From positions 248,001 to 312,000 of the forward strand of contig NZ_CP022889.1 in the NCBI RefSeq assembly GCF_002269345.1: DNA of 64,000 nt. Reading direction: 5' to 3'. Both the position numbers and the translations under genes were made by a program. Origin of the DNA: Tsuneonella mangrovi (GTDB taxonomy: Bacteria > Pseudomonadota > Alphaproteobacteria > Sphingomonadales > Sphingomonadaceae). The notes under the pieces are model-generated. The model worked only from the letters and a program-made list of their open reading frames with translations. It was not told the DNA's origin and ran no database searches. How positions within the stretch are numbered: the first letter of the stretch is position 1; each line of letters starts with the position of its first letter. Of the stretch, positions 1 to 64,000 are shown in pieces.

Positions 1-1530
1 GACGAAAACCTCTATCGCCAGGCGCTGGCAACGCAGAAGCTGACCGACAAGCAGGTCCGGCGCGATCTCGGGCAGGGATTGCTGGCCGAGCAGATCCTCG
101 TGCCGACTGCGTTCGGTGCCAAGATGCCCGAGAAGATGGCCGCACGATACTCCGCGCTGGTGAAGGAGCGCCGCCTGGGTGCCGTCGCGATCCTGCCAAG
201 CACCCTGTTCGCCCCGACCGCAAAGCCGACCGAAAAGCAGCTGACGGCCTACTACGACGCGCACAAGAACGACTTCATCCGGCCCGAGCGACGCGTGATA
301 CGCTACGCCGTTTTTGGCCCGGAAGCGGTCGGCAATGTCGCGCCGACCGACGCGGAGATCAAGGCGGCCTACGATAAGGACAAGGCCACCAAGTACGCCG
401 CGCGCGACGAGCGCACCTACACCCAACTGATCGTTCCGACCCAGCAGGCGGCCGATGTGATCCGCAAGAAGGTCGAAGCGGGAACGTCGCTTGAAGCAGA
501 GGGCCGACAGGCGGGTCTTGAACCGAGCAAGCTGACTGCGACCGACCAGAAGACTCTCGCCAGCGATGCCTCCGCAGCTGTAGCGAAAGCCGTATTTTCT
601 ACCTCAGCGGGCCAGCTGGCGCAGCCGGTCCAGGGTAGCCTGGGCTGGTACGTCATCCGCGTCGACAGCGTGAAGACCATCCCGGCCAAGACGCTGGCCG
701 ATGTCAGGACTGAAATCGTCGATGCGCTGACAAAGGAGAAGCTGGGCAAGGCGCTGGCCGATATGTCGAGCGAGGTCGAGGACCAGTTCGATGGCGGCGA
801 TTCCCTCTCCGACGTCGCCAAGTCGCTCAAGTTGGCGGTCGAAACGACACAACCGGTGGTGGCTGACGGCCGCGTTTACGGTGGGAAGCCAGGTGAAACG
901 GCTCCGGCAATCCTGAGCCCGGTCCTGCGGACAGCGTTCGAGATGGATGAAGGCCAGCCGCAGATCGCCGCCGAGCCCGATGGCCAGCACTACATCCTGT
1001 TCGAGACTTCGCAGATCACCGAATCCGCGCCTGCCCCGTTCAAGGAAATCACCGATGACGTCACCAATGCGTGGCGTACGAGCGAAGGTGCGAAGGCTGC
1101 AAAGGCGGCTGCAGATCGCATCCTCGATCGGGTCGCGAAGGGTGACGCGTTGGCAAAGGCAGTCTCTGCCGAGAAGACGCGCTTGCCTCCGGTCGAAAGC
1201 CTCAACCTCACGCGCGAAGAAATCACCCGCGGCGGGAAACGGGTTCCGCCGCCGTTGGCGCTGCTGTTCTCGATGGCGCAGGGCACCACGAAAAAGCTCG
1301 AAGGCCCCAACAATGCAGGGTGGTTCGTGATCGACCTCGATAAGATCGAACCGGGCAAGATCGATCCGAAGGATCCCGAAGTCGCGGCGGCGGCAAATAG
1401 TCTCGGGCAGCTTCTCGGTCGCGAATACAGCGAAGCGATGCGCGTGGCGATCCGGCAGGAAGTCAAGGTTGAGCGCAACCAGCAAGCGATCGACCAGCTG
1501 ACCAAGCAGTTGACCGGCTCGGCTAACTGA
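1..1530 (+). CDS. ppiD: PpiD/SurA-like peptidylprolyl isomerase, 5' end missing
   Basis: Probable periplasmic folding chaperone with a parvulin-type prolyl isomerase domain, normally anchored in the inner membrane. The reading frame is open from base 1, so the N-terminus and its expected membrane anchor lie outside the window. About 509 residues are visible. After a SurA_N-like helical part (motif YYDAHKNDFIRPERR), a parvulin-like stretch lies near visible residues 135-220 and contains the family pattern FSTSAGQLAQPVQGSLGWYV. The C-terminal part (EDQFDGGDSLSDVA) matches the PpiD rather than the SurA arrangement. It ends 9 bases before trpE, so it may be co-transcribed with it. PpiD versus another SurA_N protein is inferred from this layout. 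Confidence 0.78.
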   Translation, partial: DENLYRQALATQKLTDKQVRRDLGQGLLAEQILVPTAFGAKMPEKMAARYSALVKERRLGAVAILPSTLFAPTAKPTEKQLTAYYDAHKNDFIRPERRVIRYAVFGPEAVGNVAPTDAEIKAAYDKDKATKYAARDERTYTQLIVPTQQAADVIRKKVEAGTSLEAEGRQAGLEPSKLTATDQKTLASDASAAVAKAVFSTSAGQLAQPVQGSLGWYVIRVDSVKTIPAKTLADVRTEIVDALTKEKLGKALADMSSEVEDQFDGGDSLSDVAKSLKLAVETTQPVVADGRVYGGKPGETAPAILSPVLRTAFEMDEGQPQIAAEPDGQHYILFETSQITESAPAPFKEITDDVTNAWRTSEGAKAAKAAADRILDRVAKGDALAKAVSAEKTRLPPVESLNLTREEITRGGKRVPPPLALLFSMAQGTTKKLEGPNNAGWFVIDLDKIEPGKIDPKDPEVAAAANSLGQLLGREYSEAMRVAIRQEVKVERNQQAIDQLTKQLTGSAN

Positions 1531-1539
1531 CGGCCGCGC

Positions 1540-3054
1540 GTGACTGGCGCTGCCCCCGACAACGCCTGTGAGGCAATCGAGCGGCTCCGCGGCGGTCGGT
1601 CGGCGCTCGTCTGGCGCAAGGTTGTCGCTGATACCGAAACCCCGGTCGGGGCAGCGCTCAAGCTGATCGAACCGGGACGGGGCGATTTCCTGCTCGAATC
1701 GGTCGAAGGCGGCGAAGTGCGCGGGCGCTACAGCCTGCTCGGACTCGACCCCGATCTGGTGTTTCGCGCGGAAGGAAATTCCGCCGCAATCAATCGTGAC
1801 TGGCAGCACGATCGCGACGCTTTTGCCGCCTGTGATAGCGGCGCGCTCGACGAGTTGCGGACATTGGTCGATTCGTGCCGGATCGATGTTCCCGAAGCGC
1901 TGCCTCCGACGCTGGCGTGCGTTGTCGGATACTTCGGTTACGAGACGATCGGACTAGTCGAGGAACTCCCGCGTGCGCCTGCCAGCGCGCTCGAGCTGCC
2001 CGACATGCTGTTCGTTCGTCCGACGATCCTGCTGGTCTTCGACCGACTGGGCGAAGAGCTGACCTGCGTCGCCCCGCTCTGGCCCGGGGACACCGATCCG
2101 GAGCGCGCAGTGGCCGATGCGCAGGATCGGATCGACGAGACGCTGCGTCGGCTTGCCGCTGCCCAGCCACCCTCGCCTGCAACCAGCGACCTGCCGGAAA
2201 TGGCGCTCAACCCGACGCTCGAGCCAGGCGCATACGAAGCGATGGTCGGTCGCGCGAAGGGCTACATCGAGGCGGGCGATGTATTCCAGGTGGTACTGGC
2301 GCAGCGTTTTACCTGCCCGTTCCCGCTGCCGCCGATGGCGCTCTACCGCGCGCTGCGGCGGGTGAACCCCTCACCGTTCCTCTATTTCCTCGACCTTCCC
2401 GGGTTCGCAGTCGTCGGATCGAGCCCCGAAATCCTCGTCCGCGTGCGCGACGGAGAAGTGACGATCCGCCCGATTGCCGGAACCCGTCCCCGCGGCGCAA
2501 CGCCCGAGGCGGACAAGGCAGCGGAAGCGAGCCTGCTGGCCGATGCGAAGGAGCGCGCCGAGCATTTGATGCTGCTCGACCTTGGCCGTAACGACGTCGG
2601 TCGGGTGGCCGCGCGCGGCACCGTCGAAGTCACCGACAGCTTCACGATCGAGCGCTATAGCCACGTGATGCACATTGTGAGCAATGTGATCGGCCGGCTC
2701 GATCCGGCGAAGGATGCGCTCGACGCGCTATTCGCGGGATTTCCTGCGGGAACGGTGAGCGGAGCTCCCAAGATCCGTGCGTGCGAGATTATAGCCGAGC
2801 TCGAGCCGGAAACGCGCGGGGCCTATGCCGGCGGGGTTGGCTATTTCGCGCCTGACGGCTCGGTCGATAGCTGCATCGTGCTCCGCACCGCGGTCGTGAA
2901 GGATGGGACGATGCACGTGCAGGCCGGTGCTGGGATCGTGGCCGATAGCGACCCGGCTTACGAACAGCGCGAGTGCGAAGCAAAGGCTGGCGCGTTGATC
3001 GCCGCCGCGCGCGAAGCGGCGCGGATCGCGAGCGAGCCGGGCTTCGGCCAGTGA
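1540..3054 (+). CDS. trpE: Anthranilate synthase component I (TrpE)
   Basis: Converts chorismate plus ammonia to anthranilate, the first committed step of tryptophan synthesis, using ammonia from the TrpG glutaminase. The 504-residue protein has the usual family length. The C-terminal chorismate-binding domain is complete, with motifs PIAGTRPRGATPEADKA, LMLLDLGRNDVGRVA, FPAGTVSGAPKIRA and GAYAGGVGYF. The start is a GTG 9 bases after the upstream stop. There is no room for a leader peptide or attenuator directly in front, so any trp control must lie further upstream. Its stop overlaps the GTG start of the next gene (GTGA). trpG, trpD and trpC lie 3 kb downstream behind unrelated genes, so the trp pathway is split. 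trpF, trpB and trpA are not in the window. Confidence 0.96.
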   Translation: MTGAAPDNACEAIERLRGGRSALVWRKVVADTETPVGAALKLIEPGRGDFLLESVEGGEVRGRYSLLGLDPDLVFRAEGNSAAINRDWQHDRDAFAACDSGALDELRTLVDSCRIDVPEALPPTLACVVGYFGYETIGLVEELPRAPASALELPDMLFVRPTILLVFDRLGEELTCVAPLWPGDTDPERAVADAQDRIDETLRRLAAAQPPSPATSDLPEMALNPTLEPGAYEAMVGRAKGYIEAGDVFQVVLAQRFTCPFPLPPMALYRALRRVNPSPFLYFLDLPGFAVVGSSPEILVRVRDGEVTIRPIAGTRPRGATPEADKAAEASLLADAKERAEHLMLLDLGRNDVGRVAARGTVEVTDSFTIERYSHVMHIVSNVIGRLDPAKDALDALFAGFPAGTVSGAPKIRACEIIAELEPETRGAYAGGVGYFAPDGSVDSCIVLRTAVVKDGTMHVQAGAGIVADSDPAYEQRECEAKAGALIAAAREAARIASEPGFGQ

Positions 3055-3887
3055 GGCAAACGGCGATTCTCGCACTCATCTTGCTTGCCGCGTGCGGCCA
3101 GCAGCCGGCGGGCAAGCCGGTCGAGCGGATGGAACTGGGTGCCAACGGTAAGATCACCGACCTGAACGCGCCCAAGCCTACGCCGAGTGCCGTGCCGGTC
3201 GCCAAGGTTGCTTCCGCTTGCCAGCCGGTCACCTTCGAACAGGCCAAGCTGACCGATTGCGTGGCCGATCCGGCGAAGGACCGGATTGCGATGGTGCTGG
3301 GCCCAAAAGGCGAAGCGCCGTATCGCAGCTTTGCCCAATTCGCGGCCAAGCGCTCGGCGGATGCGTCGCCAGTGGTGTTCGCGATGAATGCAGGGATGTT
3401 CGACGGCGAAGGCAAGCCGATCGGATATTACGTCGAAAACGGCGATCGCTTGAAAGAGCTCAACCGCAACGATGGTCCCGGCAACTTCCACATGAAGCCG
3501 AACGGGGTGTTCTTTGGCTCGGACGGCAAGTGGCAGATCCGCACCAGCGACGATTTCTACCACAATGTCGGCGACCGTCCGAAGTTCGGCACCCAGAGCG
3601 GCCCGATGCTGGTGATCGATGGCAAGCTGCATCCGCAGATCTCGCAGGACGGGCCGAGCCGCACGATCCGCGACGGCGTGGGCATCGACCCGCAAGGCCG
3701 TGCGCATTTCGTGATTTCGGACGAGGCGGTGAGCTTCGGCAAGCTGGCCCGCTATTTCCGCGATGCGGTCAAGGCGAAGAATGCGCTCTACCTCGATGGA
3801 ACGGTTTCGGCCCTGTGGGATCCGGCGACGGGTCGGATGGATTCGCGCGCGCCGATCGGTCCGATCGTAGTGGTCAGCGCGAAGTAG
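3051..3887 (+). CDS. Phosphodiester glycosidase-family lipoprotein (NAGPA domain)
   Basis: Predicted periplasmic lipoprotein of 278 residues. The GTG start at 3051 gives a short signal peptide, MRQTAILALILLAACG, with a clear lipobox (LAAC, Cys at residue 15). An upstream ATG in the same frame lies inside trpE and would destroy this signal, so it was rejected. The body carries the NAGPA-type phosphodiester glycosidase pattern: FAMNAGMFDGEGKPIGYY, TQSGPMLVIDGKLHP and the C-terminal YLDGTVSALW. Family members hydrolyse glycosidic phosphodiesters, but the bacterial substrate is not known from sequence. The start overlaps the trpE stop by 4 bases (GTGA), so translation is probably coupled. The 3' end overlaps the convergent monooxygenase gene by 14 bases. 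Confidence 0.85.
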   Translation: MRQTAILALILLAACGQQPAGKPVERMELGANGKITDLNAPKPTPSAVPVAKVASACQPVTFEQAKLTDCVADPAKDRIAMVLGPKGEAPYRSFAQFAAKRSADASPVVFAMNAGMFDGEGKPIGYYVENGDRLKELNRNDGPGNFHMKPNGVFFGSDGKWQIRTSDDFYHNVGDRPKFGTQSGPMLVIDGKLHPQISQDGPSRTIRDGVGIDPQGRAHFVISDEAVSFGKLARYFRDAVKAKNALYLDGTVSALWDPATGRMDSRAPIGPIVVVSAK

Positions 3888-5067
3888 CCATCCCGTAGTC
3901 GGGCAACTCGATCTTGTCGCGAACGCTGGGGCCGATGAACATGTCGGCAACCGGGCCGATCCCGAGCAAGTGCGAGACCAAGGCCCGCAGCGCCAGCCCG
4001 ATCCGGGTCGAAGGCACGAATGATCCAGCCATTCCGCGCGCGGCCTTCTGCTTGGCGCGCATGAACGGCATCAGGCGTGCCTGATAGGCGGCAAGCCCGG
4101 CGGCGATGTCTCCATGGGCCTGCTCGAACTCTCCCGCCATCACATACGCGCCGATCATCGCTAGCGCAGAGCCCTGCCCGGCCAGGAACGAGGGCGCGAA
4201 TGCCGCATCGCCGAGCAGCGCAATCCGCCTTTTGTGCCAACGGTCGATCTCGATCTGGCTGACCCGGTCGAAGTAGATGTCTCGGGCCAGCTCGAGCCGG
4301 GCGAGCATTGCCGGTACCTCCCAGCGACAATCGCCGAACCGGTCGCGCAGGAAGGCGCGCTGGCTTTCGGGATCGTGCGGTATCGCGTCGCCGTCGGCTT
4401 CCTTCCAGATCAGCAGCGCCAGCGTCGATCCGTCGCGCAAGGAGAAACGCGCGGCCGATTTTCCCGGCACTCCGTGCAGCAGGTAGACGTCTTCGTCGCG
4501 CACCGGGAAATCGGGCAAAATCAGCGCCGCGAAGGCATAGCCGAGATAACGCTCGAACTGCTGTTCGGGGCCGAATACCAGGTCACGCACTTGCGAATGG
4601 ATACCTTCGCACCCGACGACCAAGTCGACGCGGCGAGTCTCTCCGTTCGATAGCGTAACGTCGACCCCACCTGCATCCTCCGATAGCGCGGTCACTTCCT
4701 GACCGAACAGCGTTTCGACATCGCCGGCGACTGCGGCATTGAGGATTCGCGCCAGCTCTCCGCGCGGCAGGCTGGTGAAATTGCCTTGCGTTGCCCGGTC
4801 GAAGACCGTGGCTGGAAATCCGCCGACCTTGTGTCCATCGCTCGCCAACAGGCGCACTTCGCGCACCTTGTAGCCGACCGCTTCGATCTGGCCGAGCAGC
4901 CCCATGCGCTCGGCGAGTTCGTAGCCTTTGCCCCAGAAATCGATGACATAGCCGCCGGTGCGCGGAGCGGAGGCCTTTTCGACCATCGTCACAGTGTGAC
5001 CTTGCCTGACTATCCACCAGGCGAGCGTCGGCCCGGCAATCCCTGCTCCGCTGATCAGGACGTCCAT
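3874..5067 (-). CDS. FAD-dependent aromatic-type monooxygenase
   Basis: Flavoprotein of 397 residues from the PHBH/UbiH-like class of single-component hydroxylases. The N-terminal Rossmann dinucleotide motif is seen as VLISGAGIAGPTLAWWI. The second FAD motif, GDAAFAPSFLAGQGSALAM near residues 280-300, has the GD signature that contacts FAD ribose. Residues VVGCEGIHSQVR are the DG-like motif of the family. The substrate cannot be told from sequence; related proteins act on aromatic or tetracycline-like compounds. It is transcribed against its neighbours and sits between trpE and trpG, breaking up the trp cluster. A 14-base overlap with the phosphodiester glycosidase gene is a tail-to-tail overlap. 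Confidence 0.85.
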   Translation of the reverse strand: MDVLISGAGIAGPTLAWWIVRQGHTVTMVEKASAPRTGGYVIDFWGKGYELAERMGLLGQIEAVGYKVREVRLLASDGHKVGGFPATVFDRATQGNFTSLPRGELARILNAAVAGDVETLFGQEVTALSEDAGGVDVTLSNGETRRVDLVVGCEGIHSQVRDLVFGPEQQFERYLGYAFAALILPDFPVRDEDVYLLHGVPGKSAARFSLRDGSTLALLIWKEADGDAIPHDPESQRAFLRDRFGDCRWEVPAMLARLELARDIYFDRVSQIEIDRWHKRRIALLGDAAFAPSFLAGQGSALAMIGAYVMAGEFEQAHGDIAAGLAAYQARLMPFMRAKQKAARGMAGSFVPSTRIGLALRALVSHLLGIGPVADMFIGPSVRDKIELPDYGMATSR

Positions 5068-5151
5068 GGACGGGGCGTATCAGGACCGGTGAGTCGCGGC
5101 AAATGAACTGCCGTCTTTCCACCTGTCCACCGGATGGCTAGACCATCGCGC

Positions 5152-6108
5152 ATGACCGAGCGCCGCACTCTTTATCCGCCGATCGAACCCTATGCGAGCG
5201 GGACGCTCGACGTGGGGGACGGTCATTCGCTCTACTGGGAACGCTGCGGCACGCCCGGCGCCAAGCCGGTGGTGTTCCTCCACGGCGGACCGGGAGGCGG
5301 ATGCAGCCCCGATCATCGCCGCCAGTTCGATCCTGCGCTCTATGACATCCTGCTGTTCGACCAGCGCGGGTGCGGTAAGTCGACGCCGTTTGCGAACCTC
5401 GATCACAACACCACCTGGGATCTCGTCGCCGATATCGAGCGACTGCGCGAAATGTGCGGGTACGAAAAGTGGATGGTGTTCGGCGGGAGCTGGGGCTCGA
5501 CGCTGTCGCTCGCCTATGCCGAAACCCACCCGGAACGCGCGAGCGAGCTGGTGCTGCGCGGAATCTTCCTCGGCAGCCAGAGCGAATACGACTGGCTCTA
5601 TCGCTACGGCGCGAGCGAACTCTACCCCGAGGAATGGGACGCATTCCGCAACCATGTCCCCGAAGATCAGCGCGGCGACTTGCTTGCCGCTTACGGTGAC
5701 TTGCTGCTGAGCGAAGACAAGGACACCCGCGTTGCCGCCGCCAAGGCGTGGAGCCGGTGGGAAGGCGTCACCGTCACGTTGTTGCCCGACCCGGAGATGC
5801 TCGCCGATTTCACCGACGAAGCGCACGCGGTCGCCTGTGCGCGGATCGAGAACCACTATTTCCGCCACGACTGCTGGTTCGAATCCGGGCAGCTGCTGCG
5901 CGACGCGGCAAAGTTGCGCGGCATCCCGGGCGTGATCGTCCAGGGTCGCCACGATTGCTGCACGCCGCCGGCGGCGGCATGGGCGCTGAAGCAGGTGTGG
6001 CCCGAGGTCGACTTGCAGATCGTGCCTGACGCGAGCCACCTGTTTTCCGAACCCGGCATCACCGACGGTCTGGTCCGCGCGACCGACCGGTTCGCCGGGA
6101 AGGCTTGA
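5152..6108 (+). CDS. pip: Proline iminopeptidase (alpha/beta hydrolase, S33)
   Basis: Removes N-terminal proline from peptides in the cytoplasm. The 318-residue protein begins with the family signature [14 protein letters not shown], which supports ATG 5152 rather than the in-frame ATG at 5134. Visible motifs are the oxyanion region [26 protein letters not shown], the nucleophile elbow [10 protein letters not shown] (catalytic Ser) and GRHDCCTPP, which carries the probable catalytic Asp. DASHLF near the C-terminus supplies the His. It ends 32 bases before trpG and may share its transcript, although the family has no direct role in tryptophan synthesis. Confidence 0.93.
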
Positions 6109-6140
6109 ACCGCGCCGCCGGTCAGGCCAAGGGCCCATCC

Positions 6141-6725
6141 ATGATCCTTGTCATCGACAACTACGACAGCTTCACCTTCAACCTGGTCCACTACGTGATG
6201 GAGCTGGGGGCCGAGGTGCGGGTGGAGCGCAACGACGCGCTTACCGCCGCAGAGGCGCTGGCGATCGGAGCGAACGGGATCCTGCTTTCCCCCGGCCCGT
6301 GCACGCCCAACGAAGCGGGCATCTGCCTCGATCTCGTGGCCGCCTGTGCCGATGCCGAAATGCCGCTGCTGGGAGTATGCCTCGGCCACCAGTCGATCGG
6401 CCAGCATTTCGGCGGCAAGGTGGTGCGCGGCGGGCTGATGCACGGTAAAACCTCGCCAGTCAGCCACGATTCAAGCGGGGTGTTCGCCGGCCTGCCCAGC
6501 CCGTTCACCGCGACCCGTTATCACTCGCTGGTGGTCGAGGACATTCCCCCTGTGCTCAAGGTCAACGCCAGCAGCGACGACGGGCACGTGATGGGCTTCC
6601 GCCACGAAAGCCTGCCGATCCACGGGGTGCAGTTCCACCCGGAAAGCATCGCCACCGAACACGGCCACGCCTTGCTGGCGAATTTCCTGCGGCTGTGCGG
6701 GATCGAAGCGTCCGAGGTAGCATGA
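6141..6725 (+). CDS. trpG: Anthranilate synthase component II, glutamine amidotransferase
   Basis: Class I glutaminase that feeds ammonia to TrpE; such proteins often also serve PabB in folate synthesis. The 194-residue protein starts [18 protein letters not shown] at ATG 6141, the canonical family N-terminus; the in-frame codons upstream of it have no such match. The catalytic Cys is in [17 protein letters not shown] and the His-x-Glu pair is in [14 protein letters not shown]. The stop overlaps the trpD start by 4 bases (ATGA), which suggests coupled translation of trpG and trpD. No other amidotransferase gene of this type is in the window. Confidence 0.95.
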
Positions 6726-7714
6726 AGACGCTTCCCAAGGCCGAACCGCATATCAGCGAAGCCGAAGCCGAAGAGGTGTTCGGCTGGATCCTCGATGGCC
6801 AAACGAGTGAAGAGGAAATCGCGCGCTTTCTTTGCGACCTGTCAGATCGCGGCGAAACGGCCGAAGAAATTGCCGGTGCGGCCCGCGCGCTGCGTGCCCG
6901 ACTGATCCCGATCGCCGCGCCGGACAATGCCATCGATTGCTGCGGCACGGGAGGCGACGGGCACCACACACTCAATGTCTCGACAGCGGTCAGCCTGGTG
7001 GTTGCCGCTGCCGGGGTACCGGTTGCCAAGCACGGCAACCGGGCGGCGAGCAGCAAGGCGGGCGCGGCCGATACCCTCGAAGCGCTCGGACTCGACATGG
7101 ATGCGGCCGGCAAGACTGCCGAAAGGACGCTCAACGAAATCGGCATCTGTTTCCTGTTTGCGAAGAACCACCACCCCGCGATGGGCAGGATCCAACCGAT
7201 CCGCCAGCGGCTCGGTCGCCGGACGATCTTCAACCTGATGGGCCCTCTATCGAACCCGGCGGGGGTGAAGAGCCAGCTGATCGGGATTGCCCGCCCCGCT
7301 TATGTGCCGATCTACGCCGACGCCAAGGCGCGGCTCGGCACGCGCCGGACGCTGATCGTGTCGGGCGACGAAGGACTCGACGAGCTGAGCCTGGCAGGTG
7401 GCAACGAAGTCGCGGACGTGCGGGGTAACGACTTCGAGATGCGGCGGCTCGACGCAGACGATGCTGGGCTTCCCCATGCACCGATCGAAGCAATTCGTGG
7501 CGGCGACGCAGCACACAACGCCAAGGCTTTGAAGGCGCTGCTTATGGGTGCTCCGGGCCCTTACCGGGACGCGGTGCTGTTCAATGCGGCGGCCAGCTTC
7601 GTGGTTGCGGGCAAGGTGACGAGCTACGCTGAGGGTGCTGCGCTTGCGGCGGAGTCACTCGATGCCGGTAAGGCTGAAGAACTCCTCGGTCGATGGATCG
7701 AGATGGCCCAGTGA
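6722..7714 (+). CDS. trpD: Anthranilate phosphoribosyltransferase
   Basis: Transfers phosphoribosyl from PRPP to anthranilate, the second step of tryptophan synthesis. The 330-residue protein shows the PRPP-binding glycine motif [16 protein letters not shown] and the family motif [19 protein letters not shown], both intact. [18 protein letters not shown] and GPLSNPAG follow in the expected order. ATG 6722 overlaps the trpG stop; an in-frame start 27 bases earlier would lie inside trpG. The TGA stop overlaps the GTG start of trpC. Confidence 0.96.
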
Positions 7715-8496
7715 ACAAGCTTGACGAAATCTGCGCGGCCAAGCGCGAGGAAGTCGCTGCGCGCAAAGCCTTGGCGACGCTGAGCGACCTCGACAGCGCT
7801 GCGCGCGAGCAATCGGCCCCGCGCGGGTTTCGCGCCGCGCTCGAACGCAAGGCCGCTGACGGTTTCGCCCTGATTGCCGAGATCAAGAAGGCCTCGCCCT
7901 CCAAGGGCCTGATCCGTGCGGATTTCCGGCCCGCCGAACACGCTGTTGCGTATCGGAATGGCGGAGCCGCGTGTCTCTCGGTGTTGACCGATGCACCCTA
8001 TTTCCAGGGGCACGAGGATTATCTCGTCGCCGCGCGCGCAGCGTGCGACCTTCCTGTCCTGCGCAAGGATTTCATGGTCGACCCATGGCAAGTGGCCGAA
8101 GCACGCGCGATCGGGGCCGATGCGATCCTGATCATCGTCGCTGCGCTTGAAGACGGCTTGATGGCCGAGATCGAAGCGGCAGCGATCGAGCGCGGGATGG
8201 ACGTGCTGGTAGAGGTCCACGACGAAGCCGAGATGGAGCGCGCAAGTCGCCTCAAGTCACGCCTGATCGGGGTCAACAACCGCAACCTCAAGACCTTCAA
8301 GACCGACCTTGCGACGACCGAGCAGCTCGCCTCGCTTGCACCGGATGGCGCGTTGCTGGTCGGCGAAAGCGGGATCAACACGCATGCCGACCTTGTGCGG
8401 CTCTCCCAGGTCGGAGTGCGCGCGTTCCTGGTGGGCGAGAGCCTGATGCGCCAGCCCGACGTCGAGGCAGCGACCCGCGCAATGCTGTTCGGCTAG
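7711..8496 (+). CDS. trpC: Indole-3-glycerol phosphate synthase
   Basis: Closes the indole ring from carboxyphenylamino-deoxyribulose phosphate. The 261-residue TIM-barrel protein starts at GTG 7711 ([15 protein letters not shown]), overlapping the trpD stop. Active-site motifs are visible: [47 protein letters not shown] and LLVGESGI. It is single-function; no TrpF domain is fused to it. It is the last trp gene of this block. A 162-base gap separates it from moaC. Confidence 0.95.
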
Positions 8497-8539
8497 GTTC
8501 GCCCTGTCCTACCGGCCATCGTTCTGGCAGGATGAGCGA

Positions 8540-8662
8540 ATGAAACTGCACGATCTTGGTAGCTCGCGGCTCATCAATCGATGCCTGATCGATGCAGCGG
8601 GATTTCTCTATATGGACAGTGTTCCATGTGTTCCATCGAGTGGAATGAGCGCAGCGCGATGA
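8540..8662 (+). CDS. Possible 40-aa open frame before moaC (uncertain)
   Basis: A 40-codon frame starts at ATG 8540, behind an AGG-containing stretch, and its TGA overlaps the moaC ATG as ATGA. No family is recognised. Part of its sequence (VPCVP) is simply the translation of the tandem 9-mer repeat at 8619-8636, which argues against a conserved protein. It could be a short coupled leader for moaC or chance. Nothing else was seen in the gap between trpC and moaC. Confidence 0.18.
8619..8636. repeat. Tandem 9-mer GTGTTCCAT x2 upstream of moaC
   Basis: Two exact, adjacent copies of GTGTTCCAT lie 23 bases before the moaC start. A near-identical pair occurs at 46590-46607, before an unrelated amidohydrolase gene. 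The GTTC cores are 9 bases apart, not 11, so this is not the alphaproteobacterial LexA operator. Function unknown; it may be a small dispersed element or a regulator site. Confidence 0.6.
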
Positions 8663-9135
8663 GCAAGATACTGACCCACCTCGACGAGAGCGGTAACGCA
8701 CGGATGGTCGATGTCGGCGGCAAGGCCGAGACTGCGCGCAAGGCGGTCGCTTCGGGCAGGATTGCGATTTCCCCCGATGCGCTCGCTGCAATCCGGGCGG
8801 GAGACGCGCCCAAGGGCGACGTGCTCGCCGCTGCCCGTATCGCCGGGATCATGGCTGCGAAGAAGACCGCCGAGCTGATCCCGCTGTGCCACCCGCTCGC
8901 GCTGGACACCGTGACGATTGACTTCGACTTCGAAGCTGACGGAATCCGGGCAACTGCCACCGCCGCGCTTACCGGCAGGACCGGGGTGGAAATGGAAGCA
9001 ATGACAGCAACTTCCATCGCATTGCTGACAATCTACGACATGGCTAAGGCGCTCGACAAGGCGATGGTGATCGGCGAAGTCCGCCTGATCGCCAAGGATG
9101 GCGGCAAGTCGGGTGCCTGGCGCGCCGACGCATGA
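8659..9135 (+). CDS. moaC: Cyclic pyranopterin monophosphate synthase MoaC
   Basis: Acts after MoaA in molybdenum cofactor synthesis, forming cyclic pyranopterin monophosphate. The 158-residue protein has the usual length and motifs: [18 protein letters not shown] at the N-terminus, [12 protein letters not shown], and [19 protein letters not shown] carrying the conserved Met-Glu-Ala segment. The start ATG 8659 fits the family N-terminus. Its end overlaps the moeA ATG by 4 bases, so two cofactor steps are translated together. moaA and the MPT synthase genes are not in the window. Confidence 0.95.
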
Positions 9136-10331
9136 CTGCGCCGATCCCGCTCGAACATGCGCAGGCGCGACTGCTCGACGGAGTGAAGCCGCTCGGGGTT
9201 GAGACGCTTCCCGCGCGCGATGCAGTCGGGCGGTTTCTCGCCGGGCCGATGGTCGCGGCGCGCACCCAGCCCTCTGCCGACCTGTCGGCGATGGACGGAT
9301 ACGCGACCCGCGCGGACGATCCCGTAGGACCGTGGACAGTGATCGGGGAAAGTGCCGCGGGCCATCCTTTCGCGGGCGAACTCGCAAAAGGCGAAGCGAT
9401 CCGCATTTCCACCGGCGCGCATATGCCGCCCGGTGAGACTTGCGTGCTGCTGCAAGAAAACGTTGCGCGTGATGGCGATCAAGTGACACTCGCCAACGAA
9501 GATGGCCCGACTACGCGCCATATCCGCCGCAAGGGTTTCGATTTTGCCGAAGGTGACATGCTCCTGCCGGAGGGAACGCGGGTCGGCGCGGCTCAACTCG
9601 CGCTTGCGCTGACAGGCGGCTGCGCGGAGATGGCGGTAGGAAAGCGTCCGGCGGTGGCGGTGATCGATTCCGGTGACGAACTCGTTGCACAGCCAGATCC
9701 GGCCAAGCCACACGCCCTTCCCGCCAGCAATGCGGCGATGATATCCGCGATGTGCCACGGGCTCGTTTCCAAAGCACAAGTGCTCGGCCCCGTACCCGAC
9801 CAGCCCGAGGCGTTGATGGCGGCATTCGAAGCGGCGCGCGATGCTGATGTCGTTGTCACCACTGGTGGAGCATCAGTCGGCGATCATGACCTCATACGCC
9901 CGGTGCTTGAGCAATGGGGCGCGACCCTCGATTTTTGGCGAGTGGCGATCAAACCCGGCAAGCCGCTGCTTGTCGCGCGCAAGGGGGCGCAGGTTGTGCT
10001 TGGGTTGCCGGGCAATCCGGTTTCCGCATTCGTCACCGCGCACCTGTTCTTGCTGCCGTTGCTGCGGAAGCTTGGCGGCGCGGCGAGCGCCCTGCCCCGG
10101 CTCCATCCTGCATACCTGACCCAACCGATGCCTGCTGGCGGCGCAAGACGCGAATTCGTGCGCGGGCGATGGACCGAAGGCGGCGTTGCGCCGATCTCCG
10201 AGCGCGACAGCAGCGCCTTGCGTTCGCTCGCCGTGGCGGACGTGCTGATCGATCGGCCCCGCGATGCGCCTCCCGCCGAACCGGGGGATGCCGTCCGGGT
10301 TATCCCGCTCGAAGATGGCGGAAATGCTTGA
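9132..10331 (+). CDS. moeA: Molybdopterin molybdenumtransferase MoeA
   Basis: Inserts molybdenum into adenylylated molybdopterin. The 399-residue protein has the order expected of MoeA: an N-terminal substrate domain ([14 protein letters not shown]), the MoCF-binding domain ([18 protein letters not shown], near residues 235-252) and [17 protein letters not shown], followed by the small C-terminal beta domain. ATG 9132 overlaps the moaC stop. It ends 25 bases before the lexA operator. The moaC-moeA-lexA order fits a sphingomonad. Confidence 0.95.
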
Positions 10332-10355
10332 CGGACGAATCAAGGTTGCCTAATT

Positions 10356-10370
10356 GTTCCATATTCGTTC
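10356..10370 (+). promoter_or_regulatory. LexA operator (SOS box) upstream of lexA
   Basis: GTTC at 10356-10359 and GTTC at 10367-10370 are separated by exactly 7 bases. GTTC-N7-GTTC is the known LexA box of alphaproteobacteria. It lies 30 bases before the lexA start codon, consistent with autoregulation. A second example lies in front of dnaE2 at 61590-61604. Confidence 0.88.
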
Positions 10371-10400
10371 CGCGATTTGGAACATTGAGGGAGGAGCGCA

Positions 10401-11081
10401 ATGCTCACCGCCAAGCAACACGAATTGCTCCAGTTCATCCAGCGTCGGCTTGAGGAAAGCGGCATCTCGCCTTCATTCGAGGAAATGAAGGAAGCGCTTG
10501 ACCTGAAGAGCAAGTCGGGCGTGCACCGGCTGATTTCGGCGCTCGAGGAACGCGGTTTCATCCGCCGTTTGCCCAACCGGGCCCGTGCGCTCGAAGTGAT
10601 AAAGCAGCCCGAAGATGCGGTGTCGGCTCCCCGTGCGGCGAAGAACGACAACGTGGTGCAGATGCGCAGTGCTCCGCCCCGACCCGAACCCGCGAACGAT
10701 GTGATCGAGATCCCACTGCACGGACGGATCGCCGCCGGTGCCCCGATCGAAGCGCTTGAGGGTCAGAGCACCCTGCCCGTTCCCGCCGCGCTGCTTGGTC
10801 CGGGCGACCACTACGCGCTCGAGGTCTCGGGCGACTCGATGATCGAGGCAGGGATTTTCGACGGCGATTTTGCGCTGGTAAAGCGTACCGATACTGCCCG
10901 CGACGGCGAGATCGTGGTTGCGCTCGTGCGCAACGAGGAAGCGACGCTCAAGTACTTGCGGCGCGAGAACGGCATGGTCCGGCTCGATCCTGCAAACGGG
11001 GCCTACGAGCCGCAGATCTACCGGCCCGACGAAGTAGTCGTGCAAGGCCGCCTGTCAGGGTTGCTGCGCCGCTACCACTGA
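10401..11081 (+). CDS. lexA: SOS repressor LexA
   Basis: Transcriptional repressor of the DNA-damage response that cleaves itself when RecA is activated. The 226-residue protein has an N-terminal winged-helix DNA-binding domain ([40 protein letters not shown]), a linker rich in charged residues, and an S24 peptidase domain. The Ala-Gly cleavage site is in RIAAGAPIE near residue 112. The catalytic Ser is in [16 protein letters not shown] and the Lys in [11 protein letters not shown] strong Shine-Dalgarno (GGGAGGAG) precedes ATG 10401. It has its own operator just upstream. It converges with comEC, 9 bases away. Confidence 0.97.
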
Positions 11082-11090
11082 GAGGGCTGC

Positions 11091-13274
11091 CTAGCGGCCC
11101 CGATCGCGCCACCAGCCGTGGTTGCCCTGGTCCTGCGCGACGGTATGGACCTGCTCGTCCGCCAGCGTGATCGCTAGTCCACCGGTGCGCGCGAGCAACC
11201 GCCCGTCCGCCTTGAGCCAAAGCGGGCGGCAGCTTCGGGGCAGCCAGCGACTTGCGACGACGATGTCTGCCCGCGCACACGCTGCCGCCAGCGCGCGCTC
11301 CTCGATCATCGAACGACCGCGAGCCATCAACAGGTGCCATGACCGCCCCGCGCGTTCGATCGTCAGGACGCAGAAGTCGGGATTGCACCGTGCACCGGGC
11401 CATTGCGCGAGCGGAAGCGGGTCGCCGTCCATCCCGGCGAGTTCGAGCAGGTTGTCGCGTGTGAACTCGCTTCGGGTATCGCGCAGGACCAGCAAGCGCT
11501 CGTCCTCCCCGGTGATGCCCACGTGCTGGCCGCCGCCCGAAACGAGGATGTCGGGAACCGGCGTGTGCAACAACATTACTGTCGCCAGCGCCGATGGAAT
11601 TAGACCCAACAGCCGCACCCGCCCGTGCCACAACGCGAGCCACAGTCCTCCGACCGCGAATAATGCAAAGGTCAGGTGGCTCATCTGCGGCATCATCTTG
11701 ACCGAGCCGGGTTGCGCGGCAGTGAAATGCGCGATCGTCAGCAACAGGTCGAGCGACTGCCCCGCGAGCCACCATGCCGGTGCGCCGAGCCCCACAATAT
11801 CGAGCGTGAGCGCAATCGCGATGAGCGGCATCGAGACGAATGTCACCAAGGGAATCGCGACAACGTTGGCAAACGCCCCGTAGATCCCTGCCCGGTGGAA
11901 ATGCAGCAACACGATCGGCATCAGCGCCAGTTCGATCACGAAGCCGGTTACCAGGAGCATCAAGGCGCGTTTTGCGAACTTTGCTCTCCACGTTTCCTCC
12001 TGTGGGCCGAGGAAACGTTTGACCGGTGCCGACTGGTGCAGCGCGACGATCGCGATAACGGCGGAAAAGCTCATCTGGAAGCTCGGCCCGATGACCGATT
12101 CGGGCCAGAGCGCGATCACGAATGCCGCTGCGACCGCGACCATCCGTAGCGACAATGCTTCCCGCCCGAGCGCAAGTGCGCCGAGTACCAGCATTGCAGC
12201 GGCACAACTCCTGACGGTTGGCACCTCCGCCCCCGTTAACAAGGTATATCCGATGCCCGCGACTGCAGCGATCGAAGCCGCGACCAGCGGCAGGCGTACG
12301 CGGAGCGCGAACCACGGCCACAGCGCAAGCAGGCGTATCGCCAGGATATAGGCTGCAGCGATGACCGCGCTGACATGGAGCCCGCTGATCGACAGAAGGT
12401 GAGTTAGGCCCGCATCGCGCATCGCGTCTTCATCGGCCTCGCTAATCGCGCCCCGGTCCCCGCTGGCAAACGCCGCTGCGATAGCTCCGGCAGATCCGCC
12501 CAGTTCACCCCGTACATGTGCGGACAATGCCCGTTGCACCCGGTCGAGGCCCCAGTCGTCTCGCGGCGCTGCTTCGACGACGGTAATCGGCCCGACGAGC
12601 GAGCCGGTCGCCGCGAGCCCACCGAACCACGCGGTGCGGGCGAAGTCGTAGGCACCTGGCAGCATCGGTGGAGCAGGCGGCATCAACCGGGCGCGAAGCC
12701 TGATCCTGGCACCGTCATCGATGGCCGGATCGGCGTGGTCGAGCGGCACATTGATCCGCACCTTGCGAGCACTGCCCGAAACAGCGTCCCGATAGGCCAA
12801 GGTAATACGCACTCGCCCTTGCGCGGGCTTGTCGCGCCGATCGAGGACCCGGCCGTCGATCGAGGTCAGGACCGGTCGTTCGATCGGTTCTGCGCCGACG
12901 ATTGCGGATCGGCTCCAGATCAGCAGCACGCCAAGGGCGATGGCGAGGCCAAAGCCTACCGTCGCCATGCGCACGTTGGTTCGCTCAGGTCGATCGCGCC
13001 ACAGCGCAGTGGCTGCCAGCGCTGCTATCAGTGCAACGCCGATCGATGCGATCCATTGCCATGGTCCGGCAAGCCTGAACCACAATGCAATTCCGCCGAT
13101 CAGTGCGACGACCAGCCAAGGGGCACGATCAAATTCGCGGCTTCCCAGAAAACTCTCGATCCCATCGAGTGCACTGGACAAGTCAAGCGCCTTGCGCCAA
13201 GGACGCTGCACTGCAGCATCGCCCTGTGCGTCGCCCTCCCCCATGGGCACCTGTGGCGCCGGTTGCATGGCCAT
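11091..13274 (-). CDS. comEC: ComEC/Rec2 family DNA-uptake channel protein
   Basis: Polytopic inner-membrane protein of the ComEC/Rec2 family, which moves single-stranded DNA into the cytoplasm in competent cells. About 727 residues from ATG 13274 (ATG 13268 is also possible); a longer frame would run into gltX. An N-terminal DUF4131-like region is followed by the competence domain with the signature LTHLLSISGLHVSAV. Many hydrophobic segments follow, including PLVAASIAAVAGIGYTLLTG. The C-terminal part lacks the HxHxDH motif of the metallo-beta-lactamase domain found in complete ComEC proteins; only a metal-site-free remnant (SGGGQHVGITGEDERLLVL) remains. The gene converges on lexA and is divergent from gltX with about 29 bases between. 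Confidence 0.88.
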   Translation of the reverse strand: MAMQPAPQVPMGEGDAQGDAAVQRPWRKALDLSSALDGIESFLGSREFDRAPWLVVALIGGIALWFRLAGPWQWIASIGVALIAALAATALWRDRPERTNVRMATVGFGLAIALGVLLIWSRSAIVGAEPIERPVLTSIDGRVLDRRDKPAQGRVRITLAYRDAVSGSARKVRINVPLDHADPAIDDGARIRLRARLMPPAPPMLPGAYDFARTAWFGGLAATGSLVGPITVVEAAPRDDWGLDRVQRALSAHVRGELGGSAGAIAAAFASGDRGAISEADEDAMRDAGLTHLLSISGLHVSAVIAAAYILAIRLLALWPWFALRVRLPLVAASIAAVAGIGYTLLTGAEVPTVRSCAAAMLVLGALALGREALSLRMVAVAAAFVIALWPESVIGPSFQMSFSAVIAIVALHQSAPVKRFLGPQEETWRAKFAKRALMLLVTGFVIELALMPIVLLHFHRAGIYGAFANVVAIPLVTFVSMPLIAIALTLDIVGLGAPAWWLAGQSLDLLLTIAHFTAAQPGSVKMMPQMSHLTFALFAVGGLWLALWHGRVRLLGLIPSALATVMLLHTPVPDILVSGGGQHVGITGEDERLLVLRDTRSEFTRDNLLELAGMDGDPLPLAQWPGARCNPDFCVLTIERAGRSWHLLMARGRSMIEERALAAACARADIVVASRWLPRSCRPLWLKADGRLLARTGGLAITLADEQVHTVAQDQGNHGWWRDRGR

Positions 13275-13303
13275 CAACGCTTTGGATAAGGGAATGAATT
13301 CGC

Positions 13304-14749
13304 ATGGCAAGTGGTAGCGGGGCAGTCGTAACGCGCTTCGCCCCGTCGCCGACCGGATTCCTCCACATCGGCGGTGCACGCACAGCGCTGTTCAACTGGC
13401 TCTACGCGCGCCATCACGGCGGCAAGGCGTTGCTGCGGATCGAGGATACCGACCGCAAGCGCAGCACCACCGAAGCCATCGATGCGATCCTCGATGGGCT
13501 TTCATGGCTTGGGCTCGAATACGACGAGGAGCCGGTCTTCCAGTCGCACCGCGCAGAGCGCCATGCCGAAGTCGCGCGCCAGTTGCTCGATGCCGGCCAT
13601 GCCTACAAGTGCTTTGCGACACCCGAGGAGCTCGAAGCGATGCGCGCGGAGCAGCGCGCAAACAAGCAGCCGATGCGCTACGACGGGCGCTGGCGCGATC
13701 GAGATCCTTCCGAAGCCCCGGAAGGCGCGCCTTACGTCATACGCCTGAAAACGCCGCAAGACGGCGAGATGGTGATCGATGACGCTGTCCAGGGCCGCGT
13801 CACGGTAAGGAACGCAGAGATCGACGATTACGTGCTGCTACGCGCCGACGGCACACCGACCTACATGCTCGCTGTCGTGGTCGACGATCACGATATGGGG
13901 ATTACCCACGTCATCCGTGGTGACGACCATCTCAACAACGCGTTCCGCCAGCTGCCGATCTACCATGCGATGAACGCGATCGAAGGAGGCTGGCCGCAGC
14001 CGGTCTATGCCCACATCCCGCTGATCCACGGGAATGACGGGGCCAAACTTTCCAAGCGCCATGGCGCGCTCGGTGCGGAGACCTACCGCGACGAATACGG
14101 CATCTTGCCCGAAGCGCTGTTCAACTACCTGCTGCGGCTCGGTTGGGGGCACGGCGACCGCGAGGAATTCACCAAGGAAGAGGCGATCGCTGCATTCGAT
14201 CTCGACGGGGTCGGCAAGAGCCCGTCGCGCTTCGATCTCAAAAAGCTCGAGAACCTCAACGGCTACTATATTCGTGCGGCGGACGATGCGCGGCTTGCAT
14301 CGTTGGTCGCTGCCCGCATGGAAGGCGAGCCGGACCTTGCATTGCTCGAAAAGGCGATGCCGCAGCTGAAAGTACGTGCAAAGAACCTCGACGAACTTGC
14401 TGAAGGTGCAGCGTTTCTCTTCCATAATAGGCCGTTGGTAATGACCGACAAGGCCGCCGCACTTCTGGACGCGGATGGGAGAGCGCGATTGGCAAGAATT
14501 TCGCGGGCGCTGCATAGGGAAAACGACTGGACAATCGAGGCACTCGAAGCCACTACGAAGGCGCTTGCCGAAGAGCTCGAAGTGGGTCTCGGCAAGCTTG
14601 CGCAGCCGATGCGCGCGGCATTGACGGGCACAACCACGTCGCCCGGGATTTTCGACGTACTGGTCCTGCTGGGACGGGACGAGGCTTTGGCGCGGATCGA
14701 CGATCAGATCGATCACGCGGCGGCTTCGTCCGGAGCAGGCAAAGCATAA
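13304..14749 (+). CDS. gltX: Glutamyl-tRNA synthetase
   Basis: Charges tRNA-Glu with glutamate (and in many alphaproteobacteria tRNA-Gln also, followed by amidation). The 481-residue class I synthetase has the HIGH-type motif [20 protein letters not shown] at residues 12-31 and the KMSKS-type motif [11 protein letters not shown] near residue 247. The anticodon-binding helical C-terminus is complete. ATG 13304 follows an AAGGGAA ribosome-binding site. gltA follows 16 bases downstream. Two tRNA-Glu substrates are encoded at 52920-53096. Confidence 0.97.
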
Positions 14750-14765
14750 TCTGAAGGAGACCATC

Positions 14766-16052
<1,287 letters not shown>

Positions 16053-16061
16053 GGCTGGGCG

Positions 16062-16265
16062 ATGGGCATCCTGCGCATCATCCTCCAAGTGGTCGGTGGC
16101 TTCCTGACGTTCGCCGGAAGCTTTTTCGCGCTGCAGGGTGCCGGAGTGATCATGTGGCCGCCCGAAAGCTATATGCTTGCTGACGGGCAATGGGTGATCA
16201 ACGGCGCGATCATCGCGCTGGTGGGGATCGGCGTGTTCGTGCTTGGCCGGAAAATCGGACGCTGA
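16062..16265 (+). CDS. Small two-helix membrane protein, unknown function
   Basis: A 67-residue protein starts 9 bases after gltA. It has two hydrophobic segments, approximately residues 3-28 (ILRIILQVVGGFLTFAGSFF) and 46-61 (VINGAIIALVGIGVFVLG), with a basic C-terminus (GRKIGR). The loop contains MWPPESYMLADGQW. No family is recognised. It ends 3 bases before the convergent kinase-like gene. Close spacing to gltA supports a real gene in the same operon. Confidence 0.7.
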   Translation: MGILRIILQVVGGFLTFAGSFFALQGAGVIMWPPESYMLADGQWVINGAIIALVGIGVFVLGRKIGR

Positions 16266-16268
16266 CGA

Positions 16269-17645
16269 TCAGTCGTCGCGGGCGGGGACTGCCAAAGTGA
16301 AACGCGCGCCCTCCCCCGGGGCGCTTTCAGCCCAAAGATCGCCGCCCATCGCTCGGGCGAGCCGGCGCGAGATGTAGAGCCCGAGGCCCGATCCCCCGTC
16401 GCCGCTGCGACCGAGCCGTTCGAACTTGCGAAACACCGCTTCAAGCTGGTCGGTCTGGAGGCCTGGTCCCTGGTCCGAAACCGTCACCAGAGCCCTGTCT
16501 CCGTCGCGCGCGAGCGCAAGCGCAACCTGCGAACCTTCGGGCGAATAGCGGATCGCATTGCCGACGAGGTTGAGCAGGACTTGCAAGACACGGCGGAACT
16601 CGCCGGTTGCAGGCAGGCTTTCGCCTTCGGGCGGCGCGACGAGAGCGATCTTCTGCTCTTGCGCGCGTACCCCGAGGATGCCGACCGCGCGGCGGGCAAG
16701 GTCGCCAAGGTCGATCGCATCGGGTGCCGTCTTGAAGTCGTCCGATTCGACGACTTCGAGATCGGAAAGGTCTTCGATCAGTGACAACAGATGCTGCCCC
16801 GCCGATGCGATATCGGAGGCGTAGTCGCTGTATTCGTCCGCCAACGGGCCCGCGAGCCGCGAGCGGATCGTTTCCGCATTGGCGATGATCCGGGCGATGG
16901 GTTGGCGCAGCACTGGTGTGAGTTCGCGGCCGAACGACGTCGGTAGCTGTTCGGCCTCTGCCGGGACCTCTCCAGTCGCAACTGCGAGCGGCCTGTCTGC
17001 GACCAACAGAAGCTCGAACCCGGCGCTTCCCGGTTCGGGGGCACCCAATGGCACGAGGCTGGCGGTCCAAAGTCGATCGGATCCTGGTACGTGGCAGGTC
17101 GCGCCGTCCAGCAGCCGCCAGTGCAACGGTTGGCGATGCGCAAGGCCTTCGAACGAGACCAGCTCGCTCCACTTGCGGGATTTCTGCTCGCGCATCGCTT
17201 CGGCGAGGTCTTGCAGATCGGGTGCGGAGCAGTCGACAGCAATAGTCTGCTGGTCCGGGCTGAGGCGCGCAGTGAGTTCGGCCAGTTCCCGATCGATTGC
17301 GATACGCCGCTGGGTGGCATCGTCGTCGGCCTCGGGCGGAATGGGGCTGCTTTGCCACGTGCCGACCGCAATCAGGCATCCGCCATCTTCATCACCGGAC
17401 TGTGGGGCGATTTCGACCCATGCACGAATGACGTCCTCGCCATCGATCGCGCGGATCGTGCGGGCTACCCGGAGTCCGAGCGCGCGGGCCTTGCGAACCA
17501 ACTCGAGCAGTTCCGGGACAGCCACCGTGCCCGGCAGCTCGCCTCCGCAACGGCGCTGCAGGCCCGCAAGCGGTTCGTCTGCCTCGACAAGGCGGTCGTG
17601 AGCATCGGTGCGCGCACGTGCAAGAACAGTGACTGGCGCGGTCAT
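16269..17645 (-). CDS. Histidine-kinase-like protein without the phospho-accepting His
   Basis: A 458-residue protein with the architecture of a soluble hybrid-free sensor kinase: a sensory N-terminal half (to about residue 230), a dimerisation/H-box helix and a complete HATPase domain. The ATP-binding boxes are intact: N box LLNLVGNAIRYSPEGSQ, G1 VSDQGPGLQTD, F box FRKFERLG and G2 GGSGLGLYISRRL. The H-box segment, however, reads FGRELTPVLRQPIARI (residues 238-253), where the His of the normal S-H-E-L-R-T-P motif is replaced by Pro 244. No transmembrane segment is obvious. It may therefore bind ATP but not autophosphorylate in the usual way. It is the last gene of a four-gene reverse-strand cluster starting at 20203. 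The N-terminal part has no recognised domain. Confidence 0.8.
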   Translation of the reverse strand: MTAPVTVLARARTDAHDRLVEADEPLAGLQRRCGGELPGTVAVPELLELVRKARALGLRVARTIRAIDGEDVIRAWVEIAPQSGDEDGGCLIAVGTWQSSPIPPEADDDATQRRIAIDRELAELTARLSPDQQTIAVDCSAPDLQDLAEAMREQKSRKWSELVSFEGLAHRQPLHWRLLDGATCHVPGSDRLWTASLVPLGAPEPGSAGFELLLVADRPLAVATGEVPAEAEQLPTSFGRELTPVLRQPIARIIANAETIRSRLAGPLADEYSDYASDIASAGQHLLSLIEDLSDLEVVESDDFKTAPDAIDLGDLARRAVGILGVRAQEQKIALVAPPEGESLPATGEFRRVLQVLLNLVGNAIRYSPEGSQVALALARDGDRALVTVSDQGPGLQTDQLEAVFRKFERLGRSGDGGSGLGLYISRRLARAMGGDLWAESAPGEGARFTLAVPARDD

Positions 17646-17648
17646 CGT

Positions 17649-18611
17649 CTAGACAACCGTGGAGCGGCCGGATTCAGCCAACAGGGCCACCGCGCGGTCG
17701 GTCCTCAGCGTGTCGAAGCCCTCGGGCAAGGCGATATCCGGGTGGAAATAGAGGAATTGCTGCTCGACTTCCTTGGGTTTGAGGCCCGCTGCCCGCAGAG
17801 CGATCGAGAGACGCGCCAACTGTCGGTCGTTGGTGGCGACGATCGTTAGGTCGCGCGCTTGCTTGACCGAAGCCGAGAGCGCGCTGAGGAAGATCGCAAC
17901 GCCGGAATGTCCGACCGATAGCGCGGCGCGGATGCCATTGCCCATTTCGTTGACCAGTCGCTCGATCAACCCGAGCCGGCTGGCGCTTTCGTTGTACGAC
18001 TGACGCAGCTGGATTTGCGCGTCGGCGGCCGCCTCGCGGTGATGCTCCTCGCTCGCGGCCAGCAAGCATTCGAGCGCATTGTGAAACAGGTCCGATGGCA
18101 GTTCGGTGAGCGGAAGTTCCATGCGGTGCTGCCGCTGGACGAACCGTGCCTGGGCCGTCAGCGCTGCCATGGCGGTGGTGGCGACCTGGTCTTCATCCGA
18201 TGAAACAAGCGCCTGGAGCAGCGGGCTGAGAACCGGGTCGATCGCATTGCGTCGCTCGAGCCGCGTAGTGAGCTGGAACTCGAGTGCGAGCGCATGGCAG
18301 TGGCTGGTGATGCCGCCGTCCGCCATCAGGCGCTTGGCGAGCTGCTGGGTGTTTTTCTCGGCGAAGCCGTGCGGGTCGGGCAGCTTGCCGAATTCGGCCT
18401 GTGCCAGAACCAGTTGGCGAGCCAGTGCCATGATCATCCCACGCACCCTGCTCACGATCTCGTCGCTGAACAGCGAGTGATCGTGGTTCGCGAGCAAATG
18501 GCCGAGAATCGGCTCGATCGTGCCGAGCACGACGTCACCGTGCGCAAGCTCGTCGCGCAACACCGATTCGATGGGAATCGTGGTCGATTGGCTCATGACA
18601 GCATCATTCAT
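17649..18611 (-). CDS. Helical protein of unknown function
   Basis: A 320-residue protein, unrecognised. It looks entirely alpha-helical, with no signal peptide and no membrane segment. The middle (ATTAMAALTAQARFVQRQHR) and the stretch SEEHHREAAADAQIQLRQSY look like helical bundles. The C-terminal third has IVATNDRQLARLSIALRAAG and a short motif YFHPDIALPEG. It lies 3 bases upstream of the His-less kinase gene, so the two are almost certainly co-translated. It may be a partner of that protein, but this is inference from spacing only. An alternative start is Met 6. Confidence 0.75.
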   Translation of the reverse strand: MNDAVMSQSTTIPIESVLRDELAHGDVVLGTIEPILGHLLANHDHSLFSDEIVSRVRGMIMALARQLVLAQAEFGKLPDPHGFAEKNTQQLAKRLMADGGITSHCHALALEFQLTTRLERRNAIDPVLSPLLQALVSSDEDQVATTAMAALTAQARFVQRQHRMELPLTELPSDLFHNALECLLAASEEHHREAAADAQIQLRQSYNESASRLGLIERLVNEMGNGIRAALSVGHSGVAIFLSALSASVKQARDLTIVATNDRQLARLSIALRAAGLKPKEVEQQFLYFHPDIALPEGFDTLRTDRAVALLAESGRSTVV

Positions 18612-18646
18612 CGTGCCCGCGATAGCGCAGCATGGTTAAATGCGCG

Positions 18647-19819
18647 TTAGCTGCGTCGGAAAGGCTTCAGAAGGCGGGCAAAAAGCCCGACGATCCCGAT
18701 CCCCGCCAGTCCCAGCGCCGGTACGCCCGCCACAGCAGCCCAAAGTGCACCAAAGTAAACAAGTGCCCGGTCGCCGAAAGGTCGCGCCCAGACCGGGGCC
18801 TCCGGCTCTCTCGACAGGCGCATCGCTGCGACGACGACACTCGCAGCAAGCATACCTGTGATCCGCATTTCGGGCATGATTCCTGCGGATACAGCGATCA
18901 GTGCTGCATCGAGGATGACCCCGAATGCAAAATCGAGCAATTCGCGCTGCTTGCTCCCTCCCCCCGCCCGTGCGAACCGGGCCAATTGCTGCGCGACTAC
19001 TGCAAGCAGCCCAGCAAGCAGTAGCGCGAGGAACCCTGCTGCCACGCGCCCGCTTTGGCCGGCGAGCCCCGCTCCCACGGCGAGCGCAGTCGAACCGGAC
19101 AACATGAGGTTTGGCAACCAACGTGTTCGATTCCTTGTGGAAACGAACTGCGCGATGCGATAACCAAGCGCTTCGGTCGGCCGCGTCCAAGCGGGAGACG
19201 GCACGTGTTGCTTGAGCCATTGGCGCTCCAGCCTCGTAGCAATGGCCTGGCTACGGACGAGCGACCAGCGGCCATCATCAAGCGCCGATTCGGGAACCGG
19301 AATTGCGCGCACACCGCGCTGCAGGGCGATCCGCAGCAGGCCTGCAATGGCATCACCATCGGCGGGTAGCGCGGTGAGCGATTCGACTGCATCCCCACGC
19401 ACCAACAGTAGCCCGCCCCACGCGCGATCGCGATCGATCCGCTCAAATCCGTGCTCGAGCCCGCTTTCGACCGGCAGGACCGCGACCCCCGCACGATCCG
19501 AGAAGCGTTCTTTCAGCCAGGCGTGGTCAGCGACCAGACCGGGTGCGATGACCAGAACCTCGTCGTTCGCACTGACCAATCCGGAGAGGCTGCGATGCGC
19601 GGCGATAGCATTGAATTTGATGCCGAAATCGTCGCACTGGTGCTGCAAGGCTGCGATTTCGGGGCCGACCGTTTCGGCCAGGCACACGACCCGGCTGCAT
19701 CCGAGCGCATGGGCGGCATCGACCTGCAATGCGAGGACCGTTCGCCCGGCAAACGGCAGCAGGCCCCTGCCCGGTTCGCCGAACTGCGCGCCCAATGCCG
19801 AAAGCAGTGCAATGCGCAC
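18647..19819 (-). CDS. Degenerate nucleotidyltransferase / CDP-alcohol phosphotransferase-like membrane protein
   Basis: 390 residues from GTG 19819, chosen because a GAGGAGG ribosome-binding site lies 7 bases before it; an ATG 60 bases upstream has no such site. Residues 1-50 (LLPFAGRTVLALQVDAAHAL) resemble the N-terminus of sugar-phosphate nucleotidyltransferases, but the GxGxR signature is absent. Residues 212-235 (TRPTEALGYRIAQFVSTRNR) and the following membrane segments resemble the entry to a CDP-alcohol phosphotransferase domain, as in fused IPC transferase/DIPP synthases. The DxxDG-AR catalytic motif is missing. Membrane segments are near 238-256, 260-282, 300-315, 322-336 and 352-385. 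Probably non-catalytic or with changed activity; the domain identification is by eye. Confidence 0.6.
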   Translation of the reverse strand: MRIALLSALGAQFGEPGRGLLPFAGRTVLALQVDAAHALGCSRVVCLAETVGPEIAALQHQCDDFGIKFNAIAAHRSLSGLVSANDEVLVIAPGLVADHAWLKERFSDRAGVAVLPVESGLEHGFERIDRDRAWGGLLLVRGDAVESLTALPADGDAIAGLLRIALQRGVRAIPVPESALDDGRWSLVRSQAIATRLERQWLKQHVPSPAWTRPTEALGYRIAQFVSTRNRTRWLPNLMLSGSTALAVGAGLAGQSGRVAAGFLALLLAGLLAVVAQQLARFARAGGGSKQRELLDFAFGVILDAALIAVSAGIMPEMRITGMLAASVVVAAMRLSREPEAPVWARPFGDRALVYFGALWAAVAGVPALGLAGIGIVGLFARLLKPFRRS

Positions 19820-19903
19820 CCGTGCGCCTCCTCGAACCGGTTGAACGGTGAAACTAGGGTCTACGAGGAGCGGTGCCAAGCATTCGCGCGGCGCAGCGCG
19901 AAA

Positions 19904-20203
19904 CTAGTTCGAAAAATCGACGCAATATTGCTCAATCCGCCGGATCACTGTCGGTTCGCCCGGCGCAGAAGCGAGTGCTTCTTCGGCCAGCGCCTGCAGA
20001 TCCGTTGCATGGAAGCTTGCGGCAAGGCCCTTCAGGCGCATTGCGGCAACCTGCCAGTTGCCGTCGCACCGGGCGCGCCGAAGCAGGTCGAGATGGCCCG
20101 ACAGGCTTTCGCCGAATGCCTTGCGCAGTTCGGCGAGTAGCGCAGCATCCTCGCCCGCAGCAGCGGCGAGCGTCGCGTCGAAGTTTCCGTGTTCATATGC
20201 CAT
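19904..20203 (-). CDS. Hpt-like protein lacking the phospho-accepting His
   Basis: A 99-residue helical protein with the layout of a histidine phosphotransfer domain: ELRKAFGESLSGHLDLLRRA followed by the core AAMRLKGLAASFHATDLQAL. In active Hpt domains this core reads AHxLKG; here Met 55 stands where the His should be, while Leu 57, Lys 58 and Gly 59 are kept. It should not accept phosphate at that site. It is the first gene of the reverse-strand cluster ending in a kinase-like protein that also lacks its His. It is divergent from the coiled-coil gene with 74 bases between. Confidence 0.65.
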   Translation of the reverse strand: MAYEHGNFDATLAAAAGEDAALLAELRKAFGESLSGHLDLLRRARCDGNWQVAAMRLKGLAASFHATDLQALAEEALASAPGEPTVIRRIEQYCVDFSN

Positions 20204-20277
20204 CGGGCAACCTGGCTAACACCGAAGCGGTTAAAGCGGGGTTTATCATACGCCGTTTCGTGATAGTTTCCGCGGCT

Positions 20278-22836
20278 ATGACCGGGGGATTTCATATTCG
20301 GGCCGTGGGTCCCGAGGGCGGCGCGGCTGCGTCTGGGCAAACGCAAGTTGAGCCGGGGGACGATGCCCCGCTCAACCTGAGCGAGGATTGGGTGGCGGAC
20401 GAGGAGCAAGCCGATCCCGCCGATTGGGCCGATTACGAGGAGCCGAAGCGGAGCTGGGGCTGGCTCGTCCCGACATTCGCACTGCTCACCGTCGCGATTT
20501 GGACAGGATACTTTGGCTGGGCGCAACAGCAGGCGTTCCTGATCGGGGCTGCACCTTGGGATTGGACCGCATTGATTGCGCAATGGTCGATGCCGGTGCT
20601 GCTCGTGGTCGGGCTTTGGCTCCTGGCGATGCGCACAAGCCGGCGCGAAATGACCCGCTTTTCCGATGCGAGCCGCAGCCTGGCGCACGAATCGGCAGCG
20701 CTTGAAGCGCGCTTGGTGACGATCAATCGTGAGCTGAGTCTTGCGCGGGAATTCCTCGCTTCGCAGACTCGTGAGCTCGAAACGCTCGGACGTGTGGCAA
20801 CCGCTCGCCTGAGCGAAAATGCCGAGCAATTGCAGTCCCTGATTGCCAACAACGGCGAGCAGGTCGAAGCCATTGCCAAAGTAAGCGAAGCGGCAACCGA
20901 GAACATGGATCGCTTGCGCGGTGACTTGCCGGTCATCGCGAATTCGGCGCGTGATGTCTCGAACCAGATCGGTGCGGCGGGCAATACCGCGAAGGACCAG
21001 CTCGAGACGCTGGTGGCAGGTTTCGAGCGGCTCAATGAGTTTGGTCAGGCAAGCGGACGGCAGGTTTCCGCGCTGCAGGCCAAGGTGGATGAGACAATCG
21101 CGGCATTCTCCGCACAACTTTCGCAGATGGAAGAAGCGTCGAGCGCCCGGTTCATTGCGCTGCGCGAAAGCAGCGAGGCGTTCCGTACCGAGCTCGACGG
21201 GCGCGAAGTCGATGCGCTTGCCGCGATGCGGCACCGAGCCGACAAACTGCGCGAGGAAGTTGCGGCAGCGACGGCTGACCTCGAAGCGCGCGAGGAAGAA
21301 CTGCTTGCATCGCTGCGCGCGCGCATCTCGGCTGTTCGCGAAGGTGCCGCCACGGTCTCGCACAGCCTTGCCGAAGGCGAAGACAGTGCCGCCAGCAAGT
21401 GGGGCGAACGCATCTCTGGATTGCAAGACAACTTGGCCGATGCAATCGAAGCGATCGGCCAAGCCGAACGGGAATCACTGGAAAGCGCCAATGCTCGCCT
21501 CGATGCGGTTCGGACCGCCACCGAGCAATCGCTGGCCGAACTCACCGGGAAGCTGGCCGAATTCGACGCCGGACTGGAAGAGCGAACTGCTGCCCAGCTT
21601 GCGCGCGCGCAGGATATCGAGGATCACGGGCGAACGCTCGGCGAGCGCATCGATGCGCTCGGTTCGCAGATGTCTGATGCCGCGAGCCAGGGACACGAGG
21701 CACAGACAGCGCTCGCTGCGGCGCTCGACGCATTGGCGGCGCGTCTGACATCGAGCCGCGAGGCGCTTGGCGAGACCGACCGGACGGTGTCCGATCTTAC
21801 TGACGCCAGCGTGCGCCTGCTCGAGCTGATCCAGGCAAGTGTGAAGCATAGCCAGGGCGAATTGGCCGACGCGATGGGATCGAGCGAAGAACGTCTCACC
21901 GAACTGACCAGGCGCGGCGAATCGCTTGGCCTGATGCTCGACAGCGCCGGAGAGAAGAGCCGCGAGCTCTCGGAATATGTCCTCGCCGCCCAAAACGACA
22001 GCGCAGCGGCACGCGAGGAAGTTGCCGCTTTCCACGCCCAACTCGCTACAACGACCAACGGTCACGCCGAGCAACTCCAAAGCCTGAAAGCACAGCTGGC
22101 CGCGCTCGCGTCCGACAGCGCGCAAGCCTCTGCGTCAGCCCAGGGCAGCCTGAGGGAAGCGATCACGGCGCTGGAAACGTCTGCGCGGGAGGCGATTGCC
22201 TCGCTCGAGGACACCAGCAGCGAACGCTTGCGCGCGATTGCCGATCGGATCGGAGCGGATGCAGCGGCGGCTATCGGGACAGCCGTGCGGGAGCAGTCCA
22301 GCGATGCGGTTTCAGAGGTCGAGGAGGCGGTCGCCCGTGCCGCGCGTGCCGGACGCGAGACCGCAATCCAGTTGCGCGACCAGCTTGCGCGGGTGAACGA
22401 ACTCGCGGGCAACCTCGAAAGCCGCGTGGCCCTCGCCCGCGAACGCGCCGAAGAACAGGTTGACAACGACTTCTCGCGCCGCGTTGCGCTGATCACGGAG
22501 AGCCTCAACTCGCACGCGATAGATATCTCGCGCGCGATTTCGGCGGATGTCTCCGACAGTGCATGGGCGAGCTACCTCAAGGGTGACCGAGGCATCTTCA
22601 CGCGTCGCGCGGTGCGCTTGCTCGACAATGCGGACGCCAGGGAAATCGCCACAACGTATGAAAACGACGATGATTTCCGCGCCCACGTGAGCCGCTACAT
22701 CCACGACTTCGAAGCGATGCTGCGCACGATGCTCTCGACCCGCGACGGCCATGCCATCGGCGTGACCCTGCTCAGTTCGGACATGGGCAAGCTCTATGTC
22801 GCGCTGGCCCAGGCGATCGAGCGACTGCGCGACTGA
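20278..22836 (+). CDS. Large membrane-anchored coiled-coil protein
   Basis: An 852-residue protein starting MTGGFHIRAVGPEGG. An acidic N-terminus precedes two membrane segments, about residues 60-80 (WLVPTFALLTVAIWTGYFGW) and 98-117 (IAQWSMPVLLVVGLWLLAM). From about residue 120 to 740 it is almost continuous Ala/Glu/Arg-rich coiled coil, for example SAREALGETDRTVSDLTD-like repeats around residues 490-510. A folded C-terminus with several Trp/Tyr residues follows (DSAWASYLKGDRGIFTRRAV). The topology suggests both ends in the cytoplasm with a short periplasmic loop. No enzymatic motif is seen. Similar proteins are often labelled ATPase or apolipoprotein-like on the basis of the coiled coil only. 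A structural or chromosome/envelope scaffold role is possible, not shown. The open frame extends upstream, but that part lies across the Hpt-like gene. Confidence 0.8.
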   Translation: MTGGFHIRAVGPEGGAAASGQTQVEPGDDAPLNLSEDWVADEEQADPADWADYEEPKRSWGWLVPTFALLTVAIWTGYFGWAQQQAFLIGAAPWDWTALIAQWSMPVLLVVGLWLLAMRTSRREMTRFSDASRSLAHESAALEARLVTINRELSLAREFLASQTRELETLGRVATARLSENAEQLQSLIANNGEQVEAIAKVSEAATENMDRLRGDLPVIANSARDVSNQIGAAGNTAKDQLETLVAGFERLNEFGQASGRQVSALQAKVDETIAAFSAQLSQMEEASSARFIALRESSEAFRTELDGREVDALAAMRHRADKLREEVAAATADLEAREEELLASLRARISAVREGAATVSHSLAEGEDSAASKWGERISGLQDNLADAIEAIGQAERESLESANARLDAVRTATEQSLAELTGKLAEFDAGLEERTAAQLARAQDIEDHGRTLGERIDALGSQMSDAASQGHEAQTALAAALDALAARLTSSREALGETDRTVSDLTDASVRLLELIQASVKHSQGELADAMGSSEERLTELTRRGESLGLMLDSAGEKSRELSEYVLAAQNDSAAAREEVAAFHAQLATTTNGHAEQLQSLKAQLAALASDSAQASASAQGSLREAITALETSAREAIASLEDTSSERLRAIADRIGADAAAAIGTAVREQSSDAVSEVEEAVARAARAGRETAIQLRDQLARVNELAGNLESRVALARERAEEQVDNDFSRRVALITESLNSHAIDISRAISADVSDSAWASYLKGDRGIFTRRAVRLLDNADAREIATTYENDDDFRAHVSRYIHDFEAMLRTMLSTRDGHAIGVTLLSSDMGKLYVALAQAIERLRD

Positions 22837-22859
22837 TACGGCCACGCATCGCCGAACGG

Positions 22860-23144
22860 CTAGTCGGCGCTGTTCACGGTGTGGGGCGACAGAAAGTCCA
22901 CGTCGTCGATCGTGATCCAGCCGTGGATGTAGTTCTGGACATAGAGCGTGGTCAGGATCGCAGCGAGGATCGTTGCCGCCAGCGCCAGCTTCCTGGGGCG
23001 GAAATTGGCGGGCGCGCTATCCGCTTGCCCCGGTGTCTTTTCGATGCCGAGCTCGTCGTGCGTGCGTATCCCGAACGGCAGGATCAGGAACGCCGTCATC
23101 ACCCAGAACAGCAGGTAGATTGCGAGAACCGATGTCCAGGCCAT
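22860..23144 (-). CDS. DUF1467 family membrane protein
   Basis: A 94-residue protein with two membrane segments, about residues 4-24 (TSVLAIYLLFWVMTAFLILP) and 50-70 (RKLALAATILAAILTTLYVQ). The motif LPFGIRTHDE after the first segment is the DUF1467 signature. Function unknown. Its Shine-Dalgarno (GGAGGAA) overlaps the stop region of rnj, 3 bases upstream, so it is the last gene of the long reverse-strand operon. DUF1467 next to rnj fits sphingomonads. Confidence 0.85.
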   Translation of the reverse strand: MAWTSVLAIYLLFWVMTAFLILPFGIRTHDELGIEKTPGQADSAPANFRPRKLALAATILAAILTTLYVQNYIHGWITIDDVDFLSPHTVNSAD

Positions 23145-23147
23145 CGC

Positions 23148-24794
23148 TCATTCCTCCGGTAGCATAACTCTAACTTGCGGGCGCTTTCCGCACCAGCGCG
23201 TTGCGGCACGGCGAGTGGCCAAACGCGCCGCTTCGCGCACATCTTCGCGGTTGCGGCGCGCCGGACCTCTCAGCCTGCCGATCGCGTCCAAAACATCGGC
23301 CTTCGCTTCGGCAACAAACTCGGGGTAGTCCTCGTCGAGCGGCAAGCCGATCCCTTCGACCTGCACGCCGCCCTGACCATCGAGCACAACGACAACGATC
23401 CCGTCGCGCGCAAGGCGGCGACGCATGGTTATCGCTTCGCCGTCCGCCGGCACGATAATGTCGCCGTCGAGCACCAGGCGGCCGTTTCCGACCTCGGCCA
23501 ATTTGCCGGGTTTGCCGGGAGCGAGCCGGACGACATCTCCGTTTTTCTGCAGAACCGTGCTGGGAATGCCGCGCGCATCGCCGAGGCGCGCCTGCTCAGC
23601 CATGTGGCGCATTTCGCCGTGGACCGGCACGAGCACTTGTGGGCGTAGCCATGCGTAAAGCGCTTCGAGTTCCGGGCGGCCGGGATGCCCTGAGACGTGG
23701 ATATCGCTCTGCCGATCGGTCACCATCACGATTCCGCGCGCAGCAAACTGGTTCTGGATTCTGCCGATAGCGATCTCGTTCCCTGGGATCTGGCGGCTCG
23801 AGAACAGGACTACATCGCCTCTGGTGAGCTCTATCGGGTGATTATCGTCGGCAATCCGTGCAAGCGCCGCGCGCGGCTCGCCCTGCCCGCCGGTCGCCAG
23901 CACCATGATCTCGCCGCGCGGCAATCCCATCGCGGTATCGAAATCGACCAGTGGCGGCAGGTCTTCGAGATAGCCGTTGTCTTGCGCGACCTCGATGATG
24001 CGGTCGAGCGAGCGCCCGGCGACGCATAACTGGCGGCCGGTGGCTTTCGCGACCTCGCCCAGCGTGTGCAAGCGGGCGACGTTGCTGGCGAATGTGGTTA
24101 CCACGACGCGCCGCCCGCCCCACTTGGCAACCTCGTCGTGCAGAGCCGTGTAAACCGCCCCTTCGGACCCGCTTTCGTTCGGGTTGAACACGTTGGTCGA
24201 ATCGCACACCAGCGCGAGGATGCCCTCGTCGCCGAGTTCGCACAGTTCCTCCTCGGTGGTCGGTTCGCCGATGATCGGTTCTTCGTCGAGCTTCCAGTCG
24301 CCGGTGTGGAACACGCGGCCATAGGGTGTGTCGATCAGCAGGCCGTTCCCTTCCGCGATCGAATGCGCCAGCGGAATGTAAGACACGTCGAATGGCCCTA
24401 CCGCGAAACTGTCGGTCCCTTCGATGATGTTGAGTTCGACCTCGTCGACCAGCCCGGCCTCCTCGAGCTTGCGGCGCACGAGATCGGCGGTGAACGGAGT
24501 AGCATAGAGCGGCACGCCCAGATCCTGGGCGAAATAGGGCACCGCGCCGATATGGTCCTCGTGCGCATGAGTCAGCACAATTCCGTCGAGCTGGTCGGTG
24601 CGTTCCTCAATGAACGTTAGGTCGGCGAATACCAGGTCGACGCCGGGATATTCGTTGCCGCTGAACGTCATCCCCAGATCGACCATCATCCATCGGCCCT
24701 GGCAGCCGTAGAGATTGACGTTCATCCCGATCTCGCCCGATCCACCGAGCGCGAGGAACAGCAATTCGTCTTCGGGAGTGAAATCCTTCTTCAA
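23148..24794 (-). CDS. rnj: Ribonuclease J
   Basis: Metallo-beta-lactamase-fold nuclease with 5'-3' exonuclease and endonuclease activity in RNA processing. The 548-residue protein has the zinc motif VLTHAHEDHIGAVPYF near residue 75, GDWKLDEEPIIG, the beta-CASP segment VVVTTFASNVARLHTLGE, and the SGHPGRPELEALYAWLRP and VPVHGEMRHM motifs. The C-terminal domain is present. It lies 4 bases after the coaX stop. Together with coaX and birA it follows nuoN. Confidence 0.95.
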   Translation of the reverse strand: MKKDFTPEDELLFLALGGSGEIGMNVNLYGCQGRWMMVDLGMTFSGNEYPGVDLVFADLTFIEERTDQLDGIVLTHAHEDHIGAVPYFAQDLGVPLYATPFTADLVRRKLEEAGLVDEVELNIIEGTDSFAVGPFDVSYIPLAHSIAEGNGLLIDTPYGRVFHTGDWKLDEEPIIGEPTTEEELCELGDEGILALVCDSTNVFNPNESGSEGAVYTALHDEVAKWGGRRVVVTTFASNVARLHTLGEVAKATGRQLCVAGRSLDRIIEVAQDNGYLEDLPPLVDFDTAMGLPRGEIMVLATGGQGEPRAALARIADDNHPIELTRGDVVLFSSRQIPGNEIAIGRIQNQFAARGIVMVTDRQSDIHVSGHPGRPELEALYAWLRPQVLVPVHGEMRHMAEQARLGDARGIPSTVLQKNGDVVRLAPGKPGKLAEVGNGRLVLDGDIIVPADGEAITMRRRLARDGIVVVVLDGQGGVQVEGIGLPLDEDYPEFVAEAKADVLDAIGRLRGPARRNREDVREAARLATRRAATRWCGKRPQVRVMLPEE

Positions 24795-24798
24795 GCCG

Positions 24799-25581
24799 TC
24801 AGACCTTGCTCGCTGCGCGCTCGGCGAGGATTGCGAGACCGTCCAGCGTCAAGTCCGCATCGACCGCGTCAAAAATATCAGTATGCTTGTCGAACAGGAT
24901 CGCCAGCCCGCCCGTCGCAACCACCTTGGCGGGTCGGCCGATTTCGGTGCGCATCCGGGCAATCAACCCTTCCATCATCGCGACATAACCCCAGAACACC
25001 CCGATCAGCATCTGGTCCTCGGTATTGGTGCCGATCACGCTGTCGCTCGATGGCGCTTCTATCGCGATGCGCGGCAATTTGGCGGTGTTTCCGACCAGTG
25101 CATCGAGCGAGAGGTTGATACCCGGCGCAATGATCCCGCCCTTGTAGGCCCCGTTGAAATCGACTGCGTCGAAAGTCGTTGCCGTCCCGAAATCGACGAC
25201 GATCAGGTCGCCCTCATATTTGGCGTGTGCTGCGATTGTGTTGAGCGCCCGGTCCGCGCCGAGCGAACGCGGCTCGTCGACATCGACCGCCATGCCCCAC
25301 CCGACGGTGCCTTCCCCCGCGATCAACGGTGGTTTGCCGAAGTATTTCTCCGCCAGGACACTGAGGTTGTGGACCGCGCGCGGGACAACCGAGCCGATAA
25401 TGATCTGGTCGATTTCCTCGCGCTTTACGCCTTCGATGGCTAGCAATTGCAGCAGCCACACTGCGTATTCGTCGCCGGTGCGACGGGGATCGGTTGCGAT
25501 CCGCCAGCGGGCCTTGATCTCGCGTCCATCGAACAGCGCGAAGACCACGTTGGTGTTTCCGACATCGGCAGCGAGCAGCAT
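24799..25581 (-). CDS. coaX: Type III pantothenate kinase
   Basis: Phosphorylates pantothenate, the first step of coenzyme A synthesis. The 260-residue ASKHA-fold protein starts [19 protein letters not shown] at ATG 25581, the standard N-terminus. Further motifs: the pantothenate/phosphate loop [13 protein letters not shown] and [13 protein letters not shown]. The long in-frame extension upstream lies inside birA and was not used. It starts 10 bases after birA ends and 4 bases separate it from rnj. Confidence 0.95.
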
Positions 25582-25591
25582 GGGCAATCCC

Positions 25592-26323
25592 CTATCCGAA
25601 GGTGACGTCGCCGGCGTGGATGGCACGGGTTTGCCCGTTATCCAACCGCAACCGCAATGATCCATCGGGTTCCAGGCCATCAAACCGCCCCGAAACGGCG
25701 TTGCCGCCGGGTTCGTGGACTGTGAGCATCGTGCCTTCCCGGTGCGCGGCGGCTTGCCAACGGCGCAGCATCGGCTCGGTCCCGAATGTCCGCCAGCGAT
25801 CCAGTTCGCGATCGAACGTATCGCCGAGTGCATGCGCGAAAGCGTCACGATCCGGCACCGGCCCAACGTCGGCCATGGCGATCGTCTCCCGCCCTTCGAT
25901 TTGCGGGGCAGCGGCGAGGTTGACCCCGATGCCGACGATCACCGCGCCACCTTCGCGTTCGAGCAGGATGCCAGCCAGCTTCGCGCGGCCGAGCATCAGG
26001 TCGTTCGGCCATTTGAGCGAAAGTGCCGACGGATCGGCCAGCAAGGGTGCGACAGTTTCGTAAAGCGCGAGCCCTGCCATGTGCGCGAGCGTTGGGGCGG
26101 GCGGGTCGTTAGAAGCGAGGTGAACCGCCGTCGAGCCCATGAAGTTGCCCGTCCCGTCGAACCAGGTCCTTCCTTGGCGCCCTCGCCCGGCAACCTGGCG
26201 ATCGGCAACGAGCCAATCGCCCTCACAAACGCGCTCCCCGCCACGTAGTCGCGCGGCGAGGTCAGCGTTGGTCGAACCGGTTTCTGGGACTGTTTCGATC
26301 AAACCTGTAGCGTCATGCGACAA
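25592..26323 (-). CDS. birA: Biotin--protein ligase, class I (no DNA-binding domain)
   Basis: Attaches biotin to the carrier protein of biotin-dependent carboxylases via biotinyl-AMP. About 243 residues. Motifs: [15 protein letters not shown], the biotin loop [36 protein letters not shown] and VGIGVNL, with an SH3-like C-terminal domain. There is no N-terminal helix-turn-helix, so it is unlikely to act as a biotin repressor. The start is unsure: TTG 26323 overlaps the nuoN stop by 11 bases; TTG 26300-26302 is an alternative. No ATG lies upstream in frame except deep in nuoN. Confidence 0.9.
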
Positions 26324-27770
26324 GGAACAGCGCCGCCGCGGCCTTGTCCGCCAACTCGCCCAGCCAGCCCGTAAGCAAATAGCCGAGCGGGGAGACGAAC
26401 AGCGTCGAGATGACCAGCAGGCCGACATGGGCCCAGTCGTTGTCACCCTTTGCCTTGTCGGCCGGCTCGTCGAAGAACATCACCTTGCCGACCTTGAGGT
26501 AGTAGAATGCGCCGATCACCGAAGCGGCAATTGCGATCGCCGCCAGCGGGACCATCCCGGCGTCTACAGCTGCGCGGAACACGACCAACTTGCCCCAGAA
26601 GCCGAACAACGGCGGGATGCCCGCAAGGCTCAGCATCAGGAACAACAGGCACCACGCGATCAGCGGCTTGGTGCGCGAAAGGCCGGCCATGTCGGTAATC
26701 GATTCGATGTAGTTGCCTTCTTCATCGCGCAGCATCAGCACCGCTACGAAGCTGCCCACCGACATCGCAACATAGATCGCGAGGTAAACCAGCATCCCGC
26801 TGACGCCCTGCGGCGTGGCTGCGGCGAGACCAACAAGGATGAAGCCGACGTTGTTGATCGAGGAATAGGCAAGCAGGCGCTTGATATTGTCCTGCCCGAT
26901 CGCACCCAGCGCACCGATCACGATCGAGGCCAGCGCGGCGAAAATGACGATCTGCTGCCAGACGTGCGCCTGCAACCCGAATGCATCTATCGCCACGCGG
27001 ATCGTGAGGCCCAGCGCGGCGACCTTCGGCGCAGTGGCAAAGAACATCGTTACCGGCGTTGGCGCACCTTCGTAGACGTCCGGGGTCCACATATGGAACG
27101 GCACTGCGGAGATCTTGAACGCCAGCCCCGCGAGCACGAAGATCACGCCGATCAGCGCACCCTTCGAGATTTCCCCGGCCAGCGCAGCGCGGATCGTCGT
27201 GAAGTCGGTCGAACCGGTGAAGCCGTAGGTCAGGCTCATCCCGTAAAGCAGGAGGCCGCTCGCCAGCGCGCCGAGCACGAAATACTTGAGGCCAGCTTCT
27301 GCCGAGCGTCCATCAACCCGCAGGAACGATGCCAGCACGTATGCGGCAAGGCTGTTCATCTCTAGCCCGATGTAGAGCGTCAGCAGGTTACCTGCCGAGA
27401 CCATGATCCCCATGCCGAGGACCGCGAACAGGACCAGCACGGGGTATTCCGCGCGCATTGCGTCCCAGCGTTCGAAGAACTTGGGAGCGACCATCAGGCT
27501 GGCTATCGCTGCGGCATAGATCAACATCTTGGCGAAGGCGGAGAACGCATCGACGCGCATCTGGCCGTCGAACGCCGAAGCGCTAGCTGTTTCGCCGCAA
27601 AGGACCGGGATCGTCAGTGCGGCAGCAGCGGCGATGATGATCACTGCGCCCACGCTGATCGCGCGACTGGCCTTGTCGCCCATCCACGCCGCGCACAGCA
27701 GGAGCAACAGACCGCCGACCGAGAGGACGATTTCAGGTGCAATGAGCGAAAGGGAAGCCGAATAGTCCAT
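26313..27770 (-). CDS. nuoN: NADH dehydrogenase I subunit N
   Basis: Antiporter-like proton-translocating membrane subunit of complex I. The 485-residue protein has about 14 hydrophobic segments. Family motifs include GAMIVMLS-like helices, LLAYSSINNVGFILVGL with the transmembrane Lys/Ser region, and FSTTIRAALAG-type loops. It starts with ATG overlapping the nuoM stop by 1 base (TGATG). It is the last nuo gene; birA overlaps its end by 11 bases, so nuo transcription probably runs into birA-coaX-rnj. Confidence 0.96.
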   Translation of the reverse strand: MDYSASLSLIAPEIVLSVGGLLLLLCAAWMGDKASRAISVGAVIIIAAAAALTIPVLCGETASASAFDGQMRVDAFSAFAKMLIYAAAIASLMVAPKFFERWDAMRAEYPVLVLFAVLGMGIMVSAGNLLTLYIGLEMNSLAAYVLASFLRVDGRSAEAGLKYFVLGALASGLLLYGMSLTYGFTGSTDFTTIRAALAGEISKGALIGVIFVLAGLAFKISAVPFHMWTPDVYEGAPTPVTMFFATAPKVAALGLTIRVAIDAFGLQAHVWQQIVIFAALASIVIGALGAIGQDNIKRLLAYSSINNVGFILVGLAAATPQGVSGMLVYLAIYVAMSVGSFVAVLMLRDEEGNYIESITDMAGLSRTKPLIAWCLLFLMLSLAGIPPLFGFWGKLVVFRAAVDAGMVPLAAIAIAASVIGAFYYLKVGKVMFFDEPADKAKGDNDWAHVGLLVISTLFVSPLGYLLTGWLGELADKAAAALFLVA

Positions 27771-29329
27771 CAGTGGCCCTCCCCTTCTGCGGCGCTTTCA
27801 TGCGCAATGGCGTTGGCCGGGTGCGTCCGGCGCTGCTCGGCAGTCGGCGCGGCCAGCATCGAGTCGCCCTTGGGTGCCGCTATCGACACGCGCGCGTCGA
27901 GCGCCTGGATGTCCGCCCGCATCGGCGCGAGGAAACTTTCGGGATAGACGCCCATCCACAGCACCGCGAGTGCGATGGGGAGCAGCATGGCCCATTCGCG
28001 CCAGTTGAGGTCGGGCATCGCGGCAGCGTCAGGGTTCTTCTGCTCGCCGAACGCGACGCGGCGATAGAGGTAGAGCATGTAGGCTGCGCCCAGGATGATG
28101 CCGGTCGTGCAAACCAGCGTGACGGTGGTTGAGACCTGGTAGGTCCCGGCAAGGCTCAGGAACTCGCCGACGAATCCGCTGGTGCCAGGCAAACCGATGC
28201 TGGCCATCGTGAACAGCATGAAGAACAGCGCGTACTTGGGCATATTGATCGACAGGCCGCCGTAGCGGTCGATCTCGCGGGTGTGCAGCCGATCGTAGAT
28301 GACCCCGACGCACAGGAACAGCGCGCCCGAAACGAGGCCGTGGCTCAGCATCACGATCATTGCCCCTTCGAGGCCCTGCACGTTGAACGCGAACAGGCCG
28401 ATGGTGACGATTGCCATGTGCGCGACCGACGAATAGGCGATCAGCTTCTTCATGTCCTGCTGCACCAGTGCGACCAGCGAGGTGTAAACCACCGCGACCA
28501 TGCTGAGCGCGAAGATCAACCACATCAGCTGTGCGCTCGCCTCCGGGAACATCGGCAGGCTGAAGCGAATGAAGCCGTAACCGCCCATCTTGAGCAGTAC
28601 GCCTGCCAGGATCACCGAACCGGCGGTTGGTGCCTGCACGTGCGCATCGGGCAACCAGGTGTGGACTGGCCACATCGGCATCTTCACCGCGAAGCTGGCG
28701 AAGAATGCCAGGAACAGCCACGTTTGCGCCTTTGGCGGGAAATCGTACTGCATCAGCGTGGGAATGTCGGTCGTGCCAGCGGTGTGGATCATCCACAGCA
28801 TCGCGATCAGCATCAGCACCGAGCCCAGCAGCGTGTAGAGGAAGAACTTGTAGCTCGCGTAAATCCGGTTGGCTCCGCCCCAGATTCCGATGATCAGGTA
28901 CATCGGGATCAGCCCGGCTTCGAAGAAGATGTAGAATAGTAGCAGGTCCTGCGCGGCGAATACGCCGATCATCAGCAGTTCCATGATCAGGAACGCGGCC
29001 ATGTATTCGCCGACCCGCTTCTGGATCGATTCCCAGCTGGCGAGGATGCAGATCGGCATCAGGAACACAGTGAGCATGGTCAGCATCAACGCGATGCCAT
29101 CGATGCCCAGCGCGTAGGAGAACCCGGCGAACAGCGCGTGGCTTTCCTGGAACTGCCACTGCGGGCCGCCGATGTCGAAATTGGCCCACAGCAGCACGCC
29201 CAGCGCGAAATCGACCAGCGTAGCCACCAGAGCGATCATGCGCGCGGCCTTCGCCTCGACCATGAAACAGGCGATCGCACCGACCAGCGGCACCAGCAGC
29301 ATCAGCGAAAGGATCGGGAAACCGGTCAT
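27770..29329 (-). CDS. nuoM: NADH dehydrogenase I subunit M
   Basis: Antiporter-like subunit of complex I, 519 residues, with about 14 membrane segments. Motifs: [18 protein letters not shown] carrying the essential Glu, [19 protein letters not shown], and [18 protein letters not shown] with the transmembrane Lys. ATG 29329 gives [17 protein letters not shown] and overlaps the nuoL stop (ATGA). A longer in-frame extension lies inside nuoL. Confidence 0.96.
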
Positions 29330-31317
29330 CCTACCATCACCCACGAAATGGCGACGAGAACGCCGATAAGCATGACAAGCGCATAACTGTAGAGATACCC
29401 GGACTGGATTTTCTTCGCGGCCACGGTGCCTTGTGCGACGACCCACGCCGCGCCGTCTGGCCCGAACCGGTCGATGATCCCGACGTCACCTTTCTTCCAG
29501 AACAGGCGGCCGATCCAGAACGCGGGGCGGACGAACACGACGTTGTAAAGCTCGTCGAAATACCACTTGTTGTAGACGAAGGTGTAGATCGGGCCGAGCT
29601 GCTGAGCGGCACGTGCGGGCATGCCCTTGTCACGGACATAGCCCTGATATGCGATCAGGAAGCCGATGATCATCACTACCGTCGCAGCCAGCTTCGCCCA
29701 TTCCGGAATGCCGTGCATTGCGTGCATCAGCCCTTCGTTGAACGCGACCGAACCGCTCCAGAATTCGGCGCTTTCGACGAATTGCGGGTAGAACACGAGG
29801 CCTGCAAACACCGCGCCGACGCTCAGCAGCACCAGCGGGATAAGCATCGACAGCGGGCTTTCGTGCGGGTGATAGCCGCCGGTGGTGTCTTCGCCAGCCT
29901 GTTCGGGGGTCTTGTGGACCGAGTGCTGGATGTGTTCGCTCTCGATCCAGCGCGGCTTGCCGAAGAAGGTCAGGAACACCAGCCGCCACGAATAGAAGCT
30001 GGTCAGCAGCGCAGCGATCACGCCCATCCAGAAGGCAAAGTTCGCCATGCTTGTGCCGCGCGCGAAGGCCGCTTCGATGATCGCGTCTTTCGAATAGAAT
30101 CCCGCGAACCCGAACAGGCCGGGAATGCCGACCCCGGTGATCGCCAGCGTTCCTGCGGTCATCGCCCAGAAAGTGATCGGGATCTTCTTATAGAGACCGC
30201 CGTAATAGCGCATGTCCTGCTCGTGGTGCATCGCGTGGATCACGCTGCCCGCGCACAGAAACAGCAGCGCCTTGAAGAACGCGTGCGTCAGCAGGTGGAA
30301 CATCGCGATGTTGTAAGCACCCACGCCGGCGGCGAAGAACATGTAGCCGAGCTGGCTGCAGGTCGAATAGGCGATCACCCGCTTGATGTCCCACTGGGTG
30401 CAGCCGATCGTTGCGGCGAACAGGCAGGTTGCCGCGCCGACGAAAGTCACGACGTTGAGCGCGAACGGCGCGGTCTCGAACATCGGCGACAGGCGGCAGA
30501 CCATGAACACGCCCGCGGTCACCATCGTCGCAGCGTGGATCAGCGCGGAAACCGGGGTCGGGCCTTCCATCGCGTCGGGCAACCAGGTGTGCAGCCCCAG
30601 CTGCGCGGATTTGCCCATCGCGCCGATGAACAACAGCACGCACAGCACGTCCATCGTATCGACCCGGTGGCCGAGGAAACCGATCGTGCTGCCTGCCATG
30701 CCGGGCGCGGCGGCGAGGATTTCGGGGATCGAGACGGTGTGAAACACCAGGTAGGTGCCGAAGATGCCGAGCATGAAGCCGAGATCGCCCACACGGTTGA
30801 CCACGAAGGCCTTGATCGCGGCGGCGTTGGCGCTGGGCTTCTTGAACCAGAACCCGATCAGCAGGTAGCTGGCGAGGCCCACCCCTTCCCAGCCGAAGAA
30901 CATCTGCACCAGGTTGTCTGCCGTCACGAGCATCAGCATCGCGAAGGTGAACAGGCTGAGGTAAGCGAAGAACCGGGGCTGGTCCGGGTCCTCGTCCATG
31001 TATCCCCACGAATAGAGGTGAACGAGCGCGGAAACGCTGGTGACAACCACCAGCATCACAGCGGTCAGCGTATCGACACGCAGCGCCCAGTCGAAACTCA
31101 GCGTGCCCGAATGGACCCACTGCAGCACCGGCACCACGGTCTCGCCCTGCGATCCCATCAGGAAGCCAACGAAGATCGGCCAGCTGAGCGCGCACGAAAC
31201 GAAAAGGAACCCGGTCGTCAGCGTCTTGACCGCGAGGTTGCCGAGCGCGCGGTTGCCGAGGCCGCCGACGATTGCCGCGAGCAGCGGCAGGAACACGATG
31301 AACAGGATCGGGTGCAA
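29326..31317 (-). CDS. nuoL: NADH dehydrogenase I subunit L
   Basis: Distal antiporter-like subunit of complex I with the long lateral helix. The 663-residue protein has about 16 membrane segments. Motifs: [38 protein letters not shown] and [20 protein letters not shown]. The C-terminal amphipathic helix region is present. It begins 4 bases after the nuoK stop and overlaps nuoM. Confidence 0.97.
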
Positions 31318-31321
31318 CGGG

Positions 31322-31627
31322 CTATCCCTTCATCCGGTTGACGTCGTCGACCGCGATCGTGCCGCGGCCGCGGAAGTAGATCACGAGGATCGCGAGGCCG
31401 ATTGCCGCTTCGCCCGCTGCCACGGTCAGCACGAACATCGCGAAGATCTGCCCCGTCAGGTCGTGCAGGAAGGCGCTGAACGCCACGAGGTTGATGTTTA
31501 CCGCGAGCAGGATCAGCTCGATCGCCATCAGGATCACGATCACGTTCTTGCGGTTGAGGAAGATCCCCAACACGCCGAGCACGAACAGGATCGCGCCGAC
31601 AGTGAGGTATTGCGTCAGGCCGATCAC
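31322..31627 (-). CDS. nuoK: NADH dehydrogenase I subunit K
   Basis: Small MrpC-like membrane subunit, 101 residues, three hydrophobic segments. The conserved membrane Glu residues are in [16 protein letters not shown] and [13 protein letters not shown]. It overlaps nuoJ by 4 bases and precedes nuoL by 4 bases. Confidence 0.97.
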
Positions 31628-32244
31628 AGCTGGACCCCCTTGCCCACTTCGGGCCGCGTGTTGACGGTTGCTTCGTCCGGGCGACGGCGAACTTGCTTGG
31701 AGATGTTCTGCCCGCGCGAATCCTTGCGTTCGCGATGGGTCAGCACAATCGCGCCGATCATCGCGACGAGCAGAATGATGCCTGCGCTTTCGAACAGGAA
31801 CAGGTACTTGCCATACAGCACCGCGCCGATCGCGGCGATGTTGCTGACGCCTTCGGCCGGCGGTGAGGCTGCCGCGGCGGTGTGCTTCAGGTCCAGCGCG
31901 CCTGCACTATAGACCGTGATGCCGAGCACCAGTTCGGCCGCAAGCACGATGGCGATGGCAATGCCGAGCGGGAAATTCTTCACGAACCCGGCGCGCAGTT
32001 CGGAGAAATCGATGTCGAGCATCATCACCACGAACAGGAACAGCACCGCGACCGCGCCGACGTAGACGATCACCAGCAGCATCGCGATGAACTCGGCGCC
32101 GACCAGCACCATCAGCCCGGCGGCGTTAAAGAACGCGAGGATCAGCCACAGCACCGAATGGACCGGGTTGCGGCTCATGATCACGAACACTGCCGAAAGG
32201 ATCGTGAGCGTGGCGAAAAGATAGAAGGAAAGGACCTGGATCAT
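31624..32244 (-). CDS. nuoJ: NADH dehydrogenase I subunit J
   Basis: Membrane subunit of complex I, 206 residues with five hydrophobic segments. The family motif [19 protein letters not shown] is intact (about residues 55-73). ATG 32244 ([13 protein letters not shown]) has a GGAGG ribosome-binding site at 32253-32257 that touches the end of a palindromic repeat. The gene is separated from nuoI by 111 bases, the only sizeable gap inside the nuo operon. Confidence 0.95.
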
Positions 32245-32255
32245 CGTGCGAACCT

Positions 32256-32321
32256 CCGTTCGCCTCGAGCGAAGTCGAGAGGGCGAGCACAAAGTGTCTC
32301 GACTGCGCTCGACACGAACGG
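32256..32321. repeat. Palindromic dispersed-type repeat between nuoI and nuoJ
   Basis: A 66-base element is bounded by CCGTTCG (32256-32262) and its inverse CGAACGG (32315-32321). Inside, CTCGAGCGAAGTCGAGA and TCTCGACTGCGCTCGACAC form further inverted partners, so RNA or single-stranded DNA could fold into a long hairpin. It resembles short palindromic repeats scattered in sphingomonad genomes. There is one copy in this window. It lies directly at the nuoJ ribosome-binding site. Confidence 0.7.
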
Positions 32322-32355
32322 GCATTTGGAGAGGCTGGAAATCACGTCGCGGCCC

Positions 32356-32841
32356 CTATCGATACGGCGCATCGGCTTCAAGGTTCGCGGCGATCGCCCG
32401 CTCCCACTTGTCCCCGTTGGCCAGCAGTTTCGCCTTGTCGTAGAGCAGTTCCTCGCGCGTTTCGGTCGCGTATTCGAAGTTCGGCCCTTCGACGATCGCA
32501 TCCACCGGGCAGGCTTCCTGGCAGAAGCCGCAATAGATGCACTTGGTCATGTCGATGTCGTAGCGGGTGGTGCGGCGGCTGCCGTCCTCGCGCGGTTCCG
32601 CCTCGATAGTGATCGCCTGCGCCGGGCAGATCGCTTCGCACAGCTTGCACGCGATGCAGCGTTCCTCGCCGTTGGGATAGCGCCGCAGCGCGTGTTCGCC
32701 GCGGAAACGCGGGGAAAGAGGGTTCTTCTCGAACGGATAGTTGATCGTCGCCTTGGGCTTGAAGAAGTACTTCAGCGTGAGGGCATGCGCCTTCACGAAC
32801 TCCCACAGCGTGAACGACTTGACGAGCTGGGCGACGGTCAT
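32356..32841 (-). CDS. nuoI: NADH dehydrogenase I subunit I
   Basis: Ferredoxin-like subunit carrying two [4Fe-4S] clusters (N6a, N6b) in the peripheral arm of complex I. The 161-residue protein shows both motifs: [16 protein letters not shown] and [19 protein letters not shown] 32841 overlaps the nuoH stop by 4 bases. Length is as expected. Confidence 0.97.
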
Positions 32842-33917
32842 GCGACGCCTCCGTAACGGGTAAACATCAGCCAACCGCTCACCAGCACCACGAACAGCAG
32901 GCTCATCGGCAGGAACACCTTCCAGCCGAGGCGCATGAGCTGGTCGTAGCGGTAGCGCGGCACGGTCGCCTTTACCCAGCTGAAGATGAAGAAGAAAAAC
33001 AGGATCTTGGCGAGCAGCCAAACAAATCCGGGAATGACAATGTTCGGGAAGATGCCGAGGAATGGGATGTCCATTATCGGCAGGTAGCCGCCGAAAAACA
33101 GCACCGCGTTCAAGGTGCACATCAGCAGCACGTTGGCGTATTCGCCCAGCCAGTAGAGCGCGAAGGCCATGCTGGAGTATTCGGTCTGGTACCCGGCGAC
33201 GAGTTCGCTCTCGGCCTCGGTCAGGTCGAACGGCGCGCGGGCGGTTTCGGCCATGCCGGAGATCAGGAACAGCACCCACATCGGGAACAGCAGCGGGTTG
33301 AACACGAACCCGTTGAGCAGCCACACGTGGTCCTTCTGCGCCTGCACGATCTCGTTCAGGTTGAACGAGCCGGCCCACAGCACCACGCAGATCAGGATGA
33401 ACCCGATCGAGACTTCGTAGGAAATCATCTGCGCGGCGGCGCGCATGGCGGAGAAGAACGGATACTTCGAGTTCGACGCCCAGCCCGCGATCACCACGCC
33501 GTAGACCCCCAGCGAACTGATCGCGAGGACATAGAGCAGCCCGACGTTGATGTTCGCCAGGATCGCTCCCGAGTTGAACGGGATCACCGCCCACGCCATC
33601 AGCGCGACGGTGAAGGTGATGATCGGCGCGATCAGGAACAGGCCCTTGTTCGCTGCCGAGGGAATGATCGTTTCCTGCAGGAACACCTTCAACCCGTCGG
33701 CGAACGACTGCAACAGACCCCACGGGCCGACCACATTGGGCCCCTTGCGCAGCGCCATCGCCGCCCAGATCTTGCGGTCGGCATAGATGATCATCGCCAC
33801 GCCGAGCATCAGCGGCAGTGCGATCAGCAGGATTCCGCAGATCGTCGCGACGAACCACGCCCAGTCGTATGGCATGCCGAGGAATTCGAAGAATTCGGTC
33901 ATGGTCATGCTGGTCAT
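32838..33917 (-). CDS. nuoH: NADH dehydrogenase I subunit H
   Basis: Membrane subunit at the quinone site of complex I. The 359-residue protein has eight or nine hydrophobic segments. Family motifs: [39 protein letters not shown] (quinone-site acidic residues) and [15 protein letters not shown]. It overlaps nuoI (ATGA) and overlaps the small membrane gene upstream by 4 bases. Confidence 0.97.
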
Positions 33918-34180
33918 TCCGCAGCCTCCGCCGACCAGTGCTTATCCAGCCGCCACAGCACCGCGGCGCCGAAGAACGGCCAAGCTGCGCTTGAGAAACC
34001 GTGTAGGATGGAGACCAAGAGTTGCAACGACCCACCGGCATCAGCGGCATCGCCCAGGCTGTGCGCCATCGCTTTGAGCATTAGCAATGTTGGCAGCGCC
34101 CCAGTAACTACGGTGATCAGCGCCACGACAAACAAGATACCTGCCGCATATCGCATCGAATTCTGGTAGAAGGCGTTCAT
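33914..34180 (-). CDS. Small membrane protein inserted between nuoG and nuoH
   Basis: An 88-residue protein, not a standard complex I subunit. It has two hydrophobic segments, about residues 10-34 ([20 protein letters not shown]) and 60-76 ([17 protein letters not shown]). It overlaps both nuoG and nuoH by 4 bases, so it is translated with them. No family is recognised. Its place suggests an accessory, assembly or supernumerary role in complex I, by inference only. Confidence 0.75.
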
Positions 34181-36165
34181 TCCGCAGCCTCCGCCATCTC
34201 ATTGCCGTGGAGCAGTTCGGCGCTGCATTGCTGCATTACCGCGCTCGCCCGCGCGATCGGGTTGGTGAGGTAGAAGTCCTTGATCGGATATCCTTCGATG
34301 GTCCCGCTGGCAGTGGCGTTTGCGTCGGCCTTGGGCAGCGCGCCATAATCGGCAAGGCCTTCCACGCCCAGCGCGGGCACTGCGGCGATCATTGCCGATT
34401 GAAGCTGCGCGAAAGTATCGAACCCGACCTTGACGCCAAGCGTATCGGCCAGCGCGCGCAGGATCGTCCAGTCCTCGCGGGCATCGCCCGGCGCGAACAC
34501 CGCCTTTTCGGCGAACTGCACCCGCCCTTCGGTGTTGACGTAAGTCCCGTCCTTTTCGCTGTAGGCAGCGGCGGGCAGGATGATATCGGCAGCGTGTGCG
34601 CCTTTATCGCCGTGGTGGCCGATGTAGACCTTGAGACTGTCGGCGAACTGGCTGAAATCAACCTCGTCTGCGCCGAGCGCCAGCACGACCTTGGGTTTGG
34701 CAGCAACGATATCGGCAATCCCGCCCTTCTGCGCGAAGCCGAGCATCAGTCCGCCCATTCGCGAGGCGGAGAAGTGCAGCACGTTGAAGCCCGCACCCCA
34801 TGCCTCGGCCAGCGCGATCGCCTTGGCGTGCGCACCCTTGATGCCCGCCCCGCCAACGATCACTGACGGGTTTTCGGCATCCTCGAACGCCTTGGCCACT
34901 TCGGCGGGCAGATCGTTGAGCACCGACAGGTCGTTGCCGAGGAATGTTGCGGGATAGGTGGTTTCCCACTCCGGCCCGACGATGAACACTTTCGCCCCGT
35001 TCTTCACCGCCTTGCGGATGCGGACGTTCACCAGCGGCGCTTCCCAGCGCACGTGGCTGCCGACGATCAGGATCGCATCGGCGCTCTCAAGCCCGGCAAA
35101 CGTGGTGTTGAAGTTGACCGCCGCGAGGTTCGAGACGTCGTAGTCCATCCCGGTCTGGCGGCCTTCGAGCAGGTCCGATCCCATCGCGCCGAGCAGCGCC
35201 TTGGCAGCAAACATCGTCTCGCAGTCGAGCATGTCGCCCGCGATCGCGGCGATCGACTTGCCCGGCTTGGCGGCGGCGATCTTCTTGAAGGCTTCGTCCC
35301 AGCTTGCCTCGGTCAGCTTGCCGCGCTTGCGGATCCACACCTTGTCGAGGCGGCGGCGGGTGAGCCCGTCTACCTGGTAGCGCGCTTTGTCGCTGATCCA
35401 TTCCTCGTTCACGTCATCGTTGATCCGCGGCAGCGCGCGCAACACTTCGCGCCCGCGGCTGTCGAGCCGGATATTCGCGCCGACCGCGTCGGACACGTCG
35501 ATGCTCAGCGTCTTCTTGAGCTCCCACGGGCGCGCTTCGAACGCGTAGGGCCGCGAAGTCAGTGCGCCGACCGGGCACAGGTCGATCACGTTGGCCGAAA
35601 GCTCGTGCTTGGCTGCGTGTTCGAGGTAGGTGGTGATCTGCATGTCCTCGCCGCGATAGAGCGCGCCGATTTCGTCGACCCCAGCGATCTCTTCGGAGAA
35701 GCGCACGCAGCGGGTGCAGTGGATGCAGCGGGTCATCACCGTCTTGATCAACGGGCCCATGTACTTCTCGGTCACCGCGCGCTTGTTCTCGTGATAGCGC
35801 GAGCCGCCGCGACCGTAGGCGACCGACTGGTCCTGCAGGTCGCATTCCCCGCCCTGGTCGCAGATCGGGCAATCGAGCGGGTGGTTGATGAGCAGGAACT
35901 CCATCACCCCTTCGCGCGCCTGCTTGACCATCGGCGTATCGGTGCGGATTTCCTGCCCTTCGCTGGTCGGCAGCGCACAGCTCGCCTGCGGCTTGGGCGG
36001 CCCGGGCTTCACTTCGACCAGGCACATCCGGCAATTGCCGGCGATGGACAGGCGCTCGTGATAACAGAAGCGCGGGATTTCCTTGCCCGCAAGCTCGCAC
36101 GCCTGCAGCACGGTCGCCCCCTGCGGTACTTCGATCTCGACGCCGTCTACGGTGACCTTAGGCAT
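34177..36165 (-). CDS. nuoG: NADH dehydrogenase I subunit G
   Basis: Largest peripheral subunit of complex I, 662 residues. The N-terminus is a [2Fe-2S] ferredoxin domain (IPRFCYHERLSIAGNCRMCL). It is followed by the His-Cys3 [4Fe-4S] region (DCPICDQGGECDLQDQSVAY) and a second cluster motif (TRCIHCTRCVRFSEEIAG). The rest is a molybdopterin-oxidoreductase-like domain without cofactor function. Length is on the short side, as in mitochondria-like alphaproteobacterial forms. The ATG shares its A with the nuoF stop. Confidence 0.97.
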   Translation of the reverse strand: MPKVTVDGVEIEVPQGATVLQACELAGKEIPRFCYHERLSIAGNCRMCLVEVKPGPPKPQASCALPTSEGQEIRTDTPMVKQAREGVMEFLLINHPLDCPICDQGGECDLQDQSVAYGRGGSRYHENKRAVTEKYMGPLIKTVMTRCIHCTRCVRFSEEIAGVDEIGALYRGEDMQITTYLEHAAKHELSANVIDLCPVGALTSRPYAFEARPWELKKTLSIDVSDAVGANIRLDSRGREVLRALPRINDDVNEEWISDKARYQVDGLTRRRLDKVWIRKRGKLTEASWDEAFKKIAAAKPGKSIAAIAGDMLDCETMFAAKALLGAMGSDLLEGRQTGMDYDVSNLAAVNFNTTFAGLESADAILIVGSHVRWEAPLVNVRIRKAVKNGAKVFIVGPEWETTYPATFLGNDLSVLNDLPAEVAKAFEDAENPSVIVGGAGIKGAHAKAIALAEAWGAGFNVLHFSASRMGGLMLGFAQKGGIADIVAAKPKVVLALGADEVDFSQFADSLKVYIGHHGDKGAHAADIILPAAAYSEKDGTYVNTEGRVQFAEKAVFAPGDAREDWTILRALADTLGVKVGFDTFAQLQSAMIAAVPALGVEGLADYGALPKADANATASGTIEGYPIKDFYLTNPIARASAVMQQCSAELLHGNEMAEAAE

Positions 36166-37448
36166 TATTCTGCCGCCTCCAGCAGCCGTTCATTGATCCG
36201 CCGCTCCAACTCGGGCCGGAAGTGGCGGATGAGACCCTGGATCGGCCAGGCTGCCGCATCGCCGAGCGCGCAGATGGTGTGGCCTTCGACCTGCTTGGTA
36301 ACTTGCTGCAGCATGTCGATTTCCTCGATCGCTGCATCGCCCGTCTCGAGCCGCTTCATGACGCGCCACATCCAGCCGGTGCCTTCGCGGCACGGGGTGC
36401 ACTGGCCGCAGCTTTCGTGCTTGTAGAAATAGCTGAGCCGGCTGATTGCACGGACGATGTCGGTGGACTTGTCCATCACGATCACCGCCGCAGTGCCGAG
36501 GCCGGAGCCCTGGTCCTTGCAGCCGTCGAAGTCCATCGGCATGTCGGGGCACATGTGGCCCGGAACCAGCGGCACCGACGAGCCGCCGGGGATCACTGCC
36601 AGCAGGTTGTCCCACCCGCCGCGAATACCGCCCGCGTGCTTCTCGATCAGCTCGCGGAACGGGATGCTCATCGCTTCTTCCACCACGCACGGTTTCTCGA
36701 CGTGGCCGCTGATCTGGAACAGCTTGGTGCCCTTGTTGTTCTCGCGACCGAAGCTGGCGAACCAGCTCGCGCCGCGCCGCATGATGGTGGGCGCAACCGC
36801 GATCGATTCGACGTTATTTACGGTAGTCGGGCAGCCATACAGGCCCGCGCCTGCCGGGAACGGCGGCTTCAGGCGAGGCTGGCCCTTCTTGCCTTCGAGG
36901 CTCTCGATCATCGCGGTTTCTTCGCCGCAGATGTAGGCGCCCGCGCCGCGGTGCATGAACACGTCGAAGTCGTAGCCCGAACCGCAGGCGTTGTTGCCGA
37001 TCAGGCCGGCGGCATAGGCCTCGTCGATCGCGGCCTGCAGTGTCTCCGCTTCGCGGATGTATTCGCCGCGAATGTAGATATAGGCGGCGCGCGCGCGCAT
37101 CGCGTAACCGGCGACCAGCGCGCCTTCGATCAGCTTGTGCGGATCGTGGCGGATGATTTCGCGGTCCTTGCACGAACCCGGCTCGGATTCGTCGGCGTTG
37201 ATGACCAGGAAGCTCGGGCGTCCGTCCTTGCTTTCCTTGGGCATGAACGACCACTTCATGCCGGTGGGGAAGCCCGCCCCGCCCCGACCGCGCAGGCCCG
37301 AAGCCTTGATCTCGTCAATAATCGTATCCTGGCCCCGGGCGAGAATAGCCTTGGTATCGTCCCAGTCGCCGCGCGCACGCGCTGCCGCGAGGTTCCATGG
37401 CTGGAACCCATAGAGGTTGGTGAAGATGCGGTCCTTATCGGCGAGCAT
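36165..37448 (-). CDS. nuoF: NADH dehydrogenase I subunit F
   Basis: NADH- and FMN-binding subunit. The 427-residue protein has the NADH motif [19 protein letters not shown], the FMN-region motif [19 protein letters not shown], and the [4Fe-4S] ligands in [17 protein letters not shown]. It overlaps a 60-residue small gene by 14 bases upstream and joins nuoG by 1 base downstream. Confidence 0.97.
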
Positions 37449-37617
37449 TGCCGTTTCCTTCGCTATCCTCGTCTTCTTCCCGGGCGAGGCCCATGAACGC
37501 GAGGCCAGCGGATGCCCCGGCGATCGCGAGGCCCCACAGCAAGCCGCGGTTGAACACCATGAACAAGGCGAACAGTCCCATCAGGGCAGACGCAGTGAAA
37601 TAAACGAGCTTCACCAT
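37435..37617 (-). CDS. Small membrane protein inserted between nuoE and nuoF
   Basis: A 60-residue protein with two hydrophobic segments (about residues 4-22, [18 protein letters not shown], and 25-45, [20 protein letters not shown]) and a strongly acidic tail ([10 protein letters not shown]). It overlaps nuoE by 7 bases and nuoF by 14 bases. No family is recognised. The overlaps on both sides support a real gene. A complex I accessory role is inferred from place only. Confidence 0.68.
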
Positions 37618-38279
37618 TCCCCCCGGTAATCGTGGTTTTCGGTGACCATGTCCTTGAGCGTGGTCGGCCCGCCGCTCGGTTCGCTGGTGTGGCGCCCCGG
37701 CTCCTGCGTGCCTTCCTTAGGGGTTTCGCCTGCAGCGAGCGCATCGAGCACCGAATCGAGCCGTTCGGGCGTCAGGTCTTCGTAGTTGCCGTCGTTGATC
37801 TGGACCATCGGCGCGGTGGCACAATTGCCCATGCATTCGACTTCGGTGAGGGTCCACAGCCCGTCCTCAGTCGTGTGGCCCTTCTTCATCCCGCGCTTGG
37901 CGCACGTGCCCAGGATATCGTCGCTCCCACGCAGCATACATGGCGTCGTGCCGCACACCTGGACGTGGAATTTCCCGACCGGCTTCATGTTGTACATGAA
38001 ATAGAACGTCGCGACTTCGAGTACGCGGATCACCGGCATATCGAGATAGCGCGCGACGTATTCGATCACCGGAAGCGGCAACCAGCCCTGTGTATCGGTC
38101 TCTTCGCCGACTTGCCGCTGGGCGAAGTCGAGCAGCGCCATCACCGCCGATTTCTGGCGGCCTGCAGGATACTTGGCGATCGCCTTGTCGGCCTTCGCCT
38201 GCCAGGCGGGCGTGAATGCGAAATCGCCCCAGCGTGCGCGCAGTTCGGGCGTATCGGGTGCGGGGGTGCGGTCAGCCAC
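37611..38279 (-). CDS. nuoE: NADH dehydrogenase I subunit E
   Basis: Carries the [2Fe-2S] cluster N1a next to NuoF. The 222-residue protein has the four cysteine ligands in VCGTTPCMLRGSDDI and VECMGNCATAPMVQIND. The GTG start at 38279 ([13 protein letters not shown]) overlaps the stop region of the small gene upstream; a longer in-frame ATG lies inside that gene. About 50 C-terminal residues after the cluster domain form a low-complexity extension (GTQEPGRHTSEPSGGP). Confidence 0.94.
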   Translation of the reverse strand: MADRTPAPDTPELRARWGDFAFTPAWQAKADKAIAKYPAGRQKSAVMALLDFAQRQVGEETDTQGWLPLPVIEYVARYLDMPVIRVLEVATFYFMYNMKPVGKFHVQVCGTTPCMLRGSDDILGTCAKRGMKKGHTTEDGLWTLTEVECMGNCATAPMVQINDGNYEDLTPERLDSVLDALAAGETPKEGTQEPGRHTSEPSGGPTTLKDMVTENHDYRGEW

Positions 38280-38445
38280 GGAAGAACTTCTTTTCTTCAG
38301 ACAGGAAACGGAAAGCCCAAACCACGAGGAATACGCCAATGGCAATCGGGCCCAAGCTCGCAGGAACCACCTCAAAGTAGGCCGCTAGAGCAACAAGCCA
38401 TGCGGGTATGCCGATTAATAGTTCTAGGCGGCGTGCCAGACTCAC
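38272..38445 (-). CDS. Small membrane protein between nuoD and nuoE (57 aa, GTG start)
   Basis: A 57-residue frame fills the space between nuoD and nuoE. Its GTG start overlaps the nuoD stop (GTGA) and its TGA lies within the first codons of nuoE, in a different frame. The protein starts [20 protein letters not shown] and has two hydrophobic segments, about residues 9-26 and 31-47 ([18 protein letters not shown]), ending EEKKFFRG. No family is recognised. Exact coupling at both ends and the membrane character argue for a real gene. It is the third small membrane gene inside this nuo operon. Confidence 0.68.
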
Positions 38446-39653
38446 CGGTCACACTCCCCGAACACGACGTCGATCGCGCCGAGGATGGCGGTGGCGTCGG
38501 GCAGCATGTGGCCCTTCGACATGAAGTCCATCGCCTGCAGGTGGCTGAATGCCGTGGGGCGGATCTTGCAGCGGTACGGCTTGTTGCTGCCATCGCTGAC
38601 GAGATAGACGCCGAATTCGCCCTTCGGGCTCTCGGTGGCGACGTAGACTTCGCCGGCGGGGACGTGGAAGCCCTCAGTATATAGCTTGAAGTGATGGATC
38701 AGGCTTTCCATCGAGCTCTTCATCTCGCCGCGCTTGGGGGGCGAAACCTTGCGATCGTCGGAGCAAATCGGGCCCTCGGGCATTTCGGCGAGGCACTGCT
38801 TCATGATCTTTGCCGACTGGCGCACTTCCTCGACGCGGACCATGAACCGGTCGTAGCAATCCGAATTGGTGCCGACGGGGATTTCGAAATCCATCCGGTC
38901 GTAGACGTCGTAGGGCTGGCTCTTGCGCAAGTCCCACGGAATGCCCGCCGCACGGATCATCGGGCCGGAGAAGCCCCACGCCAGCGCGTCTTCCTTGCTG
39001 ACATGTGCGATATCGACGTTGCGCTGCTTGAAGATGCGGTTGTCGATAACGAGGCTCATCGCGTCTTCGAACAGCCGCGGAAGCCGCGTGTCGAGCCAGT
39101 CGCCGATATCGGTCAGCAGCTTGAGCGGCACGTCCTGGTGCACCCCGCCGGGGCGATACCACGCCATGTGCATCCGCGCGCCAGCCGCTCGCTCGAAGAA
39201 ATTGAGGCAGTCCTCGCGGATCTCGAACACCCACAGGTTCGGGGTCATCGCGCCGACGTCCATCACGTGGCTGCCGATGTTGAGCATGTGGTTGCAGATG
39301 CGGGTCAGCTCGGCGAACAGCACCCGCAGGTATTGCGCGCGTAGCGGCACTTCGAGGTTCAAGAGCTTCTCGATCGCGAGGACGTAGCTGTGCTCCATCC
39401 CCAGCGGGCTGCAATAATCGAGCCGGTCGAAGTACGGCAGCGCCTGCAGGTAGGTCTTGTTTTCGATCAGCTTTTCGGTGCCGCGATGGAGCAGGCCGAC
39501 ATGCGGATCGATCCGCTCGATGATCTCGCCGTCGAGCTCCATAACCATCCGCAGCACGCCATGCGCTGCCGGGTGCTGGGGCCCGAAGTTGATCGTGTAG
39601 TTGGTGATGACCTCGTCGCCAGTGGTGGGCGACTGTTCGAGCTGCATGCTCAT
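38442..39653 (-). CDS. nuoD: NADH dehydrogenase I subunit D
   Basis: 49-kDa-type subunit forming the quinone pocket with NuoB. The 403-residue protein has the family motifs [35 protein letters not shown] and [21 protein letters not shown]-terminal DVVFGECDR is the standard end. It overlaps nuoC by 4 bases. Confidence 0.97.
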
Positions 39654-40297
39654 GTATCGTCTCCCCCCTTGGTCTCTTCGGCGGCCTTTTCGTCACCCGG
39701 AAGCACGTATTCCGCGCCTTCCCACGGGCTCATGAAATCGAACTGGCGCAAGTCTTGCGGCAGCTCGACCGGTTCGTAGACCACGCGCTTCTCTTCTTCG
39801 GAATAGCGCAGCTCGACATAGCCGGTGAGCGGGAAGTCCTTGCGGAAGGGATGCCCTTCGAAGCCGTAGTCGGTGAGGATACGGCGCAAGTCCGGGTTAC
39901 CCGCGAACACCACGCCGTACATGTCGAATACTTCGCGTTCGAGCCACCCGGCGTTGGGCCACAGCGTCGTGACGGTGGGCACCGGCGTCGCTTCGCTGGC
40001 GGAGACTTTCGCGAGCAGGCGGTGGTTCTTGGTGACCGAGAGCAGCATGTAGACGACTTCGAACCGCTCGGCCCGATCGGGGAAATCGACCCCGGCCATC
40101 TCCATCAGTTGCTGGTAGTCGTGTTCGTCGCGCAAGCAGCGCAGCGCGTCCTCGATCCGGTCGCGGGCGATGGTCAGCACGATCTCGCCGTGCGCTTCCT
40201 TGGCCGAGACGACCATGTCGCCCAGCGCGGCGGTCAGCGTGTCGAGCACGCCCTCGTTCGACGCAAACTTGGGTGCGGAGTGGACTACGGTTGCCAT
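39650..40297 (-). CDS. nuoC: NADH dehydrogenase I subunit C
   Basis: 30-kDa-type peripheral subunit, 215 residues, separate from nuoD (not fused as in enterobacteria). The motif [20 protein letters not shown] followed by [20 protein letters not shown] is diagnostic. A charged C-terminal tail ([14 protein letters not shown]) is present. It is 1 base from nuoB. Confidence 0.97.
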
Positions 40298-40298
40298 G

Positions 40299-40850
40299 TC
40301 AGCGCTCGATGGTTCCTTCCCGCCGGATTTTCCGCTGGAGCTGCATCACGCCGTAGAGCAGCGCTTCGGCCGTCGGCGGGCAGCCGGGGACGTAGATATC
40401 GACCGGCACGATCCGGTCGCAGCCACGCACGACGGAATAGCTGTAATGGTAATACCCGCCGCCGTTGGCGCAGCTGCCCATCGATATGACGTACTTCGGC
40501 TCCGACATCTGGTCGTAAACCTTGCGCAGTGCCGGGGCCATCTTGTTGCACAGCGTGCCCGCGACGATCATCACGTCGCTCTGGCGTGGGGATGCGCGCG
40601 GGGCCACGCCGAACCGCTCCATGTCATAGCGCGGCATGTTCACGTGGATCATCTCGACCGCGCAGCATGCGAGGCCAAAGGTCATCCACCACAGGCTGCC
40701 GGTGCGCGCCCACTGGAACAGCTCCTCGGTCGAAGTGACGAGGAAACCCTTGTCGTTCACCTCGGCTTGGAGCGCACGGAAATAGTCCTGGTCCGGCGTA
40801 CGGACCTCGCCCGGTTGTGCGGCGGCGGGAAGGCCTTCGTTCACTCCCAT
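40299..40850 (-). CDS. nuoB: NADH dehydrogenase I subunit B
   Basis: Carries the N2 [4Fe-4S] cluster that reduces quinone. The 183-residue protein has the tandem cysteine motif [38 protein letters not shown], and [19 protein letters not shown] with [14 protein letters not shown]-type ending (seen as [15 protein letters not shown]). ATG 40850 ([14 protein letters not shown]) overlaps nuoA by 10 bases; a longer frame would cover half of nuoA. Confidence 0.97.
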
Positions 40851-41215
40851 TCGAGAGCTCCCTTCTTCCACGCGTAAGCGAGGCCCACGGCAAGTTCGAA
40901 CAGGAACACCATCATCGTCACCCAGCCTGGCCACTTGGTCACGTCCAGGCTGACCGCCCACGGGAACAGGAAGGCCGCCTCGAGGTCGAACACGATGAAC
41001 AGGATCGCAACGAGGTAGAAACGCACGTCGAACTGGCTGCGCGGATCCTCGAACGCAGGAAAGCCGCACTCGTATTCGCTGAGCTTGTCGGTCGTCGGGT
41101 TATGCGCACCGGTCAGCCGCGCCACGCCCATCGGCAGGAACACGAACAGGGCAGACAGCCCGAGAGCGATAGCGAGGAAGATCAGGATCGGCAGGTATTG
41201 GCTGAGATCGACCAC
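40841..41215 (-). CDS. nuoA: NADH dehydrogenase I subunit A
   Basis: Three-helix membrane subunit, 124 residues, first gene of the nuo operon. The family signature [20 protein letters not shown] with the quinone-site Cys is intact, as is [20 protein letters not shown]-like helix 2. The start is GTG 41215, behind an AGGGA ribosome-binding site 7 bases upstream. The promoter must lie in the 112 bases before it or further upstream. Confidence 0.96.
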
Positions 41216-41231
41216 AAATGATTCCCTTTGG

Positions 41232-41249
41232 GGGCACTGGATTGTGCCC
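41232..41249 (-). other. Hairpin in front of the nuo operon
   Basis: GGGCAC (41232-41237) and GTGCCC (41244-41249) are a perfect 6-base inverted repeat with a 6-base loop, 16 bases before the nuoA start. No T-run follows on the reverse strand, so it does not look like a standard terminator for the aldehyde dehydrogenase gene. It could affect nuoA translation. No promoter could be called in the rest of the gap. Confidence 0.4.
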
Positions 41250-41327
41250 GCCTCTAGGCTGCGCTCTCCCGTGGTGCAAGGGTTCGCGGGTGCAAAAAAT
41301 CCGCGTTATCCCTGTGCAACGCTTATC

Positions 41328-42758
41328 CTACTTCATCATCGTCTTCACAGCCTTCTCGGTCGCAGCGCCATAGGGCGGCTTGAACCCGCCGAGCTTGGCG
41401 ATATCGATCTTGGGCTGGGTGTAAACGCTGCGTGCGTGGCTGAATTCGCGGAAGCCTTCGACCCCGTGATACGAGCCGATGCCGGATGGTCCCACACCGC
41501 CGAACGGCAGGTCGTCCATCGACACGTGGAAGATCACGTCGTTCACCGTCACCCCGCCGGAAATCGTTCGGGTCAGGACCTGCTCTCGCTCGCCGGCATC
41601 TTCGCCGAAGTAGTAAAGGCCGAGCGGGCGATCGTGTTCGTTGACGTAGTCGATCGCCTCGGTGACCTGCTTGTAGGTCTTCACCGGCAGGACGGGACCG
41701 AAAATCTCCTCCTGCATCGCTGCCATGTCGTCGGTCACATTCCGGAGAATGGTCAGCGGCATCTTGCGGATGTTGGTGGCCGAGAAGTCTTCGTCGCCCG
41801 GATTGACCTCGATGACTTCCGCTCCCTTGTCCTTCGCATCGGCGACGAGGCCCTGGAGTCGCTCGAAATGGCGGTCGCTGACGATCGAAGCATAGTCCTC
41901 GTTGTCGCGCAGCTTCGGGTACATGTTGTGCACACCAAGCTGGACGGCGGCGACGGCACCCTCTTCCATGTCCTCGGGCACATACATATAGTCGGGCGCG
42001 AGGCAGATCTGGCCCGCATTCATCATCTTGCCGAGCGCGATCCGTTCCCCGGCCTTGGCGATGTCGGCGCTGCGGCCAAGGAACACGGGCGATTTTCCGC
42101 CCAGCTCGAGCGTGACCGGCACGAGGTTCTTTGCAGCAGCCTCCATCACCTTGCGACCCGTGGCAGTCGAACCGGTGAACACGAGGTGGTCGAACGGGAG
42201 TGAGGAAAATGCATGGGCGACCTCGGGCCCACCGGTAACGACCACGCATTCACTCGGGTCGAAATACTTGGCGACCAGTTCCGCCATCAGGTCGGAGGTC
42301 CGCTCGGTAAATTCGCTCGGCTTGATCATCGCGCGGTTGCCCGCGGCGAACGCCTGCATCAGCGGGTTGAACGAGAGGTTTACCGGGAAATTCCACGGCG
42401 CGAGGATGCCGATCACGCCCTTCGGCTCGTAGCGGACTTCGGCCTTGGCACCGAGCAAGCCGAGCGGGAATGTCACCTTGCGTTTTTCAGGGCGCGACCA
42501 CTTGTCCATGTTCTTGAGGCAATACTTGCCGAAGTTCACTGTGCCGGCGATGTCGGTGATCATCGACTGCATCGGGCTGCGGTTGCCGAAGTCGACGTTC
42601 ATGGCCCGGCACAGTTCCTCGCCATGGTCCTTGAGCAGCGCCATCGCTCGCTCGATGCGGTCCTTGCGGGCGGAGAGTTGCTCCGGACGGGAGGCCGTGA
42701 ATGCGCTGCGCTGCTTTTCCAGCATCGCTTCGAGTTCGGCGGTACGATCTTCGGCCAT
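41328..42758 (-). CDS. Coniferyl-aldehyde-type aldehyde dehydrogenase
   Basis: NAD(P)-dependent oxidation of an aldehyde to the acid. The 476-residue protein has the catalytic Glu in VTLELGGKSPVFLG, the catalytic Cys in NAGQICLAPDYMYV and the cofactor motif FTGSTATGRKVMEAA. PWNFPVNLSFNPLMQAFAAG is also typical. The set of motifs and the length fit the coniferyl aldehyde dehydrogenase subfamily, but the true substrate is not known. ATG 42758 follows a CAGGAGAG ribosome-binding site. It is divergent from the thiolase gene with a 144-base gap that probably holds both promoters. Confidence 0.88.
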   Translation of the reverse strand: MAEDRTAELEAMLEKQRSAFTASRPEQLSARKDRIERAMALLKDHGEELCRAMNVDFGNRSPMQSMITDIAGTVNFGKYCLKNMDKWSRPEKRKVTFPLGLLGAKAEVRYEPKGVIGILAPWNFPVNLSFNPLMQAFAAGNRAMIKPSEFTERTSDLMAELVAKYFDPSECVVVTGGPEVAHAFSSLPFDHLVFTGSTATGRKVMEAAAKNLVPVTLELGGKSPVFLGRSADIAKAGERIALGKMMNAGQICLAPDYMYVPEDMEEGAVAAVQLGVHNMYPKLRDNEDYASIVSDRHFERLQGLVADAKDKGAEVIEVNPGDEDFSATNIRKMPLTILRNVTDDMAAMQEEIFGPVLPVKTYKQVTEAIDYVNEHDRPLGLYYFGEDAGEREQVLTRTISGGVTVNDVIFHVSMDDLPFGGVGPSGIGSYHGVEGFREFSHARSVYTQPKIDIAKLGGFKPPYGAATEKAVKTMMK

Positions 42759-42902
42759 GAGACTCTCCTGCTCGGATTTTGGTTTGCCACGGAATGTCGG
42801 GCATAAAGCGGTGCTTTGCAAGCACGCGACTTCGCTTGATTGCCTTTGCCGCAATGCAGCATTAAGTCGCCATGCGAACGATCAACCCGAAAGGTTCGAG
42901 CA

Positions 42903-44099
42903 ATGGCTACCTTCTCCGCAAACGACCCCGTGGTCATCCTCTCTTATGCGCGCACTCCAATGGGCGGGATGCAAGGCGCTCTTGCCGATGTTGCCGCCAC
43001 CGATCTTGGCGCAACCGCTGTGAAGGCGGCGGTTGAACGCGCTGGCGTTGCGGGCGAGGATGTCGAGCGCATCTACATGGGCTGCGTGCTGCCCGCCGGC
43101 CTCGGTCAGGCACCGGCGCGACAGGCCGCGCTGAAGGCCGGCCTGCCTAAGTCGGTCGAAGCGACAACCGTCAACAAGGTCTGCGGCAGCGGAATGCAGA
43201 CCGTCATTATGGCGAGCGAAGGCCTCGCCAGCGGGACGATGGACGTTGCGATCGCTGGCGGGATGGAAAGCATGACCAATGCGCCGTACCTGCTCAAGAA
43301 GCACCGCTCGGGTGCCCGGATCGGCCATGACATGGCCTACGACCACATGTTCCTCGACGGGCTGGAGGACGCCTACGACGCAGGCCGGGCGATGGGCACG
43401 TTCGCACAGGACACCGCGAACGAATACCAGCTGACCCGCGATACGCAGGACGATTACGCGGTCGAATCGCTGCGCCGCGCGAACGAAGCGATCAATTCAG
43501 GTGCCTTTGCGGATGAAGTCGTCCCGGTTACCTTCGCAACCCGCAAGGGTGAAGTGACCGTCGACACCGACGAGCAGCCGCCAAAGGGCAACCCCGACAA
43601 GATCCGTACGCTGCGCCCGGCATTCGCCAAAGACGGCACGATCACGGCGGCGACTTCGAGCTCGATCAGCGATGGGGCAGCCGCGGTCGTCTTGACCCGC
43701 GAAAGCGTGGCGAATGACAAGGGGCTTGCGCCGGTCGCGAAGATCGTGGCGATGGCAGCTCACGCGCAAGAGCCGAAGGATTTCACAACCGCTCCGGTCG
43801 GCGCAATCAACAAGGTGCTCGACAAGGCCGGCTGGTCGCTCGACGATGTCGACCTGTTCGAAGTCAACGAAGCTTTTGCGTGCGTTGCGATGTTCGCGAT
43901 GCACGACCTCGGGATCCCGCACGAAAAGATCAACGTGAACGGCGGTGCTACCGCGCTCGGCCACCCGATCGGGGCGAGCGGAACGCGAATCCTCGTGACG
44001 CTGCTTAACGCCCTCAAACACAAGGGTTTGAAGCGCGGAATTGCGAGTCTGTGCATCGGCGGCGGCGAAGCCACCGCGATTGCCGTAGAATTGCCTTAA
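42903..44099 (+). CDS. Acetyl-CoA C-acyltransferase (thiolase)
   Basis: Condenses or cleaves acyl-CoA in short-chain fatty acid or acetoacetyl-CoA metabolism. The 398-residue protein has the acylated Cys in VNKVCGSGMQTVIMAS, the family motif NVNGGATALGHPIGASGTRI with the catalytic His, and the C-terminal Cys in GIASLCIGGGEATAIAVE. The start MATFSANDPVVILSYARTPM at ATG 42903 is the typical N-terminus. The biosynthetic (PhaA-like) or degradative direction cannot be told. Confidence 0.93.
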   Translation: MATFSANDPVVILSYARTPMGGMQGALADVAATDLGATAVKAAVERAGVAGEDVERIYMGCVLPAGLGQAPARQAALKAGLPKSVEATTVNKVCGSGMQTVIMASEGLASGTMDVAIAGGMESMTNAPYLLKKHRSGARIGHDMAYDHMFLDGLEDAYDAGRAMGTFAQDTANEYQLTRDTQDDYAVESLRRANEAINSGAFADEVVPVTFATRKGEVTVDTDEQPPKGNPDKIRTLRPAFAKDGTITAATSSSISDGAAAVVLTRESVANDKGLAPVAKIVAMAAHAQEPKDFTTAPVGAINKVLDKAGWSLDDVDLFEVNEAFACVAMFAMHDLGIPHEKINVNGGATALGHPIGASGTRILVTLLNALKHKGLKRGIASLCIGGGEATAIAVELP

Positions 44100-44195
44100 T
44101 CTTTCCAATCGTTTGGCACGTCTGAAAAATTTCCTTTGTAACGCAGGTGTAACAAGGGTATTCGGGCCATCCCTTTCCATGGAGTGCAACATCTA

Positions 44196-44366
44196 ATGAA
44201 GAAGCTTATCTTTATCGCCGCGGCTGCCGCTGCCCTTTCCGCTTGCTCGCACAAGGAAGAAGCTCCGGCTCCGGCCGCTTCCGACACGGCGTCGGCCATG
44301 GCTTCCGACACCGCTTCGGCTGCGGCTCCGGCTGCTTCGGATGCCGCTTCGGACGCTGCGAAGTAA
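44196..44366 (+). CDS. Small Ala/Ser-rich lipoprotein
   Basis: A 56-residue protein starting MKKLIFIAAAAAALSACSHK at ATG 44196, with a classical lipobox (LSAC, Cys at residue 17). The mature part is low-complexity, built of repeated ASDTASAM / ASDTASAA / ASDAASDA units. Related tiny lipoproteins are common in sphingomonads, with unknown function. A strong terminator follows, so it is probably a single-gene unit with its own promoter in the 96-base gap after the thiolase gene. Confidence 0.8.
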   Translation: MKKLIFIAAAAAALSACSHKEEAPAPAASDTASAMASDTASAAAPAASDAASDAAK

Positions 44367-44403
44367 GCACTGGATCCGGTCGACCAAGGTCGATCAGACG
44401 AGA

Positions 44404-44430
44404 GGGCGGTCCTTCGGGGCCGCCCTTTTT
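44404..44430 (+). terminator. Rho-independent terminator after the small lipoprotein
   Basis: GGGCGG (44404-44409) pairs with CCGCCC (44420-44425) around a TCCTTCGGGG loop, followed directly by TTTTT. It lies 37 bases after the lipoprotein stop. Confidence 0.9.
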
Positions 44431-44486
44431 CGTTGCATTATCCCGAATGCCGTCTGCGCCTGAGTGATCTCAGCGCATGACTGGTC

Positions 44487-44972
44487 TCAGGGGACGCTCG
44501 CGCCCCATAAGCGGGCCTTGCTGACATAGCCCGAATGCCCGGTGACCTCGAAGGTGCACCAGCCCGCTTCGCACTCGCCCAGTTTTCCGACAACGCCGGG
44601 TTCGAGGTTCCACTTGAGCCTGCCTGATTCGGTTGGCGCATCGCGCATCGGAGCAAGACCCTGCCCGATCACCAACGCCCCACGTTCGCGGCTGAGCAAG
44701 TTGGCGGTCATCCAGCCTTCGTCCCCATCAGGATCGCGGACCAGTCGCCACCCTTCGTGGACGCGCACCACCTTCAGCGGCAGTCCCTTGCGTTTGTAGA
44801 CCCACGTGATCGGATAATCGCGTCCCGGTCCTGCACGCATGTTGAGCTTGGTCGTGCGGATCGTCGCCCAGTAGGGCGTCTCGCTTTCCTGCGCCGTCCC
44901 GGGCGAATGCATCGCCAAAACGCCGATCGATGCGGCGACGGCGATAGCGAGAAAGGCGGAGGCGGTACGCAT
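44487..44972 (-). CDS. Exported SH3-domain protein
   Basis: A 161-residue protein with an N-terminal signal sequence (ASAFLAIAVAASIGVLAMHS, cleaved after about residue 27). Two bacterial SH3-like repeats follow: TTKLNMRAGPGRDYPITWVY and APMRDAPTESGRLKWNLEPG with GWCTFEVTGHSGYVSKARLW. Such domains bind peptidoglycan or peptides in the periplasm. There is no catalytic domain. It is divergent from the 2-hydroxyacid dehydrogenase gene. Confidence 0.85.
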   Translation of the reverse strand: MRTASAFLAIAVAASIGVLAMHSPGTAQESETPYWATIRTTKLNMRAGPGRDYPITWVYKRKGLPLKVVRVHEGWRLVRDPDGDEGWMTANLLSRERGALVIGQGLAPMRDAPTESGRLKWNLEPGVVGKLGECEAGWCTFEVTGHSGYVSKARLWGASVP

Positions 44973-45069
44973 TGGCAGTTTAATACAGCGCCCTGCATGC
45001 CTGTTTCAAGAACCGCGATGCTTCTGCGGCTTGACCGCGCCGCCCTGCAACCCTTAGCCCGTATTCCAG

Positions 45070-46077
45070 ATGAGCGACTCTCCTTCTCCGCGCCGCACGA
45101 CCACGCCCAAGGTTGTGGTGACGCGCCAACTGCTTCCCACTGTCGAGGCGCGGATGCGCGAGTTGTTCGATGCGACGCTCAACCAGGACGATCGCCCGCT
45201 GACGCGGGAAGAACTCATCGCTGCGGTGCAGACCGCGGACGTGCTGGTGCCGACCGTGACCGACCGGATCGATGCTGACTTGATCGCGCAGGCGGGCGAC
45301 CAACTCGGCCTGATTGCGAGCTTCGGAGCGGGGGTCGATCACATCGACCTCGCCGCCGCCCGGGCACGCAAGATCATCGTGACTAACACCCCAGGCGTGT
45401 TCACGGACGATACCGCCGACCTGACGCTGGCGCTGATTATCGGCGTGCCCCGGCGCCTTCGCGAAGGGACATCGCTGATCCGGCGCAATGCATGGACCGG
45501 TTGGGCGCCATCGGCGATGTTGGGACGCAAGCTGGGCGACAAGGTGCTCGGGATCGTCGGGATGGGCCGCATCGGCCAGGCGGTGGCGTTCCGCGCCCGC
45601 GCGTTCGGGCTCAAAATCCGCTACCACAACCGCCACCGCTTGCCACAAGCGGTCGAGGCAATGTTCGGGGCCGAATACGTCGGCGATCTCGACGAACTGC
45701 TGGCCCAGTCGGACATTGTTACCCTGCACTGCCCGTCGAGCGGGGCAACGCGTGGCCTGATCGATGCCCGCAGGATTGCGCTGATGAAACCCGGCGCGGC
45801 GTTGATCAACACCGCGCGGGCCGACCTTGTCGATTACGAAGCGCTGATCGTTGCGCTCGAGCAAGGCCATCTCGGTGGCGCGGGGCTCGACGTTTTCCCG
45901 GACGAGCCGCAGGTCGATCCGCGAATTGTCGCCCTACCTAACATAATCGCCCAACCGCATATCGGAAGCGCGACAATCGAGGGGCGCGAGGAAGCCGGCG
46001 AGAAGGTCATTGCCAACATCCGCTTCTGGGCCGACGGACATCGCCCGCCCGACCAGGTGCTCGAGGGGCTGGTCTAG
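45070..46077 (+). CDS. D-2-hydroxyacid dehydrogenase (glyoxylate reductase-like)
   Basis: NAD(P)-dependent reduction of a 2-keto acid such as glyoxylate or hydroxypyruvate. The 335-residue protein has the NAD motif VLGIVGMGRIGQAVAFRARA, the catalytic Arg in LINTARADLVDYEAL, the Glu in LDVFPDEPQVDPRI and the His in IIAQPHIGSATIEGRE. ATG 45070 is the likely start. Substrate within the family is uncertain. Nothing obvious connects it to the flanking genes. Confidence 0.9.
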   Translation: MSDSPSPRRTTTPKVVVTRQLLPTVEARMRELFDATLNQDDRPLTREELIAAVQTADVLVPTVTDRIDADLIAQAGDQLGLIASFGAGVDHIDLAAARARKIIVTNTPGVFTDDTADLTLALIIGVPRRLREGTSLIRRNAWTGWAPSAMLGRKLGDKVLGIVGMGRIGQAVAFRARAFGLKIRYHNRHRLPQAVEAMFGAEYVGDLDELLAQSDIVTLHCPSSGATRGLIDARRIALMKPGAALINTARADLVDYEALIVALEQGHLGGAGLDVFPDEPQVDPRIVALPNIIAQPHIGSATIEGREEAGEKVIANIRFWADGHRPPDQVLEGLV

Positions 46078-46192
46078 GCTGAGTCGACCAACATTTCGGA
46101 GTCACCTTGGCTTGCCGTGCATTCGGCGACGTGGCATCCTCAAGCTCTCACACTAAGGGCCGCAAATCGATGCTCCGGGCGGGAGTTTGGCC

Positions 46193-46537
46193 ATGAATTA
46201 CGAAACATTGCTGAAGTCATTCGACGAACCGGACGAGCTTCGGGAGTTCGAGCTCGGACGATTCGAAATCATCAAAGTAGCGGGAATATCGATCGGAAGG
46301 GCGACGTACCAGCCTGGGTGGAAGTGGTCGCTGCACAATGCTGCTGCAGCGGGAACGGCTCTCTGCCACGCCCCGCACACCGGCGTGGCGATCGCCGGTC
46401 ACGGTGTGGTGCTGTACGAAGACGGGCAGCGCCTCGATCTGCTACCGGGCTTAGTGTTCCATATTACAGACGTGCCGCACGACAGCTGGGTCGAAGGTGA
46501 TGCGGAGTACGTCTCGCTTCACGTTCTCGGAATTTGA
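46193..46537 (+). CDS. Small cupin-like protein
   Basis: A 114-residue protein with a single cupin fold suggested by YQPGWKWSLHNAA, HTGVAIAGHGVVLYEDGQR and FHITDVPHDSWVEGD. The metal ligands are not fully clear: His in LCHAPHTG and in VPHDSW are candidates. ATG 46193 follows GGGAG at 46181; a TTG at 46187 is also possible. The 115 bases before it contain nothing recognisable. Function unknown. Confidence 0.72.
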   Translation: MNYETLLKSFDEPDELREFELGRFEIIKVAGISIGRATYQPGWKWSLHNAAAAGTALCHAPHTGVAIAGHGVVLYEDGQRLDLLPGLVFHITDVPHDSWVEGDAEYVSLHVLGI

Positions 46538-46589
46538 CAGTCTCCGCATTCATTCGCCGGATCGAGTGGCGAATGCTTGTTGCAGGACC

Positions 46590-46607
46590 GTGTTCCTTGT
46601 GTTCCAT
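46590..46607. repeat. Tandem 9-mer GTGTTCCTT / GTGTTCCAT before the amidohydrolase
   Basis: Two adjacent 9-base units differing at one base, 26 bases before the amidohydrolase start. It is the same arrangement as 8619-8636 before moaC. Both sites sit just before a start codon, so a shared regulator or a small dispersed element is possible. Confidence 0.55.
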
Positions 46608-46633
46608 GTCTCGGCAAAACACGGGAGAACCTG

Positions 46634-47680
46634 ATGGCTGAAGAGATCCTCGAACCCGACCTGCCGATCATCGATCCGCACCACCATTTGTGGGACTTGC
46701 GACCGCTTGTGGGGGCGTTTCCGGAACCACTCCACCCGTTTGTCGCGGCATTGGTCGACGCCGCTTACTATACGTTCGACGCGCTCTACGCCGATACTCA
46801 TTCGGGCCACAACGTGATCGGGACCGTGTTCATGGAATGCGGCGCTTTCTATGACTCATCACGCGGTGATGCGCTGAAGCCGGTCGGCGAAGTCGAATTC
46901 GTCAATGGCGTCGCCGCCCAAGGCGCGAGCGGTCTGTATGGCGATTATCGCCCGTGCGCCTCGATCGTCGGGCACGCTGACCTGACGCTGGGGGCAAAGG
47001 CAGGCGAGGTGCTCGATGCGTTGCAAGCCGCCTCGCAACGCTTCGTCGGAATAAGGCATGCGGCTGCATGGGACGCTGATCCGGCGACGCTTGGCCCGCC
47101 GTTCCACCATCCCGAAGGGCTCTATCTCGACGCGAAATTCCGGGAGGGGTTTGCCGAACTGGGCAAGCGCGGGCTGACTTTCGATGCCTGGGTGCTCGAG
47201 CCGCAATTAGGTGATGTACTCGACCTCGCGCGCGCCTTCCCCGAGCAGACCATTGTGCTCGACCACTGTGGCACCCCGCTCAATATTGGCCCCTACAATG
47301 GCACGCTGGGTGAGCATTTCGCTCGTTGGCGGAACTCGATCCAGGCGCTGGGCGAATGCCCGAATGTCTCGGTCAAACTGGGTGGGCTGGCGATGGCGTT
47401 CTGCATGATGCCTGAAGAGGGGCCGGCAGCTGGGATCGGCTCAGGGAAGCTGGCCGAGATGTGGCGGCCTTACATCGAAACCTGCATCGAGGCGTTCGGC
47501 CCTGCCCGGGCGATGTTCGAGAGCAACTATCCGGTCGATCGCTGGGGCGCGAGCTACCCGGCGTTGTGGAATGCCTTCAAGCGCATCACCACAGGAGCCT
47601 CTGACGAGGAAAAACACCAGCTCTACGCCGGTACTGCAGCGAAGGTTTACCGCCTGGAGAATTTGCTAGGAGCAAGCTGA
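46634..47680 (+). CDS. Amidohydrolase-2 family metal-dependent hydrolase
   Basis: A 348-residue TIM-barrel hydrolase of the type that opens lactones or decarboxylates aromatic acids. The metal motif is PIIDPHHHLWDL near residue 12. Further ligands are expected in IVLDHCGTPLNIGPY and in the C-terminal MFESNYPVDRWGASYPALWN motif. ATG 46634 (MAEEILEPDLPIID) is chosen; an upstream in-frame extension would translate the 9-mer repeat (VPCVP). The substrate is unknown. A nitronate monooxygenase follows 72 bases downstream. Confidence 0.87.
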   Translation: MAEEILEPDLPIIDPHHHLWDLRPLVGAFPEPLHPFVAALVDAAYYTFDALYADTHSGHNVIGTVFMECGAFYDSSRGDALKPVGEVEFVNGVAAQGASGLYGDYRPCASIVGHADLTLGAKAGEVLDALQAASQRFVGIRHAAAWDADPATLGPPFHHPEGLYLDAKFREGFAELGKRGLTFDAWVLEPQLGDVLDLARAFPEQTIVLDHCGTPLNIGPYNGTLGEHFARWRNSIQALGECPNVSVKLGGLAMAFCMMPEEGPAAGIGSGKLAEMWRPYIETCIEAFGPARAMFESNYPVDRWGASYPALWNAFKRITTGASDEEKHQLYAGTAAKVYRLENLLGAS

Positions 47681-47752
47681 CCGTCGGACCCTCGACATCG
47701 CGCCAGTCGCCCGCTAGGCGATACGGGTTTCTAACTGCAACGGAGTTTTTGC

Positions 47753-48721
47753 ATGGCCCTTCCCGCCCCGTTCGACCGCCTGCGCCTGCCGGTGATCGGA
47801 TCGCCGCTGTTCATCATTTCCGGACCGGAACTTGTGATCGCGCAGTGCAAGGCGGGGATTGTAGGGTCATTCCCGGCGCTCAATGCAAGGCCTTCGGGCG
47901 TACTCGACGAATGGCTCCACCAAATCACGGAAGAACTGGCGGCGCACAACCGCGACAATCCCGATAGCCCCGCGGCGCCATTCGCCGTCAACCAAATCGT
48001 CCACAAGTCGAACAACCGTCTCGATGAGGACATGCAGGTCTGCGAAAAGTGGCAAGTGCCGATGGTAATCACTTCGCTTGGAGCGCGGGAGGACGTGTTC
48101 AACGCAGTCAGTGGATGGGGCGGCATCACGCTGCATGACGTGATCAACGAACGGTTCGCCCGGAAGGCGATCGAAAAGGGCGCGACCGGGTTGATCCCGG
48201 TTGCTGCCGGTGCGGGTGGTCATGCCGGGACACAATCGCCGTTTGCGTTGATGCAGGAAATCCGCACCTGGTTTGAAGGTCCAGTGGCGCTGTCGGGATC
48301 GATTGCGCACGGCCGTTCGATTCTCGCTGCACAAGCGATGGGGGCCGATTTTGCCTACATCGGCTCGCCGTGGATCGCGACGAAGGAAGCCAACGCGGAT
48401 CCGGCCTACAAGCAGTCGATTGTCGAATCCCGCGCCGCCGACATCGTTTATTCCAACCTGTTCACGGGCGTTCATGGCAACTACCTGCGCAGCTCGATCG
48501 TCAATGCCGGTCTCGATCCGGACAACCTGCCCGAAAGCGATCCGAGCAAGATGAATTTCGGTTCTGGCGGCAACACCAAGGCCAAGGCCTGGAAGGATAT
48601 CTGGGGCTCGGGCCAGGGCGTCGGAATGGTCGAAGCGGTGGACAGCGTCAGCGACCGTGTCGCGCGACTGCACGCCGAGTATCAGCGAGCAAAGGAAGAG
48701 CTGTCCGAAAAGATGCTCTGA
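47753..48721 (+). CDS. Nitronate monooxygenase
   Basis: FMN-dependent TIM-barrel enzyme that oxidises alkyl nitronates such as propionate 3-nitronate. The 322-residue protein has RLPVIGSPLFIISGPELVIA at the N-terminus, the FMN/phosphate motifs GAGGHAGTQSPFALMQEI and VALSGSIAHGRSILAAQAMG, and GADFAYIGSPWIATKEA. The 3' end overlaps the convergent AHH-nuclease gene by 40 bases. Confidence 0.92.
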   Translation: MALPAPFDRLRLPVIGSPLFIISGPELVIAQCKAGIVGSFPALNARPSGVLDEWLHQITEELAAHNRDNPDSPAAPFAVNQIVHKSNNRLDEDMQVCEKWQVPMVITSLGAREDVFNAVSGWGGITLHDVINERFARKAIEKGATGLIPVAAGAGGHAGTQSPFALMQEIRTWFEGPVALSGSIAHGRSILAAQAMGADFAYIGSPWIATKEANADPAYKQSIVESRAADIVYSNLFTGVHGNYLRSSIVNAGLDPDNLPESDPSKMNFGSGGNTKAKAWKDIWGSGQGVGMVEAVDSVSDRVARLHAEYQRAKEELSEKML

Positions 48722-49254
48722 GTCCCGCTCCACAGGCCCTCGGCCATTGCATCGAGCTCGGCGAAGTCGAAGCCTGTTCCGACCGGATCCTTGCTGTTTA
48801 GTTTGATCGGTTCACCCGGAGGATCGAGCAAGCGGCGTCGCAGCGCCCGCTGGAGCAGCGCGAGCCGCATGAGCGCTTCTTCGCCAGCGGTGACATCGTC
48901 ACGCGTTTCGTGCGCAGCCCACCGCTCTTCGATTTGCCCAACCCGCTCGAGCACCATCGCGTTGTAGGCGCGGTGCGGGCCGCGGTGCATCGGTAGGCCA
49001 AGCCGAATGGCTGCCTCTCTGCGAGAAGGAAGCAACAACCCGTTCCGGCGAAAGTCGTTGAACCCGGTCGCGCGGTGTCCGAGGACTTCGAACATCCGCC
49101 CGAAACATCTTCGCAGCAGGACCTGGCGCGGCAGCAGGTGGTGACGTTGGAGCGCGGGATCGTAGCCCGGGCCGTCTGGCCGGTTAACTTTGCGGAACGG
49201 AAGGCGCGCACGCGCAGGGTGGTTCGCTGCATGGCGGCCCCGGGAGTTGCTCAT
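48682..49254 (-). CDS. AHH-family nuclease-like protein
   Basis: A 190-residue protein with the pattern of the AHH family (HNH/ENDO VII fold nucleases): a double His in LQRHHLLPRQVLLR, then FNDFRRNGLLLPSRREAAIR and LPMHRGPHRAYNAMV. In this family the His residues bind metal and catalyse cleavage, and the domain is often the tip of secreted toxins. Here there is no delivery domain, no signal peptide and no repeat region. The C-terminal half is a helical extension. The ATG overlaps the stop of the upstream 286-residue gene (ATGA). The two are therefore coupled. Confidence 0.78.
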   Translation of the reverse strand: MSNSRGRHAANHPARARLPFRKVNRPDGPGYDPALQRHHLLPRQVLLRRCFGRMFEVLGHRATGFNDFRRNGLLLPSRREAAIRLGLPMHRGPHRAYNAMVLERVGQIEERWAAHETRDDVTAGEEALMRLALLQRALRRRLLDPPGEPIKLNSKDPVGTGFDFAELDAMAEGLWSGTQSIFSDSSSFAR

Positions 49255-50111
49255 CCCCGCCGAACCCTGACGAATCGGCGATTGGCAGAAGGCGTGAGAA
49301 CCAGCGGATGCCCATCAGGCCCCGTGAGCCGCTGTTCCCGGTCGACCCGACCGTGCAGTACGAGCTGGTTTATCAGGCGGATCGCGAGCTGGGAGGCCTG
49401 CGTTCGGTCGTCGGCCAGTTCCGGTTCGAGGCGAAGCTCCTGACCGGTGAAGAAGGCAAGCCCCTCCGAGTGCATTCCTCCGTCGGGTGCCTGCAACAGC
49501 GCGGTCAGGCCGAGCGCCGGAAACGCGCCCCCGTCGAGCCACGCGGAAACGGTCGAGCGGAAAAACTCGATGCCGATCAGGCTCATCGCCGGCTTCCAGC
49601 CGACGGCGAGCAATCCCTCGAATTCGCGCGAAAGCGACACGACGATGCTCGCCAGGGTTCGGATAACGGGCATGCTGCGCGCGCCAGCCGCCAGATGCGG
49701 TCCGGGCGAAACGGTGATGGCGCCGGCCTTCGGCCAGATCACTCCCTCGTCGATGCCGAAACGGTGCCTGAACGCAGGCGTAGCCACGGCGGGACCAGGT
49801 GCAAGCCCGTGGACATCATACGTCAGTCCGTCGCGAAGCAACTCGAGGAATTGCGAGCCGCCTTCGGATGCATTCGATTCACCCACGTGCGAGACGACCA
49901 GCCGCTCGATTCTATCGACTGCGTCCTGAAGTTCGCGAAGGCTCGGGCGCTGTCCTTCGTCGAACAGCAGGAAAAAATCGCTCGCGTGTATTGTTCTGCC
50001 GGATTGATTGTCGGTTGTAATGACACGACCCCCCGATCGCAGATCAAACGCAGTTATTTGTTGCCGCGAATCAAGACATTCGTCGAGTCCCGATGCAATT
50101 TTTCTGTCCAA
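49251..50111 (-). CDS. Protein of unknown function coupled to the AHH nuclease
   Basis: A 286-residue soluble protein without recognised domain. Notable segments are the N-terminal ASDFFLLFDEGQRPSLRELQ, the middle GLAPGPAVATPAFRHRFGID and GGAFPALGLTALLQAPDGG. No signal peptide or membrane helix is evident. It starts 14 bases after the flavodoxin gene and overlaps the AHH gene by 4 bases, so it is the obvious candidate partner or immunity-like factor of the nuclease. That role is inference from gene order. Confidence 0.68.
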   Translation of the reverse strand: MDRKIASGLDECLDSRQQITAFDLRSGGRVITTDNQSGRTIHASDFFLLFDEGQRPSLRELQDAVDRIERLVVSHVGESNASEGGSQFLELLRDGLTYDVHGLAPGPAVATPAFRHRFGIDEGVIWPKAGAITVSPGPHLAAGARSMPVIRTLASIVVSLSREFEGLLAVGWKPAMSLIGIEFFRSTVSAWLDGGAFPALGLTALLQAPDGGMHSEGLAFFTGQELRLEPELADDRTQASQLAIRLINQLVLHGRVDREQRLTGPDGHPLVLTPSANRRFVRVRRG

Positions 50112-50125
50112 TTCGGAGATTCTTT

Positions 50126-50608
50126 TCAGAACACTCCCGAATCAAGACCTTGGCCAAGCGCTTGCCCTAGCGCGCTCGCCGCGCGCAATTGCGGTGTGTC
50201 GATCCGCTTGGGCGCAAGGATTTCTTCCTGCGTCTGCGCGGCGGTATTGACGATCACCGGTTCCGCCACCCGTCGCAACCGCCAACCGGTTGCGATCCGG
50301 TCGACCTGGCGCTGTGCGCCCTCTCCGTCGGACCCCGCCGCGATGATCGTCGCGTAGGCCCTTCCCTCGATCTTTCCGAGCACCGGGTAATAGCACCGGT
50401 CGAACATCTCTTTCATTTCGCCGCTCATCGTCGCGAGGTTTTCGGGGCACACGAACAGATAGCCTCGAGCGTCCAGCAGGTGCTCGGGCTGGACAGCGGA
50501 CGCGGGGACGATTTGGGCATACTCTCCCGCTCCGTCGGCGGCGGCCTCTGCGAGCGCACGGGCTGCGCCGGTGCGGCTGTGCCAAACAATGAGGAGCGGT
50601 GCGGCCAT
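50126..50608 (-). CDS. Flavodoxin-like NAD(P)H-dependent reductase
   Basis: A 160-residue flavodoxin-fold protein. The FMN phosphate-binding loop is at the N-terminus (LLIVWHSRTGAARALAEAA) and the second loop is CPENLATMSGEMKEMFDRCY, typical of NADPH-dependent FMN reductases and flavodoxin-like oxidoreductases. Natural substrate unknown. It is the first gene of the flavodoxin / unknown / AHH set and divergent from recJ with 85 bases between. Confidence 0.82.
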   Translation of the reverse strand: MAAPLLIVWHSRTGAARALAEAAADGAGEYAQIVPASAVQPEHLLDARGYLFVCPENLATMSGEMKEMFDRCYYPVLGKIEGRAYATIIAAGSDGEGAQRQVDRIATGWRLRRVAEPVIVNTAAQTQEEILAPKRIDTPQLRAASALGQALGQGLDSGVF

Positions 50609-50693
50609 GAGACCGCCGGCAAACCATTACCCACCGTCGATTGTCAACGCCCGGAACTTGGCGCGGGTCAGCGATCAGGGCTATGATCCGCGA

Positions 50694-52472
50694 ATGGCCT
50701 CGCGTGCACTATCCCCCGTTTTCGGAGTCACCTCGTCATTGGCTGGCCGTGCGTGGCACTGGCGAGGAGGCAATATGGATCTGGGCGATGCAGTCGGTTC
50801 GCTCGACGACCTGGTGACCCAGTTGCTGCTCTCGCGTGGGGTTGCGAGGGAAGACTTGGATCGCCACCGCAGCCCTACACTGCGCGAATTCCTGCCGGAC
50901 CCGTCGATCTTCCGCGACATGGATGCTGCGGCAGAGCGCATCGCGCAGGCGGTGCTGACCGGTGAAGCGGTGACCATCTACGGTGATTACGACGTCGACG
51001 GTGCTACCAGCGCGGCGCTGCTCGTGCGGCTGCTGCGGATGCTGGGGCACGAGGCGCGCTACTATATCCCCGACCGACTGCTCGAAGGGTACGGACCGAG
51101 CGGAGAAGCGCTCGTCAAACTGGCGGAGGAAGGCTCCAGCCTGATCGTCACTGTAGATTGCGGAGCGATGGCGTTCGATGCGCTCGAGCAGGCGCGCAAT
51201 GCCGGGGTCGATGTAATCGTGGTGGATCACCACAAGTGCGCGCATGAGCTCCCTTGCGCTGCCGCGCTGGTCAATCCCAACCGCCTCGACGAAGGTGAAG
51301 AAGGCGCAACGCATGGGCATCTCGCCGCTGTCGGAGTTGCGTTCCTGTTGGCGGTGGCGCTGGTTCGCACGCTGCGTGGCCGCGAATTCTTCGATGATCG
51401 CGAAGAGCCGGACCTGATGGGGCTGCTCGATCTCGTTGCACTCGGCACAGTCGCCGACGTGGCGCAGATCAAGGGGCTGAACAGGGCATTCGTTGCCCAG
51501 GGCCTGAAAGTCATGGCCCGGCGAGCCAACACTGGGATGGCGGCGTTGATTGACGCGAGCCGCCTCAAGCGCAGCCCGCAGTGCAGCGACCTTGGGTTTG
51601 CGCTTGGCCCGCGGATCAATGCCGGTGGCCGGGTCGGCGAATCGACGCTGGGGGTGCGCCTGCTGACGACCGAGGATCCGGACGAGGCCACCGCGATTGC
51701 CGCGCAACTTTCCGCCCTCAACGAGGAGCGACGGGCGATCGAAGCCGAAGTGCAGGCCCAGGCGGAAGCCCAGCTGGATGGTCAGCACAACCGCGCGGTG
51801 ACGGTGCTCTCCGGCAAAGGGTGGCACCCCGGCGTGATCGGGATCGTCGCAGGGCGGATCAAGGAAAAGACCGGCAAGCCCTCGCTGGTGATCGCGCTCG
51901 ATGGGGAAATAGGCAAGGGTTCCGGGCGCTCGATCAGCGGGGTCGATCTCGGTGCTGCGATCATCGCAGCGCGCGAAGCCGGTTTGCTGGTCGCTGGCGG
52001 CGGGCATGCGATGGCGGCGGGTCTCACAGTGGAGAGCGACAAGGTCAATGCTCTCGCGGACTGGCTCGATGCGCGCCTGGGCGAAGCAGTGGCACGTGCG
52101 AATGAGAGCGAAGTGATGGACCTCGATGTTGCCCTTGCCCCGGGAGGACTGACACCGGAGCTGGTTGAAACGCTCGACAGCGCAGGGCCGTTCGGAGTTG
52201 GCTGGCCGGGGCCGCGCGTGGCCGTCGGCCCGGTGAGGCTGGTCAAGGCAGATGTCGTTGGCACCGACCACGTGCGGTTGATCGCCGCAGGTCAGGACGG
52301 CGGCAGCTTCAAGGCGATTGCGTTTCGCGCGGCGGAGACCCCGCTCGGCACTGCCCTGCTTCACGGCGCACGCGGGCGGCGCCTGTGGCTCGCCGGGCGC
52401 GCGAAGATCGATGATTGGGGCTCCCGCCCCGCGGCCGAGTTGCATCTCGAGGATGCTGCCTGGGCGGACTGA
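50694..52472 (+). CDS. recJ: Single-stranded-DNA-specific exonuclease RecJ
   Basis: 5'-3' exonuclease for single-stranded DNA in recombination and mismatch repair. The 592-residue protein has the DHH-family motifs TIYGDYDVDGATSAALL, VVDHHKCAHELP, GPRINAGGRVGES and GRSISGVDLGAAI with GGHAMAAGL from the DHHA1 domain. A C-terminal OB-like domain is present. Start ATG 50694 (MASRALSPVFGVTSSLAGRA) gives the typical N-terminus; earlier ATGs in frame exist but overlap the flavodoxin gene. Confidence 0.95.
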   Translation: MASRALSPVFGVTSSLAGRAWHWRGGNMDLGDAVGSLDDLVTQLLLSRGVAREDLDRHRSPTLREFLPDPSIFRDMDAAAERIAQAVLTGEAVTIYGDYDVDGATSAALLVRLLRMLGHEARYYIPDRLLEGYGPSGEALVKLAEEGSSLIVTVDCGAMAFDALEQARNAGVDVIVVDHHKCAHELPCAAALVNPNRLDEGEEGATHGHLAAVGVAFLLAVALVRTLRGREFFDDREEPDLMGLLDLVALGTVADVAQIKGLNRAFVAQGLKVMARRANTGMAALIDASRLKRSPQCSDLGFALGPRINAGGRVGESTLGVRLLTTEDPDEATAIAAQLSALNEERRAIEAEVQAQAEAQLDGQHNRAVTVLSGKGWHPGVIGIVAGRIKEKTGKPSLVIALDGEIGKGSGRSISGVDLGAAIIAAREAGLLVAGGGHAMAAGLTVESDKVNALADWLDARLGEAVARANESEVMDLDVALAPGGLTPELVETLDSAGPFGVGWPGPRVAVGPVRLVKADVVGTDHVRLIAAGQDGGSFKAIAFRAAETPLGTALLHGARGRRLWLAGRAKIDDWGSRPAAELHLEDAAWAD

Positions 52473-52482
52473 GGGGCAAACG

Positions 52483-52855
52483 ATGTTCAGTCACGTACAA
52501 TGACTGGCCTGCCGCTCGCCCGTTCTGGATCGCGGTTATGGAAGTGCTCGGGCACCCTATCCTTTTCGAACACGATAAAGGAATTGCGTTCGGCGAATCG
52601 ACCGGACCCAAGACCTTCGTCGGTCCGGCATTCGATGGTCAGGCGGCGAAGTCGGGAAACGGCGTCCACGTTGCCTATATCGTTCGCAACCGGGCGACGG
52701 TCGATGCGTTTTACATCGCGGCATTGGCAAATGGCGGCAGAGACGAGGGCCCGCCCGGCCTGAGGCCGCACTACCATCCGGCGTACTACGGGGCCTACGT
52801 TCGCGACCCCGATGGCAACAAATTGCAAGCGGTCTGCCACTCGTCGAGAGGGTGA
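52483..52855 (+). pseudogene. VOC/glyoxalase-family gene, frameshifted near the start
   Basis: ATG 52483 sits behind a good ribosome-binding site (GAGGGG) and begins MFSHV, the usual start of these VOC proteins, but the frame stops at codon 7 (TGA 52501-52503). From 52499 the +1 frame continues as NDWPAARPFWIAVMEVLGHP and runs intact to 52855 with YVRDPDGNKLQAVCHS at the end. In relatives MFSHV is followed by roughly TVGTND; here the four codons are reduced to one base, a net loss of about 11 bases. The body is otherwise undamaged, so the change is recent, a sequencing error, or bypassed by a later start (ATG 52538). Family members bind metal and act on small substrates. No catalytic claim is possible. 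Confidence 0.75.
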
Positions 52856-52919
52856 CTTCGCCACGAGGCTTGACCGCACCCGAATGCCCCCCTAAGTGCG
52901 CCGCCACGCTTCCGGACGT

Positions 52920-52994
52920 GGCCCCATCGTCTAGCGGTTAGGACGCGGCCCTTTCACGGCTGAAACACGGGTTCGATTCCCGTTGGGGTCACCA
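52920..52994 (+). tRNA. tRNA-Glu (UUC)
   Basis: A complete cloverleaf: acceptor GGCCCCA pairs with TGGGGTC at 52984-52990, followed by A and an encoded CCA. The anticodon loop CTTTCAC gives anticodon UUC. The T arm contains GGGTTCGATTCCC. It reads the GAA codon and, by wobble, GAG. Confidence 0.96.
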
Positions 52995-53021
52995 CCGGAA
53001 GCCCTGCCATCCCAATGGCAC

Positions 53022-53096
53022 GGCCCCTTCGTCTAGCGGTCAGGACGCGGCCCTCTCACGGCTGAAACACGGGTTCGATTCCCGTAGGGGTCACCA
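53022..53096 (+). tRNA. tRNA-Glu (CUC)
   Basis: A second tRNA-Glu 27 bases after the first, nearly identical in sequence. Acceptor GGCCCCT pairs with AGGGGTC and the CCA is encoded. The anticodon loop CTCTCAC gives CUC, reading GAG only. The near identity suggests tandem duplication followed by an anticodon change. Confidence 0.96.
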
Positions 53097-53173
53097 GCCT
53101 TCAATGCGATCATCAACCGGTTTAGGGATCGGGCACTGGCACTTCGCACAAGCGATGGCTAACCGTGGATACC

Positions 53174-54367
53174 ATGGACGATGGCTTCCGCATTCCCTGG
53201 TTCGGAATTCTTGTGGCTTTGCTCGGCAGCGGCATCGCAGCGATTGCCGCGCGATCGCTTGTACTCGGCATAGTCCTGTTCGTCGCTTGGGCCGGGTCGC
53301 TGGTAGTAATGGTCCTTTCTCAGTCACCACCTGCCCCGTCTCGGCAGGAGCGCGGGAGCATCAGCCGGTCAAACCTGAGCGAGTTGATAGAACATTCGGG
53401 CACGCCGTTGCTGCTTACCGATCGCAACCGCATTACCATTGCCAACGAGGCTGCGCGCGAGGTCCTGGGCGGTCATATCGTCGGCCAGGACGTGCGCGTC
53501 GCTCTGCGGCAACCCGAAGCGATCGCGTTGATCGACAAGGCCGAAGCAGGCAGCACTACCGTGAAGGGGCTCTCCCGCCGCCGCGACATCTGGCGGATCA
53601 GTCGCCAGCCGATGGATGGCGATTCGGCGATGATCGAGCTTATCAACCGGACGTCCGAAGCCGATATCAGCCGGGCGCACACCGATTTCGTCGCCAATGC
53701 GAGCCACGAGTTGCGCACGCCGATTGCCTCGATCATCGGTTACGTCGAGACTCTGGCCGACGGCGGGGCAGACGAAGCGACGGCCAATCGGTTTTACGAT
53801 ACGATCCTGCGCGAGGCGCACCGGCTGCAGAGCCTCGTTTCGGACCTCATGTCGCTGTCGCGTGTGGAAGCGGAGAAGCACGAGCAACCTTCTGCCCGGA
53901 TCAATCTGGGCGAGCTGGTGCCGCGCGCTGCCAGGGACGCTGCCGGACCTGATCGGCTCGACAAGCTGGCAATCGAATGCGCACCGGGTATCGCGATTCG
54001 CGGCGATCAGCTCCAGTTGGAGCAGCTGGTCCGCAACCTGGTCGACAACGCGCTCAAATACGGTTCCGGCGACGATCCTGTGAAGGTGAACCTGTCGCGG
54101 TCGGTTTCAGGTGAAGTGCGGCTATCCATCGCTGATTCCGGCGAAGGGATTCCCGCCGAACACTTGCCGCACCTGACCCGCCGTTTCTATCGTACCGACC
54201 CTGGCCGTAGCCGGGCGTCGGGCGGCACGGGTTTGGGGCTCGCGATCGTCAAGCATATCGTCGAACGTCATCGCGGAAGGCTTGATATCGCGAGCAAGGT
54301 AGGCATTGGCACAACCGTCACCGTGCGCATTACCGAGCTGGTTGAAGAGCCCGATCTTGCCGATTGA
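53174..54367 (+). CDS. phoR: Phosphate-regulon sensor kinase PhoR
   Basis: Membrane-bound histidine kinase that phosphorylates PhoB when phosphate is low. The 397-residue protein has two N-terminal membrane segments (about residues 10-50, WFGILVALLGSGIAAIAARS), a PAS-like region (HSGTPLLLTDRNRITIANEA) and an H-box DFVANASHELRTPIASIIGY with a normal His. The ATPase boxes are intact (LVRNLVDNALKYGSG, ADSGEGIP, GGTGLGLAIVKHIVERH). ATG 53174 is used; GTG 53165 is an alternative. Unlike many sphingomonads, no pstSCAB genes lie between it and phoU. Confidence 0.92.
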   Translation: MDDGFRIPWFGILVALLGSGIAAIAARSLVLGIVLFVAWAGSLVVMVLSQSPPAPSRQERGSISRSNLSELIEHSGTPLLLTDRNRITIANEAAREVLGGHIVGQDVRVALRQPEAIALIDKAEAGSTTVKGLSRRRDIWRISRQPMDGDSAMIELINRTSEADISRAHTDFVANASHELRTPIASIIGYVETLADGGADEATANRFYDTILREAHRLQSLVSDLMSLSRVEAEKHEQPSARINLGELVPRAARDAAGPDRLDKLAIECAPGIAIRGDQLQLEQLVRNLVDNALKYGSGDDPVKVNLSRSVSGEVRLSIADSGEGIPAEHLPHLTRRFYRTDPGRSRASGGTGLGLAIVKHIVERHRGRLDIASKVGIGTTVTVRITELVEEPDLAD

Positions 54368-54405
54368 GCTATTGATGCGCTCTTTCAGGCAATCCAATCT
54401 ATGCA

Positions 54406-54423
54406 CTGTTGCCGGGCTGTAAA
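54406..54423 (+). promoter_or_regulatory. Possible Pho box before phoU
   Basis: Two CTGT half-sites start at 54406 and 54417, exactly 11 bases apart, as in the PhoB-binding Pho box (7-base repeats with a 4-base spacer). The rest of each repeat (CTGTTGC, CTGTAAA) matches the consensus CTGTCAT weakly. The place, between phoR and phoU, makes sense. It is one motif only and could be chance. Confidence 0.35.
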
Positions 54424-54443
54424 AATGCTAGAGTAAGCAAAAT

Positions 54444-54479
54444 TTCCGGTAGCCCGCTATCAGGGCAAGCATACCGGAA
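54444..54479 (+). other. Perfect hairpin in the phoU leader
   Basis: TTCCGGTA (54444-54451) and TACCGGAA (54472-54479) are exact inverse complements, and inside them GCCC (54452-54455) pairs with GGGC (54463-54466). It ends 6 bases before the phoU ribosome-binding site AGGAG (54486-54490). No T-run follows, so it is not a standard terminator. It could control phoU translation or be a protein site. Confidence 0.6.
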
Positions 54480-54493
54480 GGGATCAGGAGCAG

Positions 54494-55207
54494 TTGCTGA
54501 ACGATATGCCAGTGGGCGCAGAACATACGGTCAAGGCCTTCGATGAGGACATTACGCGCCTCCGTGGGCTGATTGCGGAAATGGGCGGGTTGGCGGAAGC
54601 AGCCGTGACCGACGCGATGGATGCGCTGGTCAAGGGTGACGACGACCTGGCCGAACGCGTCATCAAGGGCGACAAGCGGATCGATGCGCTCGAATCCGAA
54701 GTCGACAAGCTCGCGGTGCGGATCATCGCGCTGCGCGCGCCGATGGCGGACGATTTGCGCGAAGTGATCGCTGCGTTGAAGATTGCCGGCGTGGTCGAAC
54801 GGATCGGCGACTATTCGAAGGCGATCGCACGCGCCGGGCGCAAGATCGAAAACCGCAAGAAATTCGATCCCCTCACGCTGCTCCCGGCGATGGGCGAACT
54901 CGCCGCCGAAATGGTCCACGATGTGCTGACAGCCTATGCTGCGCGCGATCCCGAACTGGCCCGCGAAGTGATCATTGCGGATACCAAGGTCGATAACTTC
55001 TACGAATCGATATTCCGCAACCTTGTCAGTCATATGGTCGAGAATCCTTCGACCATTTCGACTGCGGCGCAATTGCTGTTCGTGGCCCGCAATATCGAAC
55101 GGATCGGCGATCATGCGACCAACGTTGCGGAGATGGTCCACTTTGCGGCCACCGGGCTCTACCCCGCGGACGATGACGGCGAGCCGCTGCACAACACCGG
55201 TTCCTGA
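54494..55207 (+). CDS. phoU: Phosphate-signalling regulator PhoU
   Basis: Negative regulator linking phosphate uptake to PhoR. The 237-residue protein consists of two similar three-helix PhoU domains; each ends with a conserved segment (LKIAGVVERIGDYSKAIARA and LFVARNIERIGDHATNVAEM) that binds metal. The start is uncertain: TTG 54494, CTG 54497 or ATG 54506; the AGGAG site is 3-15 bases before these. The hairpin and possible Pho box in the 126-base gap upstream suggest separate control from phoR. Confidence 0.92.
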   Translation: MLNDMPVGAEHTVKAFDEDITRLRGLIAEMGGLAEAAVTDAMDALVKGDDDLAERVIKGDKRIDALESEVDKLAVRIIALRAPMADDLREVIAALKIAGVVERIGDYSKAIARAGRKIENRKKFDPLTLLPAMGELAAEMVHDVLTAYAARDPELAREVIIADTKVDNFYESIFRNLVSHMVENPSTISTAAQLLFVARNIERIGDHATNVAEMVHFAATGLYPADDDGEPLHNTGS

Positions 55208-55273
55208 CACATTCGTGTCGTGAAACCGTAACACTCTTGGTGTGAAGCGGCGGTGAAAGGGAAACCCGAAGCC

Positions 55274-55963
55274 ATGACCGCTGCCAAGCTGCTTCTCGTC
55301 GAGGACGATCCAGCACTCCTCGAGCTGCTCGAATACCGTTTTCGTAACGAAGGCTACGACGTACGTGGCACACCGGACGGTGACGAAGCACTTGAGCTCG
55401 CCACCGAAGAAGTGCCCGACCTCGTCATCCTCGACTGGATGATCGAAGGGACCAGCGGGATCGAGGTCTGTCGGCGTTTGCGGCGCGACAAGAACACCGC
55501 GCATGTCCCGATCATCATGCTGACCGCGCGCGAGGCGGAGGATGACCGTATCCGCGGGCTCGAAACCGGTGCGGACGACTACCTGACCAAGCCGTTCTCC
55601 CCGCGTGAATTGCTTGCCCGCGTGGCAGCGGTGATGCGGCGAATCCGCCCTGCCCTTGCTGGCGAATCGATCACGGTCGGCGACCTGACGCTCGATCCGG
55701 TCGCACACCGTGTCGAACGCAAGGGACAGGCGCTCCAGCTTGGGCCTACCGAGTATCGCTTGCTCAAGTTCCTGATGGAAAGCCCGGGGCGTGTGTTCAG
55801 CCGCAACCAGTTGCTCGACGGGGTTTGGGGAACCGGCAGCGATATCGAATTGCGCACCGTCGACGTCCATATCCGCCGCCTGCGCAAGGCAATCGAGACC
55901 ACCGAGGGCAAGGATCCGGTGCGCACGGTGCGCGGAGCGGGTTACTCGATAGAGGCCGCCTGA
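55274..55963 (+). CDS. phoB: Phosphate response regulator PhoB
   Basis: OmpR-family response regulator of the phosphate regulon. The 229-residue protein has a receiver domain with acidic pair EDD, phospho-acceptor Asp in LVILDWMIEG and conserved Lys in DDYLTKPFSPRELLAR. The C-terminal winged helix is complete (LGPTEYRLLKFLMESPGRVF, RTVDVHIRRLRKAIE). ATG 55274 is preferred; GTG 55253 in frame is possible. It ends next to the convergent MFS gene. Confidence 0.94.
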   Translation: MTAAKLLLVEDDPALLELLEYRFRNEGYDVRGTPDGDEALELATEEVPDLVILDWMIEGTSGIEVCRRLRRDKNTAHVPIIMLTAREAEDDRIRGLETGADDYLTKPFSPRELLARVAAVMRRIRPALAGESITVGDLTLDPVAHRVERKGQALQLGPTEYRLLKFLMESPGRVFSRNQLLDGVWGTGSDIELRTVDVHIRRLRKAIETTEGKDPVRTVRGAGYSIEAA

Positions 55964-57304
55964 TCAGTTTTCGGCAGGGGCCGCGCCGGCTCCGTGCGCG
56001 GTAAGCCGTTCGACTTCGGCAGACGCTTCTCCGGGTCTGAGGAACATCGTACCGATCGATGCCGCCAGCATGATCGGGCCGATGGTGAAGAAGATCAGCT
56101 CTGTGTCGATCGCGTTGGCTGTCGCGACGATCCACGCTCCTATCGGACGGCCAAAGTTCGCCAACGCCATGTAGATCGTGAACTGGGTCGCAGCGACTGC
56201 CGGCGAGCAAACCTGCATGGCGATCGGGATCATCGCGATGGCGACAAAAATGCCGAACATGTCGATACCCCAGACGAGCGCATAGAGGATTGCGGGGTTG
56301 GTCCAGTACATCGGGAGCAGCCCCGCCCCGATCACCAACGCCCCGGTAAGCGCATACATCAGCGTCAAGACGCGCCGCTTGCCGAGCTTCGTGGTCAACC
56401 AACCACCAACGAAGAAGCCGGCGATGCCCGAGGCCAGGCTGCTGAAGAATGTGATGTTGGTGTATTGCGAGGTGGTAAGGCCGACGTATTGCGTAGCCAG
56501 CACCGGATTGAAAACGTCGTAAATTCCTGCCGGGATGCTGCGCACGAGCAGGAACGGCACGATAATCAGGCTGGCCGGAGCCGTCATCGCCTTGAAGCTC
56601 TGTTTGAGGAGCGGCAACCAGGCATCGATCTTGATGTCCAGATTGCGCTGGTGAGCCTGTCCAGCGGTCCACGGGAACCGCTTTTCTCCCGGGCGCTCCC
56701 TCAATGAGACTGCAAATCCTACGCCGATCATCAGGAATGCCGCGGCAATCATGAAGGTGATGCCGGTGCCGAAGTTCTGCAGCAGGTAGCCGCCGGTCAC
56801 GGTGGCGAGCGAGACTCCTGCCATCTGCGAACCAAACATGAATCCGCCGGCTTTCGCTTGCTCTTCCTCGGTCATGATATCGACCACGAGGCTATCGATC
56901 GAAACGTCCTGGAATGTCGTTGCCATGCTGAGGACAAATGCCAGCATGGAGATCAGGAACACGTCCGTGCCTCCAGGATCGGCGATAGCACCGAGCAGGA
57001 GGCTGAGTGCCATCGTCGACTGGGCGCCGATGATCCAGATCCTGCGCCGACCCATCGGCAGGTACGTCCAGCGGTCCATCAGGAAGCCGTTGACCAGCTT
57101 GAGGGTCCACGGAAGCGCGAAGGCGCTGACGACCGTTGCGATTTCCGCCGTGCCTGCACCCTTGCTGGCCATGTATGCCGGAACCGCCACGTAGAACAGG
57201 CCCATCGGCACGCCTTCGAAGATGTAGAATACGATGACCGTGGCCAGCCGCATGAACGGGTTTTCCGTGAGCGGGCGGAACAGCCCGGTTTGCGCTGCAG
57301 TCAT
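55964..57304 (-). CDS. MFS permease, AmpG/PAT-like
   Basis: A 446-residue protein with 12 predicted membrane segments. N-terminal VIVFYIFEGVPMGLFYVAVP, LPWTLKLVNGFLMDRWTYLP and the loop motif MGRRRIWIIGAQ fit the AmpG/PAT-like branch of the MFS superfamily. Members import muropeptides or acetyl-CoA-type compounds, or export others; the cargo here is not clear. ATG 57304 follows a GGGAGAA ribosome-binding site. Confidence 0.8.
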   Translation of the reverse strand: MTAAQTGLFRPLTENPFMRLATVIVFYIFEGVPMGLFYVAVPAYMASKGAGTAEIATVVSAFALPWTLKLVNGFLMDRWTYLPMGRRRIWIIGAQSTMALSLLLGAIADPGGTDVFLISMLAFVLSMATTFQDVSIDSLVVDIMTEEEQAKAGGFMFGSQMAGVSLATVTGGYLLQNFGTGITFMIAAAFLMIGVGFAVSLRERPGEKRFPWTAGQAHQRNLDIKIDAWLPLLKQSFKAMTAPASLIIVPFLLVRSIPAGIYDVFNPVLATQYVGLTTSQYTNITFFSSLASGIAGFFVGGWLTTKLGKRRVLTLMYALTGALVIGAGLLPMYWTNPAILYALVWGIDMFGIFVAIAMIPIAMQVCSPAVAATQFTIYMALANFGRPIGAWIVATANAIDTELIFFTIGPIMLAASIGTMFLRPGEASAEVERLTAHGAGAAPAEN

Positions 57305-57395
57305 GCCGCGGAATTCTCCCTTCCCTTGATCCCGGCCCTGTTGTGGCCTGTCGGGCAAGGCAACGCAAGCCGACTGAAGTAAGTCTTCAGCCGTG

Positions 57396-58025
57396 TCAGG
57401 CGATCAGGGATTCCGCCAGCACGGTTGCCGCGATCGCCAGGAACACCATCCCTGTCCCGCGATCGATCCAGCGGCGCGTTGCGGCGCGCTCCATGAAGCG
57501 CGCCAAGCGGCGGCCGGCCTGGATATAGGCCGTGCCGACGGCGATATCGGCGGCGAGCGCGACAACTGCAAGCAGTGCGATCTGCGGCACGACTGGGGCG
57601 TTTGCATCGATAAACGGCGGGATCACCGCGACCATGTAAACCAGCGATTTGGGGTTGCTGATCGCTACGAGAATCCCGTCGGTGAATGCATGGCGCGATG
57701 CTTTGGCCGGAACTTCTGCATGTTCTTCCCCGGCATGGAAGGAATGGCGGATCGCCGCGACGCCGAGCCAGGCGAGATAGAGCGCCCCAGCGATCGTCAG
57801 CAGGTCGAATGCCAGCGGGTATGCGGCAGCTAGCGTGCCGAGCCCCAGCGCGGCAAGCGTCCACCACCCGACATAGCCGAGCTGCATTCCGGCGAGTGCC
57901 GCCGCGCCCGATTTCCCGCCGCGCCAGATCGACTGGCTCATTACGAACAGCATCGATGGCCCCGGCACGATACTCGTCGCGCTGGTCACGAACAGGAAGG
58001 CTGCAAGGCGCTCGGGGTCGATCAT
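57396..58025 (-). CDS. LysE/RhtB family amino-acid exporter
   Basis: A 209-residue inner-membrane protein with six hydrophobic segments. The family signature VPGPSMLFVMSQSIWRGGKS is near residue 25, and TDGILVAISNPKSLVYMVAV is in the centre. ATG 58025 (MIDPERLAAFLF) gives the right N-terminus. Substrate unknown, likely an amino acid or derivative. It lies 10 bases after dnaE2 and may be read with it. Confidence 0.88.
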   Translation of the reverse strand: MIDPERLAAFLFVTSATSIVPGPSMLFVMSQSIWRGGKSGAAALAGMQLGYVGWWTLAALGLGTLAAAYPLAFDLLTIAGALYLAWLGVAAIRHSFHAGEEHAEVPAKASRHAFTDGILVAISNPKSLVYMVAVIPPFIDANAPVVPQIALLAVVALAADIAVGTAYIQAGRRLARFMERAATRRWIDRGTGMVFLAIAATVLAESLIA

Positions 58026-58035
58026 CGGCTGCCCG

Positions 58036-61000
58036 CTAGTGGAAATCGCGCGAGGGCGGAAGTATCCGCGGGATGATCCGCACGTTGCGCGGGTGCCCGC
58101 CCCCCGCAGGCCCGTGATAGCCGCACTCGCGGTTGCCCGGGCCGGGCGGCTCCCACGGTTCGACCGGATCACCTTTGAGTGGCGGAGGCTTCCTTTGCTG
58201 GAGCGGACTGGCGACATGGTCGGCGCGGGCGATCGCGGGGCGTAGTTCGTCGTCGGACAAGCGCAGCAGGTCTGCGCTGGCATCGTTCATGTGGTGGGCG
58301 ATGACGTGGATCACCTCGTCGTCGTATTCGACCCGTCCGCGCACCTCCATCAGCCGCGCGCCCATCACGACCTTGCGCTGTCTTTCCTTGAGATCGGGCC
58401 ATACGACGAGGTTGATGACCCCGGTCTCGTCTTCCAGCGTAATGAAGCACACGCCTTTGGCGCTGCCCGGCCGCTGGCGTATCAGCACGACACCCGCCAC
58501 CTGTACCATCGAGCGGTACTTGCGCGCACGCAGGTCGCAGGCGCGCACGAAACCGCGCTCGGCCAGACTCGCGCGCAGGAACGCCAGCGGGTGCGCCTTC
58601 AGGCTGATCCGGGTGGTCTGGTAGTCGGCAACGACCTCTTCGCTGAGCGGCATCCGGGGGAGCGCGATGGGCGTGATCTCGGCCCCTTCCTCGCGCGCAG
58701 CGGCATGGGCGAACAGCGGCAGGCCACGGCCCGCTACCAGGCTGCGCGCATCCCACAACGCCTGTCTCCGTGGCAGGCCGAGCGATCCGAAACAGTCGGC
58801 GCTCGCGAGCCGCTCGACATGCGCAGGCGACAGCCCTGCCCGATCGCGCAATTCGGCGACATCGCGGTAGGGGCCATGTGCCTCGCGCTCCGCCACCAAG
58901 CGGGCGGCGATATGCTCGGGCAGTCCGTCGACCTGCCGGAAGCCGAGCCGCAGGCCGATGTCGCGGTCCAAACGACCGCTGTCGCCCTTCCCGGCCTGTG
59001 ACCCGCCGTCCCCTTCCAGCGTACAGTCCCACTCGCTCGCATTTACATCGACCGCCAGCACCGCCACGCCGTGCTCGCGCGCGTCGCGCACGATCTGCGC
59101 GGGGGCGTAGAACCCCATCGGTTGCGAATTGAGCAGCGCGCAGGCGAACGCGGCGGGGAAATGGCATTTGAGCCAGCTCGACACATAGACGAGGTGCGCG
59201 AAACTGGCCGCGTGGCTTTCGGGGAAGCCGTATTCACCGAATCCCTTGATCTGGTTGAAGCAGCGCTGTGCGAAGTCGGGATCGTAGCCGCGCGCGACCA
59301 TCCGCCCGACCATCATGTCTTGCAATTCCTCCACCATCCCACGGCTGCGGAAGGTGGCCATCGCCTTACGTAGCCGGTTGGCCTCCGCACTGGAGAACTT
59401 GGCCGCGTCGAGCGCGATCTTCATCGCCTGTTCCTGGAAGATCGGCACCCCCAACGTGCGTTCGAGGATACTCGAGAGTTCATCGGGCGGGCCGTACCGT
59501 GGCGCAGGCGCAGGGATCACTAACTGCTCCGCTCCGCGGCGGCGCTTGAGATAGGGGTGGACCATGTCGCCCTGGATCGGCCCGGGGCGGACGATCGCGA
59601 CCTGGATCACGAGATCGTAGAACTCGCGCGGGCGCAGGCGCGGCAGCATGTTCATTTGCGCCCGGCTTTCGACCTGGAACACACCGAGCGAATCCGCCTT
59701 GCGGAGCATCGCGTAGGTCTCCGGATCCTCGCGCGGGACGGTGGCGAGTTCGAGCCGCCTTTCATGATGGTTTTCAAGCAGGTCGAGGCACTTCCTGATA
59801 CAGGTCAGCATCCCCAGCGCGAGCACGTCGACCTTGAGGATGCCGAGCGCGTCGATGTCATCCTTGTCCCACTCGATGAAGCTGCGATCGGGCATCGCCC
59901 CGTTGCCGATCGGCACGGTTTCGGTCAGTGGCCCGTCGGTGAGGATGAACCCGCCGACGTGCTGCGACAAATGGCGCGGCATTCCAATCATCTGCTCGGT
60001 GAGTTTAAGTACACGTCGCAAATGCGGATCGGAAAGGTCGAGGCCGATTTCGCGGGCATGTTTTTCGGCCACTTCCTGCCCGTAGTTGCCCCATACCGTG
60101 CGGGCCAGCGCGCTGGTCACGTCTTCTGACAGGCCCATCGCCTTGCCGACCTCGCGGATCGCCATGCGCGGACGGTAGTGGATCACCGTAGCGCACAGCC
60201 CCGCCCGCTCGCGTCCATAGCTGCGGTAGATGTGTTGGATCACTTCTTCGCGTCGTTCGTGCTCGAAATCGACATCGATATCGGGTGGTTCCTTGCGTTC
60301 TTCGGAGATGAACCGGTCGAACAGCAGCGCGTGCTTGGCCGGATCGACGCTGGTGATGCCGAGACAGTAGCACACTGCCGAATTGGCTGCGCTGCCCCGC
60401 CCCTGGCACAGGATCGGCGGATCGACCCCGCGCGCATAGTCGACGATGTCCTTGATGGTGAGGAAATAGCGCGCAAGGTCGAGCTTCTCGATCAGCGCCA
60501 ACTCGCGCTCCAATGTGGTGCGGACGCTTTCGGGGACGCCTGAGGGATAGCGACCGTCGGCGCCCTGCCAGGTCGAACGCTCGAGGTATTGTTGGGGCGT
60601 CATGCCGCCAGGGTAAATCTCGCGCGGGTATTCGTAGCGCAGTTCGTCGAGCGTGAAGCGGCAGGCATCGGCCACTTCGCGCGCCGCAGCGATTGCGTAC
60701 GGCCAGCGGGCAAACAGCTCGACCATCTGTTGCGGCGACTTGAGGTGTCGCTCGGCATTGCCGAACAACAGGTGGCCGGCCTTGGCAACCGTGGTCTTGT
60801 GCCGGATCGCGGTCATCACGTCCTGCAACGGACGCCGATCGGGCGCGTGGTAATGCACATCGTTGGTGGCGAGCAACGACAACCCATGCGCCTGCGCCAG
60901 CGCATCGAGCCGGTCGATCCGGGCGATATCGTCACCGCTGTAGAGGTAGCTGGCGGCAATATGGCGCAATGTGGGGAGCTGCTTGCCGAGATGGGGCACG

Positions 61001-61587
61001 ATGGTGGCCAGATTGCCGGTGAAAGGAACCTGCCTGCCCGCTTCGCCGGATGCTTGGGGATCATCGAGCGGGACCACGTTGCTCTCGACCGTAATCGTAA
61101 GCTCCGTTTCCAAGTCCCCTGGTGGCAGCAGGACCAGCTGCACCCCTTCGCTGTGGCTCGCCAGCATCGCCAGGTCGATCTCGCACACGCCCTTGGCCTG
61201 CCATTCACCGCCGAGCGTGGTCATCCGTCCGGCGGAAATCAGGCGGCACAGGCGGCCATAGCCGGCGCGGTCGGCGGGATAGGCGAGGAATGCCAGCCCC
61301 TCGACCGTTTCGATGCGGCAGCCGATGACCGGCTTCAGCTTCAGCGTCTTCGCTTCGCTATGGATCCGCACCACGCCCGCCAGCGAGTTCGCATCGGCGA
61401 TCCCGATCGCGTCGTAACCCAGTGCGCGGGCGGTCATCGCCAGGTCGACCGCGTCCGATGCCCCGCGCAGGAAGCTGAAGCAGCTCACCAGCCCGAGTTC
61501 GACGAACGGCGCGCGTGGCGGCGGCGCGACATCATCGGGATCGAGATCGATCCGGCGCTTGTCGGGTGTCAGCGGGGATTCGGGCAT
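58036..61587 (-). CDS. dnaE2: Error-prone DNA polymerase DnaE2
   Basis: Catalytic subunit of the damage-inducible mutasome that works with ImuA and ImuB in translesion synthesis. The 1183-residue protein has an N-terminal PHP domain (VELGLVSCFSFLRGASDAVD), the polymerase palm with the metal-binding Asp residues in KEPPDIDVDFEHERREEVIQ, helix-hairpin-helix and C-terminal OB domain (VAGVVLIRQRPGSAKGVCFI). The LexA operator at 61590-61604 ends 2 bases before the start codon, so the gene is SOS-controlled and its transcript may be leaderless. Length fits DnaE2, and imuB and imuA are close by. Confidence 0.95.
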   Translation of the reverse strand: MPESPLTPDKRRIDLDPDDVAPPPRAPFVELGLVSCFSFLRGASDAVDLAMTARALGYDAIGIADANSLAGVVRIHSEAKTLKLKPVIGCRIETVEGLAFLAYPADRAGYGRLCRLISAGRMTTLGGEWQAKGVCEIDLAMLASHSEGVQLVLLPPGDLETELTITVESNVVPLDDPQASGEAGRQVPFTGNLATIVPHLGKQLPTLRHIAASYLYSGDDIARIDRLDALAQAHGLSLLATNDVHYHAPDRRPLQDVMTAIRHKTTVAKAGHLLFGNAERHLKSPQQMVELFARWPYAIAAAREVADACRFTLDELRYEYPREIYPGGMTPQQYLERSTWQGADGRYPSGVPESVRTTLERELALIEKLDLARYFLTIKDIVDYARGVDPPILCQGRGSAANSAVCYCLGITSVDPAKHALLFDRFISEERKEPPDIDVDFEHERREEVIQHIYRSYGRERAGLCATVIHYRPRMAIREVGKAMGLSEDVTSALARTVWGNYGQEVAEKHAREIGLDLSDPHLRRVLKLTEQMIGMPRHLSQHVGGFILTDGPLTETVPIGNGAMPDRSFIEWDKDDIDALGILKVDVLALGMLTCIRKCLDLLENHHERRLELATVPREDPETYAMLRKADSLGVFQVESRAQMNMLPRLRPREFYDLVIQVAIVRPGPIQGDMVHPYLKRRRGAEQLVIPAPAPRYGPPDELSSILERTLGVPIFQEQAMKIALDAAKFSSAEANRLRKAMATFRSRGMVEELQDMMVGRMVARGYDPDFAQRCFNQIKGFGEYGFPESHAASFAHLVYVSSWLKCHFPAAFACALLNSQPMGFYAPAQIVRDAREHGVAVLAVDVNASEWDCTLEGDGGSQAGKGDSGRLDRDIGLRLGFRQVDGLPEHIAARLVAEREAHGPYRDVAELRDRAGLSPAHVERLASADCFGSLGLPRRQALWDARSLVAGRGLPLFAHAAAREEGAEITPIALPRMPLSEEVVADYQTTRISLKAHPLAFLRASLAERGFVRACDLRARKYRSMVQVAGVVLIRQRPGSAKGVCFITLEDETGVINLVVWPDLKERQRKVVMGARLMEVRGRVEYDDEVIHVIAHHMNDASADLLRLSDDELRPAIARADHVASPLQQRKPPPLKGDPVEPWEPPGPGNRECGYHGPAGGGHPRNVRIIPRILPPSRDFH

Positions 61588-61589
61588 TT

Positions 61590-61604
61590 GTTCTATATAT
61601 GTTC
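61590..61604. promoter_or_regulatory. LexA operator (SOS box) at the dnaE2 start
   Basis: GTTC at 61590-61593 and GTTC at 61601-61604 with exactly 7 bases between (TATATAT), the alphaproteobacterial LexA box. It begins 2 bases from the dnaE2 start codon. It could also affect the PilZ gene on the other strand, whose start is 142 bases away. Confidence 0.86.
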
Positions 61605-61697
61605 CGGTCGATAGATCGGCTAGCCCTTCCTCGACAGCGAACGCAGGAATCAGCCTATGCCTAACGCATCGGTTACCCTGAGATACAATCGAGGCTT

Positions 61698-61723
61698 AAC
61701 CACTGTGCGGCAAGCAGGTGGTT
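61698..61723 (+). other. Inverted repeat in front of the PilZ gene
   Basis: AACCAC (61698-61703) and GTGGTT (61718-61723), with an inner TGC/GCA pair, could form a hairpin in the leader of the PilZ gene, 22 bases before its start. No other signal was seen in the dnaE2-PilZ gap apart from the LexA box. Confidence 0.35.
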
Positions 61724-61745
61724 CGTCTCGTTGGGGGTATGCTTC

Positions 61746-62144
61746 GTGGCATTTTTCCAAACCAATCGCCTTGCCGATCAAGCGGACCGGCGGGCTGTCC
61801 GGCGTTATTCGGTTGACCGGGCTGCAAGAATAAAACTCGCCGGGGGAGACCGGTTCGGGCGCCTCACCGACCTGTCGGAGGCGGGCGCGCGCTTCGACGG
61901 ACAGAACCCTCCCGTGGAAGGGGCCTCGTGCCTGCTGTGTTGGGATGGCTACGAGTATTTCGCCAAGGTGATCTGGGCCAGCCAGGCCAGCTGCGGTGTG
62001 CGTTTCGAACGCGACATCCCGATGGAGGTGGTCGAAGCGACGATCGAGGCGGTCGAATTCCAGGATGGCCCGGTCGCCCATTTCGGTAACATCCCGCTCG
62101 GCCAGAAACGTTCGCGGCGTTCCTCGCTGGTGTCCGAAGACTGA
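61746..62144 (+). CDS. PilZ-domain protein
   Basis: A 132-residue protein with a PilZ-type c-di-GMP binding pattern: basic RRAVRRYSVDRAARIKL (RxxxR site) followed by LTDLSEAGARFDG (D/NxSxxG site). Both c-di-GMP contact motifs are present. The start GTG 61746 follows a GGGGG site; TTG 61731 is an alternative without one. The C-terminus is basic and Ser-rich (GQKRSRRSSLVSED). It lies on the opposite strand between dnaE2 and imuB. Its relation to the SOS genes is unclear. Its partner is not in the window. Confidence 0.83.
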   Translation: MAFFQTNRLADQADRRAVRRYSVDRAARIKLAGGDRFGRLTDLSEAGARFDGQNPPVEGASCLLCWDGYEYFAKVIWASQASCGVRFERDIPMEVVEATIEAVEFQDGPVAHFGNIPLGQKRSRRSSLVSED

Positions 62145-62154
62145 CCATCACCGC

Positions 62155-63765
62155 TCACGCGCATAGGCCCTGCAAGTACCAGTCGGGCATTCCGCCGCGC
62201 CCGTCACCGATGATTCCCTGGCGGTAGATCCAGTAGCGCCGCCCCGCGTCGTCCTCGATCCGGTAATAGTCGCGCAGCCGCGCCCCGCCGCGTTCGCGCC
62301 ACCACTCGGGCGCGATCCGCTCGGGCCCCTCGACCCGCACCACTTCGTGCACCGCGCCGCGCCAGCGAAACGCCTTGGGATAACCGTCGGGCGTGGCGTA
62401 GAGCACCGCGATCCTCTCCGCCCGGTCGAGCAGCTTGAGCGGGCGCGCGTGGAACGCCAGCTCCCCTTGGCTCGGTGGCTCAGGCGCGAGCGCTTCCTGC
62501 CAGCGCTGCGCGCGTTCGGGCACGTGGCTTGCGTGGAGCACCGGACGGCGTACCGCCTTGGGGCCAAGCCGCACCGTCAGCCGGTCGACAAATGCAGCAA
62601 GGCTGGTGCCATGCGCTTCTGCCGCCGCTTCGAAATCGCGCTGCATCAGTGCGAGCGGTTCGGCCCAGCTGGCGCGCAGCCGCACCGTCTCGATCCCGAA
62701 GCCCGCATCGACATCGTCCAGCCGCTCGGCGAACAGTTGCGCGATATGCGCCGGGTCGCGGGTCGCGGCGGCAAGTTCGACCTGCCGCACGATCACTTCG
62801 CCATCGACCCGCCACAGGCCCAGTTCGAGCCGTCGCGCGCCCTGCCCGCTGCCCTCCAGCGCGCGGGCCATGTCCGCGGCAAGGTCGCCCAGCACGGTAT
62901 CGAGCAGGCTGCGATGGCGGATCGGCTCCATCAGGCGGCGCTGGACCAGCGGGACCTGCTGCGGAAGCACGGGCAGAAGCGGTTCGGGTACGCACCCGAG
63001 CAACTGGTCGAGACGGATCAGCGGATTGGCGGCAGGCGACTTGCGGTTGCGGAACCGGCGCTGGAGTGCGTCGCGCCCACGCGGCTCGCCGAACCGCTCG
63101 GTCAAGTCGCCCAGGCGCTTGAGCCCAAGGCGGCGCAGCACCAGCAGGACATCGCCGTCGAGCCGTAACGCCGCCACCGGCAGGTCCGCCAGTCGCGCTG
63201 CGGCATCGTCATCCGGGGCAAGGATCGCACGCTCCGGCCCGTAGTGCGACAGCGCCCAGGCCGCCCCGGCGGTCGGGGCGATAGCCAGGCGGACGGCCAG
63301 CCCGCGTCGGATAAAGCGATCGTGCGCATCGGCCAGCAGCTTGGCTTCCCCGCCGAACAGGTGCGCGACGGCGGTTACGTCGACCAGCACCGCATCGGGG
63401 GCGTCGAGCGCCGACCACGGTCCCCAGCGCCGTGCCCACAGTGCGATGTGTTCGAGGAATTTGAGGTCTCCCGCCGGATCACTCGGCCGCACGGCAATGT
63501 CGGGGCACAGCGCGCGGACATCGGCCAGCATCGCGCCTGCCTGCGCCCCGGTGGCGATCCCGGCGCGGTTGGCGGCGTGGATGCGCGGGCCGTGCGCGGT
63601 ATCGGTGATGAGCGCCAGCGGAGCGGCGTCCGCCCCCTCCCCCGGTGCGCAGCCTTCAGACAGCCGCCAGCGATCGACCGCCAGCTGGTGCAGCCAGGCC
63701 GAGAGGATCCGGCGCGGCGGAGTGGCTGGCGGCGATGCGCCGGGCGGCGAGACGGTATCCGTCAT
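62155..63765 (-). CDS. imuB: ImuB, inactive Y-family polymerase of the mutasome
   Basis: Adapter of the ImuA-ImuB-DnaE2 mutasome. The 536-residue protein starts MTDTVSPPGASPPATPPRRI and has a Y-family polymerase core (ALDAPDAVLVDVTAVAHLFG) that lacks the catalytic acidic set, as known for ImuB. The C-terminal extension ends GRRYWIYRQGIIGDGRGGMP, typical of ImuB (the family uses this part to bind partners). The start overlaps imuA by about 110 bases; no other start lies between ATG 63765 and the conserved RRILSAWL. Confidence 0.92.
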   Translation of the reverse strand: MTDTVSPPGASPPATPPRRILSAWLHQLAVDRWRLSEGCAPGEGADAAPLALITDTAHGPRIHAANRAGIATGAQAGAMLADVRALCPDIAVRPSDPAGDLKFLEHIALWARRWGPWSALDAPDAVLVDVTAVAHLFGGEAKLLADAHDRFIRRGLAVRLAIAPTAGAAWALSHYGPERAILAPDDDAAARLADLPVAALRLDGDVLLVLRRLGLKRLGDLTERFGEPRGRDALQRRFRNRKSPAANPLIRLDQLLGCVPEPLLPVLPQQVPLVQRRLMEPIRHRSLLDTVLGDLAADMARALEGSGQGARRLELGLWRVDGEVIVRQVELAAATRDPAHIAQLFAERLDDVDAGFGIETVRLRASWAEPLALMQRDFEAAAEAHGTSLAAFVDRLTVRLGPKAVRRPVLHASHVPERAQRWQEALAPEPPSQGELAFHARPLKLLDRAERIAVLYATPDGYPKAFRWRGAVHEVVRVEGPERIAPEWWRERGGARLRDYYRIEDDAGRRYWIYRQGIIGDGRGGMPDWYLQGLCA

Positions 63766-64000
63766 CGCGCAAGGTCCATTCGCCGGGAGGATGGGCACGC
63801 GCGCGGAACAGCTCGGTGTGCCATTGGGGAGTGCCGGGTGCCTGACCGTTCCAGCGCGGCGGGGCGGACGGAGCGGAGCGCACGCTCCAGCGCAGGCGCG
63901 CCGAGGAAAGATCGTGCGGAGCATCGAGCCGCACCAGCCATAGCGGCACGCCGTGCTTTTCCGCAGCAAGGCTGAGGCGGCGCGAAGCGGTGAAATCGAG
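63656..64000 (-). CDS. imuA: ImuA, C-terminal part (cut by window end)
   Basis: Frame open to the window end; 114 residues are visible. The segment SLAAEKHGVPLWLVRL followed by SARLRWSVRSAPS and ELFRARAHPPGEWTLR matches the C-terminus of ImuA/SulA-like RecA-fold proteins of the mutasome. The N-terminus and promoter lie outside. It overlaps imuB by about 110 bases in another frame. The likely LexA operator of imuA is not in the window. Confidence 0.82.
   Translation of the reverse strand, partial: LDFTASRRLSLAAEKHGVPLWLVRLDAPHDLSSARLRWSVRSAPSAPPRWNGQAPGTPQWHTELFRARAHPPGEWTLRDDGYRLAARRIAASHSAAPDPLGLAAPAGGRSLAAV

Follow-up and report, generated by a model that had tools for sequence, protein, structure and literature searches.

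Bacterial pseudokinases and plant pseudo-HPts have, to our knowledge, each been described singly so far. According to the accessible part of one source, the pseudokinase DivL has no kinase or phosphatase activity and binds DivK~P, and a change at DivL R553 weakens this binding (PMC4211667). In plants, pseudo-HPts such as AHP6 disturb the relay, and competition is given as the most likely means (PMC5975490, in the excerpt available). In Caulobacter, a ShkA-ShpA-TacA relay has been described in which ShkA is a hybrid kinase (PMC7010744, seen in part). For the Hmr pathway of Caulobacter (HmrB, CCNA_03265), one study, in the portion available, discusses a putative Hpt without HxxKG and a hybrid kinase that may be without its catalytic His (PMC11481889).

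We examined a cluster of four reverse-strand genes from Tsuneonella mangrovi (GCF_002269345.1, NZ_CP022889.1, positions 248,001-312,000 of the forward strand). This whole stretch of 64,000 nucleotides is called the window, and the cluster lies at window positions 16269-20203. All four ORFs were confirmed, coding for Hpt-like, membrane, helical and kinase-like proteins. Their arrangement appears operon-like because the intergenic gaps, taken from the coordinates, are only 24, 35 and 3 bases. The features are as follows.

16269..17645, reverse strand: kinase-like protein, 458 aa, with a sensor-like N-terminus, DHp (HisKA) and a complete HATPase domain (Pfam HisKA and HATPase_c above cut-off; profile matches)
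16914..16916, reverse strand: codon of Pro244, the phospho-His position in relatives (alignment with 32 His-bearing relatives; ORF-derived coordinates checked)
17649..18611, reverse strand: all-helical protein, 320 aa, apparently a diverged DUF2336 (homologues match PF10098; AF2 model)
18647..19879, reverse strand: membrane protein, 410 aa, TTG start, with a degenerate MobA-like N-half and an apparently inactivated CDP-alcohol phosphatidyltransferase-like C-half (weak NTP_transf_3; PF01066 homologues; motif loss)
19904..20203, reverse strand: Hpt-like protein, 99 aa, putatively ShpA-type, Met55 at the phospho-His position (sub-threshold Pfam Hpt; homologues; AF2; Foldseek)
20039..20041, reverse strand: codon of Met55, the phospho-His position of HxxKG (alignment with His-bearing relatives; ORF-derived coordinates checked)
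20278..22836, forward strand: divergent gene, 852 aa, with a long coiled coil and, judged by eye, membrane segments at the N-terminus; the usual Hpt neighbour (neighbourhood counts)

Related loci were collected with the Hpt search pattern RL[KRQ][GS]LAASF[HGA], which leaves the His position free. Among the best 80 of 440 loci, mostly close relatives, 74 carried all five genes, and gene order and strands were identical in 74/74, suggesting conservation beyond chance. In eight hand-chosen pairs, three with dS > 1 and two sharing a genome, dN/dS was 0.01-0.21 for the kinase, 0-0.16 for the Hpt, 0.02-0.24 for DUF2336 and 0.03-0.42 for the membrane protein. These values indicate that all four cluster genes are under purifying selection. 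A literature search, with most subscription journals outside its scope, returned no paper on this cluster among the matches listed. In the part of a fitness paper's main text that was available, the terms 'histidine kinase', 'two-component' and 'DUF' do not occur (PMC10725011).

The kinase-like protein matched Pfam HisKA at 31.6 bits (cut-off 26.9) and HATPase_c at 95.1 bits (cut-off 26.4). A profile search matched 59/64 same-family genomes (E up to 1e-45), including one, G053, that bears the His and is treated apart below. The H-box reads LTPVLRQP in the window and MSHELRTP in a true kinase, and P244 aligns with the His. None of the 58 same-family sequences (57 orthologues and the window) had a His at this site, where the 57 orthologues carry P (32), R (9), G (6), E (3), Q (2) and one each of T, S, A, V and D. 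The next residue is Glu in 21/21 aligned relatives and A, V, S, I, G or T in 57/57 here. The conserved Thr four positions on, T in 32/32 relatives, is kept in only 2/57 same-family orthologues, with Q in 34, G in 8 and S in 6 of 58. Since the His and the next Glu are gone and this Thr mostly so, the usual kinase and phosphatase residues appear to have been lost together.

The N, G1, F and G2 boxes of the HATPase fold are all present, and Asn359, Asn363, Asp391, Gly393, Gly395, Phe405, Gly418, Gly420 and Gly422 are intact in 57/57. The CA domain has the same mean entropy in His-less proteins and relatives (1.15 vs 1.15 bits), and new residues have become fixed in the His-less kinases: R252 in 55/58 (A in 32/32 relatives), R410 in 58/58 (Q in 31/32 relatives) and P267 in 58/58 (variable among relatives). 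Because the CA domain holds its constraint and new residues are fixed, the kinase-like protein appears to have switched function and not to be in decay. Much of the lost constraint falls on the first DHp helix, which forms part of the surface for receiver docking and where mean entropy rises from 0.52 to 1.33 bits; this counts against the favoured reading set out below. An Arg at +3 from the acceptor site is present in 53/57 same-family kinases.

The Pfam Hpt match of the 99-aa protein is sub-threshold (16.1 bits vs a cut-off of 24.6). Its motif is AAMRLKG, as against AHKLKG in relatives, with M55 at the His position. Among 46 same-family sequences, the window among them and G053 apart, none had a His at this site, nor did any of the best 80 of 440 loci. 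The Lys and Gly that follow are only partly kept, in 33/46 and 36/46. The His losses reported by the first-pass annotation, with Pro in the kinase H-box and Met in the Hpt, are therefore real, and absence of the His is near family-wide; the complete ATP-binding boxes that it described are confirmed too. It had asked whether Pro and Met are fixed across homologues; they are not, and each site carries ten different residues.

Homology to Hpt proteins was seen through relatives: 12/24 aligned homologues match Pfam Hpt at E up to 0.1. An AF2 model (pLDDT 90.3) placed HPt proteins at all of the top 12 Foldseek ranks (prob 0.35-0.90), but at E 0.46 or worse, so that rank and not significance speaks for the fold. 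The protein is thus predicted to keep the helical-bundle Hpt fold. The profile of the His-bearing homologues, A7, had ShpA (2ooc) as its best PDB match (E 8.5e-13), followed by YPD1 (7e-4); the profile of the window Hpt's own family found no Hpt in the PDB. The coiled-coil gene stands divergently beside the Hpt at 8/9 His-bearing loci and 11/11 same-family loci examined. A coiled-coil-like ORF was also seen near 6/10 class-level small Hpts, these loci being the top 12 matches from a search that hit 42/152 genomes. Through its His-bearing relatives and this shared neighbour, the Hpt-like protein appears to be ShpA-type. The architecture of the coiled-coil gene brings TipN to mind, as a passing thought only. 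Loss of sigma-54 (TacA-type output) was considered as a cause of the Hpt change and found no support: PF04552 is present in 143/147 genomes, and the window genome has 7 sigma-54 activator-domain matches.

To date the losses, we turned to His-bearing relatives. We read the kinase of 31 and the Hpt of 17 out of 83 genomes from other families of the order (18 had Hpt matches, the weakest, G016, being unread). Taken together with G053, which belongs to the same family and retains the His in both proteins, the His is present in 32/32 DUF2336-linked kinases and 18/18 Hpts read. Homologues with a normal His do exist, as the first-pass annotation had allowed, but they lie outside the family save for G053, and its corollary that the changes would be local did not hold. 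Because of this distribution, the His losses appear old and lineage-wide. In a GltA tree G053 fell near the family base with its placement unresolved, and G133 and G135 sat on false long branches (wrong frames). The His-less kinases form one clade (support 99/100), which joins the DUF2336-linked kinases with support 86/94, two other kinases of the window genome also lying inside. The sequences support a His-bearing DUF2336-linked kinase as the ancestor of the kinase-like protein and a His-bearing ShpA-type Hpt as that of the Hpt-like protein. Alignment rows used, window included, were 26/50 (A1), 24/35 (A2), 30/58 (A3) and 30/57 (A4); folding inputs were 54/70 and 47/71 listed relatives plus the window.

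The two remaining cluster proteins had been called a helical unknown and a degenerate membrane protein. The helical protein itself matched 0 Pfam families; 12/26 aligned homologues match PF10098 (best 6.4e-64), and through these intermediates the supposed unknown appears to be a diverged DUF2336 member. Its gene adjoins the kinase gene in both His-bearing and His-less systems, in other families too. The high-confidence AF2 model (pLDDT 95) had no PDB match at E up to 0.001, nor did a sequence search for the fold give a match, and the name DUF2336 had no match in the literature searched. The membrane protein has a weak NTP_transf_3 match in Pfam, and homologues in genomes G007 and G105 carry PF01066. 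The motif D..DG..AR, which we take to be the catalytic motif of the CDP-alcohol phosphatidyltransferase family, was absent from all 136 same-family ORFs (a set that includes near-duplicates and leaves out G053, G105 and G135) and present in 7/11 other-family homologues and in G105. The membrane protein thus appears related to these enzymes without their motif, a third inactivated enzyme. Of the cluster's four proteins, three resemble enzymes or relay parts that have been inactivated.

Both His losses and the intact ATP boxes make the earlier reading of a signalling-derived system put to another use a good one. The cluster proteins probably signal through binding and not phosphorylation. We tentatively favour, at something short of an even chance, an ATP-binding, phosphoryl-dead switch or scaffold like DivL, with an AHP6-like receiver-binding Hpt. 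A signalling system would here have been made from phosphorelay parts, with phosphoryl transfer through the usual His residues given up. The kinase-like protein would still bind ATP, and its sensor domain, together with its nucleotide state, could reshape the DHp dimer. A face of this dimer may bind a partner kinase or a receiver protein, in the way that DivL binds DivK~P, and the DUF2336 protein usually encoded next to the kinase might read the DHp shape. Like plant pseudo-HPts, the Hpt-like protein could bind receivers as a decoy or docking piece, with the neighbouring coiled-coil protein tethering it to the membrane, and the membrane protein, a dead enzyme, may act as an anchor or ligand sensor. 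The broader proposal, in which kinase, Hpt and enzyme-derived membrane protein form a single binding system that is ATP-gated, works without phosphorylation and has DUF2336 as output reader, is doubtful.

The gene distribution bears on this proposal. Kinase and Hpt, 'two relay partners' in the first-pass annotation, occupy separate loci in other families, as they do in 11 same-family genomes, and 12/58 genomes retaining the His-less kinase have either no Hpt or a fragment of it, so that description finds no support. One genome, G131, has Hpt and membrane genes with no kinase or DUF2336 matches. Such losses make one obligate complex unlikely. These different loci and neighbours, the loss of either gene without the other, and the service of Caulobacter ShpA by the hybrid kinase ShkA (PMC7010744, in the part available) are all consistent with two functionally unconnected modules, DUF2336-kinase and Hpt/coiled-coil, that were brought together and have each lost a phosphorelay of their own. 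We consider this unlikely, as the two are frequently linked in a single operon-like cluster and the His state agrees in all 63 genomes with both genes read (45 with neither, 18 with both), though this may reflect one event per gene.

The kinase-like protein might instead heterodimerise with or inhibit an intact kinase, as in RetS/GacS and RocA/CovS, with the Hpt-like protein unrelated to that role. In its favour, the DHp is kept, with HisKA above its cut-off, and the window genome yields 12 further matches (E up to 0.001); the conserved neighbour, however, is DUF2336 and not a kinase, and we regard this arrangement as unlikely too. Continued kinase activity through another acceptor, be it H285 in DHp helix 2 or, in trans, a residue on some other protein, is improbable. 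The nine ATP-binding residues are compatible with it, and H285 is conserved in 56/57. The first-pass annotation had named a second, conserved His in the dimerisation helix as evidence against its reading, but H285 is equally found in 20/21 aligned His-bearing relatives and thus appears inherited and not a new acceptor; the Glu after the lost His is gone too, and the cluster Hpt is without the usual acceptor. Decay of the genes into functionless remnants is very improbable and already disfavoured: 14/64 same-family genomes are without an Hpt match and 5/64 without a kinase match, and a TGA and a TAA occur in one kinase match each (G083 and G130), but dN/dS is well below 1 for all four genes, the ATP residues are fixed and new residues have become fixed.

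The favoured reading, a phosphoryl-dead switch or scaffold, finds its nearest parallel in DivL. Both proteins keep DHp and ATP domains, have lost the phospho-His across orthologues and keep the +3 Arg, which by offset is the counterpart of DivL R553. In contrast, residue 251, the counterpart of DivL T557 by offset, varies in the window kinase family. The DivL site holds Tyr (Ala in one species), whereas ten residues occur here, Pro dominant, with one Ala and no Tyr; the window kinase gene also differs in standing beside DUF2336, with His-bearing DUF2336-linked relatives. Like AHP6, the Hpt-like protein is an Hpt without His, but it is bacterial, ShpA-type and of separate origin, with no relay known here for competition. 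ShpA is the closest solved structure to its His-bearing homologues, and the window protein differs in being without the His. The Hmr proteins differ from those of the window cluster: in the portion of the source available, CCNA_03265 lies outside hmrABC and HmrB is modelled as a dimeric hairpin. The helical protein appears to belong to DUF2336 (PF10098), yet the window member is beyond direct Pfam detection. DUF2336 gains a first functional lead in its kinase neighbour, and the coiled-coil gene is now linked with ShpA-type Hpts. If the broader proposal is true, this would be a signalling system built largely from inactivated enzymes. Here a pseudokinase, a pseudo-Hpt and a third dead enzyme stand in one conserved cluster, and because His-bearing relatives with the same neighbours coexist in other families, the route from catalysis to binding is directly testable.

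The four reverse-strand genes described in the first-pass annotation are present as claimed in the 2.70-Mb genome, separated by intergenic gaps of 24, 35 and 3 bases. The cluster is flanked by gltA on one side and by a divergent coiled-coil gene on the other:

16269-17645, reverse strand, kinase-like protein
17649-18611, reverse strand, helical DUF2336-type protein
18647-19879, reverse strand, membrane protein
19904-20203, reverse strand, Hpt-like protein
20278-22836, forward strand, long coiled-coil gene with N-terminal membrane segments, divergent from the cluster

The kinase-like protein passed the Pfam cut-offs for both HisKA and HATPase_c, and the Hpt-like protein matched Pfam Hpt below cut-off only. 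The predicted structure of the latter was a helical bundle (pLDDT 90); Foldseek ranked HPt domains top for this model, yet with E-values of 0.46 or worse. The Pro and Met reported at the phospho-acceptor sites of kinase and Hpt were borne out as Pro244 and Met55.

The survey covered 147 genomes of the order, 64 from the same family and 83 from other families. A kinase profile matched 59/64 same-family genomes (E up to 1e-45). Matches at the 58 same-family loci fetched, which include the His-bearing pair of the same-family genome G053 (L065), were to the membrane gene (56), DUF2336-type gene (49), coiled-coil gene (44) and Hpt gene (34). All five genes were present at 74 of 80 named GTDB loci (the best 80 of 440 in an Hpt search), with identical gene order and strands in 74/74; these loci cover Novosphingobium, Erythrobacter, Tsuneonella, Qipengyuania, Sphingorhabdus and others. 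Judged by these genera, the family probably corresponds to Sphingomonadaceae as GTDB defines it.

As to whether Pro and Met are fixed, it is the absence of His that is nearly fixed: the replacement residue varied at both sites. The kinase position held P in 32 of 57 same-family orthologues, followed by R (9), G (6), E (3), Q (2) and T, S, A, V and D (1 each); among the best 80 named loci the kinase is present in 75, with P in 74 and S in 1. At the Hpt position, 46 same-family sequences showed M 14, L 14, W 5, Q 4, E 3, G 2 and T, S, A and R 1 each, and the same 80 named loci showed M 52, L 20, Q 5, E 2 and F 1. All nine sampled ATP-binding residues of the kinase were invariant (57/57 orthologues).

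His-bearing relatives were found for the kinase. At 20 loci in six other families, and in G053, a same-strand DUF2336 gene sits just upstream of the best kinase match, and all 21 kinases carry His within MSHEL[RK]TPLNAI[IL]GF. Eleven further kinases, chosen by match alone, likewise carry His (total 32/32); a DUF2336 match is adjacent by coordinates in most of these, G023 not being counted among them. His-less kinases were monophyletic (99/100) on a long stem and joined the DUF2336-linked His kinases at 86/94; because this fork also takes in two other kinases of the window genome, kinase orthology draws on gene linkage no less than on phylogeny. PF10098 (DUF2336) was matched by 12/26 aligned homologues of the window helical protein and not by the window protein itself, which reads as a diverged form of the kinase-linked DUF2336 gene. 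Its predicted structure is all-helical (pLDDT 95); a PDB search with the model returned no match at E up to 0.001, and the protein may represent a new fold. The DUF2336 profile was blank in several genomes, and four loci of genus g6 (L038, L039, L041, L043) carry a similar-sized ORF in its place. On the opposite strand, a few kb past the kinase, certain genomes from families f4 and f8 (L112, L119, L120, L121) carry a second DUF2336-type match.

Distant homologues of the membrane protein in other families are open frames of 443-523 codons. Three homologues were scanned for families: those of G007 and G105 matched PF01066 (CDP-alcohol phosphatidyltransferase), and that of G053 gave no match. The D..DG..AR motif was present in 7/11 other-family homologues and in same-family G105, and was not found in G053, in G135 or in other ORFs of the family (0/136). 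Some outgroup copies are also degenerate, and motif loss is therefore not peculiar to the window's family. The G105 genome (L147), with its intact transferase motif, had no kinase match.

An Hpt profile (E up to 0.01) matched 18/83 other-family genomes. His was present in 18/18 Hpts read (17 of these matches plus G053), although match strength falls as low as 8e-4 in some, G009, G020 and G023 align loosely, and orthology is not secured for all. The divergent coiled-coil gene adjoins Hpt in 8/9 loci fetched with flanks, G053 included, as in the window; the ninth (L142) has a contig end close by. Against solved structures, a profile of nine His-bearing Hpts placed Caulobacter ShpA (2ooc) top (E 8.5e-13), and the window's own Hpt family profile found no Hpt. 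At class level, His was present in all 12 Hpt homologues read, 10 of them small proteins; 6/10 of the latter had a divergent coiled-coil-like ORF within ~0.9 kb, a match that coil composition can inflate.

Among genomes with both genes read, neither carried His in 45 same-family genomes (34 linked loci, the window and ten unlinked) and both did in 18 (G053 and 17 other-family); possibly this reflects one event per gene, and the 63 genomes are therefore not independent observations. A GltA tree did not settle where G053 branches. The first-pass annotation had paired the two proteins as relay partners. A tight partnership is opposed by 11 same-family genomes with Hpt away from the kinase, by 12/58 genomes that keep the His-less kinase with Hpt absent or fragmentary, and by two further genomes: G131 (L136) has Hpt, coiled-coil and membrane genes and no kinase or DUF2336 match, including between the membrane gene and gltA, and G135 keeps membrane and coiled-coil genes with no match for kinase, DUF2336 or Hpt. 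G083 (L045) has a 34-residue Hpt remnant and a TGA inside its kinase match; two near relatives, G131 and G083, have thus each lost parts of the cluster.

In eight pairs, dN/dS was 0.01-0.21 for the kinase, 0.02-0.24 for DUF2336, 0.03-0.42 for the membrane protein and 0-0.16 for Hpt, with dS >1 for these genes in three pairs. Comparison of 58 His-less with 32 His-bearing kinases showed constraint lost around the acceptor site, including at S, H, T and N of the H-box region, equal constraint across the ATP domain, where both sets average 1.15 bits, and newly fixed R252, P267 and R410, a pattern that argues for a changed job, not decay.

Ancestry, loss of His and constraint are supported by sequence. 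In the mechanism we propose, the kinase-like protein would still bind ATP and would bind a receiver or partner, the DUF2336 protein would act as reader and the Hpt-like protein as decoy. RetS/GacS and RocA/CovS act by heterodimerising. No paper on this cluster was among the matches listed in literature searches. The published precedent is DivL, which lacks kinase and phosphatase activity and binds DivK~P, with docking Arg553 (PMC4211667); pseudo-HPts are most likely competitors within the relay (PMC5975490), and the ShkA-ShpA-TacA relay (PMC7010744) and Hmr (PMC11481889) have also been described. A known analogue exists for each part of the cluster; what is new is that they occur together in a single, widely conserved cluster and that His-bearing relatives could be traced.
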